Below, in pieces: positions 1-43,363 of a DNA stretch of 43,363 nt. The stretch's first letter is position 1. Every line of letters begins with the position of its first letter. The notes below the pieces were generated by a model. The model made no database searches. It was not told the origin of the DNA and saw only the letters and a list, made by a program, of their open reading frames with translations. The position numbers were made by a program, and so were the translations under genes. This stretch comes from Nitrospirota bacterium (GTDB taxonomy: Bacteria > Nitrospirota > Thermodesulfovibrionia > Thermodesulfovibrionales > UBA6898), in NCBI GenBank assembly GCA_024275975.1, contig JAJRYC010000014.1, forward strand, positions 1-43,363, written 5' to 3'.

Positions 1-86
1 ATTGCAGGGAGAGGTGTTTTTAAAAACTGGGAAATGTGCCCGGTTCAGCTGAATTTGAAACTGTTTGTTGCAATATAGATTGAACA

Positions 87-809
87 ATGACTACTTGGAT
101 TATGGATAGAGCAATTTTGCTCTATCCGCAACAGGAACTAGCTATGTTCAGTTTAAATCATGAAGTGCGCCCAGTTTCATACATAGGTAAAGGCTTTGAA
201 CATACCTTTGGGCGATCTCTAAACATGAGGTTAGAATGGCCAAATCCAGAGAAAGTGCCGGAAGATATAAAACAAAAAATAGAAAATGATATTTTTGAAG
301 TTGTGGAAGATGCCTTGCTAAGCGGTGTGATAAACGGTTCATCAGTGGAGCATCTATTTCCTAAATTGGATTTATCTGCGGATATTAAGTTTCGTGATCA
401 CCTTATGACGTGGAAGGGATGCGCTTCATCTGCCACTGAGGAAGAATTGAGCAGGCAAATCTACGCAATTACATATCAAGATATATTTGATTCCATTTTT
501 TCAAAAACCGTTGAGTTGGGTATTTCTACAGAACAATTTGTAAGTATTGGAGAAGAAGGTATGAATAGGCTCATTGATATGATGCCTACCCGGAAAGTAG
601 ATATGTGGTTGAGAGACCGATGGGCCAGAAATGGAGGGTTAATACCCAAAATTTCCGACTTAAATGATTGGTGCTATGTGGGGTCTGCAATCCCATATTG
701 TGATTTTGTAGTAACAGAAAGCCAAATGGATGATCTGTTATCCAGATCAGCAGTATATAAGTCTAAAGTTACATCAGAGCTTTCAGATTTGATTGGAAAA
801 TATGCCTAA
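87..809 (+). CDS. Unrecognised 240-residue protein, possible integron cassette gene
   Basis: I do not recognise the family. The protein is soluble-looking, with no signal peptide or membrane segment. A Trp/Arg-rich stretch (KVDMWLRDRWARN, about residues 169-181) is followed by a C-terminal segment AIPYCDFVVTESQMDDLL (about 203-220). That segment resembles the closing strand of PIN-like proteins (a small hydrophobic residue, then YCD, then a T/E-x-x pattern), but this is only a weak resemblance. The coding sequence is clearly AT-richer than the gene that follows. Its TAA stop lies inside the R'' box of an attC-like site, the arrangement usual for integron cassettes. No good ribosome binding site precedes the ATG, which is also common in cassettes. 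Start is the first ATG of the open frame and is uncertain. Confidence 0.6.
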   Translation: MTTWIMDRAILLYPQQELAMFSLNHEVRPVSYIGKGFEHTFGRSLNMRLEWPNPEKVPEDIKQKIENDIFEVVEDALLSGVINGSSVEHLFPKLDLSADIKFRDHLMTWKGCASSATEEELSRQIYAITYQDIFDSIFSKTVELGISTEQFVSIGEEGMNRLIDMMPTRKVDMWLRDRWARNGGLIPKISDLNDWCYVGSAIPYCDFVVTESQMDDLLSRSAVYKSKVTSELSDLIGKYA

Positions 810-865
810 CAAATTCAGCCGACCCAATACCGCACCGCTCCTACCGTCGCTCTGCAGCGTTAGCC
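804..865 (+). repeat. attC-like recombination site (integron cassette end)
   Basis: The 62-bp segment begins with GCCTAAC (804-810, fits the R'' consensus RYYYAAC) and ends with GTTAGCC (859-865, close to R' GTTRRRY). Inside, CAGCCGAC on the left can pair with GTCGCTCTG on the right with a small bulge, giving the imperfect L''/L' stem expected of attC. No integrase gene and no second attC is visible in the window, so this would be a lone cassette. Folding of the bottom strand was judged by eye only. Confidence 0.5.
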
Positions 866-943
866 CTAAGAAAATGAACACGCCAAAAGGCATTAGCCAC
901 AAACGTATGGTAATAAAATAGATTATTAGCGTAATATTTTATA

Positions 944-1630
944 ATGATTATTGAAACAATGAGTCCCAAAAAACAGGAAAAACAGGTTGTCTCAAGAAAA
1001 CGAGTCGCCGATCATGGCGAGGTGCTGACCGGGAAGCGGGAAGTCAGTGCCATGCTTGATCTGGTGAAACAGGAAACGGAGCGAATCGAATCCCGGTTCC
1101 TTGAGCCTGCCTGTGGGACGGGCAATTTTCTGACGGAAATCCTGGAGCGGAAACTGCGCATCGTTGAATCGCGGTACAGGAATAGCCAGTTGGAATACGA
1201 GCGGAATTCCGTGCTAGCCATCTCGAGTATCTACGGCATAGACATCCTTGAAGATAATATCCTGGCATGCCGCAAACGGCTTTTTGATATCTTCGACCAG
1301 CGATATAGCCGCCTGTTCAAAAAAGCTTCAAGAGACGAATGCCTGAATACCGCCAGCTACATACTTGAACACAATATCATCCATGGTGATGCTCTTACGC
1401 TGAAGACGACAGGTGACAATCCGCAGCCAATAGTTTTTTCAGAGTGGTCCCCAGTCAACGGAAGTATGCTCAAACGAAGGGATTTCACCTTTCACGGATT
1501 GCTCGAGCATGAGAGCATGAAAGAATTGCCTCTTTTTTCTGACCTGGGGGAGGATGTTTTTATTCCTGAACCGGTAAAGGAATATCCACTAATTCATTTC
1601 CTGAGGGTCGCCGATCTTGAACAGCAATAA
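944..1630 (+). CDS. DNA methyltransferase subunit carrying the SAM-binding half (restriction-modification)
   Basis: A short (228-residue) N-6 adenine methyltransferase-like protein. The SAM-binding motif I is intact ([12 protein letters not shown], about residues 50-61), followed by a motif II-like segment ([11 protein letters not shown], about 91-101). No catalytic (D/N)PPY motif is present; that is found in the next gene, so the two products probably make one enzyme. The N-terminus ([20 protein letters not shown]) matches the usual opening of this methylase family. The gene overlaps the next by 14 bases, so they are translationally coupled. ATG 944 overlaps a TATAAT box (940-945); if that box is a real -10, translation would start at ATG 959. 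Neither ATG has a clear ribosome binding site. Confidence 0.75.
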
Positions 1631-3125
1631 CTACAATCCGGATGTGCTCACCTGTCTTGCGAACCTGAGCAACGATGAGGTCTTTACGCCGCCGCAACTG
1701 GCCAACCATATTCTGGACTTGTTGCCACCGGAAATCTGGAGCGATAAAAACGCCACTTTTCTTGATCCGGTTAGTAAATCAGGCGTGTTTCCGCGGGAGA
1801 TCGCCAGGCGGCTGGATGCAGGGCTGGAAACTGAAATCCCGGATAAGCAGAAACGGATTAACCACATTTTCAGCAATCAGCTTTTCGGCATTGCCATCAC
1901 CGAGTTGACCTCATTACTCTCTCGCAGAAGTGTCTATTGTTCCAAGACGGCCAACGGGAAATATTCCGTCTGCGAGCGTTTCGACGATCCACAGGGCAAT
2001 ATCCGTTTTGAACGGATCGAGCATAACTGGAAAAACGGGCGCTGTGTATTCTGCGGTGCCAGTCAGGCCAACTATGAGCGCGGCGAAGAACTTGAAACCC
2101 ATGCCTATCAGTTTATCCATACAGAAAAACCAGAGGAGATATTTAATATGAAATTTGATGTGATTATAGGAAATCCTCCCTATCAGTTAAGTGATGGAGG
2201 GTTTGGAACAAGTGCAAAGCCTATCTATCATAAATTTGTTCAACAAGCTAAAAAATTGAATCCACGATTTTTGACTATGATTATTCCTGCTCGCTGGTTC
2301 TCGGGAGGGAAAGGATTAGATGAATTTAGAAACGAAATGTTGGTTGATGACAGAATCAGGGAAATCCATGATTTTCCAGATGCGACAGATGTATTCCCAG
2401 GTGTCCAAATTAAAGGCGGCGTATGCTATTTTCTTTGGAGCAGAGACAGTAAGGGTATTTGTAATGTAAGCACTTATAATCAAGGTGGTCTTATCTCCTC
2501 AGCCACTAGACCATTGTTAGAAAACAATGCAAATACTTTTATTCGTTATAATGAAGCAGTGCCGATACTAAAAAAAATACAATCACTTGGCGAACCCTTA
2601 ATTAAAGATAATATAAGCGCAAGAAAACCTTTTGGATTATCAACTACATTTAAAGGGGGACAGCAACATTTTAAAGGGAGTATAACCCTTTATCAGAATG
2701 GTGGTATCGGCTATGTGAAATCAAACGAAATAAATAGTAATGACGATATCGTAATGTTATATAAGGTATTAATACCCAGAGCTGGCAGCGGTAGCGACTC
2801 ATTTCCTCACTCCATATTAGGTAAACCATTTGTCGTAGAACCAAGGAGCGCATGCACAGAAACATATATTGTAGCCGGTAGTTATGACAACAAGGAAGAG
2901 TGCCGCAATTTATGTTCTTATATAAGCACCAAATTATTTCGTTTTTTAGTTTTACTTATCAAACCTACACAAGATGCTACCGCAAAAGTTTATTCCTTCG
3001 TTCCAATCCAGGATTTCAGCGAACCCTGGACAGATGAAAAACTGTACAAAAAATACGGTCTGACAGAAGATGAGATCGCCTTTATCGAGTCTCTGGTTCG
3101 CCCAATGGAATTGAACAATGCGTAA
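1617..3125 (+). CDS. Eco57I-type DNA methyltransferase / specificity subunit
   Basis: A 502-residue Eco57I-family restriction-modification methylase. The catalytic motif [12 protein letters not shown] (about residues 180-191) is intact, and [14 protein letters not shown] about 40 residues later is typical of the family. The region in the motif I position reads [15 protein letters not shown] (about 48-62): the usual glycine-rich G-x-G is degraded, so SAM binding may rely on the preceding protein. A CxxC (VFCGAS) region with other Cys residues lies at about 142-147. The C-terminal half probably recognises the target sequence. The start is TTG 1617, inside the end of the upstream gene; the encoded N-terminus ([20 protein letters not shown]) looks complete. 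It overlaps the next gene by 8 bases. Codon use from about 2150 to 3000 is noticeably AT-richer than in the first part, suggesting a mosaic origin for the target-recognition half. Confidence 0.8.
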
Positions 3126-3480
3126 GGAACAGGCGCTTGCGGTTTTTGATAATTATAAAATCCGCAGAGTATATGATGAAAAGTCGGAAATGTGGTTATT
3201 TTCTGTTGTGGATATAATGGTGGCACTTACTCAGCAGCCGGATTATCAGACCGCCAGAAAATACTGGAACAAGTTGAAAGAGCGGCTCAAGAAAGAAGGA
3301 AGCGAGTCGGTGACAAATTGTCACCAACTAAAACTGGAAGCCGCTGACAAGAAGAAATACACGACCGATGTGGCAAGTCCTGAAACCTTATCAGGTAAAA
3401 AAGTGGTCACAGGTGAAAACTTTCTGCCGCCATCAAAACCTGAAAAGAGAATCAGGGGAGGTCCCGGTGAGCGCAAATAA
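3118..3480 (+). CDS. Bro-N domain protein, internally shortened
   Basis: A 120-residue protein starting with a Bro-N (phage antirepressor-like) domain: [50 protein letters not shown] and TNCHQLK are all family hallmarks. Relatives I know of with this N-terminus (DinD/BRO-like) run on for about 150 more residues after the ...DVA position. Here the sequence jumps at about residue 87 to a short segment ([18 protein letters not shown]) that looks like the extreme C-terminus of such proteins. I infer an in-frame internal deletion. The gene sits between the methylase and helicase genes, overlapping both (8 and 14 bases). Proteins of this type are often found embedded in restriction operons; their role is unknown. 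Function of the short form is doubtful. Confidence 0.6.
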
Positions 3481-5986
3481 GTTCTTCCCCCAGCGGCCTG
3501 AATCTAAACCGACCATCTACGCTTACGAAGACACCAATCCACAATACAAAGGGCTGCTCAAGGTCGGCTACACCACGGTGGATGTCCAGGCGCGGGTCGC
3601 ACAGCAGTATCCGACTGTAAGGCCCGGCAAACCGCCTTACCGGATTGTGCTGGAAGAGTCCGCCATGCGTAGTGATGGAACAGCCTTTGCCGATCACGAA
3701 GTTCACCGCTGTTTGAGAAGCATGGACGTGAAAAACCCCGAAGGCTAGTGGTTCGCCTGTTCGGCGGATGAGGTCAAAGCAGCGGTGATCGCCGTGCGCA
3801 CCGGTGAGATGAACGAGGAAAACCGCACGCTCGACTTCAAGATGCGACCTGAGCAGTTGGAGGCGGTGGAGAAAACAGCCGCCTACTTTGAGGGCATCCA
3901 AATGGAAAGTCCTGATAAACCTCCGCACTTCCTCTGGAACGCAAAAATGCGCTTCGGGAAGACTTTTGCCGCTTATCAACTCGCTAAAAAGGTGGGCTGG
4001 CGCAAGGTGCTGGTGCTGACCTTCAAACCGGCGGTTCAGACCGCCTGGAGGGATGATTTGAAAAGCCACATTGACTTCAGGGGCTGGCAGTTTATCTCCC
4101 CCGGCGGCCTGACCTATGAGGATGCGGACAAAAAGAAACCCTTCGTCTGTTTCGGGTCGTTTCAGGATTATCTGGGCAAAAACAGAAGCACCGGCGGGAT
4201 CAAGACCAGGAATGAATGGGTGCATACGACCAATTGGGATTGTGTCATTTTTGATGAATATCATTTCGGTGCCTGGCGCGATAACGCAAAGGACCTTTTT
4301 GAGGCGGAAGACAGGAAAGAGATCGAGTTCGGTGAAGGTGTTGGTCTGAAGGATTTCGATGAAGAGATTATGCCGATCACGACAGACGCCTATCTGTATC
4401 TTTCCGGCACGCCGTTTAGGGCCATTGCCTCGGGCGAATTTATCGAGGAGCAGATATTCAACTGGACCTATTCGGATGAACAGCGAGCCAAGCAGGAATG
4501 GGATGGTGAGGACAACCCATACGCGCCACTCCCCCGCATGGTCCTGATGACCTATCAAATGCCGGATGCAATCCGCGAGATCGCCATGATGGGAGAGTTT
4601 GATGAGTTTGATTTGAATGTCTTCTTCTTGGCGGAGGGCACCGGCGCTGAGGCGAAATTCGAATATCAGGATGAAGTGCAGAAGTGGCTGGACTTGATTC
4701 GGGGCGCGTTCCAGGCCACCACCGTTGACAACCTGAAGCTGGGTGCTAAAAAGCCCCCTATGCCGTTTTCGGATATCCGCCTGCTGAATGTGCTGTCGCA
4801 TACTTTCTGGTTCCTGCCCAGCGTTGCCTCCTGTCATGCCATGCGTAATCTGCTGGAACAAAAGCAGAACCGGTTTTATCACGATTACCGCGTGATGGTA
4901 GCTGCGGGAGGTAGTGCGGAGATCGGCGCAGCGGCCTTGCCACCCGTGCAGGATGCAATGGACGACCCGCTGAAAACCAGGACGATTACCCTGTCGTGCG
5001 GGAAGCTGACCACCGGGGTGACGGTGAGGCCGTGGTCGGGGATATTCATGCTGCGCAATTCTTCCAGCCCGGAAACCTATTTCCAGGCCGCTTTCCGTGT
5101 TCAGTCGCCCTGGACTGTCATGAATCCTGACGCCGCCGCGCCGAATCAGGAGCAGATTATCAAAGAGGAATGCTATGTCTTTGACTTCGCGCCCGACAGG
5201 GCCTTGCGGCAGATTGCCGATTACAGCTGCCGCCTGAATATCGATGAGTCAAATCCCGAGAAGAAGGTTGAGGAGTTTATCAGCTTCCTTCCCGTTCTGG
5301 CCTATGACGGCAGTTCCATGAAACAGATTGATGCGGCGGGTATTCTGGATATAGCGATGAGCGGGACGAGTGCTACTCTGCTGGCAAGGCGATGGGAAAG
5401 TGCGCTGCTGGTGAATGTGGATAACAGCACTTTGCAGCGACTGATGAGCAATGAAGCGGCTATGAAGGCCCTGATGAACATTGAGGGGTTCCGTACTTTG
5501 AATCAGGACATCGAAACTATAATCAACAAGTCGGAGGCGGTCAAAAAGGCGCGGAAGAACAAAAACGACGAAGAAATGTCCACAAAAGAGAAGAAGGAAC
5601 TTACCGAGGCGGAAAAGGAATACAAGGGCAAGCGCAAGCAGATTCAGGAAAAGCTCATTAAATTCGCCACCCGTGTCCCGGTGTTCATGTATCTAACAGA
5701 CTACCGGGAAAGAAGCTTAAAAGATGTAATTACAAAATTGGAACCCGGTCTTTTTAAGAAAGTTACTGGATTGACAGTGAAGGATTTCGAGCTGCTCGTT
5801 AGCCTGGGGGTTTTTAATAGCGCATTGATGAATGACGCGATCTATAAGTTCAAAAGATACGAGGATGCAAGCCTGGTGTATGTTGGTGTCAACAGGCATG
5901 AAGGCGAGGATATTGGCCTGTTCGACACAGTTTTGAGTTCGGAGGATTATACTGCGACATTTGAGAATGTTGCGGAAAAAGCATGA
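3467..5986 (+). pseudogene. GIY-YIG nuclease-DExH helicase fusion interrupted by an in-frame TAG
   Basis: One reading frame of 839 residues from GTG 3467 (GGGGAGG at 3455-3461 is a good ribosome binding site) to the TGA at 5986, broken only by TAG at 3746-3748 (codon 94). The N-terminal part is a T5orf172/GIY-YIG-type nuclease domain (YAYEDTNPQYKGLLKVGYT; DHEVHRCLRSMDVKNPEG). The stop replaces the residue before WFAC; relatives read NPEGEWF, so the change is probably GAG to TAG. The rest is a superfamily 2 helicase: MRFGKT (motif I, K165), DEYH (motif II, D263), LSGTPFRA (motif III) and YFQAAFRVQSPW (motif VI). A Lys/Glu-rich coiled-coil stretch follows at about 600-640. It would be the nuclease/translocase subunit of the preceding restriction cluster. 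A second start (GTG 3785 or later ATG) could still yield helicase without nuclease. Confidence 0.8.
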
Positions 5987-6165
5987 ACTTAATTAACATA
6001 AGGCAAAAAGTGTCGGGCTCGATTTTGTGCATTTAATTGTTTCATCACTTTTTCAAATGTGCTCTTCCCCTGCTTGCTTTCAGCTGCCTGCGACCATCAG
6101 GTAGGAGCCGGAATATCTCTATCTATTCCCTACATGCAATGATTTTGCTTCCATTCATTGTGCAC

Positions 6166-6196
6166 AAAAAAAGAAAGGCCATGGTTACCCACGGCC
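6166..6196 (-). terminator. Intrinsic terminator of the protease-fold operon
   Basis: On the minus strand GGCCGTGG-GTAA-CCATGGCC forms an 8-bp stem with a 4-base loop (one G-T pair), immediately followed by TTTCTTTTTTT. It lies about 28 bases past the stop of the 66-residue gene, which supports that gene as the real end of the transcript. Confidence 0.8.
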
Positions 6197-6223
6197 CCCT
6201 ATCTGGTTTACTGAATAATAGTA

Positions 6224-6424
6224 TTAATATTCCTCACTCCCCACAACCTGGTTAGCCAGCAAACTCCAGGTCTTATCTCTCTCTATACGTGACTCATCAA
6301 CAAGCATATTACTCTCTTCATCGCGGATTTCAGTGGAGACCTTATTAAACACTTCGGAATCAACAGCTCCGTCAAAGAAATCTTCTCGAGTCATAAAATA
6401 TTTTTCAACATTCTCCCTTGACAT
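6224..6424 (-). CDS. Small acidic protein, partner of the protease-fold protein
   Basis: A 66-residue protein with many Glu/Asp residues and no signal peptide or membrane segment; I do not recognise it. Reality as a gene is supported by context. Its ribosome binding site AAAAGGAGTG overlaps the last codons of the upstream gene. Its ATG is 4 bases past that gene's TGA. A strong intrinsic terminator follows its own stop. The pair is therefore a translationally coupled operon. It could be a regulator, inhibitor or substrate of the upstream protein; nothing in the sequence chooses between these. Confidence 0.65.
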   Translation of the reverse strand: MSRENVEKYFMTREDFFDGAVDSEVFNKVSTEIRDEESNMLVDESRIERDKTWSLLANQVVGSEEY

Positions 6425-6428
6425 AAAA

Positions 6429-7898
6429 TCACTCCTTTTTTAGATTATCGGTATATTGGGGAAAAGATTTATGGGCACCAGAAATATTCTTTTCTTTACC
6501 ATTAAAGTACAATGTATTACCAATCCTCATGTATAGCACAGCATCGTCTTTTTCACTTGCAGTTGAATCAAGAACTATCTCAGCTACACAGACGCCCTTT
6601 TTGTAGTCAGCTAAAGAGCTTATTTCCATTACCCATACGAAATGTGGCAGCTCGATGTTAAGTATAAATGAATCCAGCTTATCATGTCCAGCCCTAATAT
6701 TTCCTAACTTACCTCTTTTAAAGGATTTGTTTGTAGTAATGAAAAACCTTGTTACCCACGGCCTGCCAGAATATTTTTTAAGTTCATTTATGAAATGCCT
6801 GAAATACTTCATAGCCTTTTGTTTCGCCTTTTCTGCAGGTAGAAACGCCTTTTCCGGAAGCGGACAGACTGCGGTAACAATAGAATTGATTGAATACCCA
6901 CCAGCAGGATAGACTTTTGCATAATTATCAGGATCGTCTTCATATCCAAGCAGTGCATACGGGAAAAAGTTGTCATCAATTGTTATAAATTGCTTGAGAA
7001 AAGAAAAGCTGTCTATGAAACCATCACTATCTTCAATATACGGCCTGTCATAGTCGATAGTATGTCCAACTAAAGCAATAACATGCCCGGCAAAACTAGC
7101 TAGAACAGGGAATCCAGACTCAATATAAGTATAAACTTTTTTTAATTCTTCCGGGTCAGCAGCAGTAAGGTGTGTATGTTTCTTAACGCTCACAATTACA
7201 GGATAAACACCAAATGATGACAGAATCTGGGAGTAATCTGCATATGTCATTCCTCTATAAGGAAAAGTACGACCTAGAGAAGTCCCTGTCATTTTTACCA
7301 GGTCAAAAGGGTGCACTTCACTGTATAATGTGTATCTCTCAGATAAATATCTGCAAATGGCCCAAAGAGCAGAGTGAGCACACACTGTAACATCGACATC
7401 TTGTGAAGTATATGGAAACCCTTGAACTTTAAATTTTGCACCATGAAGATGAACAGCAAATTCTGTAAGCAAGTAATAAGAATTTCTGCTAGCTCCACCA
7501 GTTATCGCATAAGGATTAATTACCGTTCGCCCTATGCATCGCTCGCTAACTTGCCTTATAATGCTGTAGCCAATATATTTTTCGGAATACTGCTCAGAGT
7601 AATAAAGCAGCTCATGGATGTTTTTAATTTGATCCGAAAAGAAATGCATTCGACATGTTCGGGGAGATGGCATGGAAAATTTTTTAGAATAGAATTGGCT
7701 GAACAAATTTTTATGGTCTTTACATATGTAATTTTGTTCTAAAACTATAGTGCGAACTGACTCCTTTAGGTTTCCATAAAGCAGTTTGTATCCCCATACG
7801 GATAAGTTTTTACATTCTTTTTGGACACTCTTACATACCTGCTCTTCACGACCAGCGTCAATGGAAATAAGTTTTGATTCAGAGTATATATTTTGCAT
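6429..7898 (-). CDS. Papain/C39-like cysteine-protease-fold protein, unknown function
   Basis: A 489-residue cytosolic-looking protein. The central part carries the layout of a papain-like or C39-like peptidase: Q166 and C173 in SQDVDVTVCAHSALW, then H272 in SFAGHVIALVGH about 100 residues later, then an acidic position in FITIDDNFFPY (D308/D309). The spacing Gln-7-Cys and the GHVIALVGH strand are the parts that persuade me. The N-terminal 130 residues and C-terminal 150 residues show no domain I know. It is the first gene of a two-gene operon, driven by a good promoter 30 bases upstream and ended by a terminator. It is very AT-rich compared with the neighbouring metabolic genes and lies between a defence cluster and core genes, so it was probably acquired. 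Activity as a protease is inference. No clear ribosome binding site precedes the ATG. Confidence 0.65.
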   Translation of the reverse strand: MQNIYSESKLISIDAGREEQVCKSVQKECKNLSVWGYKLLYGNLKESVRTIVLEQNYICKDHKNLFSQFYSKKFSMPSPRTCRMHFFSDQIKNIHELLYYSEQYSEKYIGYSIIRQVSERCIGRTVINPYAITGGASRNSYYLLTEFAVHLHGAKFKVQGFPYTSQDVDVTVCAHSALWAICRYLSERYTLYSEVHPFDLVKMTGTSLGRTFPYRGMTYADYSQILSSFGVYPVIVSVKKHTHLTAADPEELKKVYTYIESGFPVLASFAGHVIALVGHTIDYDRPYIEDSDGFIDSFSFLKQFITIDDNFFPYALLGYEDDPDNYAKVYPAGGYSINSIVTAVCPLPEKAFLPAEKAKQKAMKYFRHFINELKKYSGRPWVTRFFITTNKSFKRGKLGNIRAGHDKLDSFILNIELPHFVWVMEISSLADYKKGVCVAEIVLDSTASEKDDAVLYMRIGNTLYFNGKEKNISGAHKSFPQYTDNLKKE

Positions 7899-7927
7899 AA
7901 ATAATTCAAGAATGCTTGGGATACCTC

Positions 7928-7956
7928 AATATACCTGCAACTTAAATATTTTTCAA
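7928..7956 (-). promoter_or_regulatory. Sigma70-type promoter for the protease-fold operon
   Basis: On the minus strand: -35 TTGAAA (7956-7951), a 17-base spacer and -10 TATATT (7933-7928). Transcription would begin near 7921, leaving a leader of about 22 bases before the ATG at 7898, which may be why no strong ribosome binding site is seen. Confidence 0.65.
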
Positions 7957-8017
7957 GATAAATAATGGGAATATTATGTGTGGTCTTGTTTTTTTTTTGC
8001 AATATTTCCCCCGTACA

Positions 8018-8054
8018 AAAGACTGGATTCCCGCTCAAAGGACCGTGGGAATGA
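8018..8054. repeat. Dispersed palindromic intergenic repeat, copy 1
   Basis: AAAGACTGGATTCCCGCTC leads into an inverted repeat (ATTCCC ... GGGAAT, 8027-8052). A close relative of the left part occurs at 14582-14606. This type of short GC-rich palindrome is a common dispersed intergenic repeat. It occupies part of the 281-base gap between 7898 and 8180, which otherwise holds only the promoter on the minus strand. Confidence 0.5.
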
Positions 8055-8179
8055 CCGCGATAAATCAGATGATAAATGTTGAATATTTACCCAGAGATAA
8101 GCCTGAAGAACCAAATTTATTCCAACTTCTGTTAAGATGATATGGCGGTTCCGTTATCGCGGATAATAGGCAAGAGAAT

Positions 8180-8914
8180 ATGGTTATAAATAAGGTATTA
8201 GCTAAGAGCATCCTGAATAAATCGAATATCCCCGGTGTATCCTTCTGTCTCAACCCTTACACAGGATGTCAACATGCCTGTCGTTACTGTTATGCCGATT
8301 TTATGAAGAAATATACAAACCACCTGGAACCGTGGGGAGAATTTGTAGATATAAAGATTAACGCTGAAAATATATTATCAAAAGAATTAAAAAAAGCCCC
8401 GAAAAAAAGAGTTTTAATCAGTTCTGTCACCGACCCTTATCAACCGCTGGAAAAGGAATATGGATTAACAAGAAAATGCATTCAGTTATTGCTGGACCAT
8501 CAGTTCCCGGTTTCTATTCTTACGAAATCACCATTGGTTGAAAGAGATATTGATCTCCTGCGTAATTTTCAGGATTGTGAAGTCGGGATCACCATAACTA
8601 CGGACAATGATTATTACAGGAAAATATTTGAACCGGGAGCGCCTTCTATTGAAGAGAGATTGAATACGCTCGAACGCCTGAAAAAAAACCGGATTAAAAC
8701 ATATGTATTTATCGGCCCCATACTGCCCATGGATGTGAAAGTCCTGGGTGATCGATTAAAGGGACTCGCGGACAGAGTAGTAATAGATAAATTAAATTAT
8801 CCTTCAAAGGTCCGAAAGATATATCAGGATTATAAGATAGGGTATGCTTTGTCTGAGGATTATTTAAGAGAAACAACGAGAGCGCTTGAGGAAATTGCGG
8901 GCGTGCCGGCATAA
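8180..8914 (+). CDS. Radical SAM protein, SPL-like
   Basis: A 244-residue radical SAM enzyme. The [4Fe-4S]/SAM motif is C30-x3-C34-x2-C37 (GCQHACRYCYA). Other family signatures are LNPYTGCQHACRYCYA preceded by a short basic N-terminus, SSVTDPYQPLEKEYGLTR (about 77-94) and SILTKSPLVERDIDLL (about 112-127). This places it with the spore photoproduct lyase-like/Rv2578c group. Many members of that group are not DNA photolesion lyases, so the substrate is open. The protein is shorter than true SPL (about 340 residues) and lacks its C-terminal part. It is followed 65 bases later by the MoxR operon; joint transcription is possible. Confidence 0.8.
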   Translation: MVINKVLAKSILNKSNIPGVSFCLNPYTGCQHACRYCYADFMKKYTNHLEPWGEFVDIKINAENILSKELKKAPKKRVLISSVTDPYQPLEKEYGLTRKCIQLLLDHQFPVSILTKSPLVERDIDLLRNFQDCEVGITITTDNDYYRKIFEPGAPSIEERLNTLERLKKNRIKTYVFIGPILPMDVKVLGDRLKGLADRVVIDKLNYPSKVRKIYQDYKIGYALSEDYLRETTRALEEIAGVPA

Positions 8915-8979
8915 TCATGTAACGCTGTCGCATGCCATACGAAATACCGACAGGTAAAAAAAGGGGGGGGTATGATTTA

Positions 8980-9921
8980 ATGGCTGATTATCGGGATACT
9001 ATAAACAGGCTTTCCGCGAATATTGAGAAGGTGATTGTCGGCAAAAAAGAGACGATCGACCTGGCTGTTATTACGTTGATCTGCAGGGGGCATCTTCTGA
9101 TCGAAGACGTTCCGGGACTTGGTAAAACGATGCTGGCACTTGCACTTGCCAAGTCTCTTAATCTCCGTTTCCGAAGGATTCAGTTCACCCCCGATCTTCT
9201 GCCCTCGGATGTGACGGGCGTATCGATATACAGTCAAAAGGACGGTGAATTCCACTTTAAGGCCGGACCGCTGTTTACAAATATCCTTCTTTCCGATGAG
9301 ATAAACAGAGCGCCCCCGAGAACACAATCCAGTCTTTTGGAATCCATGGAAGAGCGGCAGGTTACGGTTGATGGAAAGACGTATAAGCTGCCCGGAATAT
9401 TCATGGTGCTGGCAACGCAAAATCCGATAGAGCTCCAGGGCACCTACCCGCTTCCCGAGGCGCAGCTCGACCGTTTTTTCATGAAGATCGGAGTGGGCTA
9501 TCCAATTCCGGAACAGGAAGTAATAATTATGGAGATGCAGAAGAAGGAGCACCCGATTAACACTATTACACCGGTAATTTCAGAAGATGATATTCTGGGA
9601 GTGCAGGATGCCGTGCCCGGGATTCATATGGATAAGTCGATTATGAAGTATATCGTCCAGATAGTGGATGCCACCCGTAACCATCCGGACCTGCTGCTCG
9701 GCGCCAGCCCCAGGGGCTCTCTTGCCCTGATGAGGGCTTCGCAGGCGATGGCGCTCCTTAGGGGTATGGATTTTGTCGAGCCGTCCATTGTCAAGCATAT
9801 GTCAAAACCGGTCCTCGCGCACCGGATTATCGTCAAGCCCCAGGAGAGACTGAAAAAGATCGATGAATCTACTGTTCTCGATGGAATTTTGAGAAGCATT
9901 TCCGCGCCTGTCACAGACTGA
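8980..9921 (+). CDS. MoxR-family AAA+ ATPase
   Basis: A MoxR-type AAA+ chaperone ATPase of 313 residues. Walker A is DVPGLGKTMLA (about residues 41-51), Walker B is ILLSDEINRAPPRTQSSLLE (about 99-118), and the arginine-finger region includes PLPEAQLDRFFMKI. The start chosen is ATG 8980 (MADYRDT): a run of eight G (8963-8970) sits 9 bases upstream, and the family normally begins near this point. The longer frame from 8932 adds an unconserved leader. MoxR proteins usually assist the assembly of neighbouring von Willebrand or DUF58 proteins; the DUF58 gene starts one base after this stop. The three genes 8980-13383 form one operon. Confidence 0.9.
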   Translation: MADYRDTINRLSANIEKVIVGKKETIDLAVITLICRGHLLIEDVPGLGKTMLALALAKSLNLRFRRIQFTPDLLPSDVTGVSIYSQKDGEFHFKAGPLFTNILLSDEINRAPPRTQSSLLESMEERQVTVDGKTYKLPGIFMVLATQNPIELQGTYPLPEAQLDRFFMKIGVGYPIPEQEVIIMEMQKKEHPINTITPVISEDDILGVQDAVPGIHMDKSIMKYIVQIVDATRNHPDLLLGASPRGSLALMRASQAMALLRGMDFVEPSIVKHMSKPVLAHRIIVKPQERLKKIDESTVLDGILRSISAPVTD

Positions 9922-9922
9922 G

Positions 9923-11158
9923 ATGAAACGGTTTCTTGTCAAGAGAAATTTTCTCTTTTTTGTCTGTATCCTCTTCTTTCTGATCGCCTGGAACAGGGAG
10001 ATCAACCTGTTATACGGCATGTTCGCCCTCATTTCAGCAACCATCATAATCTCCCATATTTATCCGAGATATTCTCTCCGGGCTGTTTCCGTCACAAGGA
10101 CCTTGCCGTCTACGGCATTTGAAGGTGATACCATCTCCCTCGATGTGAATATTATTAACAGGGCCGCAACCAGCCGTCACATGATTGAAGTGCTTGATTC
10201 GGTCCCGGCGGCGGAACCCGGAATGAGAACCCCGATGACCTTTATCGCAAAGCTGCGCGGCAGGAAAGACAGGGCGTATTCTTTCAAAGTTATGTGCTAC
10301 AAACGGGGTGAATATTCTATCGGCCCCCTTACCTTGACCTCTTCGTACCCCCTTGGAATAACCTCCGCGGAAAAATCATTCTCTGGTGAGATACAGCCGC
10401 TCCTTGTGTATCCGGAAATGTTTGATGTCTCGTGCTTCCCTTTTGTTTCCGGCAGCAGCTTTCCGGCAAGCGGGCAGGAAGCAATTTCCAGGGCGGGTGG
10501 AAGTGAGGATTTTTTCGGAACCCGTGAGTACAGAGAGGGCGACAGCCTGAGGCATATACACTGGCCATCTACCGCCAGACATGGGGAACTCATTGTTAAG
10601 GAATTTGAAATAAGGGCTTCTTCGGAGGATACTTTTCTGATCGACCTGCACAGAAATTCCGATATCGGGACTGAAAAAGAGAGCACCCTGGAATATGCCG
10701 TAAAAATAGCCGCGTCTCTCTCAAAGTACGCGATGCAGAGAGGACATAGCTTTCAATTCATAGGTTACGGAATGAGACCTCATATTGTGACCTATGGGAA
10801 AGGGGAGAGCCACCTGGCGTCGGTATTAGAGACGCTTGCGCGGGTCAGGCCGGACGGGAATGTTCCGTACTCCCTGGCGATAAGAGAGACTGCTGAGTTT
10901 CTGAAGGACGGCAGTACCCTCGTTTTGATTTTCAATATAACAGAACAGAACCTGGATGAATATCTCTATAGCATGGCGCTTCTCAGGGCCAGAAGGATCC
11001 GGACTGTCTGTGTTTTTCTCAATGGCCGGGGGTTTCTTGAGGGGAATGATTCATCAGGGCATGAAAATAGTCCGTTAATACAGGAATTCCTGGCAGAGGG
11101 AGCGCCTGTATACTTGATTAACAAGGGGGACGACCTTTCAGCGGTCTTTTCGATATGA
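9923..11158 (+). CDS. DUF58 domain membrane-anchored protein
   Basis: A 411-residue protein with two N-terminal hydrophobic segments (about residues 9-25 and 29-46) followed by a cytosolic domain. The DUF58 signature EDFFGTREYREGDSLRHIHW (about 192-211) with the following STARHGELIVKEFE is complete. The downstream part has a von Willebrand A-like fold pattern (DTFLIDLHR). Together with the MoxR ATPase upstream and the transglutaminase downstream this is the standard MoxR-DUF58-TgpA set, thought to act at the cell envelope. The ATG is one base past the MoxR stop, and the TGA overlaps the next ATG (ATGA). Confidence 0.88.
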   Translation: MKRFLVKRNFLFFVCILFFLIAWNREINLLYGMFALISATIIISHIYPRYSLRAVSVTRTLPSTAFEGDTISLDVNIINRAATSRHMIEVLDSVPAAEPGMRTPMTFIAKLRGRKDRAYSFKVMCYKRGEYSIGPLTLTSSYPLGITSAEKSFSGEIQPLLVYPEMFDVSCFPFVSGSSFPASGQEAISRAGGSEDFFGTREYREGDSLRHIHWPSTARHGELIVKEFEIRASSEDTFLIDLHRNSDIGTEKESTLEYAVKIAASLSKYAMQRGHSFQFIGYGMRPHIVTYGKGESHLASVLETLARVRPDGNVPYSLAIRETAEFLKDGSTLVLIFNITEQNLDEYLYSMALLRARRIRTVCVFLNGRGFLEGNDSSGHENSPLIQEFLAEGAPVYLINKGDDLSAVFSI

Positions 11159-13383
11159 ACCCGATACAATATCCTCCCGTATATATCGGACTCTGGTTTC
11201 TTTTTTTGATATCCGTATCCGCCGCGACCGCAACTCGCCTGTCATTAGGAATGACCGTGCCGGTCACCTTGTTCTGGGCGGTTGTTTACGGAGCAGGGCT
11301 GTTCAGCGGCTGGTATTTCAGGGAGAAAAGATCAAATGAGCTGAAAATCGCAACTAACATCCTTGCGGTGCTGTCCATTTTTGTCTTTATCATCATTAAC
11401 TTTATCCAGGGATTGGAGACCGCATTTCTGGTCTTTATCATATCCCTGCAGGCGATAAGAAATCTCACCCTCTTTAACCGCAGGGATTTCTACTTCGCCT
11501 TTATTGTTTCTCTGATGCTTATTTCTTATGCGGCCAGTGCAGGGAAAGAGACCTATTTTATCTTTTTTATTATTGCGTATGTTCTGGTAGCGGTGTTCAC
11601 GCTGATGACGGATTACATCAATGACAGGCTGGCCCATACCCGGGGCGGGGATAAAGAGATACTCTTTAATAGGATGAATCTTCCTGTAAAGGGCGGCGGC
11701 ATCGCCATTGCCGTAATAATACTTGCCCTGCTCATATATTTCGTGACCCCGAGGTTCCCGTCGCCTCACATCCAGACCTTTCCTGCAAGCGGATGGTGGT
11801 ATGATAGGGATGAAATGTCCCAGCGGGATGCCCGGAAATCCGGCCTGAACGAACAGAACGGCGGAGGGGAGCCTGATATCCAGGGTGACGGATATTATTA
11901 CGATCAGACATCGGATAAATCCGGATATGCGGGGTTCAGGGATAAATTCGACATTACGGACCGGGGTTCGTGTACTCTGGAAAATAATATAGTATTTTAC
12001 CTCCAATCGAGCCAGCCCATCTACGCGCGCGGAAAGGTCTTTGATACATTCGACGGCAGGGTCTGGGGGGATTCACAGTTTGGGAACCGGATATTGGAGG
12101 GCGATAGAGGGAAGTTTGTTCTGGCGGATGATGTTAAATCGCAGGGACTCGGACAGGTCTATATTATCGAGGAGGACCTTGCCGAGTTTATTTTTACCGC
12201 CTATAAACCTGTAACCTTATGGTTTCCCGGCGATATAGTAGAGCAGGAAGGTGATCTCAGCCTGAAAGCGCCCGGTTTTTTACGAAAGGGCACAAAGTAT
12301 TCCGTTCTCTCTGACGCCGGAGGCATTGGGCGCATGCCGGCATCTGACGACCCTGACGACCCTGACGACGGTCACGGGGATTACAGGTATCTTCAGCTCC
12401 CGGATTCGATCTCCGAACGGATGAAGCAGCTCACTTATTCCATCGCCGGAAGCCGGTACGGCAACTACGGAAAAGCCGCGGCGATAGAGGAATATCTAAA
12501 GACCAATTACCAGTATACGCTCAAAACAATGTTCAGGGAAAAGGGGTATGATACCATAGAAAAATTCCTCTTCACATCCGGGGAAGGGCACTGCGAATAT
12601 TTCGCATCGTCGATGGTCCTTATGTTGAGAATCCTGGGCATTCCCTCCCGGCTGGTAACAGGATACACGGCAACACGCTTTAATCCGATGACAGGATACT
12701 ATGAAGTTAAAAGACTTGATGCCCACGCCTGGGTCGAAGCATACATTGACGGATATGGCTGGATGGAGTTTGAACCCACACCGCAGTTCGAGATGCCCGA
12801 AGGAAAAGACAGCAAAGACAGTTACTTTGTTACTCGCGATTTTCTTCAATATATCTCCGGGCAGATGAATGACCTGATAAAAAGCAATCCCGAAAAGTGG
12901 TGGGCTGAGATTCTGCGGAAATTGCTGGACCTCTGGAATAGCATCAAAGCTTTTATTGGAAAGCTCTTGTACATATTGCGGGATACCGTTAAAAATCTGT
13001 GGTACTGGTTTAAGGGAACCGGCTGGATGATAATCAGCTTAATGTTTTTTGTTGGTGTTTCCGGTTGTTGGATCTATCACTCCGTGGCCCCGGTAATAAG
13101 GAGACAGCGGATGAGAATGATGAAGGAGACTGACCCGACGCAGTTTGTTCTGCGATGCTACCTGGAAGTGGAACGGATATTCGCTAAAAAAGGCGTGCCA
13201 AGGCCTCTGCACTATAGTCCCAAAGAATACAGGGCGGATCTGCTCAGGAGATTCAGCAATCTTTCGATGCAGATAGACCTGCTGACAGACCTCTTTGAGA
13301 TCGCCAGATATAGTGCTATTCCGGTGAGCAGTCAAGAGGCGGAGGAGGCTGATAAAGCTTATGATTTCATACTCAGACATTAG
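11155..13383 (+). CDS. TgpA-like membrane transglutaminase
   Basis: A 742-residue membrane protein. Residues 1-210 hold about six membrane segments (DUF3488-like). A periplasmic transglutaminase-core domain follows with GHCEYFASSMVLMLR (C480), LDAHAWVEAYIDGYGW (H524) and FEPTP (E540 where many homologues have Asp). A further membrane segment lies at about 622-645, with a cytosolic C-terminal DUF4129-like tail (HYSPKEYRADLLRRF). A short Asp/Pro repeat occurs at about 398-407. In Pseudomonas, TgpA is an essential envelope protein; the substrate is unknown. The TAG stop is the first three bases of a 164-bp inverted-repeat element, so the native C-terminus may have been slightly altered by insertion. 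Confidence 0.88.
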   Translation: MNPIQYPPVYIGLWFLFLISVSAATATRLSLGMTVPVTLFWAVVYGAGLFSGWYFREKRSNELKIATNILAVLSIFVFIIINFIQGLETAFLVFIISLQAIRNLTLFNRRDFYFAFIVSLMLISYAASAGKETYFIFFIIAYVLVAVFTLMTDYINDRLAHTRGGDKEILFNRMNLPVKGGGIAIAVIILALLIYFVTPRFPSPHIQTFPASGWWYDRDEMSQRDARKSGLNEQNGGGEPDIQGDGYYYDQTSDKSGYAGFRDKFDITDRGSCTLENNIVFYLQSSQPIYARGKVFDTFDGRVWGDSQFGNRILEGDRGKFVLADDVKSQGLGQVYIIEEDLAEFIFTAYKPVTLWFPGDIVEQEGDLSLKAPGFLRKGTKYSVLSDAGGIGRMPASDDPDDPDDGHGDYRYLQLPDSISERMKQLTYSIAGSRYGNYGKAAAIEEYLKTNYQYTLKTMFREKGYDTIEKFLFTSGEGHCEYFASSMVLMLRILGIPSRLVTGYTATRFNPMTGYYEVKRLDAHAWVEAYIDGYGWMEFEPTPQFEMPEGKDSKDSYFVTRDFLQYISGQMNDLIKSNPEKWWAEILRKLLDLWNSIKAFIGKLLYILRDTVKNLWYWFKGTGWMIISLMFFVGVSGCWIYHSVAPVIRRQRMRMMKETDPTQFVLRCYLEVERIFAKKGVPRPLHYSPKEYRADLLRRFSNLSMQIDLLTDLFEIARYSAIPVSSQEAEEADKAYDFILRH

Positions 13384-13544
13384 TGTCCTGTCAGGCAAAA
13401 ACTGTCGCATCTTACTTGTCCTTTTGTCTGCCTGCTGCGTTGCTCCTTTAGTTACATAGCCAAGCTATGCGCCTTCAGTAGCGCCTTACAGGTAGACAAA
13501 ATTACTTCGTAATCTCACGTCATTGCTTGCCTGACAGGACACTA
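13381..13544. mobile_element. 164-bp MITE-like element with 17-bp terminal inverted repeats
   Basis: The ends are perfect inverted repeats: TAGTGTCCTGTCAGGCA (13381-13397) and its reverse complement at 13528-13544. A second nested inverted repeat (TTTTGTCTGCCTG at about 13422-13434 against CAGGTAGACAAAA at about 13490-13502, one mismatch) and a GCTATG-type centre make nearly the whole element foldable. It has no reading frame. The TA at each tip would fit a TA-targeting transposase (IS630/Tc1-like), but this is inference. The left end supplies the stop codon of the transglutaminase gene. Confidence 0.7.
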
Positions 13545-13589
13545 GGAGATGTTTATTTTTTAACTTATGGCGTTTTTGGGGGAGGATTT

Positions 13590-14503
13590 ATGCCGAGATT
13601 CAACAGCAGGGAAGACTATGAAAAATGGAAGGCGAAAAGACCGCCGCGAGTGAAGAAAAAAGAAGACGGGAGGAAGTTACGGTTCCCGGTCAGGAAGAAA
13701 GTCAAACAGCGCCGCCTGGTGACCCGGAAGAGAGTCCCTTCAGGTACACTTACATGCACCCGGAATCATACAGGGAAACAATTGAGCGTAAACCTTTCCT
13801 TGAACTACTTCCTGACATCTTCTCTTATCCATTTAAGGGTAACGGGAGGTATCTGCTCATAGGGGGCACGGCAGCTTACCTGTTTATTGATCTGCTTAGC
13901 TATTTCATGATTTTTTCTTTGCTTGGATTGATATTAGCTATAATTTTCAGCGGATACCTGGCTGCTTTTATTATGAAGATCATATCAAGTTCATCGGATG
14001 GGGCGGTTGAACCACCGGACTGGCCTGACTTTACGGATTTGTGGGATGACATTTTGTGCCCGGCTGCCAAAGTGGGCGGAACGACCATCTTCTGCTTTAT
14101 CCCCTTCATCATCTACCTGTTTTCCTATTATCCACTCGAGTGGTTCATGAATCCCCGGTGGCTATATGATCCTGTGACATGGCTTCTGCTCCTGTCAGGT
14201 ATTCTGTATTATCCTATGGCGCTGATTGCGATGTCCCCGTCCGACTCGGTTTCATTTGTTAACCCCGTGTTTGTTCTGCCTTCGATTATAAAGGTCTTTA
14301 GAGATTATATCGCAGCCTGTCTGGTATTGCTGCTTGTCATAATGGTAAGATTTTTCTCGATGTTCTTTTTCCCCGATATTCCCCTGGTCAGCTCGGTTGT
14401 AACCAATTTTTTGTCTCTCTATTTCATTCTGGTCGAAATGCGAATCCTCGGTCTCCTCTATTTTGCCAACCAGGAACGCCTGGGCTGGTTTGGTGAGGGT
14501 TAA
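13590..14503 (+). CDS. DUF4013-like membrane protein, probable frameshift near the N-terminus
   Basis: The long frame (in phase from 13625 to 14503) encodes a hydrophilic N-terminus, then about six membrane segments beginning near YLLIGGTAAYLFIDLL, as in DUF4013-like integral membrane proteins. The function is unknown. The best start is not in that frame: ATG 13590 has a strong ribosome binding site (GGGGGAGG, 13578-13585) and encodes MPRFNSREDYEKWKAKR, a typical-looking N-terminus. This start is one frame away, and the frames must join between about 13632 and 13680, where an A6 run occurs. Either one base is missing (mutation or assembly) or translation begins at ATG 13625, which has no ribosome binding site. 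The gene is separated from the transglutaminase gene by the 164-bp element. Confidence 0.65.
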
Positions 14504-14542
14504 ATGGAGTCAGTTTATAAATTGCCATTTTTAATTTTTGTC

Positions 14543-14609
14543 ATGCCCGAAGTCTTTAATCGGGCATCCAGAACTTATTGAAAAGACTGGATTCCGGCTT
14601 AAGGACTCT
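14543..14609. repeat. Dispersed palindromic intergenic repeats
   Basis: An 8-bp perfect inverted repeat (ATGCCCGA at 14543-14550 and TCGGGCAT at 14560-14567) is followed by AAAAGACTGGATTCCGGCTT, a relative of the copy at 8018. These are short hairpin-forming repeats of the REP-like kind. Confidence 0.5.
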
Positions 14610-14613
14610 TACC

Positions 14614-14643
14614 ATGTTCCACAAATATGACTGGACACCGGGG
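14614..14643. repeat. 30-bp repeat shared with the fabF 3' end, copy 1
   Basis: This 30-base segment, containing TGACTGGACACCGGGG, recurs at 37357-37386 with three mismatches. The two copies are 22.7 kb apart and in the same orientation. Confidence 0.6.
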
Positions 14644-15076
14644 AGGTTGTAAAAACCAATACCACCCTTGGACCCTCCTTAAAGGAGGGGGGAATTACTC
14701 CCCTCTTAGAGGGGTTGGGGGAGATTTACAAATATACTGGGGCTCCGCCCCTGTCCCCGGTTCATTCTTTTGAACGCCAAAAAGAACGGAACCAAGAAAA
14801 TGCGCCCCGCGATTCTTTTTTAACGGGCTGCTTCCGGTCTGCCCGCTAAATTCAAGAAACTCGCTTCGCTCAAACAGTCTTGAATTTTTAACGCGTTCAG
14901 CCTCGGAAGCATCCCTAAAATAATCAAAGGGGAATGAGAAAGCAATACATGCTGATGATAAGTATAACCCCCTTATCCAGACCTAAATGTGGGTAAGGAT
15001 AAGTTAAGGACTACCGGAATGACTGGTAGTAAGACTGAATTTATGGACAGAATCTAAATAATGAATAAAAAGGAAT
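14644..15076. other. Gene-free stretch rich in palindromes
   Basis: I see no convincing gene between 14503 and the tRNA. Palindromes are CCCTCCTT-A-AAGGAGGG (14673-14689) and CCCCTCT-T-AGAGGGG (14700-14714), followed by GGGGCTCCGCCCCTG (near 14740). The segment from about 14760 to 14940 is GC-rich and has the look of a dispersed intergenic repeat: it contains TTCAAGA and TCTTGAA in inverted orientation around an ACTCGCTTCGCTCA core. No coding signal is seen in it on either strand. Confidence 0.5.
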
Positions 15077-15153
15077 TGGTGGCGGTGCAGGGAATTGAAC
15101 CCCGGACACTGCGGATATGAGCCGCATGCTCTAACCATCTGAGCTACACCGCC
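15077..15153 (-). tRNA. tRNA-Met (anticodon CAT)
   Basis: The reverse complement folds as a complete tRNA: acceptor arm GGCGGTG/CACCGCC, D arm GCTC...GAGC, anticodon arm TGCGG-CTCATAT-CCGCA (CAT at 15119-15117) and T arm CGGGG-TTCAATT-CCCTG. CCA is encoded at the 3' end. The acceptor stem starts with a standard G-C pair, so it is not the initiator tRNA. Elongator Met is the likeliest assignment; a CAT tRNA-Ile modified by TilS cannot be fully excluded. Confidence 0.93.
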
Positions 15154-15266
15154 GCTTTAAGGAACCCCGGCCTTGATTTTGCCCCGTCGCCATGATGGAT
15201 TTCCTCGGGCGTCGGGACCCAAAACTATCATCAACAGGGATTTCAATTATAACAGAAAGAATCCGG

Positions 15267-16388
15267 CTAATAAAAGAGGGCGAACCTCCGGGTCCTTATA
15301 TTTATGAGAACGCCAAGTGAGATATAATTTGAAAGCAGGGCTGTGCCCCCGTAACTGAAAAACGGCAGGGGGATGCCGACCACAGGCATAATTCCGAGGG
15401 TCATTCCAATGTTTACGAAGAAATATATGGAAAACATGAAGGTAATTCCTAATGCCAGTATTTTTCCGAAATCGTCTTTTGCCTTTCTCGCGGTGTCCAG
15501 CCCCCGCATGATCAGCAGGAAATACAGTGACAGGAGAAAGAGGGACCCGATAAAGCCCCATTCCTCTGCAAACACGGCAAAGATAAAATCGGTATGTTTT
15601 TCCGGGAGGAACCTGAAAGGCCCCTGTGTCCCTTTCAGGAACCCCTTGCCCGAAAATTCCCCCGAGCCTATCGCAACTTTCGATTGCTTGATATGATAGC
15701 CTATGCCTGACGGGTCAACCCCCGGTTCAACAAAGGCTATAAGCCTGCTTTTCTGATAGTCTTCCAGCCTTTCCCACATCAAATTCCCGAGAAAAGGCAT
15801 AGAGACGGAGCCGATTATTACAGTGAGTATGAGGGCTTTTTTCTGCAGCCCCATGGTAAGTGATAACGTAATGAAGATGATAATGATGACCAGGCCCGTG
15901 CCGAGGTCGGGCTGTTTGACAAGAAGCATGAACGGCAGAAAGACGAAGACAAAGAATATGCGGAGTAAAGACATTATTCCGATAGATCCCTGGATAGAAC
16001 TGAAATGCCTGGAGATCATTATTATAAATATAAGTTTGAAAAACTCCGAGGGCTGGAATGACATCGGCCCGATCCCGATCCATCTCTGCGCGCCCATCCC
16101 TGTTTTTCCCGAGATAAGCACAATTAGGAGGAATATCAGGCCTGCTATATACATGGGGACGGATATCCTGCTGAGCCAGATATAATCGAAGCTCACGAAT
16201 ACTATGAGTCCCAGCACCCCGAGTAACAGCCAGATAAACTGTTTTATATAGAATGGCGACTGCGTGCTTTCCATCGGCTGACGTGTTGCGCTGAAAATCG
16301 TCAGTATCCCGATAACCGATATGGCGATCACGGTAAAGAATATCAGCCAGTCGAAGTTCCGTATCAGAGTTCTGTCAATTCTGAACAT
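15267..16388 (-). CDS. rodA: RodA, SEDS peptidoglycan polymerase
   Basis: A 373-residue SEDS-family integral membrane glycosyltransferase, about ten membrane segments, that polymerises lipid II during cell elongation together with PBP2. Family features are MGAQRWIGIGPMSFQPSEFFK (about residues 108-127), QPDLGTGLV (about 165-173), EKHTDFIFAVFAEEWGF (about 268-284) and the C-terminal VVGIPLPFFSYGGTALLSNY. Length matches the family. It is the last gene of the mre operon (read right to left) and overlaps the mrdA stop by 14 bases. Confidence 0.93.
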   Translation of the reverse strand: MFRIDRTLIRNFDWLIFFTVIAISVIGILTIFSATRQPMESTQSPFYIKQFIWLLLGVLGLIVFVSFDYIWLSRISVPMYIAGLIFLLIVLISGKTGMGAQRWIGIGPMSFQPSEFFKLIFIIMISRHFSSIQGSIGIMSLLRIFFVFVFLPFMLLVKQPDLGTGLVIIIIFITLSLTMGLQKKALILTVIIGSVSMPFLGNLMWERLEDYQKSRLIAFVEPGVDPSGIGYHIKQSKVAIGSGEFSGKGFLKGTQGPFRFLPEKHTDFIFAVFAEEWGFIGSLFLLSLYFLLIMRGLDTARKAKDDFGKILALGITFMFSIYFFVNIGMTLGIMPVVGIPLPFFSYGGTALLSNYISLGVLINIRTRRFALFY

Positions 16389-18168
16389 CGGTCGATTCTT
16401 CCTGTTTTTCCTTCTGGAGCATATAAGCTTCTATGACTCTTTTTGCTATCGGCGCAGCCTTGCTGCCTCCATGGCCTCCGTGTTCGACAAACACCGATAT
16501 GGCGATCTCGGCTTTTTCTCCGGGCGCGAAGGCGATAAACCACGCATGGTCCCTGTATTTCTCCGGAATGTCTTTTGAGTTTTCTGAATATTGTTGCCCA
16601 GCGCTGACTACCTGTGCTGTTCCTGTCTTGCCGCCTATGGTTGTAATGGCCGATTTTGCAGCCTGGCCGGTCCCCTTTGGCTCATCGACGACGCCCAGGA
16701 GGCTGTCCCTGATTATTTTCAGTGTCTCCGGCTTGACATCGATCTTGCCGAGAGGGACCGGAGCCGAGTCTTTAAGTATTACCGGTCTGTATATTATCCC
16801 ACCGTTTGTGATTGCGCTGATCATTACAGCCATCTGTATCGGTGTGGTGGATACATATCCCTGGCCGATGGAACTGATAATTGTTTCACCCAGAAACCAC
16901 GGGGCGTTTTTTGTCGCCATCTTCCACCTGGTGTTTGGTATAAGCCCTTTTCTCTCGCCGCCAAGGAGTATTCCCGTCTCCCGGCCGAGACCGAATTTGA
17001 GCGCGTACTCATAGATTTTGTCGATCCCGAGCTGTCTCCCGACCTCATAAAAATATACGTCGCACGATTCAACCAGCGCCTTGTGCAGGTTGACCGACCC
17101 ATGGCCTTTCTTCTTCCAGCAGTTGTAATTCCATTTCCCATAGTTCATTCTGCCGTTGCAATATTTTTTAGTGGTGGTGTCGATGATACCTTCTTCCAGC
17201 GCCGCGATCGCCGTTATTATTTTAAATGTCGAGCCCGGAGGATATTGACTCTGCAGCGCTCTGTTTAACATCGGCATAGTCTTCTGCCTGGTAATGGCCG
17301 CCCAGTCCGCATAACTGATTCCGTTCACGAATTTATTCGGATCAAAAGAAGGAGAGCTCACGAGCCCCAGTATTTCACCGGTTTCAGGCTGCAGCGCGAC
17401 CAGCGCGCCGGTCAGGCCCTCGAAGGACTTTTCCCCTTCTTTTTGCAGTTCGATATCCAGGCTTAGAGTGATGTCGTCGCCTTTTACCGGCGGTTTTTCC
17501 TGTAGTAGCCTGATCTCCCTGCCCAGCGCGTCCACTTCGAATATCTTTTGGCCGGAAATACCCCTGAGGGTCTTATCGAAATACTTTTCAACGCCCCACT
17601 GCCCGATAAATGCGTGACGTGGTAAATCCCTGTATTCAGGGTCTTCCATCTGGCTGGGTGTGAGTTTGCCGAGATATCCGATTGCGTGCGCGCCCGTCTT
17701 CCCATAGATATAGTCCCTGCTGACCGCGATTTCGATGATAAGTCCTGGAAAGTCTGTGCGCCTGGCTTCTATAACGCTGACCTCCCTGAAAGAGAGCCTT
17801 TTTTTAATTATTATGGTCGTGAACGGGCTCGGCCTTTTTATGTTGATTTTCCCGGATATTTCTTCGGCGGGGATGTCCAGTATTTTCGACAGGGCGTCTG
17901 CATTATTGCCGTCGAATTCTCCAGGGATTACGGTGGCGATGAAATAAGGGGTATTTTTTACCAGAGGTGTCCCGTTTCTGTCAAATATGATCCCCCTCGG
18001 CGCCTGCACGTTAATAACCCTGAGCCTGTTGGATTCCGATATCCTTCTGAATTCGTCGCCCTGTAATATCTGGAGCTGCCAGAGCCGCAGAAGGAGGATA
18101 ATGAAACCTATAACGATTATATACCCGACAATAACGATTCTGTCCGGGCCGTTTTTTTTAATCTGCAT
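16375..18168 (-). CDS. mrdA: Penicillin-binding protein 2 (MrdA), elongation transpeptidase
   Basis: A 597-residue class B PBP that crosslinks peptidoglycan in the periplasm. It has one membrane anchor (about residues 11-29), a dimerisation/pedestal domain (about 45-220) and a transpeptidase domain. Catalytic motifs are SxxK at S313-TFK316 (PPGSTFKI), SCD at S368-D370 (ESCDVYFYEVG) and KTG at K514 (GGKTGTAQ). The extra Cys residues between the first two motifs (KKYCNGRMNYGKWNYNCW) are seen in other PBP2 proteins as a metal-binding insertion. It overlaps mreD by 11 bases and rodA by 14, so it is co-translated in the mreBCD-mrdA-rodA operon. Confidence 0.95.
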   Translation of the reverse strand: MQIKKNGPDRIVIVGYIIVIGFIILLLRLWQLQILQGDEFRRISESNRLRVINVQAPRGIIFDRNGTPLVKNTPYFIATVIPGEFDGNNADALSKILDIPAEEISGKINIKRPSPFTTIIIKKRLSFREVSVIEARRTDFPGLIIEIAVSRDYIYGKTGAHAIGYLGKLTPSQMEDPEYRDLPRHAFIGQWGVEKYFDKTLRGISGQKIFEVDALGREIRLLQEKPPVKGDDITLSLDIELQKEGEKSFEGLTGALVALQPETGEILGLVSSPSFDPNKFVNGISYADWAAITRQKTMPMLNRALQSQYPPGSTFKIITAIAALEEGIIDTTTKKYCNGRMNYGKWNYNCWKKKGHGSVNLHKALVESCDVYFYEVGRQLGIDKIYEYALKFGLGRETGILLGGERKGLIPNTRWKMATKNAPWFLGETIISSIGQGYVSTTPIQMAVMISAITNGGIIYRPVILKDSAPVPLGKIDVKPETLKIIRDSLLGVVDEPKGTGQAAKSAITTIGGKTGTAQVVSAGQQYSENSKDIPEKYRDHAWFIAFAPGEKAEIAISVFVEHGGHGGSKAAPIAKRVIEAYMLQKEKQEESTDVQN

Positions 18169-18616
18169 GTTCAGGCCTTATAAATATCCCTGCCGGCGCA
18201 TTCAACAGGGACTGCATTATAGCGATAAACAAAGCGTTAGAGATTGCCGTTGGCATTGTATCGAATAAACTTCTTGCAAGAAATACAATGGTGTTGTCGA
18301 TAAGTGTAAAAAATGATACGGCGATTATACCCAGCAACGGGGTCCACCTGAAAAACCCTCCCGAGGTGAAAAAGGGGACCGAGAAGCCTATTATTCCCTT
18401 CGCAAGCATATTCGGCCCTAAAATTGTTGAAGACAGGATGTCTTCCAGCGCGCCGATGGCACCCCCTAACAGCAGGCTTTTTGTCTGTCCGTACCTTGTT
18501 CCGGCATAATAGACCAGCAGTGTGGTCAGGTCGAGAGGGACTCCAATAACAGAAAGCCTGCCCTGCAGGATGAAGGAAAGAAATATCAGTATCAGCCAGT
18601 ATAAGAAGTGTCTCAC
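18158..18616 (-). CDS. mreD: MreD, rod-shape membrane protein
   Basis: A 152-residue, highly hydrophobic protein with about five membrane segments and the short length typical of MreD. It has little sequence conservation by itself; the call rests on topology plus position between mreC and mrdA. It overlaps the mreC stop by 4 bases (ATGA) and the mrdA start by 11. It belongs to the elongasome. Confidence 0.88.
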   Translation of the reverse strand: MRHFLYWLILIFLSFILQGRLSVIGVPLDLTTLLVYYAGTRYGQTKSLLLGGAIGALEDILSSTILGPNMLAKGIIGFSVPFFTSGGFFRWTPLLGIIAVSFFTLIDNTIVFLARSLFDTMPTAISNALFIAIMQSLLNAPAGIFIRPEHAD

Positions 18617-19392
18617 CTGACTATTAACACTTCCTCTATTCCGGTATCGTCCTGAAAAGGGACTACTTCAATCTGGCGAAAGTAACCACCGTCTTTTTTA
18701 TCGTGCACCTTTGATACATATCCTACGGGAATCCCAGGGGGGAATAATGAGTCAAGCCCCGAGGTTATTAAAGTGTCGCCGTTTTTTATCTCTTCTTCAT
18801 ATGGAATGTACTTGAGAATACATTTCCCCGTACCCGTGCCCGAGATTATCCCTTCCGTTCTGGTTTCCTGTTGCCTGACTGCGGCGGAAAAATTTATATC
18901 CGTCAGCAGCATTAGCCGGGAATATGAATCCGAGACATCCAGAATTTTTCCTGCAAGCCCCTTAGGGGTCATCGCAGTCATGTCTTTTTTGACGCCATCT
19001 TTCAGCCCCCTGTCGAGTATAAGGATGTTTTTTGGATGATCAATGCCTCTTGCGATGACCCTGGCCGATACAATATAGTTCTTTCTGCTTTCCCTGAGTT
19101 TCAGCAGCTCCCGCAGTCTTCTGTTTTCTATCAGGGCTTCCTGGCCCCGTTCTTTTTCCATCAACAGTTTTCTGACCTGCTGCTGCAGTAACCTGTTTTC
19201 TTCGTCACGCAACATCATTGTTTTGAAAGGTTTTGTGACTGCGTCGATAAGGTCTTCTGTTATCTCGAAAGAACTGTCAAGGATACTGTTTATGAAGTCT
19301 ATATGCAGCAAACGACCTTTTTTGCTCTGGTAAGTCATCAGGATAAAGGTGATTATTACGAAGATGAAAAAAAAGTATTTTTTCCTCTGCAT
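18613..19392 (-). CDS. mreC: MreC, rod-shape determining protein
   Basis: A 259-residue protein with a single N-terminal membrane segment (about residues 5-21), a coiled coil (about 60-95, rich in Leu/Glu/Arg) and two periplasmic beta domains. Typical sequence features are ARVIARGIDHPKNILILDRG, VLEVSDSYSRLMLLTD-like ILDVSDSYSRLMLLTDINF, and a closing SGLDSLFPPGIPVGYVSKV. It links cytoplasmic MreB to PBP2/RodA. It begins 6 bases after the mreB stop and overlaps mreD by 4 bases. Confidence 0.93.
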   Translation of the reverse strand: MQRKKYFFFIFVIITFILMTYQSKKGRLLHIDFINSILDSSFEITEDLIDAVTKPFKTMMLRDEENRLLQQQVRKLLMEKERGQEALIENRRLRELLKLRESRKNYIVSARVIARGIDHPKNILILDRGLKDGVKKDMTAMTPKGLAGKILDVSDSYSRLMLLTDINFSAAVRQQETRTEGIISGTGTGKCILKYIPYEEEIKNGDTLITSGLDSLFPPGIPVGYVSKVHDKKDGGYFRQIEVVPFQDDTGIEEVLIVR

Positions 19393-19398
19393 TGTTAA

Positions 19399-20429
19399 TT
19401 AATTGATGGCTATTCTACGCAGTAATTCCAGCTCATCAAGCATTTTCCCTACACCTATAACAATTGCGGTCAAGGGGTTCTCCGCAACGATGACCGGCAG
19501 GCCCGTCTCCTGTTTGATCAGTAAGTCTATCCCGCGAAGAAGCGCCCCTCCGCCGGCCAGAACGATACCTCTGTCAACAATATCAGCCGCAAGCTCCGGG
19601 GGGGTGTTTTCAAGTGCCAGCCGTATTGTATCCAGTATGATGTTTATCGGTTCGGTTAAGGCCTCGCGTATCTCGTTTTCATTTATGGTTATGGTCTTTG
19701 GTATGCCGGATATCAGGTCTCTTCCCTTGATATCCATAACGCGCTTTTCAGCGTCCTCCATGATAAAGGCCGACCCGAGATTTATTTTTATCTGCTCTGT
19801 TGTCATTTCACCGACCATCAGGCTATATCTTCTTTTTATGTAAGCCATGATAGCCTCATCCATTTTATCGCCGCCGACTCTTACGGCCTTGCAGTAAACC
19901 ACGCCGTCAAGGGAAATTACCGCGACATCAGTCGTTCCTCCTCCGATATCGACGATCATGTTGCCGGACGGTTCGCCTACGGGGAGACCGACACCGATCG
20001 CCGCGGCCATGGGCTCTTCTACCAGATAGACTTCCCTGGCCCCTGATGCTTCCGCCGCATCCTTGACTGCCCTCTGTTCGACCTGGGTGATACCGGATGG
20101 CACACCGATGATGACCCTTGGAGAGACAAAGCTACGCCGGTTATGGACCTTTTTTATGAAATACTTGAGCATTTCCCCGGTTGCGTCAAAGTCCGCGATA
20201 ACACCTTCTTTCATCGGCCTTATTGTCATGATGTTAGCCGGTGTCTTACCCAGCATTCTCTTTGCCTCTCTGCCGACGGCAACCGTTTTTTTGTTGTCTT
20301 TTCTTATTACCACAACAGACGGTTCGTCGCATACAATGCCTTTCCCCTGACATAGACAAGGGTGTTGGCAGTGCCAAGGTCTATAGCGAGGTCATTTGAG
20401 AATAATCCTAAAATACTGCTGAAAAACAT
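19399..20429 (-). CDS. mreB: MreB actin-like protein, frameshifted at codon 30
   Basis: The shape-determining actin homologue. ATG at 20429-20427 follows a good ribosome binding site (GGAGG, minus strand). It encodes [19 protein letters not shown] then [11 protein letters not shown], a normal MreB N-terminus with the phosphate-1 motif DLGTANT. After codon 30 the frame is wrong: the expected [14 protein letters not shown] continues only in the -1 frame, which stays open to the TAA at 19399. Later signatures are intact ([32 protein letters not shown]). The shift falls exactly on G-GGA-AAG (20346-20340). With one -1 slip the product is 343 residues, normal for MreB. Without it only a peptide of about 40 residues is made, or a late ATG at 20313 gives a protein without the ATP-binding N-terminus. 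One missing base in the sequence is the simplest cause. Confidence 0.9.
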
Positions 20430-20451
20430 TATGCCTCCAACATCTATATTA

Positions 20452-20856
20452 TCATTTTTCTATTACAATTGTGTCGGCCAGTTCATCTCCCAGCCGTTTA
20501 CCGTCCCTGCTGCCGAGGACAAGAATAAATTCAAGGGCGAATACAAGAATCGAAAATATCCATCCTACCCAGGGGACAAACCAGAAAATATATCCGGCAG
20601 CAAGAGTGCTATTTCTTAAAATGGAATCTTTAAAGCTGCAGGGACCATCGGTTTTAGTGGAAACCACCCTTAAATTAATCAGTTTTTTGCCGATGCTTTC
20701 GCCATTTCGAAACCCGTCCCCCAGGAGAAGATACGCAAGTCCGGCGAGATGGCCTGCTTTAGGGATAATTGCAGCCACTGCGACAATCAGGATGAAATCG
20801 ACGGCCTTAGCCGCAGCTCTAAGAAGGATCCCGGGACCCCTTAGTTCCTCAGACAT
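20452..20856 (-). CDS. RDD-family membrane protein
   Basis: A protein of 134 residues if started at ATG 20856 (MSEELRGPG). The frame is open to 20931, which would add 25 residues. RDD-type features are [13 protein letters not shown] (opening Arg-Asp helix), [20 protein letters not shown] (about 48-67) and the C-terminal [18 protein letters not shown]. Three membrane segments are visible. Function in this family is poorly known; some are Na+/H+ antiporters. Neither start has a clear ribosome binding site. Its stop is 23 bases before the mreB start, so it may be the first gene of the mre transcript. Confidence 0.75.
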
Positions 20857-21059
20857 TAAGCATACTAACAAAACGCCCCGGGATTTTTCAATGAGTCCTT
20901 TAATATTTTTTAAAAATAGCATAAAATACAAGCCGTTCGGGGAAAGCCCGCTGACAACAGGTGAGTTGTCCGTCAGGACAAAATCCCCGGCGGGAGTATT
21001 TAGTCTTTTAAGTTTCGGAGTAATTTATAAACAGACTCTTAATATAGAGGTGGTATTTG

Positions 21060-21650
21060 ATGACTATAGTGCTTGCCACAACGAACAGGAAAAAGATTGA
21101 AGAGATAACAAGAATGTTTGCCGGCTTTAATGTCCGGTTCCTGCCGCTGGATTCTTTTCCGGACTGTCCGGAAATAATAGAAGATGGAAAGACTTTCAGG
21201 GCCAATGCAGTTAAAAAGGCGGTAAGTATTTCGAAAATCACTGGACATCCCGCGATAGCGGATGACTCCGGGCTTGAGGTCAGGGCGCTTGGTGGGGCCC
21301 CCGGCATTTTCTCCGCGAGATATGCGGGGGAAGGGGCGGATGACGAAAAAAATGTAAGAAAACTGCTTCGGGAGATGAAAGGCCTTGAAGACCGGGACAG
21401 GGAAGCGAGGTTTGTCTGCTGCATGGCGTTTGCCGGTCCTGACGGGAGTTGTAAGACCTTCACCGGCTATATTAGCGGTATGATCGGCCGACGGCGGAAG
21501 GGCTTCAATGGATTCGGCTATGACCCTGTTTTTTATCCGGCCGGTCATGACCGGACATTTGCAGAGATGTCCGATTCAGAAAAAGACAGTCTGAGCCACA
21601 GAGGAAAGGCGATGAAAAAATTGTATGCCTATTTGAGGAAAATATTATAA
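21060..21650 (+). CDS. rdgB: RdgB/HAM1-type dITP/XTP pyrophosphatase
   Basis: A 196-residue nucleotide-pool sanitising enzyme that hydrolyses dITP, ITP and XTP to monophosphates. Motifs are TTNRKKIEEI (N-terminus), AIADDSGLEV (about residues 64-73, general base Asp), GGAPGIFSARYAG (about 77-89), NGFGYDPVF (about 150-158) and SHRGKAMKKL near the end. The start chosen is ATG 21060, with AGAGGTGG about 7 bases upstream; a TTG directly before it is less likely. The gene is divergent from the RDD/mre group and separated from adk by 249 bases. Confidence 0.92.
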   Translation: MTIVLATTNRKKIEEITRMFAGFNVRFLPLDSFPDCPEIIEDGKTFRANAVKKAVSISKITGHPAIADDSGLEVRALGGAPGIFSARYAGEGADDEKNVRKLLREMKGLEDRDREARFVCCMAFAGPDGSCKTFTGYISGMIGRRRKGFNGFGYDPVFYPAGHDRTFAEMSDSEKDSLSHRGKAMKKLYAYLRKIL

Positions 21651-21753
21651 TTTTTTAAAGGGTTAACCGGTTTTGTCATCTTTTTAAAACAGGTGTTTAA
21701 CTTGAAAAGTTAGATTAATAAGGAATTTTTATCTATCTATCAAAAATATGAAT

Positions 21754-21783
21754 TTGACTTAAAAGAGCCTAAAGCCGCATATT
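21754..21783 (+). promoter_or_regulatory. Possible promoter upstream of adk
   Basis: TTGACT (21754-21759), an 18-base spacer and CATATT (21778-21783) in an AT-rich 249-base gap. The leader to the adk ATG would be about 110 bases. If real, this starts the adk-sat-apr-qmo run. No other structure is obvious in this gap. Confidence 0.35.
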
Positions 21784-21899
21784 TATACAATTTCAATCAT
21801 TATGTGTATCTGATGCTTGTTAAATAATTTTGTTTGAAATCACGCAGTTTTGAACCTTTTCAGAATTTAGAACTTTTAAAGCTAAGTTAGGAGGCAGTT

Positions 21900-22547
21900 A
21901 TGAGACTAGTACTATTAGGTGCGCCTGGAGCCGGTAAAGGGACACAGGCCAAGAAACTTATCGAGAAATATTCTATTCCTCAGATCTCGACAGGCGACAT
22001 TTTAAGGAAGGCGGTGGCTGATGGTACTCCGCTGGGTAAAGAGGCAAAGGCGGTTATGGACAAGGGGGAACTCGTTCCGGACAAGGTCGTGCTGGGCCTG
22101 GTTGAGGAAAGACTGAAGCAGGATGACTGTAAAAACGGATACATTCTCGACGGTTTTCCGAGAAATACAGCCCAGGCTGAGGCGCTTGACGCAATTCTGG
22201 TTTCGATGGGCGCTCCGCTCTCGGTGGCGTTAAGTGTCGATGTGGATAAGGATGACCTGATGAAGAGACTGACCGGCAGGAGAACGTGCAGAAACTGTCA
22301 GCAGATGTACAATATCTATTTTTCCATGCCGAAGACGGAAGGTGTCTGCGATAAATGCGGCGGCGAACTCTACCAGAGGGATGATGACAAGGAAGAGACG
22401 ATAAAAAAGAGACTCGAAGTTTATGAGGCGCAGACCGCGCCGCTAATCGAATATTACAGCAAGAAGGGAATACTTAAATCTATCCAGGGTATCGGTTCAA
22501 TAGATGAGATTTTCGAGAAAGTCTGCTCAGTTCTGGAAGGCAGATAG
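21900..22547 (+). CDS. adk: Adenylate kinase
   Basis: A 215-residue long-type adenylate kinase (ATP + AMP = 2 ADP). Features are P-loop GAPGAGKGTQAKK (residues 7-19), STGDILRKAV (AMP site), GFPRNTAQAEAL (about 85-96) and a zinc-binding LID with four Cys (CRNC ... CDKC, about 130-153). A strong ribosome binding site (AGGAGG) precedes the ATG. Its place at the head of the sat-aprBA-qmoABC run is meaningful: APS reduction releases AMP, and this enzyme brings it back to ADP. Confidence 0.96.
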   Translation: MRLVLLGAPGAGKGTQAKKLIEKYSIPQISTGDILRKAVADGTPLGKEAKAVMDKGELVPDKVVLGLVEERLKQDDCKNGYILDGFPRNTAQAEALDAILVSMGAPLSVALSVDVDKDDLMKRLTGRRTCRNCQQMYNIYFSMPKTEGVCDKCGGELYQRDDDKEETIKKRLEVYEAQTAPLIEYYSKKGILKSIQGIGSIDEIFEKVCSVLEGR

Positions 22548-22566
22548 GCTTTGGTGGAATTATTGG

Positions 22567-22594
22567 TTTATTGAGAACATAAAGGCTCAATAAA
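22567..22594. promoter_or_regulatory. Inverted repeat between adk and sat
   Basis: A perfect 9-bp inverted repeat, TTTATTGAG (22567-22575) and CTCAATAAA (22586-22594), with a 10-base gap, in the 88-base adk-sat spacer. It could be an operator or an mRNA hairpin; there is no T-tract after it. A TTGAGA at 22571-22576 and GATAAT at 22596-22601 could mark a weak promoter (19-base spacing). Confidence 0.35.
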
Positions 22595-22635
22595 TGATAA
22601 TTGACGGAAATAATAGATAAACAGGAGGAATCAGC

Positions 22636-23850
22636 ATGGCACTAGTAAACCCACACGGGAAACAAAAAACATTGATGCCACTTTTGTTGCAGGGGGAAGC
22701 GCTCGCTGCAGAGAAGGAAAAGGCCAAGACCCTCACAGAGGTCAGGGTTACTTCGAGAGAAGCTGGTGACCTTATAATGCTCGGAATAGGCGGTTTTACT
22801 CCGCTTACGGGTTTTATGGGTTACGACGACTGGAAAGGGGTCTGTGATGAATATAAGATGACGGACGGCACTTTCTGGCCGATACCGGTAACGCTTTCCA
22901 CTTCAGAGGGACAGGCCAATAGCATTGGGGCGAACCAGGAGATTGCGCTGGTGGATGAAGAGACCGGCGAAGTTATGGCGACCATGAAGGTGGAGGACAA
23001 GTACAAAATAGACAAGACCCATGAATGCAATCAGGTTTTCAAAACCGCGGACATGGAGCATCCAGGTGTCGCCAAAGTCATGGGGCAGGAAGAGGTCAAC
23101 CTTTCAGGACCTGTTAAAGTGTTGAGCGAAGGGATATTCCCGAAAGAATTCGGTGGGATTTACTTGAGGCCTTCGGAGACCAGGAAGATATTCGAAGAAA
23201 AGGGCTGGAGTACGGTTGCATGCCTGCAGCTCAGAAACCCGATGCATAGATCACATGAATACCTTGCAAAGATAGCTATCGAGACCTGCGACGGTGTGCT
23301 GATCCATCAGCTTCTCGGAAAGTTAAAACCAGGTGATATACCGGCGGATGTCAGAGTCAAGGCGATTAACAAGCTTACGGAGCTGTATTTCGTAAAAGAT
23401 ACAAGCATTCAGGCAGGTTATCCCCTTGATATGAGGTATGCCGGCCCGCGTGAAGCTTTGCTGCATGCCCTCTTCAGGCAGAATTATGGATGCAGCCACC
23501 AGATCATAGGCCGCGATCATGCGGGTGTCGGTGAATACTATGGACCGTTCGACGCCCAGAAGATATTCAACGAGATACCGGCTGACGCTTTAGAGACCAA
23601 GCCGCTCAAGATCGACTGGACATTTTATTGCGTTAAGTGTGACGGCATGGCTTCGATGAGAACATGTCCGCACGGCAAGGAAGACAGGCTTCTCCTCAGC
23701 GGTACAAAATTGAGAAAGATGCTTTCTGAGGGAGATGACGTTCCCGATCATTTCAGCCGCCCTGAAGTTCTGGAGATTTTAAGAGCATACTATGCGGGTT
23801 TGACAGAGAAGGTTGAGATAAAGACCCATAAATATTCAGAAGGTGCATAG
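22636..23850 (+). CDS. sat: Sulfate adenylyltransferase (ATP sulfurylase)
   Basis: A 404-residue ATP sulfurylase making APS and PPi from sulfate and ATP in the cytoplasm. Motifs are [13 protein letters not shown] (about residues 198-210, sulfate/ATP site with HxxH-like residues), [16 protein letters not shown] (about 293-308) and a zinc site [16 protein letters not shown] (about 332-347), then [12 protein letters not shown]. These are typical of the dissimilatory Sat of sulfate reducers. AGGAGG sits 8-13 bases before the ATG. It is the first energy-consuming step of the pathway encoded downstream; the PPi it releases is the substrate of hppA at the end of the run. Confidence 0.96.
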
Positions 23851-24019
23851 AAAAATAACCAGATAAAAGGTGGCGGGCCGCGAATTTTTAATCGTAATTA
23901 CCGATTCCCCGTTACTGAATTATGAGAGGGGGTGAAGCTGGAAACCATATAATTTTAGAGAATATTTAAAAGTACTGTATAGTGCTTAAGTTTTAAAAAA
24001 CAGATAGGAGGTTTGAAAT

Positions 24020-24466
24020 ATGCCAAGTTTTGTAGATTCCGCAAAATGTGATGGTTGCAAGGGCGGCGAAAAGACTGCCTGTATGTATATCTGTCCGAGC
24101 GATTTAATGGTTTTAAATGTTGAAAGCATGAAGGCTTACAATCAGGAGCCGGAGCAGTGCTGGGAATGTTATTCCTGTGTAAAGATTTGCCCGCAGGGCG
24201 CGATTGCGGTCAGGGCCTACTCTGATATCGTTCCTCTCGGAGGCAGCGTTCAGCCGCTTATGAGCTCTGATTCGATTATGTGGACAATTGAGTTCAGAAA
24301 CGGCAACCTGCAGCGTTTCAAGTTCCCGATAAGAACAACTCCTGAAGGTTCGATCGACCCAAAAAATGAGGCGCACAAGGGCAAGGACCTTTCGGACAAC
24401 AGACTGTCTGATGAACAGATTGATAACGTGGAACTCATGAGCCCGATCGAATTACTCGGAAAATAA
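24020..24466 (+). CDS. aprB: Adenylylsulfate (APS) reductase beta subunit
   Basis: A 148-residue iron-sulfur subunit with two [4Fe-4S] clusters. Cluster ligands are visible in CDGCKGGEKTACMYICPSD (about residues 10-28) and CWECYSCVKICPQGAI (about 46-61). A C-terminal beta tail wraps the alpha subunit. It passes electrons from QmoABC to the FAD of AprA. A strong ribosome binding site (AGGAGG) precedes the ATG. The stop is 36 bases before aprA. Confidence 0.96.
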   Translation: MPSFVDSAKCDGCKGGEKTACMYICPSDLMVLNVESMKAYNQEPEQCWECYSCVKICPQGAIAVRAYSDIVPLGGSVQPLMSSDSIMWTIEFRNGNLQRFKFPIRTTPEGSIDPKNEAHKGKDLSDNRLSDEQIDNVELMSPIELLGK

Positions 24467-24502
24467 TTTACTATAATCTATTAACCAGAGGAGGAAAATA
24501 AT

Positions 24503-26452
24503 ATGGCATTACCAAACAAGCCATTGGGTGAATTAGTAGCAACTATAGATCCTGCTATCGAAGAGCTTGAAACAGATATTCTGTTTGTCGGCGGCGGAAT
24601 GGCGGTATGCGGAACAGCGTATGAGATCAGAAAGTGGGCGCCAGAGGGCACCAAGATGCTGCTTTGCGACAAGGCTGCACTCGAGAGAAGCGGTGCTGTC
24701 GCCCAGGGTCTTTCCGCTATCAATACATATCTGGGCGAGAACACCCCCGACGATTATGTAAGGATGGTAAGAAACGACCTTATGGGTATCGTAAGGGAAG
24801 ATCTGATCTTTGACGTTGGAAGACACGTTGACAGGTCGGTTTATCTGTTTGAGGAGTGGGGACTTCCTATCTGGAAGACCGGAGAAGACGGAAAGAGCCA
24901 TGACGGTTCCAAGGGCCTCACCCCGCTTAAAGAGGGCGGCAAGCCGGTACGTTCAGGCCGCTGGCAGATCATGATCAACGGTGAGTACTACAAAAGGATC
25001 GTTGCCGAGGCTGCGAAGGCCGCATTAGGTTCGGATAATATCATCGAAAGGTGCTTTATCGTAAAGCTCGTTCTCGATGCCAATGAGCCGAACAGAATTG
25101 CCGGAGCTGTCGGATTCAGCGTCAGGGAAAACAAGATATACGTAATCAAGACCAATGCGATGATTGTTGCATGCGGCGGCGCGGTTAACGTCTTCAGGCC
25201 GAGGGCGACCGGTGAAGGTATGGGCAGATGCTGGTATCCAGTATGGAACGCCGGTTCAACTTATACAATGTGCCAGGAAGTCGGTGCTGAGATGACAATG
25301 ATGGAGAACAGGTTCGTGCCTGCGAGGTTTAAGGACGGCTACGGTCCTGTCGGCGCATGGTTCCTGCTCTTTAAAGCAAAGGCGACGAACACCCTTGGTG
25401 AGAACTACATGGTGACAAACGCCGAGATGCTCAAGCAGTATCCTCCATACGGCCTTGCCAAAGTACCTGCTTCCTGCCTCAGAAACCATCTCATGCTGAA
25501 AGAGATGAGAGAAGGAAGAGGACCTATCATTATGGATACACCGACAGCTCTCTCGAATCTCGCCGCGAACATGACTCCAAAGGAAGTAAAACATCTCATA
25601 GCCGAGGCGTGGGAAGACTTTCTTGATATGTCGGTCGGCCAGGCAGGCATCTGGGCGGGCATGAACATCGAGCCTGAAAAAGTCGGGTCCGAGATTATGC
25701 CTACAGAGCCTTATCTCCTCGGTTCACACTCAGGCTGCTGCGGTATCTGGGTTAGCGGTCCTGAAGAAGACTGGGTGCCTGACGCATACAAGTGGGGCTA
25801 CAAGGGCATGACAACCGTCAAGGGCCTGTTTACCGCAGGTGACGGCACAGGCGCATCCGGACACAAATTTTCCTCCGGCTCACATGCAGAGGGCAGGATG
25901 GTCGCAAAGTCAATGGTCAAATTTGTCGGCGACAACAAGGACTTCAAGCCGGCTCTCAAGGAATCCATCAAGGATCTGGCAGACCTGGTTTACAAGCCTG
26001 TCAAGACATTCATTGACAACTTTGAGCAGACCACGGCAGCTGATCTAAACCCGAATTACATCAAGCCGAACGGGTTCCAGAAGAGGCTGATAAAGATCAC
26101 TGACGAATACGGCGGTGGAGTATCAACATCCTATGTTACAAGCAAGGCAATGCTTGACAGGGCTTTTGAGCTCCTCGGTATGCTCAGGGAAGACTCCGAG
26201 AAGATGGCGGCCGGCGATCTGCATGAGCTGCTGAGGGCCTGGGAGAATTACCACAGGCTCGGCACGGTCGAATCTCATCTGAGACATATCCTGTTCAGGG
26301 AGGAGTCCAGGTATCCTGGCTTCTACTACAGGTCGGACTTCGATATTGTTGATGAAGAGAACTGGAAGTGCTTTGTAAACTCCAAGTATGATCCGGAAAA
26401 GAAGGAATGGGATGTATTCAAGAAAGAATATGTCCAGTTAATACCTGACTAA
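24503..26452 (+). CDS. aprA: Adenylylsulfate (APS) reductase alpha subunit
   Basis: A 649-residue FAD subunit of APS reductase, which reduces APS to sulfite and AMP. The FAD-binding fold begins at TDILFVGGGMAVCGTAYEI (about residues 27-45). Other signatures are GRWQIMINGEYYKRIVAEAA, MIVACGGAVNVFRP, ENRFVPARFKDGYGPVGAWF, LGSHSGCCGIWVSGPEEDW and GLFTAGDGTGASGHKFSSGS. Length agrees with the family (about 620-670). A ribosome binding site GAGGAGG precedes the ATG. A very strong hairpin follows the stop, which could set aprBA transcript ends apart from qmo. Confidence 0.97.
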   Translation: MALPNKPLGELVATIDPAIEELETDILFVGGGMAVCGTAYEIRKWAPEGTKMLLCDKAALERSGAVAQGLSAINTYLGENTPDDYVRMVRNDLMGIVREDLIFDVGRHVDRSVYLFEEWGLPIWKTGEDGKSHDGSKGLTPLKEGGKPVRSGRWQIMINGEYYKRIVAEAAKAALGSDNIIERCFIVKLVLDANEPNRIAGAVGFSVRENKIYVIKTNAMIVACGGAVNVFRPRATGEGMGRCWYPVWNAGSTYTMCQEVGAEMTMMENRFVPARFKDGYGPVGAWFLLFKAKATNTLGENYMVTNAEMLKQYPPYGLAKVPASCLRNHLMLKEMREGRGPIIMDTPTALSNLAANMTPKEVKHLIAEAWEDFLDMSVGQAGIWAGMNIEPEKVGSEIMPTEPYLLGSHSGCCGIWVSGPEEDWVPDAYKWGYKGMTTVKGLFTAGDGTGASGHKFSSGSHAEGRMVAKSMVKFVGDNKDFKPALKESIKDLADLVYKPVKTFIDNFEQTTAADLNPNYIKPNGFQKRLIKITDEYGGGVSTSYVTSKAMLDRAFELLGMLREDSEKMAAGDLHELLRAWENYHRLGTVESHLRHILFREESRYPGFYYRSDFDIVDEENWKCFVNSKYDPEKKEWDVFKKEYVQLIPD

Positions 26453-26479
26453 TCCAGGAGTTTATCAGGATTTAAATTA

Positions 26480-26521
26480 CCCGATTGTGCCCGGGGTTTT
26501 GTACCCCCGGGCACAATCGGG
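26480..26521 (+). terminator. Strong hairpin between aprA and qmoA (partial terminator or processing site)
   Basis: A perfect 17-bp stem (26480-26496 with 26505-26521; arms start CCCGATTGTGCCC) with an 8-base loop TTTTGTAC. No U-tract follows, so it may be an mRNA end-stabilising or processing element rather than a complete terminator. Confidence 0.55.
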
Positions 26522-26595
26522 GTTAAATATAAGCTGTTGATTCAGCAAGGGATTTTAACCGCTCCTTGACGGCGAACTGTTCGAGGATGAAGATA

Positions 26596-26628
26596 AGTAT
26601 TCGCCTCCCGTCGCGGGAGTGATATACT
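26596..26628 (+). promoter_or_regulatory. Second stem-loop in the qmoA leader
   Basis: CTCCCG (26605-26610) pairs with CGGGAG (26614-26619); outside a 4-base internal loop, AGTAT (26596-26600) pairs with ATACT (26624-26628). It lies about 107 bases before the qmoA ATG. A TTGACG at about 26566 could be part of a weak promoter. No known riboswitch is recognised. Confidence 0.35.
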
Positions 26629-26734
26629 GATGTAAAGTTTCTTGCTGAGGCAACAGAAATACCGGACAGGACAGAATGAAAGTTTCAGGATCAGAATTAG
26701 CTTTATAATCTGATGAAAACAATGGAGGACTAAA

Positions 26735-28000
26735 ATGGCGGATGAAACAACAGGTACCCCAGTATCAGGATCAATATTGGTTGTTGGGGGAGGAATTAGT
26801 GGAATTACCACTGCGCTTGAAGCAGCAGAAGTGGGATATGAAGTCTTTATTGTAGAGAAGAATCCTTATCTGGGGGGGCGGGTAGCCCAGCTTAATAAGT
26901 ACTTCCCCAAGCTATGTCCTCCGACATGTGGCCTTGAGATCAATTTCCAGAGGATTAAAAATAACAAAAACGTCAAGCATTTCACACTCACCGAGATCGA
27001 AAATATTTCGGGAGGCCCGGGAAATTATGACGTAACCCTGAAGGAAACTCCCCGCTATGTAAATGGCAACTGCACCTGCTGCGGAAAATGCGCGGAGGCA
27101 TGCGACGTCGAAATACCGAATGATTTCAATTTCGGCATGGATAAAAGAAAAGCCGCCTACCTGCCGCATGAAATGGCGTTTCCCCAGAGATATGTGCTCG
27201 ACGCCTCTATAATCGGAAAGGACGCCGCGAACAAATGCAGGGAAGCATGTGAGTATAATGCGATAGACCTTGATATGAAGGCCAAAACATTTAATCTCAA
27301 GGTCGCTTCTATTGTCTGGGCGACCGGATGGAATCCTTATGACGCGAAAAAGATGGACAACCTCCGCTTTGGATGGATCAAGAATGTCATAACCAACATG
27401 ATGATGGAAAGACTGGCCGCGATAAATGGCCCGACAGGCGGCAAAATAGTCAGACCGTCCGACGGCAAAGCGGTCAGTAGCATAGCATTTGTACAATGCG
27501 CCGGCTCACGGGATGAAAACCATCTGCCGTATTGTTCATATGTATGCTGCCTGGCGTCACTAAAGCAGACTACATATATAAGGGAACAGTATCCCAAGGC
27601 GAAAGTGACGATATTTTATATTGATTTGAGGACGCCCGGGAGATATGAAAAATTCTACAAAAAAGTGAAGGCCGACGCAAACGTCTTCTTTGTGAAAGGG
27701 AAGGTCGCAAAGATAGAGGAAGATCCCGTAACACGTGATGTGCTCGTGACCGCCGAGAATACGCTTTCCGGTAAAAAGGTTCAGGGACGTTTTGACATGG
27801 TAGTGCTTGCGACGGGAATGGAACCTTCGACAGCCACGGTTAAGGTCCCCGGAAACGCGAAATACGACGAGAACAACTTTGTTATTTCAGGCGATATCCT
27901 GTCCACCGGCTGCGTTAAAAAACCTTCAGATGTTATGACATCCGGCCAGACGGCGACAGGCACGGCGCTTAAGGCCATTCAAACACTGGTGAGGAGGTAA
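26735..28000 (+). CDS. qmoA: QmoA, HdrA-like flavoprotein of the Qmo complex
   Basis: A 421-residue FAD protein of the quinone-interacting membrane-bound oxidoreductase that feeds AprAB. FAD fold: ILVVGGGISGITTALEAAE (about residues 14-32). A Cys cluster in NCTCCGKCAEACDVEIPND (about 111-129) and CREACEYNAID (about 168-178) probably binds iron-sulfur. FVQCAGSRDENHLPYCSYVC (about 253-272) is the HdrA signature with its Cys residues. The end reads TSGQTATGTALKAIQTLV, a typical pyridine-nucleotide oxidoreductase-type close. A GGAGG ribosome binding site precedes the ATG. It is followed 8 bases later by qmoB. Confidence 0.94.
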   Translation: MADETTGTPVSGSILVVGGGISGITTALEAAEVGYEVFIVEKNPYLGGRVAQLNKYFPKLCPPTCGLEINFQRIKNNKNVKHFTLTEIENISGGPGNYDVTLKETPRYVNGNCTCCGKCAEACDVEIPNDFNFGMDKRKAAYLPHEMAFPQRYVLDASIIGKDAANKCREACEYNAIDLDMKAKTFNLKVASIVWATGWNPYDAKKMDNLRFGWIKNVITNMMMERLAAINGPTGGKIVRPSDGKAVSSIAFVQCAGSRDENHLPYCSYVCCLASLKQTTYIREQYPKAKVTIFYIDLRTPGRYEKFYKKVKADANVFFVKGKVAKIEEDPVTRDVLVTAENTLSGKKVQGRFDMVVLATGMEPSTATVKVPGNAKYDENNFVISGDILSTGCVKKPSDVMTSGQTATGTALKAIQTLVRR

Positions 28001-28008
28001 TTATAAAA

Positions 28009-30363
28009 ATGGAGAAAAAGATCGGCGTATATATATGTAGCGGCTGTGAGATAGGCTCGGGCCTTGATATAGAGAAACTTTCCGGGATTGCGACAAAGGA
28101 GTACAAGGTTCCTGTATGCAAAGTCCACCGGGCCTTATGCGGGGAAGAGGGCGTGGGGGTCATCAAAAATGATATTGAAGCGGAAGGCATTAACACGATT
28201 GTCATAACCGCATGCTCACCCAGGGTTAAGTACGATGTGTTTGACTTCGGCCCTGATAAAATAGTCGAGAGGGTGAATCTCAGGGAACAGGTTGTCTGGA
28301 GTCATGACTGGACAAAACAGGTTGAGGTGAAGACAAAAGACGAGGAAGGTAACGAAGTTGTTAATGTCGAGACCAGGCCCAATGATGACACCCAGATGCT
28401 CGCGGAAGACTACATAAGAATGGGCATCGTAAAGGCCCAGAAGGGAGCGCTGCCGGAGCCCTTCATCGAGTCGATAACGAAGAATATCCTGGTGATCGGC
28501 GGAGGTATTACCGGGCTGACAGCCGCCATAGAGGCCGCGAACACTGGATATGACGTTACCATAGTCGAGAGGGAGCAGGAGCTCGGAGGATATGCGGCGA
28601 AACTGCGCATGCAGATTCCGACGTCAGCTCCGTATGACCAGCTTGAGCCGACGGTAGTCCAGAGTAAGATTCAGGAAGCGATGGATCATTCCAGGATAAC
28701 CGTCAAGACCAATACGGAAATCGCAAGGATAAGCGGATCGCCCGGTATGTTCGACGTTTCATTCAAGCCTGCCGGCACAAAATCCGTATGGGACGTTCAG
28801 CCGAAAAAGAAAGAAGAAGAAGGTGAAGAGAAGCCGGAGGAAGAAGCCAAAACAGAAGAAGAACCTGTTGAGCTTCCCGCGGATCAGATTAAATGCGAGG
28901 ACATCCTTGCGTCGGATCCGGATGCCGAAAGATTCGGCGCGGTTGTGGTTGCCGCTGGATGGAGACCGGCCGATCCATCGGAATTCGAACACCTCGGCTA
29001 CGGAAAATTCACGAATGTTGTGACGAACGTACAGATGGAGGAAATAGCAGTCAGGGGAAAGATCACCCGCCCGTCCGATGGCAGGCAGGCCAAGTCCGTA
29101 GCTTTTATACAGAGTCCGGGCGTTGACGGCGATGACAGCGACTTCCCGTTCTGTTCATCCGTTACAAGTATGATATCTCTTAAACAGGCGAAGTATGTCA
29201 GGGAAGATGACCCGGATGCAAAGGCGTTTATATTGTACAAGCATATGCGGACGCCCGGACATTATGAGAACTTTTACAGGAACATACAGGATGATGAAGG
29301 GATATTCCTTACAAGAGGAGAAGTGACGGTCATAGAGGAGGATTCCGCCAAGAATCTGACAATTGAGGTCGATGATACGATCCTGGGCGAGAAGATCACG
29401 ATAAATGTGGATATGGTTGTGCTTGCAACGGGAATGGTTCCGGCGACCAAATTTGAGCCGGTAATAAATCTCGCATACAGGCAGGGACCTGAATTCAAGG
29501 ACCTTGAACTCTTTGACGGCTATTCGGACTCAAATTATATATGCTTTCCGTACGAGACCCGGAGGACCGGCATATATGCCGCCGGCTGCGTCAGGCAGAC
29601 GATGACGATCGGAGAGAGTATCGAGGATGCCACAGGCGCGGCCCTCAAGGCGATACAATGTCTTGAATCCGCCAATAGAGGAATGGCTGTGCATCCGAGA
29701 TCCGGGGACATATCATACCCGGAATTTTTCTTCCAGAGGTGCACACAGTGCAAGAGATGTACCGAGGAGTGTCCTTTTGGAGCTCTTGATGACGATGAAA
29801 AAGGCACGCCAAAACCGAACCCTACCCGCTGCAGAAGATGCGGGACCTGTATGGGCGCATGTCCTGAAAGGATCATATCTTTCAAAAACTATCATATCGA
29901 CATGATCGGCTCGATGGTCAAGGCCGTGGAGGTTCCGGATGAAGACGAGGAGAAATACAGAATTATTGCTTTTGTCTGTGAAAACGATGCTTATCCGGCG
30001 CTGGATATGGCCGGGCTGAACCACCTCAAATATTCCGCGGACGTCCGGTTTATCAATGTAAGATGTCTCGGTTCGGTCAACACCATATGGATTGCTGACG
30101 CGATGTCACAGGGAATTGACGGGGTCCTGCTTATTGGTTGTAAATACGGCGATGATTACCAGTGCCACTTTGTGAAGGGAAGCGAACTCTGCAACAGGAG
30201 AATGGAGAACGTTGCCGAAACGCTGGGCAAACTAAGACTCGAACCTGAAAGGGTGCAGCAGGTGCAGTTTTCTATTGATGAATATAAAAATATTCCCGCA
30301 GTGATAAATAAATTCATGGAAACCATGGAGAGTGTAGGCTTTAACCCAATGAAGGGCTTTTAG
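28009..30363 (+). CDS. qmoB: QmoB, HdrA/MvhD-like subunit of the Qmo complex
   Basis: A 784-residue protein. It has an HdrA-like N-terminal domain (ICSGCEIGSGLDIEKLS; VITACSPRVKYD), an FAD fold (ILVIGGGITGLTAAIEAAN, about residues 162-180), two [4Fe-4S] motifs (CTQCKRCTEECPFG, about 579-592, and CRRCGTCMGACPE) and a C-terminal MvhD-like domain with Cys (FVCENDAYPA; INVRCLGSVNTIWIADAM; LIGCKYGDDYQC). A Glu/Lys-rich linker occupies about residues 265-290. It links QmoA to the membrane subunit QmoC and probably splits electrons between sites. The stop is 10 bases before qmoC. Confidence 0.95.
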   Translation: MEKKIGVYICSGCEIGSGLDIEKLSGIATKEYKVPVCKVHRALCGEEGVGVIKNDIEAEGINTIVITACSPRVKYDVFDFGPDKIVERVNLREQVVWSHDWTKQVEVKTKDEEGNEVVNVETRPNDDTQMLAEDYIRMGIVKAQKGALPEPFIESITKNILVIGGGITGLTAAIEAANTGYDVTIVEREQELGGYAAKLRMQIPTSAPYDQLEPTVVQSKIQEAMDHSRITVKTNTEIARISGSPGMFDVSFKPAGTKSVWDVQPKKKEEEGEEKPEEEAKTEEEPVELPADQIKCEDILASDPDAERFGAVVVAAGWRPADPSEFEHLGYGKFTNVVTNVQMEEIAVRGKITRPSDGRQAKSVAFIQSPGVDGDDSDFPFCSSVTSMISLKQAKYVREDDPDAKAFILYKHMRTPGHYENFYRNIQDDEGIFLTRGEVTVIEEDSAKNLTIEVDDTILGEKITINVDMVVLATGMVPATKFEPVINLAYRQGPEFKDLELFDGYSDSNYICFPYETRRTGIYAAGCVRQTMTIGESIEDATGAALKAIQCLESANRGMAVHPRSGDISYPEFFFQRCTQCKRCTEECPFGALDDDEKGTPKPNPTRCRRCGTCMGACPERIISFKNYHIDMIGSMVKAVEVPDEDEEKYRIIAFVCENDAYPALDMAGLNHLKYSADVRFINVRCLGSVNTIWIADAMSQGIDGVLLIGCKYGDDYQCHFVKGSELCNRRMENVAETLGKLRLEPERVQQVQFSIDEYKNIPAVINKFMETMESVGFNPMKGF

Positions 30364-30373
30364 GAGGTAAATA

Positions 30374-31525
30374 ATGGCAGAGGGCAACTTAATTAAACCC
30401 GATTTAGAATTTGTAAAGAGGATCAGAAACTCTCCGGGAGGAGAGTCGCTGAAGAAGTGTTACCAGTGCGCAACCTGCTCGGTTGTCTGCAACGTGACAC
30501 CCGAAGACAAACCTTTTCCGAGAAAAGAGATGTTGCACGCGCAGTGGGGGCTGAAGGAAAAGCTCTTCGCAAACCCCGACATCTGGCTCTGCAATCAGTG
30601 CAGCGATTGCACTGCGTACTGCCCGAGAGGGGCGAAACCGGGGGAAGTGCTGGGCGCTGTCAGGAAATTGAGCATAGAGCATTATGCATTCCCCAGCATT
30701 ATGGGGAAGATGGTTGGAGATCCGAAGTATCTATGGTTTCTCCTCGCCGTGCCGGTCGTGATCTTTCTCGTTGTCCTCGGGTACATGGGCCACATCGGAA
30801 TACCCGATGGTGAGATTATATACGCGGAGAAGTTTGTTCCGGTGCCGGCGATCGACGCAATATTCATCTCGGCCGCCCTGTTTGCCGCGTTAGGTTTCTT
30901 TGCCGGTGTCACAAGGTACTGGAGGGACCTTAAGTCGGGTGTTGAGATCAGCACCAACAAATGGCAGAAGAAGGTGAAAGGGCCTCTCCCTATCATAATT
31001 ATAAATACCATTGTAGCGTTTATGACTCACAAAAGGTTCAGGAAATGTGAAGTCACCAGGGACAGGGCGGACGCGCACCTCTTCGTTTTTCTGGGTTTTG
31101 CCGGCCTGGCCATCACAACGACCTGGGCGATTGTCTATCTTTACGGGATGCACCTGGAGTCGCCGTATCCATGGAACGATCCGATGAAGATACTCGGAAG
31201 CATTAGCGCCCTTTCCCTACTGTACGGTATTGTACAGATAATAACAAACAGGAAGAAAAATGCGGAGACGGCCGGGGCCGGCGGTTATTTTGACTGGCTT
31301 TTTATAATGACAATACTGACTATAGTGGTTACGGGAATACTTTCATACGCGTTGAGGCTGGCTGATATCGCCGTGCTTGCGTATCCTGTTTATTTTATAC
31401 ATTTAGTTATTGTCTTCTTCCTCTTCGCATACGCGCCGTTTTCGAAGATGGCGCATATGGTATACAGAACAACGGCGCTGGTCTTTGCCAAATATTCAGG
31501 CAGGGAAGATAAGAAATACAATTAG
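30374..31525 (+). CDS. qmoC: QmoC, membrane subunit of the Qmo complex
   Basis: A 383-residue fusion of an HdrC-like and a cytochrome b-like domain. The N-terminal part has two [4Fe-4S] motifs: CYQCATCSVVCN (about residues 27-38) and CNQCSDCTAYCPRG (about 74-87). The C-terminal part has six membrane segments (from about residue 120) with His residues suitable for heme b. It takes electrons from menaquinol and passes them to QmoAB and AprAB. AGGAGG precedes the ATG. Confidence 0.95.
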   Translation: MAEGNLIKPDLEFVKRIRNSPGGESLKKCYQCATCSVVCNVTPEDKPFPRKEMLHAQWGLKEKLFANPDIWLCNQCSDCTAYCPRGAKPGEVLGAVRKLSIEHYAFPSIMGKMVGDPKYLWFLLAVPVVIFLVVLGYMGHIGIPDGEIIYAEKFVPVPAIDAIFISAALFAALGFFAGVTRYWRDLKSGVEISTNKWQKKVKGPLPIIIINTIVAFMTHKRFRKCEVTRDRADAHLFVFLGFAGLAITTTWAIVYLYGMHLESPYPWNDPMKILGSISALSLLYGIVQIITNRKKNAETAGAGGYFDWLFIMTILTIVVTGILSYALRLADIAVLAYPVYFIHLVIVFFLFAYAPFSKMAHMVYRTTALVFAKYSGREDKKYN

Positions 31526-31551
31526 TAATCGAAAGGAGCAATGCAAGTAAA

Positions 31552-31995
31552 ATGGCGACAGTCAGAGACATCATAGGCGATATCCACAGAGCTGTTATAT
31601 CTATTACAAAGGATAAATCAGTAGCCGATGCCATAAGCCAGTTAGTTGAGGAAGAGATTGGCGCGCTGGTCGTTGTCGACGCGGGAAAGCCGGTCGGCAT
31701 GTTTACTGAAAGAGACGTTCTGAAGTGCTGGACCCGGAAGGGCGATACGCCTTTCAAGGACGTCAAGGTCTCGGATGTGATGAGCGTGAATATGATCATC
31801 GCTGAACCTGATGATGACCTGGGTTATGTAACGTCGATCATGATTAAAAACAGGATAAGACATCTCCCCGTGATCGAAAATCATAAATTAGAAGCCATGC
31901 TATCGATCAGGGATGTGGTGAAGGCGCAGGTGACGGACCTTACGGCTGAAAACCATTACCTGAAAGACTATATTTCAGATAAATATCCTGGTTAG
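31552..31995 (+). CDS. CBS-domain protein in the sulfate-reduction run
   Basis: A 147-residue protein made of two CBS domains (about residues 10-65 and 75-130). Typical strands are SVADAISQLVEEEIGALVVV, PVGMFTERDVLKCW and IRHLPVIENHKLEAMLSIRD. CBS pairs usually bind adenine nucleotides such as AMP or ADP. Lying between qmoC and hppA, in a pathway that makes AMP, it is a good candidate for an adenylate sensor acting on Sat, AprAB/Qmo or HppA; this is inference. AAAGGAG lies about 12 bases upstream, slightly far. An ATG at 31541 is in another frame. Confidence 0.88.
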   Translation: MATVRDIIGDIHRAVISITKDKSVADAISQLVEEEIGALVVVDAGKPVGMFTERDVLKCWTRKGDTPFKDVKVSDVMSVNMIIAEPDDDLGYVTSIMIKNRIRHLPVIENHKLEAMLSIRDVVKAQVTDLTAENHYLKDYISDKYPG

Positions 31996-32146
31996 GGTTT
32001 ATCGGTGTATTAACAACAGAATAGTATCGACTGTATTAAGGAGGTGAAACTGAGAGGTCTTTTATAACGGCGTTAGGTATAGATATAGTACGGGTTTGGG
32101 AATTTAGTGTAACGATTTTATATTATCAATCAGAAGGAGATGACGT

Positions 32147-34213
32147 ATGAGTCCAACAATAATTTTTGCTTTAATCTGTGGAGGGATAGGTGTAGCGTAT
32201 GCCCTTATGACCGCTTTATGGGTAGTAAAACAGGATGCCGGGAATGAGCGCATGCAGATGATATCGAATGCTATTAAAGAAGGAGCTTCAGCATTTCTTG
32301 CCCGTGAGTATAAGGCAGTCGCCCTGGTCGCGGTGGGTTTGTTTGTCCTGTTGTTTTTCCTTGGGACATGGACCGCCATAGGCTTTCTCATTGGTGTGAC
32401 AGGGTCTGCGCTCGCAGGCTATATCGGCATGATGGTTACTGTCAGGGCGAACGTCCGTACAGCGCAGGCCGCGAGCAAGGGGCTTCAGGAAGCCTTGACA
32501 CTCTCGTTTAAAGGCGGTTCCGTGACAGGGATCATGGTCGTCGGCCTCGGAATTCTCGGTATTGCGGGGTATTACTATGTTGCAAAGACTTTCGCGGGTG
32601 CGGAGGTGTTCCACGCGCTTATAGGACTCGGCTTCGGCTGCTCCCTGATGAGCGTGTTCGCGCGTATTGCCGGAGGTATTTATACCAAGGCTGCCGACGT
32701 CGGCGCCGATATCGTGGGTAAGGTTGAGGCCGGAATCCCGGAGGATGACCCAAGAAACCCTGCTGTAATTGCCGATAACGTCGGTGACAACGTAGGCGAC
32801 TGTGCGGGTATGGCTGCCGACCTTTATGAGACATATACCGTTACCCTGGTGGCGGCGATGCTCCTTGCGAGGACTGTATTCGGTGATGGGAGCGCATGGA
32901 TCGAGTTCCCGCTTCTCCTTGGCGGTGTTTCGATAATTGCTTCGATTATCGGCACCTATTTCGTGAAACTCGGGAAGAGCGAGTATATAATGGGCGCCCT
33001 TTATAAAGGACTGGCTGTTTCAGGTGTTCTGGCGGCGGGCGCGTTTTATGTGGTTGCCAAAAAATTTATAGCAGGGCTTTCCGGGACTGACGCCGGCGTG
33101 TTTACCGCCAACAGTGTCTTTCTTATGTCACTCATAGGCCTTACGCTTACCGGCCTGATTGTTATGATTACAGAATATTTTACGGCAACCAAGTACTCGC
33201 CTGTACAACATATCGCGGCGGCAAGCCAGACAGGTCACGGCACAAATGTTATAGCAGGTCTGGCTGTAAGTATGAAGTCAACAGGCATGCCCGTTCTTGT
33301 TATTATCAGCGCTATTCTTACCGCGTATTTCCTTGGCGGTGGCTTTAGCGGTGCTGAGAATGCTGCCGGATACGGCCTCTTTGCAATTGCCCTTTCAGCC
33401 GTCTCGATGCTTTCGATGACAGGTATTGTTGTTGCAATTGACTCTTATGGACCGATAACGGATAATGCGGGCGGTATTGCCGAAATGGCGGAACTGCCTG
33501 ATGAGATCCGGAATATAACAGACCCGCTTGATGCGGTCGGAAACACCACAAAGGCGGTTACAAAAGGGTACGCGATCGGTTCGGCCGCTCTTGCAGCCCT
33601 GGTGCTTTTTGCTGAGTATTCCAGGTCATTTGGAGGCGATGTTATCAGGTTTGACCTCTCCAACCCGATGGTCCTGGCAGGCCTCTTTATAGGTGGACTG
33701 CTTCCATACTATTACGGCGCCCTCCTGATGGAGGCTGTCGGAAAGGCAGCAGGCGGCGTTGTTGAAGAAGTCAGAAGGCAGTTCCGTGAGATAAAAGGGA
33801 TTATGGAAGGCACTGCAAAACCTGAATACGGCAAGTGCGTTGATATAGTTACCCAGTCCGCAATCAAGCAGATGATGCTGCCGGCTCTTATCCCCGTGGT
33901 CGTCCCGATACTCGTAGGCGTGTTGTTAGGCAGGCAGGCACTTGGCGGAGTTCTTATCGGAAGTATTATTACCGGACTCTTCCAGGCGATAGCCATGACA
34001 AGTGGCGGCGGCGCATGGGATAATGCGAAGAAATATATCGAAGACGGTATCTACGGCGGCAAGGGATCTGAAGCCCACAAGGCTGCGGTTACAGGCGATA
34101 CTGTCGGAGATCCTTACAAAGATACAGCAGGCCCGGCGATTAACCCTATGATCAAGGTTATTAACATTGTAGCGCTTCTGATCGTTCCGATCCTGATCAA
34201 GCTGGGTGTTTAA
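32147..34213 (+). CDS. hppA: Membrane-bound proton-translocating pyrophosphatase
   Basis: A 688-residue integral membrane pyrophosphatase with about sixteen membrane segments. PPi/Mg binding motifs are [19 protein letters not shown] (about residues 184-202), [17 protein letters not shown] (about 206-222) and the C-terminal [19 protein letters not shown]. The segment [10 protein letters not shown] has Lys and Thr at the two positions that separate K+-independent from K+-dependent enzymes (Ala and Gly in the latter), so this should be a K+-independent H+ pump. It recovers energy from the PPi released by Sat. GAAGGAG precedes the ATG. The 151-base gap upstream contains a lone AAGGAGG near 32039 with only a 7-codon reading frame after it. 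A terminator follows the gene. Confidence 0.95.
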
Positions 34214-34246
34214 GACAGAATGAATTTGTTTGAGTAGTAACGGATT

Positions 34247-34284
34247 AAAGCCGGTTCCGGGCAGATCGGGGCCGGCTTTTTTTT
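34247..34284 (+). terminator. Intrinsic terminator after hppA
   Basis: AAAGCCGG (34247-34254) pairs with CCGGCTTT (34272-34279) and is followed by a run of eight T (34277-34284). It marks the end of the sulfate-reduction transcript. Confidence 0.85.
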
Positions 34285-34376
34285 GCTATGGTATACTACA
34301 TACCTGCTTTTGACCGTACAGTCCGGCAGGATTCTGAAAAAAAAGAAAAAAATCAGTAATTTGAAGGGATTTAACG

Positions 34377-35318
34377 ATGGATTTTGATCAACGGGAATTC
34401 GAGAAAAAGATGAAAGACGTAAGGGAGAAGCTCCAGGAGAGTGTCGTCGTGCCTGAACAGCTCAAACGCACGGACAGGATGAAATTCAGATGCTATCCGG
34501 GGATCGGATGTTTCACTAAATGCTGCAGCGGCATCAGGATCAACCTTACACCATATGATATTTTCAGATTAAAGAACAGTCTCGGCCTGTCGGCCCATGA
34601 CTTTCTGATGAAACACACTGTCCCCGGTTCAATAGACGGCACACCGCTTCCGGTTGTTATCCTCAAGATGCAGGACGATGAGATAAAATCCTGCCCGTTT
34701 GTGACACCCGAAGGTTGCACGGTATATTCCGACCGCCCTGTGACCTGCCGCTACTATCCGCTTGGGATGGCGCTCATGAAGACGCATAACAAAGGGACCG
34801 GCGAGGATTTTTTTATCAAGATAAAGGAAGACCATTGTCTGGGACATAACGAGACCAAGGAATGGACGATTGATGAATGGAGGGCCGACCAGGAATCCGA
34901 CCTGTATGATGAGATGAACAACGACTGGATGGAGGTGGTTCTCAAGGCCAAGACATTGGGCTTTGTCGAATTCGGACAGAAATCCCTGGATCTTTTTTTC
35001 ATGGTCAGCTCAAATCTCGATATGTTCAGAGATTTCGTCTTTAACAGTAAATTCCTGGAATCGTACGAGATCGGGCCTGAAGTAATCGAGAAAATCAGGG
35101 AAGACGAACTCGAACTCCTGAAGTTTTCTCTTAAATGGCTGCGGTTCACCATGTTTGGAGAAGGCGACTTCATGGTCAGGGAAGATGCGAAGAATCAGGC
35201 CAGAGAGAGACTGCTCGCCGCTAAAGAGGCAAGCCTCAAAGAGAGGAGGGAGAGAGAGGAGAAGCTCCTCTCAAAGACTCCCGAAGAGGTGCTGAAGGAA
35301 GCGGACGGGGAGGAGTAA
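34377..35318 (+). CDS. YkgJ-family Cys-cluster protein
   Basis: A 313-residue protein with a zinc/iron-chelating YkgJ-type domain: CYPGIGCFTKCCSG (about residues 38-51), CPFVTPEGCTVYSDRPVTCRYYPLG (about 106-130; Cys spacing C-x8-C-x9-C). The C-terminal 130 residues are helical and charged, ending in a Lys/Glu coiled coil. The function of this family is not established; some bind iron-sulfur or modify proteins. It stands alone after the hppA terminator, with GAAGGG before the ATG. Confidence 0.8.
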   Translation: MDFDQREFEKKMKDVREKLQESVVVPEQLKRTDRMKFRCYPGIGCFTKCCSGIRINLTPYDIFRLKNSLGLSAHDFLMKHTVPGSIDGTPLPVVILKMQDDEIKSCPFVTPEGCTVYSDRPVTCRYYPLGMALMKTHNKGTGEDFFIKIKEDHCLGHNETKEWTIDEWRADQESDLYDEMNNDWMEVVLKAKTLGFVEFGQKSLDLFFMVSSNLDMFRDFVFNSKFLESYEIGPEVIEKIREDELELLKFSLKWLRFTMFGEGDFMVREDAKNQARERLLAAKEASLKERREREEKLLSKTPEEVLKEADGEE

Positions 35319-35350
35319 TCAGCAGCCGGGTAACCCCGACCGCCGACCGC

Positions 35351-37087
35351 TCATTTCACCGTGCGGCTGAACCTCCTGAATATGTTTTTTTGTGAATCAT
35401 GGTCCTTTGCTCTGCCGGGGACCCTGACTTCCTTCCGTTCCGTAATCATGCTCTCCACTGTCTCGGTTCCATGCCGTTTTTTATCCTGGTCCGTCCTTAC
35501 AGGTCTGATCTGTTCGTATCGGTGTGTCTTTCCGGATGAATAAGGCATATCAGTGGACCTTGTTGTTCTCTTTGTAACAACCGAACGCCCCTGTAATCTT
35601 TTGCGTTTGAGGGTGCTGTTCACTTTCGCCGGAGATTTTTTATAAGGCTGAATCTTCCAGACAGGCAAGGTTTTTCCGGGCGATTTTATGTCTGCCTTTC
35701 CTCTGGACGGGTTCTTGGCGTGTCTCGCTTCCAGCGACCTCTCAGGCGCTGCAGCCTTGCGGGTATAAACGGATTGTGATTTGTCTCTCAGGGACGGTCG
35801 TCTTTTCCCGTTGTCAACATGTTGCATCTCTGCCCGACGATGTTGTTTTGCATCGTGGACGTCCCTGCCCACCGGCATAAATGACGAATTTCGAGGCCTT
35901 ATTTCAGGTCGTCCGGCAGGGTGTCTTTTATCAATAAATGGATTTTTCACTCCCCTCAGTTTTGCGTGCCTTCCATTGATAAAGGCGTCGTGTTGCTGAA
36001 CATTCACTGCGTTCCTCACATTGGTGTTTCTGTAAACCGTTTTTATAACTGTATTCTGAATATTAATGTTTATTATATTTACACTCCATTGGCCGTAATA
36101 ACCGTATCCATAATAAATTTCCCTTGGAGCCAGCGGCACCCAGGCCACATATGTGGGCGTATAAACCCAGCCGACAAAGCCCGGACCCCAATAGACCTGG
36201 CCCCTTCCGGGAGGTACCCAGAACCATCCGATCGAGACGGAAAACGCCCACCGGCCGTAGTGATATGGCACCCAACCCCACGGCTCATACGCTACCCAGA
36301 CGTAATCGCCACCCATCCACGACCACCTGCCAGACCTGTATGGAGACCATCCCGCATCCACGACGACCCCCGGCGTCCAGACATAGCCATATTCCCTGGC
36401 GTATATCCATCTGCCGTAGTTGTCGAAATCATAAGAGTAGGGCCGTAGTTCAGCAGGAAGGTATCGTTGGCTGTACCTCGACTCCTCGAATATACGGTCT
36501 CTCGCCCTGTTCCATGATTCCCAGCCGCCGGCAGGTCCGAGTGGAGATATATCAGCATAGTTACCTTCTATCAGTGAGAGAGTGTCGCCGGCGCCCAGCC
36601 TCGTTCCGTTGTATTTGGTTTCCGCGTATACCGAGCCACTGTAAACAGAGACCTCCGTGATATCATATTCCTTAACCTCGATTCCGAATTTGGACCGGTA
36701 ATCCGTGCTGACTGAAGTAACGGGGGTATTTATCCATATCTCGCCGTTGCTTCCTCCCCTGAAATTGATATACGCCTTCCCTTGGCCAAGGTAGAATCGA
36801 GCGGCTTCGGCTCTTTTGGTAACAAGTAATGAATCCTCGTCCAGCCTCAGGAAAGAGCCGTCTGCGAATTGTATCTCCAGCCTGCCTGATTCAGGTACCC
36901 AAATCCTGTCGCCATTCCTGACGGGCATGTTGATCGTGACAGGTGCCCATCCGGGTGTACCGTCATTTTTTAAACGGACATCTCCCTCTACCAGGCTTAT
37001 TCTCAAAGACCCGAGACTGGAGGAGTAGGAATATGCCGGGAGCAGGAATAGTAAAAAAGCAATAGATAAGGTTTTAATAAGTTTCAT
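35351..37087 (-). CDS. Secreted FecR-domain protein with Trp/Tyr-rich repeats (DUF6600-like)
   Basis: A 578-residue exported protein. The start chosen is ATG 37087 (MKLIKTLSIAFLLFLLPAYS, a clear signal peptide), preceded by GAGGAGG. A FecR-type domain follows (about residues 28-190: GDVRLKNDGTPGWAPV, NGDRIWVPESGRLEIQFADG, SVYSGSVYAE). The middle (about 220-340) is a chain of aromatic repeats such as GRWSWMGGDYVWVAYEPWGW, as in DUF6600 proteins. The C-terminal 200 residues are basic and disordered (many Arg/Lys/Pro). The role is unknown, probably envelope or surface structure. It is not next to sigma or TonB genes, so FecR-type signalling is unlikely. Confidence 0.8.
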   Translation of the reverse strand: MKLIKTLSIAFLLFLLPAYSYSSSLGSLRISLVEGDVRLKNDGTPGWAPVTINMPVRNGDRIWVPESGRLEIQFADGSFLRLDEDSLLVTKRAEAARFYLGQGKAYINFRGGSNGEIWINTPVTSVSTDYRSKFGIEVKEYDITEVSVYSGSVYAETKYNGTRLGAGDTLSLIEGNYADISPLGPAGGWESWNRARDRIFEESRYSQRYLPAELRPYSYDFDNYGRWIYAREYGYVWTPGVVVDAGWSPYRSGRWSWMGGDYVWVAYEPWGWVPYHYGRWAFSVSIGWFWVPPGRGQVYWGPGFVGWVYTPTYVAWVPLAPREIYYGYGYYGQWSVNIININIQNTVIKTVYRNTNVRNAVNVQQHDAFINGRHAKLRGVKNPFIDKRHPAGRPEIRPRNSSFMPVGRDVHDAKQHRRAEMQHVDNGKRRPSLRDKSQSVYTRKAAAPERSLEARHAKNPSRGKADIKSPGKTLPVWKIQPYKKSPAKVNSTLKRKRLQGRSVVTKRTTRSTDMPYSSGKTHRYEQIRPVRTDQDKKRHGTETVESMITERKEVRVPGRAKDHDSQKNIFRRFSRTVK

Positions 37088-37222
37088 TATTATATCCTCC
37101 TCGAAAAATTTATTTAAACAACCGGGCAATGTCTCTCTTTACATCCCCTTCTAAGATAATTCAAACATATGTTTGTGAAGAATTTATGAACCCATGGGAC
37201 TCCGCACCTTTTGAAAAGCAAT

Positions 37223-37334
37223 AGCGCATAAAAAAAGTTCAAAGTTCTACGTTCAATGTTCAAGGTTCAAAGACGAACGGCAGAGCGCATGGCGTAAAAA
37301 AAGTTCAATGTTCTACGTTCTATGTTCAAAGACA
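37223..37334. repeat. Imperfect direct repeat built on GTTC
   Basis: Two copies of a roughly 45-base unit (37224-37273 and 37285-37333), each starting GCGCAT and containing AAAAAAAGTTCAA followed by GTTCTACGTTC and ATGTTCAA. This is a simple dispersed intergenic repeat between the FecR-domain gene and the end of the fabF-like gene. Confidence 0.6.
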
Positions 37335-37354
37335 AGGATAACAGCAAAACAACA

Positions 37355-38677
37355 CTATGTTTCACATATTTGACTGGACACCGGGGGAGGAGGTAGGGGC
37401 ATGGCGCGCCATGCCCCTACCTCGATGCCTTTTAAGACGATAACCGCGTTAACCCCGCCGAAACCAAAGGAATTGGAGATCGCAATCTTTATCTCCGACT
37501 CTGTTTTCTTCTGAATTATATTGAGGTTGCAGGCGGGATCCTGAACATTGCGGTTTATTGTCGGAGGTATCACACCCTCTCTTATGGACATAAGTGTCAA
37601 AGCTATCTCGAAGGCCCCGGATGCCGCGAGCATATGGCCTGTCATGCTCTTTGCGGCGGTCACCGGAATCCCTGGCGCACGTTCCCCGAAGGCCATTCCT
37701 ATGGCCTCCGCCTCGGCAATATCCCCGAGCCGTGTTGCCGTGCCATGCGCGTTGATATGATCAACTTCCTCAGGGAGTATGTCGGCCTCCTTGATCGCCA
37801 TGGTAATCGCATTTGCCTCGCCGGACGGCTCCGGTCTGGTTATATGGAACGCATCGGTAGTGTTTCCATAGCCGATTATCTCGCCGTATATATCAGCTCC
37901 CCTTGCAAGAGCGCCATCATAATCTTCAAGAACCAGAATACACGCACCCTCGGAAAGAACAAACCCATCCCTTGATCTGTCGAAAGGCCTGCTCGCGTTG
38001 CGGTCAGCTCCCTTTGAGAGCGCTCCTGTAATACCATACCCCTCGATACAGAACCTGCATACCGGCGACTCGGACCCTCCGGCAAGAACTGGCCCCTTAT
38101 AACCGGACTTTATCAGTCTGTATGCTTCCCCAATGGCGTTTGCGCCTGAAGCACACGCGTTTGAGATGCCGAGGCAATATCCTTTTATCCCCAGCTTCAG
38201 CGCGACGGTGGATGAAGCCATGCTTATCGTGGTTGAAGGCATCAGGTATGGAGATAAACGGCGGCCCCGGTTTTCATTGACGGTATTCGATCCACGACGC
38301 TGCAACAGGGCCTTTTCTATCGTGCCTATGCCGCCCCTGCTGGAGCCGATGATAACTCCACCGGAAGTAAGTGGCGAACGGCGGCCGGCTGATGACATGC
38401 CATGGGAGAATAGTCCTGTATCCTCGGCCGCCATGATTGACGCGGCTACGGCATATTGAACAAAGTGATCAATCCTGTTTGCCTCATTTCGTGAAAGATA
38501 CGCCTCAGCGTCAAAATCTTTTAGCTCTCCCGCAACCTTCCACGGAACGTCATCTGTGTCAAAGCTTTTTACCGGCCCTAAACCTGATCTCCCCGCCTTA
38601 ATTGAATCCCAGGATTCCTGAAACGTGTTCCCGAGCGGACTGACTGCGCCGATGCCTGTTACCGTGACTCTGCCCAT
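37355..38677 (-). CDS. fabF: Beta-ketoacyl-ACP synthase II-like protein with repeat-derived C-terminus
   Basis: A 440-residue condensing enzyme of fatty acid (or polyketide-like) synthesis. The catalytic triad is C175 (SNACASGANAIGEAY), H311 (NAHGTATRLGD) and H348 (SMTGHMLAASGAFE). The N-terminus (RVTVTGIGAVSPLG) and late NSFGFGGVNAVIVLKGI are canonical. The family normally ends there. The extra 22 residues (EVGAWRAMPLPPPP and so on) are encoded by the palindrome and the 30-bp repeat, so the native stop has been lost. It stands alone with no acpP or fab genes beside it, so it may serve a special lipid rather than be the housekeeping FabF. No clear ribosome binding site. Confidence 0.85.
   Translation of the reverse strand: MGRVTVTGIGAVSPLGNTFQESWDSIKAGRSGLGPVKSFDTDDVPWKVAGELKDFDAEAYLSRNEANRIDHFVQYAVAASIMAAEDTGLFSHGMSSAGRRSPLTSGGVIIGSSRGGIGTIEKALLQRRGSNTVNENRGRRLSPYLMPSTTISMASSTVALKLGIKGYCLGISNACASGANAIGEAYRLIKSGYKGPVLAGGSESPVCRFCIEGYGITGALSKGADRNASRPFDRSRDGFVLSEGACILVLEDYDGALARGADIYGEIIGYGNTTDAFHITRPEPSGEANAITMAIKEADILPEEVDHINAHGTATRLGDIAEAEAIGMAFGERAPGIPVTAAKSMTGHMLAASGAFEIALTLMSIREGVIPPTINRNVQDPACNLNIIQKKTESEIKIAISNSFGFGGVNAVIVLKGIEVGAWRAMPLPPPPVSSQICET
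37357..37386. repeat. 30-bp repeat shared with 14614-14643, copy 2
   Basis: Contains TGACTGGACACCGGGG and matches the copy at 14614 at 27 of 30 bases. It supplies the TAG stop of the fabF-like gene on the minus strand. Confidence 0.6.
37390..37423. repeat. 34-bp perfect palindrome inside the fabF-like 3' end
   Basis: Arms of 17 bp starting GAGGTAGGGGCATGGCG with no spacer. Sequences of the form GTAGGGGC...GCCCCTAC are frequent dispersed palindromes in bacterial genomes. Here it is translated as part of the C-terminal tail of the fabF-like gene. Confidence 0.75.
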
Positions 38678-38908
38678 TGTTAACTATATTAGCATATAGG
38701 GTTTACGATTATCATACGCAATATTTAAGGTGAAAAATTGACCCTATCTGTTTTACAATAGAAGCATCGTGTGTAATCCGGTTCCATTTCCACCTTGAGG
38801 CGGATGATGAAGATGGTTCTGTTGAGGAGACGCGCTGACTTTAAGATTTTTCGCGATTTTTTTTAGATAAATTATTTACATTACCCTGTGGTAATATATT
38901 TACCCGGG

Positions 38909-39653
38909 TGAATTTTTCAAGGAAGAAAATTGGGCTGGAGAGATATTAAAAAAGAGGCGTGAAGAGCTGGGTCTTGATATCATCGAGATTGCGAGTCTGC
39001 TGAAAGTCAAGGCTGACTACCTGACCGCCATAGAAGATGACAAATACGGGGAGCTTCCTGTTGGGGTGTATACCAACGGATATATCAGGATGTACGCGAA
39101 GCATCTCAATATTGATCCCGAGCCGGTAATAAAGCATTACGCGGCCTATCTTTCACAATCCCCCCATCAACAGTGCAATCATGTTCCTGTTATCCCGATA
39201 GCTTTTTCCAGAAAGAGACGCCCGGTATTTTTTTATCTTGCCATTCTTCTTGTGGCTTTGGCCGCGTTATCCTTATTTTTTTATATGAGCGGAGAGCGGA
39301 ACATTAAAGAGCTGTATGACATGATTATACATAAAGCCCCCGTTGGAGAATCCATCAATACCGAAAATATCTCAGGGACTGGGCGGCAGGTTTCCACGGA
39401 GAAAAAAAAACATATCCTTAGCATCAAGGCAACCGAGGTGGGATGGGTTTATCTTCAGTTCGACACTGGGAAGTCAGAAGAAGTATTTCTGGTCCCCGGA
39501 CAGTCAAAAACATGGAATTTTTCAGAAAACGTCCTGTTAAAAATAGGGAATGCCGGCGGGGTCAGCTTGAACCTTGATGGGGAAAATCTCGGCGTGCCGG
39601 GTAAATCCGGAGAGGTTGTTACTTTAACCCTTCCTGCTGGGAGTAATGAATAG
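38909..39653 (+). CDS. RodZ-like helix-turn-helix membrane protein, start broken or unclear
   Basis: The frame to 39653 encodes an N-terminal HTH_25 domain (LKKRREELGLDIIEIASLLK; KADYLTAIEDDKYGELPVGV; YTNGYIRMYAKHLNIDPEPV), one membrane segment (VFFYLAILLVALAALSLFF) and a periplasmic DUF4115-type beta domain (WVYLQFDTGKSEEVFLVPG). This is RodZ layout; RodZ tethers MreB to the membrane. The frame is open upstream to 38895 but has no ATG, GTG or TTG before the HTH; the first ATG (39066) would delete it. A GTG at 38909 in another frame encodes MNFSRK, and removing one A from the AAAA at 38926-38929 would join it to the HTH frame. I therefore suspect a single extra base. The coordinates assume that start. 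Confidence 0.65.
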
Positions 39654-39762
39654 CTTTCCGGATAGTTGATCATTTTTTATAAACAGGCTGCCGGATTGTC
39701 TATCTCCAGTTCTTATTAATGAATTTTACGCGATATAAAGATTAAACCGAGGATGTTTTCAG

Positions 39763-40566
39763 ATGAAAAAATATGGTGGGGTTTTCATGGTTTTAGTCTT
39801 TATCCTTGTAGGGGGACTTTTCGGCTGTGAAAGATCGAACAACGGGAAGACGGACGCGGGGATTATCAGCATAGGGTTTAACATCCCGCTTACAGGTGAC
39901 ATATCCAAGGTTGGAGAAGGCTCCAAGTATGCGGCAGAGATGATGAAAGAAGAGATCAACTCGGCCGGGGGGCTGACTGTCGGGAATAAAGATTACATGC
40001 TGGAATTCATCTACGAGGATAATGAGTCAAAAGCCGAGTCAGCCACTGCTGTTGCTCTGAAACTTATCGCCCAGGACAAGGTGCTGGCGATTATCGGACC
40101 CCAGTCAAGCAAGCAGGCCATTCCCGCCGGTGAGATCTGTGATAGCAGCGCCACAGTAATGATTTCTCCATGGTCAACCAATCCGCAGACGACCATGGGT
40201 CGTCCATATGTCTTCCGCGGCTGCTTCCTCGACCCGTTCCAGGGCCCGGTGGCCGCCAATTTCGTTACCAGGGAATTCGGAGCAAAAAAGGCTGCCGTGC
40301 TTTACGATATAGCAAGCGATTATCCGAAAGGCCTTGCGGAATATTTCAAGGACGCGTTCGAGAAATTACACGGGGCAGGGTCTGTTGTCAGCTTTGAGAC
40401 ATTCACAACAAAGGACCGTGACTTCAGCGCGCAGCTCACAAATATTATAAAATCCAGTGCGGATGTACTCTTTGTTTCCCAGTATTATGACGAGGTTCCG
40501 CTGATAGTAAAGCAGGCGGATGAGTTGGCTGAAAACCTTGATGTGCAGAAAGCCTACCTGGGCTGA
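39763..40566 (+). pseudogene. Branched-chain amino-acid-type substrate-binding lipoprotein, 3' truncated
   Basis: A LivJ-like periplasmic-binding protein: lipoprotein signal peptide with lipobox LFGC (C22), ISIGFNIPLTGDISKVGEGS, IIGPQSSKQAIPAGEI and YVFRGCFLDPFQGPVAANF are all typical. Family members are about 370-390 residues; this one stops at 267, after VQKAYLG, where homologues usually continue with GDSW. The reading frame breaks at about 40561-40564, and AT-rich sequence of a different character follows. The last third of the gene is absent from the window. I infer that the accessory segment to the right was inserted into, or recombined at, this point. Confidence 0.75.
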
Positions 40567-40702
40567 GGAGAGGGAAGGAAACCAGGGTGCCATCGCTTAC
40601 TCTGCTAAATGCTTAGATTTCTCCTCTTTTAAGAAGACATGATCCAGTTGCTATTATAAGGTAGGATAAAAAAGACACAAAAAGATAATTAATGTGCTAT
40701 TA

Positions 40703-40731
40703 TTGACAGTATATTGCAAAATAGACATACT
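40703..40731 (+). promoter_or_regulatory. Promoter of the rloA-rloB operon
   Basis: TTGACA (40703-40708), a 17-base spacer and CATACT (40726-40731). The leader to ATG 40757 would be about 20 bases and contains the ribosome binding site AAGGAGGTGG (40740-40749). Confidence 0.6.
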
Positions 40732-40756
40732 AATTGCCTAAGGAGGTGGGTTTGAT

Positions 40757-42037
40757 ATGCTGATCGAATTTAGCGTTACAAATTATCTTTCTATCCGAGA
40801 GCAGGCGACATTGAGTCTGGTCAAAGCAAAATCTCAGGAACTAAAAAGCACAAATACCTTTGCTCCTGAAGCCCCTGCAACACCTGAGCTACTGCGAAGC
40901 AGTGCACTCTATGGTGCCAATGCAGCAGGTAAGTCCAACTTCATTAAAGCATTACTGTTTATGAAGGGGTTTGTAATGCGTTCTGCCAAAGAAAGTCAGG
41001 CAGGCGAAAAGCTGGACATTACGCCATTTTTACTGGATGACACAAGCCGCAATAAGCCCAGCGAATTTGAGGTGACCTTTGTTAGCCAAGGGGTTCGCTA
41101 TCAGTATGGATTTGCGGTAACGCAGGAGCGAATTATTGAAGAGTGGCTGCTGGCTTATCCCAAGGGTCGTCCACAAAGATGGATTGAGCGAGCCTATGAT
41201 GAAAAATCGCAGGCTTATGTATGGGGAAAAATGGAGAAGCTTTCAGGGCAAAAGCAACTATGGCAAGCTGCAACACGCTCTAATGCATTGTTTCTTTCTA
41301 CCGCTGTTCAACTAAACAATCAACAGCTTAAACCTGTATTTGAATGGTTTTCATCAACACTGCGTGTTGCTCACATCGGTGGTTGGGGTCCAAGTTTCTC
41401 TATTAAATTATGTGAAAATGTAGAAATAAGAGATAAAATTATTAGTTTTCTAAAAGCCGCTGATGTCGATATTGATGATATTCAACTCGAAAAAGAAAAG
41501 TTTAATAAGGAAAACCTGCCGGATGATATGCCGGATGATATCAAAAAGCTAGTCGAGGAAAAATACAGGGATCAGTCTATTGTAAATGTTAAAACAGGCC
41601 ACTCCCTGACGAGCGGGAAAAAGGTTCTGTTTGATATTGCTGATGAATCTGACGGCACGCGGAAAATTTTTGAACTCGCCGGACCGTGGCTGGATTCACT
41701 GGATAATGGTTATGTGCTTGTTATTGATGAGCTGCACGACAATTTACACCCATTAATGGTGAAGTTTCTTGTTAACCTCTTTCATTGTAGGGAAACCAAC
41801 CCAAAAAACGCACAACTTATCTTTACAACGCACGATACATCTATCCTTAACCAGGAAGTGTTTCGTCGAGATCAAATCTGGTTCTGCGAAAAAGACAAGG
41901 AACAATCATCAAAACTCTACCCCCTGACAGACTTTAGCCCACGTAAAGGTGTGGAAAATCTGGAGCGAGGTTATCTGACGGGTCGCTATGGCGCATTGCC
42001 TTACTTGAAAAATGTAAAAATGGCAATGGGGTGTTGA
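40757..42037 (+). CDS. RloA-like AAA/ABC-type ATPase (defence)
   Basis: A 426-residue ABC/SMC-type ATPase (AAA_21/AAA_15 group). Features are FSVTNYLSIREQATLSLV at the N-terminus, Walker A LYGANAAGKSNFIKAL (about residues 51-66), Walker B YVLVIDELHDNLHPLMVKFL (about 318-337) and switch His in FTTHDTSIL. The pairing with an RloB-type gene directly downstream (the TGA stop is directly followed by GTG) is the RloA-RloB arrangement. It resembles AbiL-type and, more distantly, PARIS-type (AriA-AriB) anti-phage systems with an ATPase sensor and a TOPRIM-type effector. The ATPase gene itself looks intact. Gene and flanks are AT-rich relative to the core region. Confidence 0.85.
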   Translation: MLIEFSVTNYLSIREQATLSLVKAKSQELKSTNTFAPEAPATPELLRSSALYGANAAGKSNFIKALLFMKGFVMRSAKESQAGEKLDITPFLLDDTSRNKPSEFEVTFVSQGVRYQYGFAVTQERIIEEWLLAYPKGRPQRWIERAYDEKSQAYVWGKMEKLSGQKQLWQAATRSNALFLSTAVQLNNQQLKPVFEWFSSTLRVAHIGGWGPSFSIKLCENVEIRDKIISFLKAADVDIDDIQLEKEKFNKENLPDDMPDDIKKLVEEKYRDQSIVNVKTGHSLTSGKKVLFDIADESDGTRKIFELAGPWLDSLDNGYVLVIDELHDNLHPLMVKFLVNLFHCRETNPKNAQLIFTTHDTSILNQEVFRRDQIWFCEKDKEQSSKLYPLTDFSPRKGVENLERGYLTGRYGALPYLKNVKMAMGC

Positions 42038-42703
42038 GTGGGCAGCGATAACCTTTTTCACGAACGCAAAGCAAGAAGGGAACGCGACCTGGCACGCAAA
42101 CGAGCCCGACGCGCCAGTTATGACCGAGTGCTTATTGTCTGTGAAGGCGCCAAAACAGAGCCGAACTACTTGCGTAAACTGATTGATTTTCTTGAGTTGA
42201 ACACAGCGAATGTCGAAGTGGATGGTGATATTGGTTCCAGCCCTATCAGTGTAGTTGAACATTCAAAGGAACGATACAACGAGGAAAAGCGTACGGGGGA
42301 GGCATTCGATCGAGTATTCTGCGTTTTTGATAAAGATTCACATGAAAGTTATACGCGTGCACTTGATGAAGTTAAACAAGCAAAGCCTAAAAATATATTT
42401 ACGGCCATCACATCTGTACCCTGCTTTGAATATTGGCTGCTTCTGCATTATTAATTTACAACTAGGCCATTTGTAGTTACTGGAAGAAAAAGCGCTTGTG
42501 AAAATTTAATTGATTATTTAAAGAAATATTTTCCTGCCTACTCTAAAGGCAATGCCAATGCATACAATGAAATAAAACCTCTAACAACTCAGGCGATTGA
42601 TAGAAGCAAGCAGGCACTTAAACAAGCGCAAGAAAATGAAAGAGATAACCCCGCTACACTGATGCATGAATTAGTGGAATATTTACATCAGCTGAAAGAT
42701 TAG
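42038..42703 (+). pseudogene. RloB-like TOPRIM protein interrupted by an in-frame TAA
   Basis: From GTG 42038 the frame encodes ERKARRERDLARKRARRASY, then a TOPRIM-like RloB domain (LIVCEGAKTEPNYLRKLIDF; RVFCVFDKDSHESYTRAL; SVPCFEYWLLLHY). A TAA at 42452-42454 (codon 139) stops it. The same frame then continues in homology for 82 codons (FTTRPFVVTGRKSACENLID; YFPAYSKGNANAY; LMHELVEYLHQLK) to TAG at 42701-42703. Homologues have a Glu or other polar residue after LLLHY/F, so the change is probably GAA (or CAA) to TAA. It is the presumed effector of the pair. The truncated product keeps the TOPRIM acidic residues but loses the C-terminal helical part. The GTG start directly follows the rloA stop. 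Confidence 0.8.
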
Positions 42704-42708
42704 GTGAG

Positions 42709-42726
42709 AAAGATTCATGAATCTTT
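42709..42726. repeat. 18-bp perfect palindrome after rloB
   Basis: AAAGATTCATGAATCTTT lies 6 bases past the rloB TAG. It could be a binding site or part of a transcript end; there is no long T-tract. Confidence 0.4.
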
Positions 42727-42770
42727 GAGGGCCAAATCTTCATTTATGACAAGCGAGAAGATTGTCAGGC

Positions 42771-42796
42771 AACTTTGGGGACGAACTTTGGGGACG
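42771..42796. repeat. Tandem 13-bp repeat
   Basis: AACTTTGGGGACG occurs twice without a gap (42771-42783 and 42784-42796). It lies in the gene-free stretch 42704-42959. That stretch also has an AAGGAGGTGG at about 42852 that is followed only by a 6-codon frame. Confidence 0.6.
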
Positions 42797-42959
42797 TTCT
42801 TGTCTAATTTAACATATGCCTGCAAGGGACAGATAATCGAGTGATAGAAAGGAGGTGGATTTAGAAGCCGCTTAAATACCTTAACCGGAAGGCTGGTGTA
42901 AACGCTTTTACTGTTCAGCGCAGTTATGCAACGTAGGAATCAACGACCCGTAAGTGCCA

Positions 42960-43232
42960 ATGAAAAAATTGAAAAATGACATTAAAAATGATGAACTCGA
43001 GAGTGAAGGCGAGCGCTTGCTGGAAGAATGGGGTGCGGAAGATCAACCTATCGGAGAAGTCTCTCAGATATATGATGGAGACCCTTCGGATCCTCAATCC
43101 ACTCATGGTTGCTGTAATAATTTGGAAGTAGCTGATGGAGGGAAGGTCAGGAAGTTATGTACGCGTTGCCAGCTTCGTATTGAAGCTGCACGTATCGACC
43201 GCGCATATAGAAAACTCGTAGCTGCTATATAG
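42960..43232 (+). CDS. Small Cys-rich protein, unknown
   Basis: A 90-residue protein from ATG 42960 (MKKLKND; a second ATG lies at 42954). The first half is acidic and helical (ELESEGERLLEEWG). The second half has GCCNNLEVADGGKVRKLCTRC, two Cys pairs spaced like a small zinc ribbon, followed by a basic helix (RIEAARIDRAYRKLVAAI). I do not recognise it. No strong ribosome binding site. From 43233 to the window end I see nothing supportable. Confidence 0.45.
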   Translation: MKKLKNDIKNDELESEGERLLEEWGAEDQPIGEVSQIYDGDPSDPQSTHGCCNNLEVADGGKVRKLCTRCQLRIEAARIDRAYRKLVAAI

Positions 43233-43363
43233 GTGCGCATAAATAAATCGACAATAATCGTGCAGAACCCAGCAAATACTGGCTGAATGAAGAACAGAAT
43301 TTCGTGTCTTTTGCAAAAAGGTATCCGAACAAGCTTGCAGTTCACCTTTTTTTTGTGTAAAAT

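Follow-up and report, generated by a model that had tools for sequence, protein, structure and literature searches.

A probable integron gene cassette, cut short by an insertion sequence, at a contig end in a Nitrospirota genome

Positions 141–865 of the DNA analysed here (the window, 43,363 nucleotides) are very probably what an insertion sequence has left of an integron gene cassette: its 3′ part. The draft genome (G000) comprises 2.51 Mb in 111 contigs, of which the window is C79, and position 1 of the window is a contig end. Confidence in the cassette reading comes from three observations: a close homologue of the gene lies in an array of attC sites; the two copies are identical to a degree far above the background; and the similarity between them breaks off at the attC core site. 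The features discussed below are as follows.

1–140, forward strand: end of an ISNCY-like insertion sequence, with copies on contig C91 of the same genome, on contig C111 of genome G194 and on contig L061
141–809, forward strand: 5′-truncated cassette gene, recognised from 94% amino acid identity to its homologue in genome G063 and from a seven-member alignment
804–865, forward strand: attC site of the cassette, worn, recognised from its boxes, model scores and the array context of the homologue
866–943, no strand: spacer from the attC core site to the gene that follows, unlike G063 past the core site
944–5986, forward strand: restriction-modification-like genes, separate from the cassette, recognised from their families and from homologues without a cassette upstream
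Contigs C37, C8, C85, C17, C23, C34, C45 and C16 (L123–L130): further attC candidates, 23.5–46.9 bits with the second covariance model described below

The truncated gene and its homologue

The leftmost bases of the window belong to an insertion sequence. Positions 2–144 are 97% identical to DNA on C91 and positions 2–140 are 77% identical to DNA on G194 contig C111; just upstream of both of these copies lies the C-terminus of a DDE transposase, which is 37% identical to proteins annotated as ISNCY. Positions 5–141 are identical to bases 1–137 of L061, and the four copies have GGAACTA (window 134–140) in common, after which their sequences diverge. The transposase C-terminus beside the copies constitutes the likeness to the ISNCY family; the difference is that only one end is present here, and a full copy, the other end and a target duplication were not identified. 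A perfect 10-bp hairpin lies within this end (104–127) and suggested an IS200/IS605 element or a group II intron as the source of the shared 137-base stretch; both candidates, as well as an attI site or a conserved array end, were dropped in view of the DDE transposase encoded beside two of the copies. Viral contigs contained no exact matches to two stretches of the insertion sequence, and plasmids contained no match to it.

This boundary changes the extent of the gene, which the preliminary description had placed at 87–809. Since the insertion sequence runs to 140 and similarity to G063 starts at 139, i.e., at the insertion-sequence end, the first 54 bases of that open reading frame (87–140) derive from the insertion sequence and the protein has lost its first 97 residues: the rest of the gene encodes the last 221 of 318 residues, and the first start codon of its own is ATG 144. 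A search of this genome's bin for the missing 5′ part came back empty, a result that proves nothing by itself.

The 221 residues read from ATG 144 find matches in three of 394 genomes, their own included. In G063, from the same order but another family, all 221 residues are matched at 94% identity, within an intact gene (a 318-codon open reading frame at L121:9042–9998); in G336, only part of them is matched, at 31%. At the nucleotide level, window 139–832 is 94.6% identical to G063, compared with 66–75%, where alignable, for 9.9 kb of DNA elsewhere in the window, a disparity indicating that the cassette piece moved horizontally.

The surroundings of the G063 gene were characterised with two covariance models of our own construction. 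The first, built from 17 attC sites (11 from class 1 integron plasmids and six from integrase loci of relatives), was run on L061, on the G063 locus, L121, and on 40 IntI loci, 39 in relatives and one in G000; at E up to 1 it reported 55 matches and matched 23 of the 40 loci, four of which had supplied training sites, the match at L107 being only partial. The second model was built from these 55 matches. It finds attC sites in G063 at L121:6064–6196, 10439–10519 and 11977–12101 (40.0–46.2 bits), the last two of which belonged to its training set, and a weak one at 7594–7682 (16.2 bits). The first model, not trained on L121 sites, assigns 25.0 bits to the site at 10439, 15.6 to that at 11977 and 12.3 to that at 7594, and does not list the site at 6064. 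By eye, the apparent end of another attC, CGTTAGGC, lies directly upstream of the G063 gene. G063 has no IntI-family gene over the cut-off (best match, E 2e-20); its array is therefore a CALIN.

The two copies of the attC share R″ and L″, but both are incomplete: about 22 bases, most of L′ among them, are missing from the G063 site, and five from the window site. Both continue to CGTTAG and then enter dissimilar DNA; similarity thus stops at the attC core site, as would be expected of a cassette end. The preliminary description held that homologues without such a site at the 3′ end would speak against a cassette. The distant homologues (on Rhodococcus plasmids and in G336) have no visible attC, which speaks against a cassette; the close one in G063 sits in an array with a shortened attC, which speaks for it. 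Other cassettes of the G063 array (L121:5224–12506) give CoiA-type nuclease and PIN matches and weak HEPN and HicB-antitoxin matches; from these they look like nuclease or toxin-antitoxin parts. Palindrome-like stretches that recur between these cassettes (TTGCATAGTATGCAACAACG and similar, L121 near 5080, 7830, 8790 and 8945, found by eye) are perhaps a small mobile repeat.

What does the cassette encode? The product is possibly a PIN-like nuclease, judging by motifs picked out by eye: in the seven-member alignment, the part kept in the window has a D..D pair and the missing part YLD...WI, and most members also have YCD.V in the former and FPL...ET in the latter. The gene is without a family in Pfam, NCBIfam and PADLOC; a Pfam search of its relatives gave weak matches to six unlike families, one member each. 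The PDB holds no credible relative (the best match, E 0.0013, is an unrelated-looking toxin subunit), and an AlphaFold2 model of the truncated protein alone has a mean pLDDT of 39. Viral contigs contained no relatives of the gene, and no plasmid match covered 80% of the attC. One Rhodococcus ruber homologue adjoins DISARM genes, a neighbourhood that would fit a defence role but proves nothing.

Integrases, scattered attC sites and neighbouring DNA

The preliminary description reported no integrase in view. This is true of the window, which is thus not a complete integron, but not of the genome, in which two IntI-family genes exceed the TIGR02249 cut-off on other contigs: a complete one on C80 (470 residues) and a truncated one on C14. 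The same search gave matches in 14 of 14 control genomes and none over the cut-off; IntI matches below it therefore mean nothing. The C80 integrase (L001:663–2075) matches the Pfam family Phage_int_SAM_4 twice, and its N-terminal domain may be doubled; IntI genes of relatives that pass the cut-off are often contained in open frames of more than 400 residues. The truncated C14 gene (L002:1501–2328) ends before the contig does, at what appears by eye to be the start of an IS200-type transposase.

On C80, neither model lists an attC within the first 12 kb. Across the genome, with 150 of 371 candidates scored, the second model gives at least eight further attC matches on eight contigs (E 3.5e-9 to 0.017). 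Nine matches on fetched stretches of the genome's contigs reach at least 23 bits; in six of them a same-strand open reading frame stops inside R″ or at most 13 bases before it, and in three it does not. Three attC sites are also found on L061, a contig of 3.5 kb that had been assigned to an Alphaproteobacteria bin (49.0, 29.3 and 25.0 bits with the second model, only the first site having been used in training). L061 ends in a repeat that recurs at contig ends of this genome, with 140 identical bases at those of C31 and C78 and 99% identity at those of C32 and C35, and it has 289 bases in common with C102 at 93%. These shared end repeats suggest that L061 probably belongs to the same organism as the window and was mis-binned.

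To the right of the attC, several open reading frames at 944–5986 match an Eco57I methylase, a ResIII helicase and, at 3118–3480, a candidate-defence family. To look for an empty site, the restriction-modification gene was traced in other genomes; it matches 27 of 394 (its own included), four of which were compared. In G009, a member of the same family, similarity sets in at about window 915, the DNA upstream differs, and the locus contains no attC above 8.6 bits; the other three genomes diverge upstream of window 983–1001. The different upstream DNA in these homologues indicates that the module at 944–5986 is separate from the cassette. Two further details of this DNA can be recorded: the first two open reading frames of the module form one shorter, fused frame in G009, and a near-perfect 42-base inverted repeat at window 26480–26521, resembling a terminator hairpin, lies just after the open reading frame at 24503–26452.

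How did a lone cassette come to lie here? The window has one attC, and its left side is cut by the contig end. In the terms of IntegronFinder, attC sites with no integron integrase beside them form a CALIN if two or more lie within 4 kb and a SALIN if there is exactly one; SALIN is defined in PMC12690207, and the distance of 4 kb for a cluster is given in PMC9668308. The text on IntegronFinder 2.0 in PMC9024848 states that single attC sites can be genuine and that draft assemblies split integrons. Within the cassette reading, there are two sub-cases. The first is that an integrase inserted a single cassette at a non-classical, attG-like site (a SALIN). This is possible, if a little short of probable: the second model, with filters off, finds no second attC candidate above 8.7 bits in the 43-kb window, its matches in the genome are spread over eight different contigs, and what follows on the right forms a module of its own; however, the left side is missing from position 1, and L061, with the same insertion-sequence end and three attC sites, suggests that the organism has arrays. 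Reportedly, attG sites were studied by Loot et al. in 2024. That cassettes were dispersed singly over many non-classical chromosomal sites by a long IntI with a doubled N-terminal SAM-like domain, the window being one case, and that insertion sequences recurrently land in them and inactivate them appears unlikely.

The second sub-case is that the window shows the right-hand edge of an array (a CALIN or an integron edge) broken by insertion sequences and by assembly. L061 starts with the insertion-sequence end of the window and shares its terminal repeat with C31, C78, C32 and C35 and 289 bases with C102, and draft assemblies tend to over-count CALIN and In0 elements, according to a passage of PMC9024848; yet the bin yielded no 5′ part of the gene, and no cassette follows to the right of the attC. 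We hold this second sub-case tentatively, as one that is nearly, but not quite, evenly balanced.

The attC site set against chance

The cassette reading also has to face the possibility that the site is no attC at all. The preliminary description gave GCCTAAC and GTTAGCC boxes 48 bases apart with the stop codon inside the first, and all of this was verified: R″ is at 804–810, R′ is at 859–865, and the TAA stop is at 807–809. L″ and L′ are at 816–823 and 846–854, and crossover is expected between 859 and 860. With respect to the attC consensus as quoted from PMC12901181 (R″, RYYYAAC; R′, GTTRRRY; crossover between bases 1 and 2 of R′), GCCTAAC matches and GTTAGCC is off at one position; the latter does match GTTAGSC, in which a published attC primer ends (PMC2669170, in the excerpt cited).

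The pairable interior that had been described is present but weak. When the bottom strand of 804–865 is folded, the R boxes pair and a short L stem forms (816–823 with 846–854, one unpaired base facing C819), but at −7.9 kcal/mol the fold is weak and no better than those of dinucleotide shuffles (z −0.62; 53 of 200 shuffles equally good). The top strand folds worse (−3.4 kcal/mol, z +0.60 against dinucleotide shuffles).

A covariance-model search, which the preliminary description had proposed as a check, singled out the site without giving it a high score. Neither model lists 804–865 with default filters. With filters off, the first model gives it 11.7 bits (E 0.19), the top score of the first 10 kb, ahead of a partial match at 10.3, and the second gives it 13.5 bits (E 0.21), the top score of the 43-kb window, the next being 8.7. 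Filters-off maxima elsewhere are 7.8 bits in 17 kb of L122 and 8.6 bits in L143; in L169, a 35-base chance palindrome beside a candidate at 33.7 bits reaches 12.9 bits with the same model. The score of 804–865 is marginal, near noise.

If neither fold nor score is convincing, could the boxes be accidental? Their exact arrangement was seen in none of 200 dinucleotide shuffles of the window, and GCCTAAC-N40..60-GTTAGSC was present in two of 200. The wider pattern GCCTAAC-N40..70-GTTAG occurs once in the whole 2.5-Mb genome, at the window site, against eight occurrences of a backwards control pattern. The loose consensus (RYYYAAC...GTTRRRY or GTTAGSC, 35–120 apart) is found in 190 of 200 shuffles (six observed, mean 5.43); loose boxes alone are therefore no proof of an attC. 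A chance box pair, or an ordinary gene-end hairpin, is very improbable: the weak fold, the marginal score, the ease with which loose boxes and a palindrome arise by chance, and the attC-less distant homologues speak for it, but the absence of the exact arrangement from the shuffles and, above all, a close homologue that sits in an attC array and whose similarity ends at the same core site speak against it. The cassette with an attC that was originally proposed is thus retained, mainly on account of the 94.6% identical copy in the G063 array and for a gene shorter than 87–809: its stop lies inside R″ and its homologue is in an array of attC sites, while the gene itself has lost its 5′ part.

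A possible history and its known counterparts

In the cassette reading, an IntI integrase would have moved the gene together with its attC, recombining the folded bottom strand of the site between 859 and 860. An insertion sequence would later have landed in the gene, removing or separating its first 97 codons, so that the gene would now be truncated or dead and the attC would have weak activity at most. What remains would be a remnant of the CALIN/SALIN type or else the margin of an array that insertion sequences and assembly have broken up. The case illustrates how insertion sequences cut cassettes. It also suggests that a lone, marginal-scoring attC at the edge of a draft contig can be a real cassette, given a relative that has the gene in an array, and, if L061 is rightly assigned from its end repeats, that pieces of an array can land in the wrong bin.

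Compared with class 1 cassettes whose attC sites are of the short type (58–60 bp), the window attC is similar in length (62 bp) and, by eye, in its GCCTAACAA...TTC.AGCCGA and ...CGTTAGCC elements; unlike theirs, its arms are shortened, its L stem is weak and it forms no strong hairpin, and the gene is no resistance gene. CALIN and SALIN elements are also close counterparts: the window has a cassette gene and an attC with no integrase beside them, and the homologue in G063 lies in an attC cluster without an IntI over the cut-off. The window differs from them in its marginal attC score, in the insertion sequence that interrupts the cassette gene and in the loss of the left side. The window cassette is probably an ordinary, degraded example of the well-known CALIN/SALIN class in an environmental bacterium.
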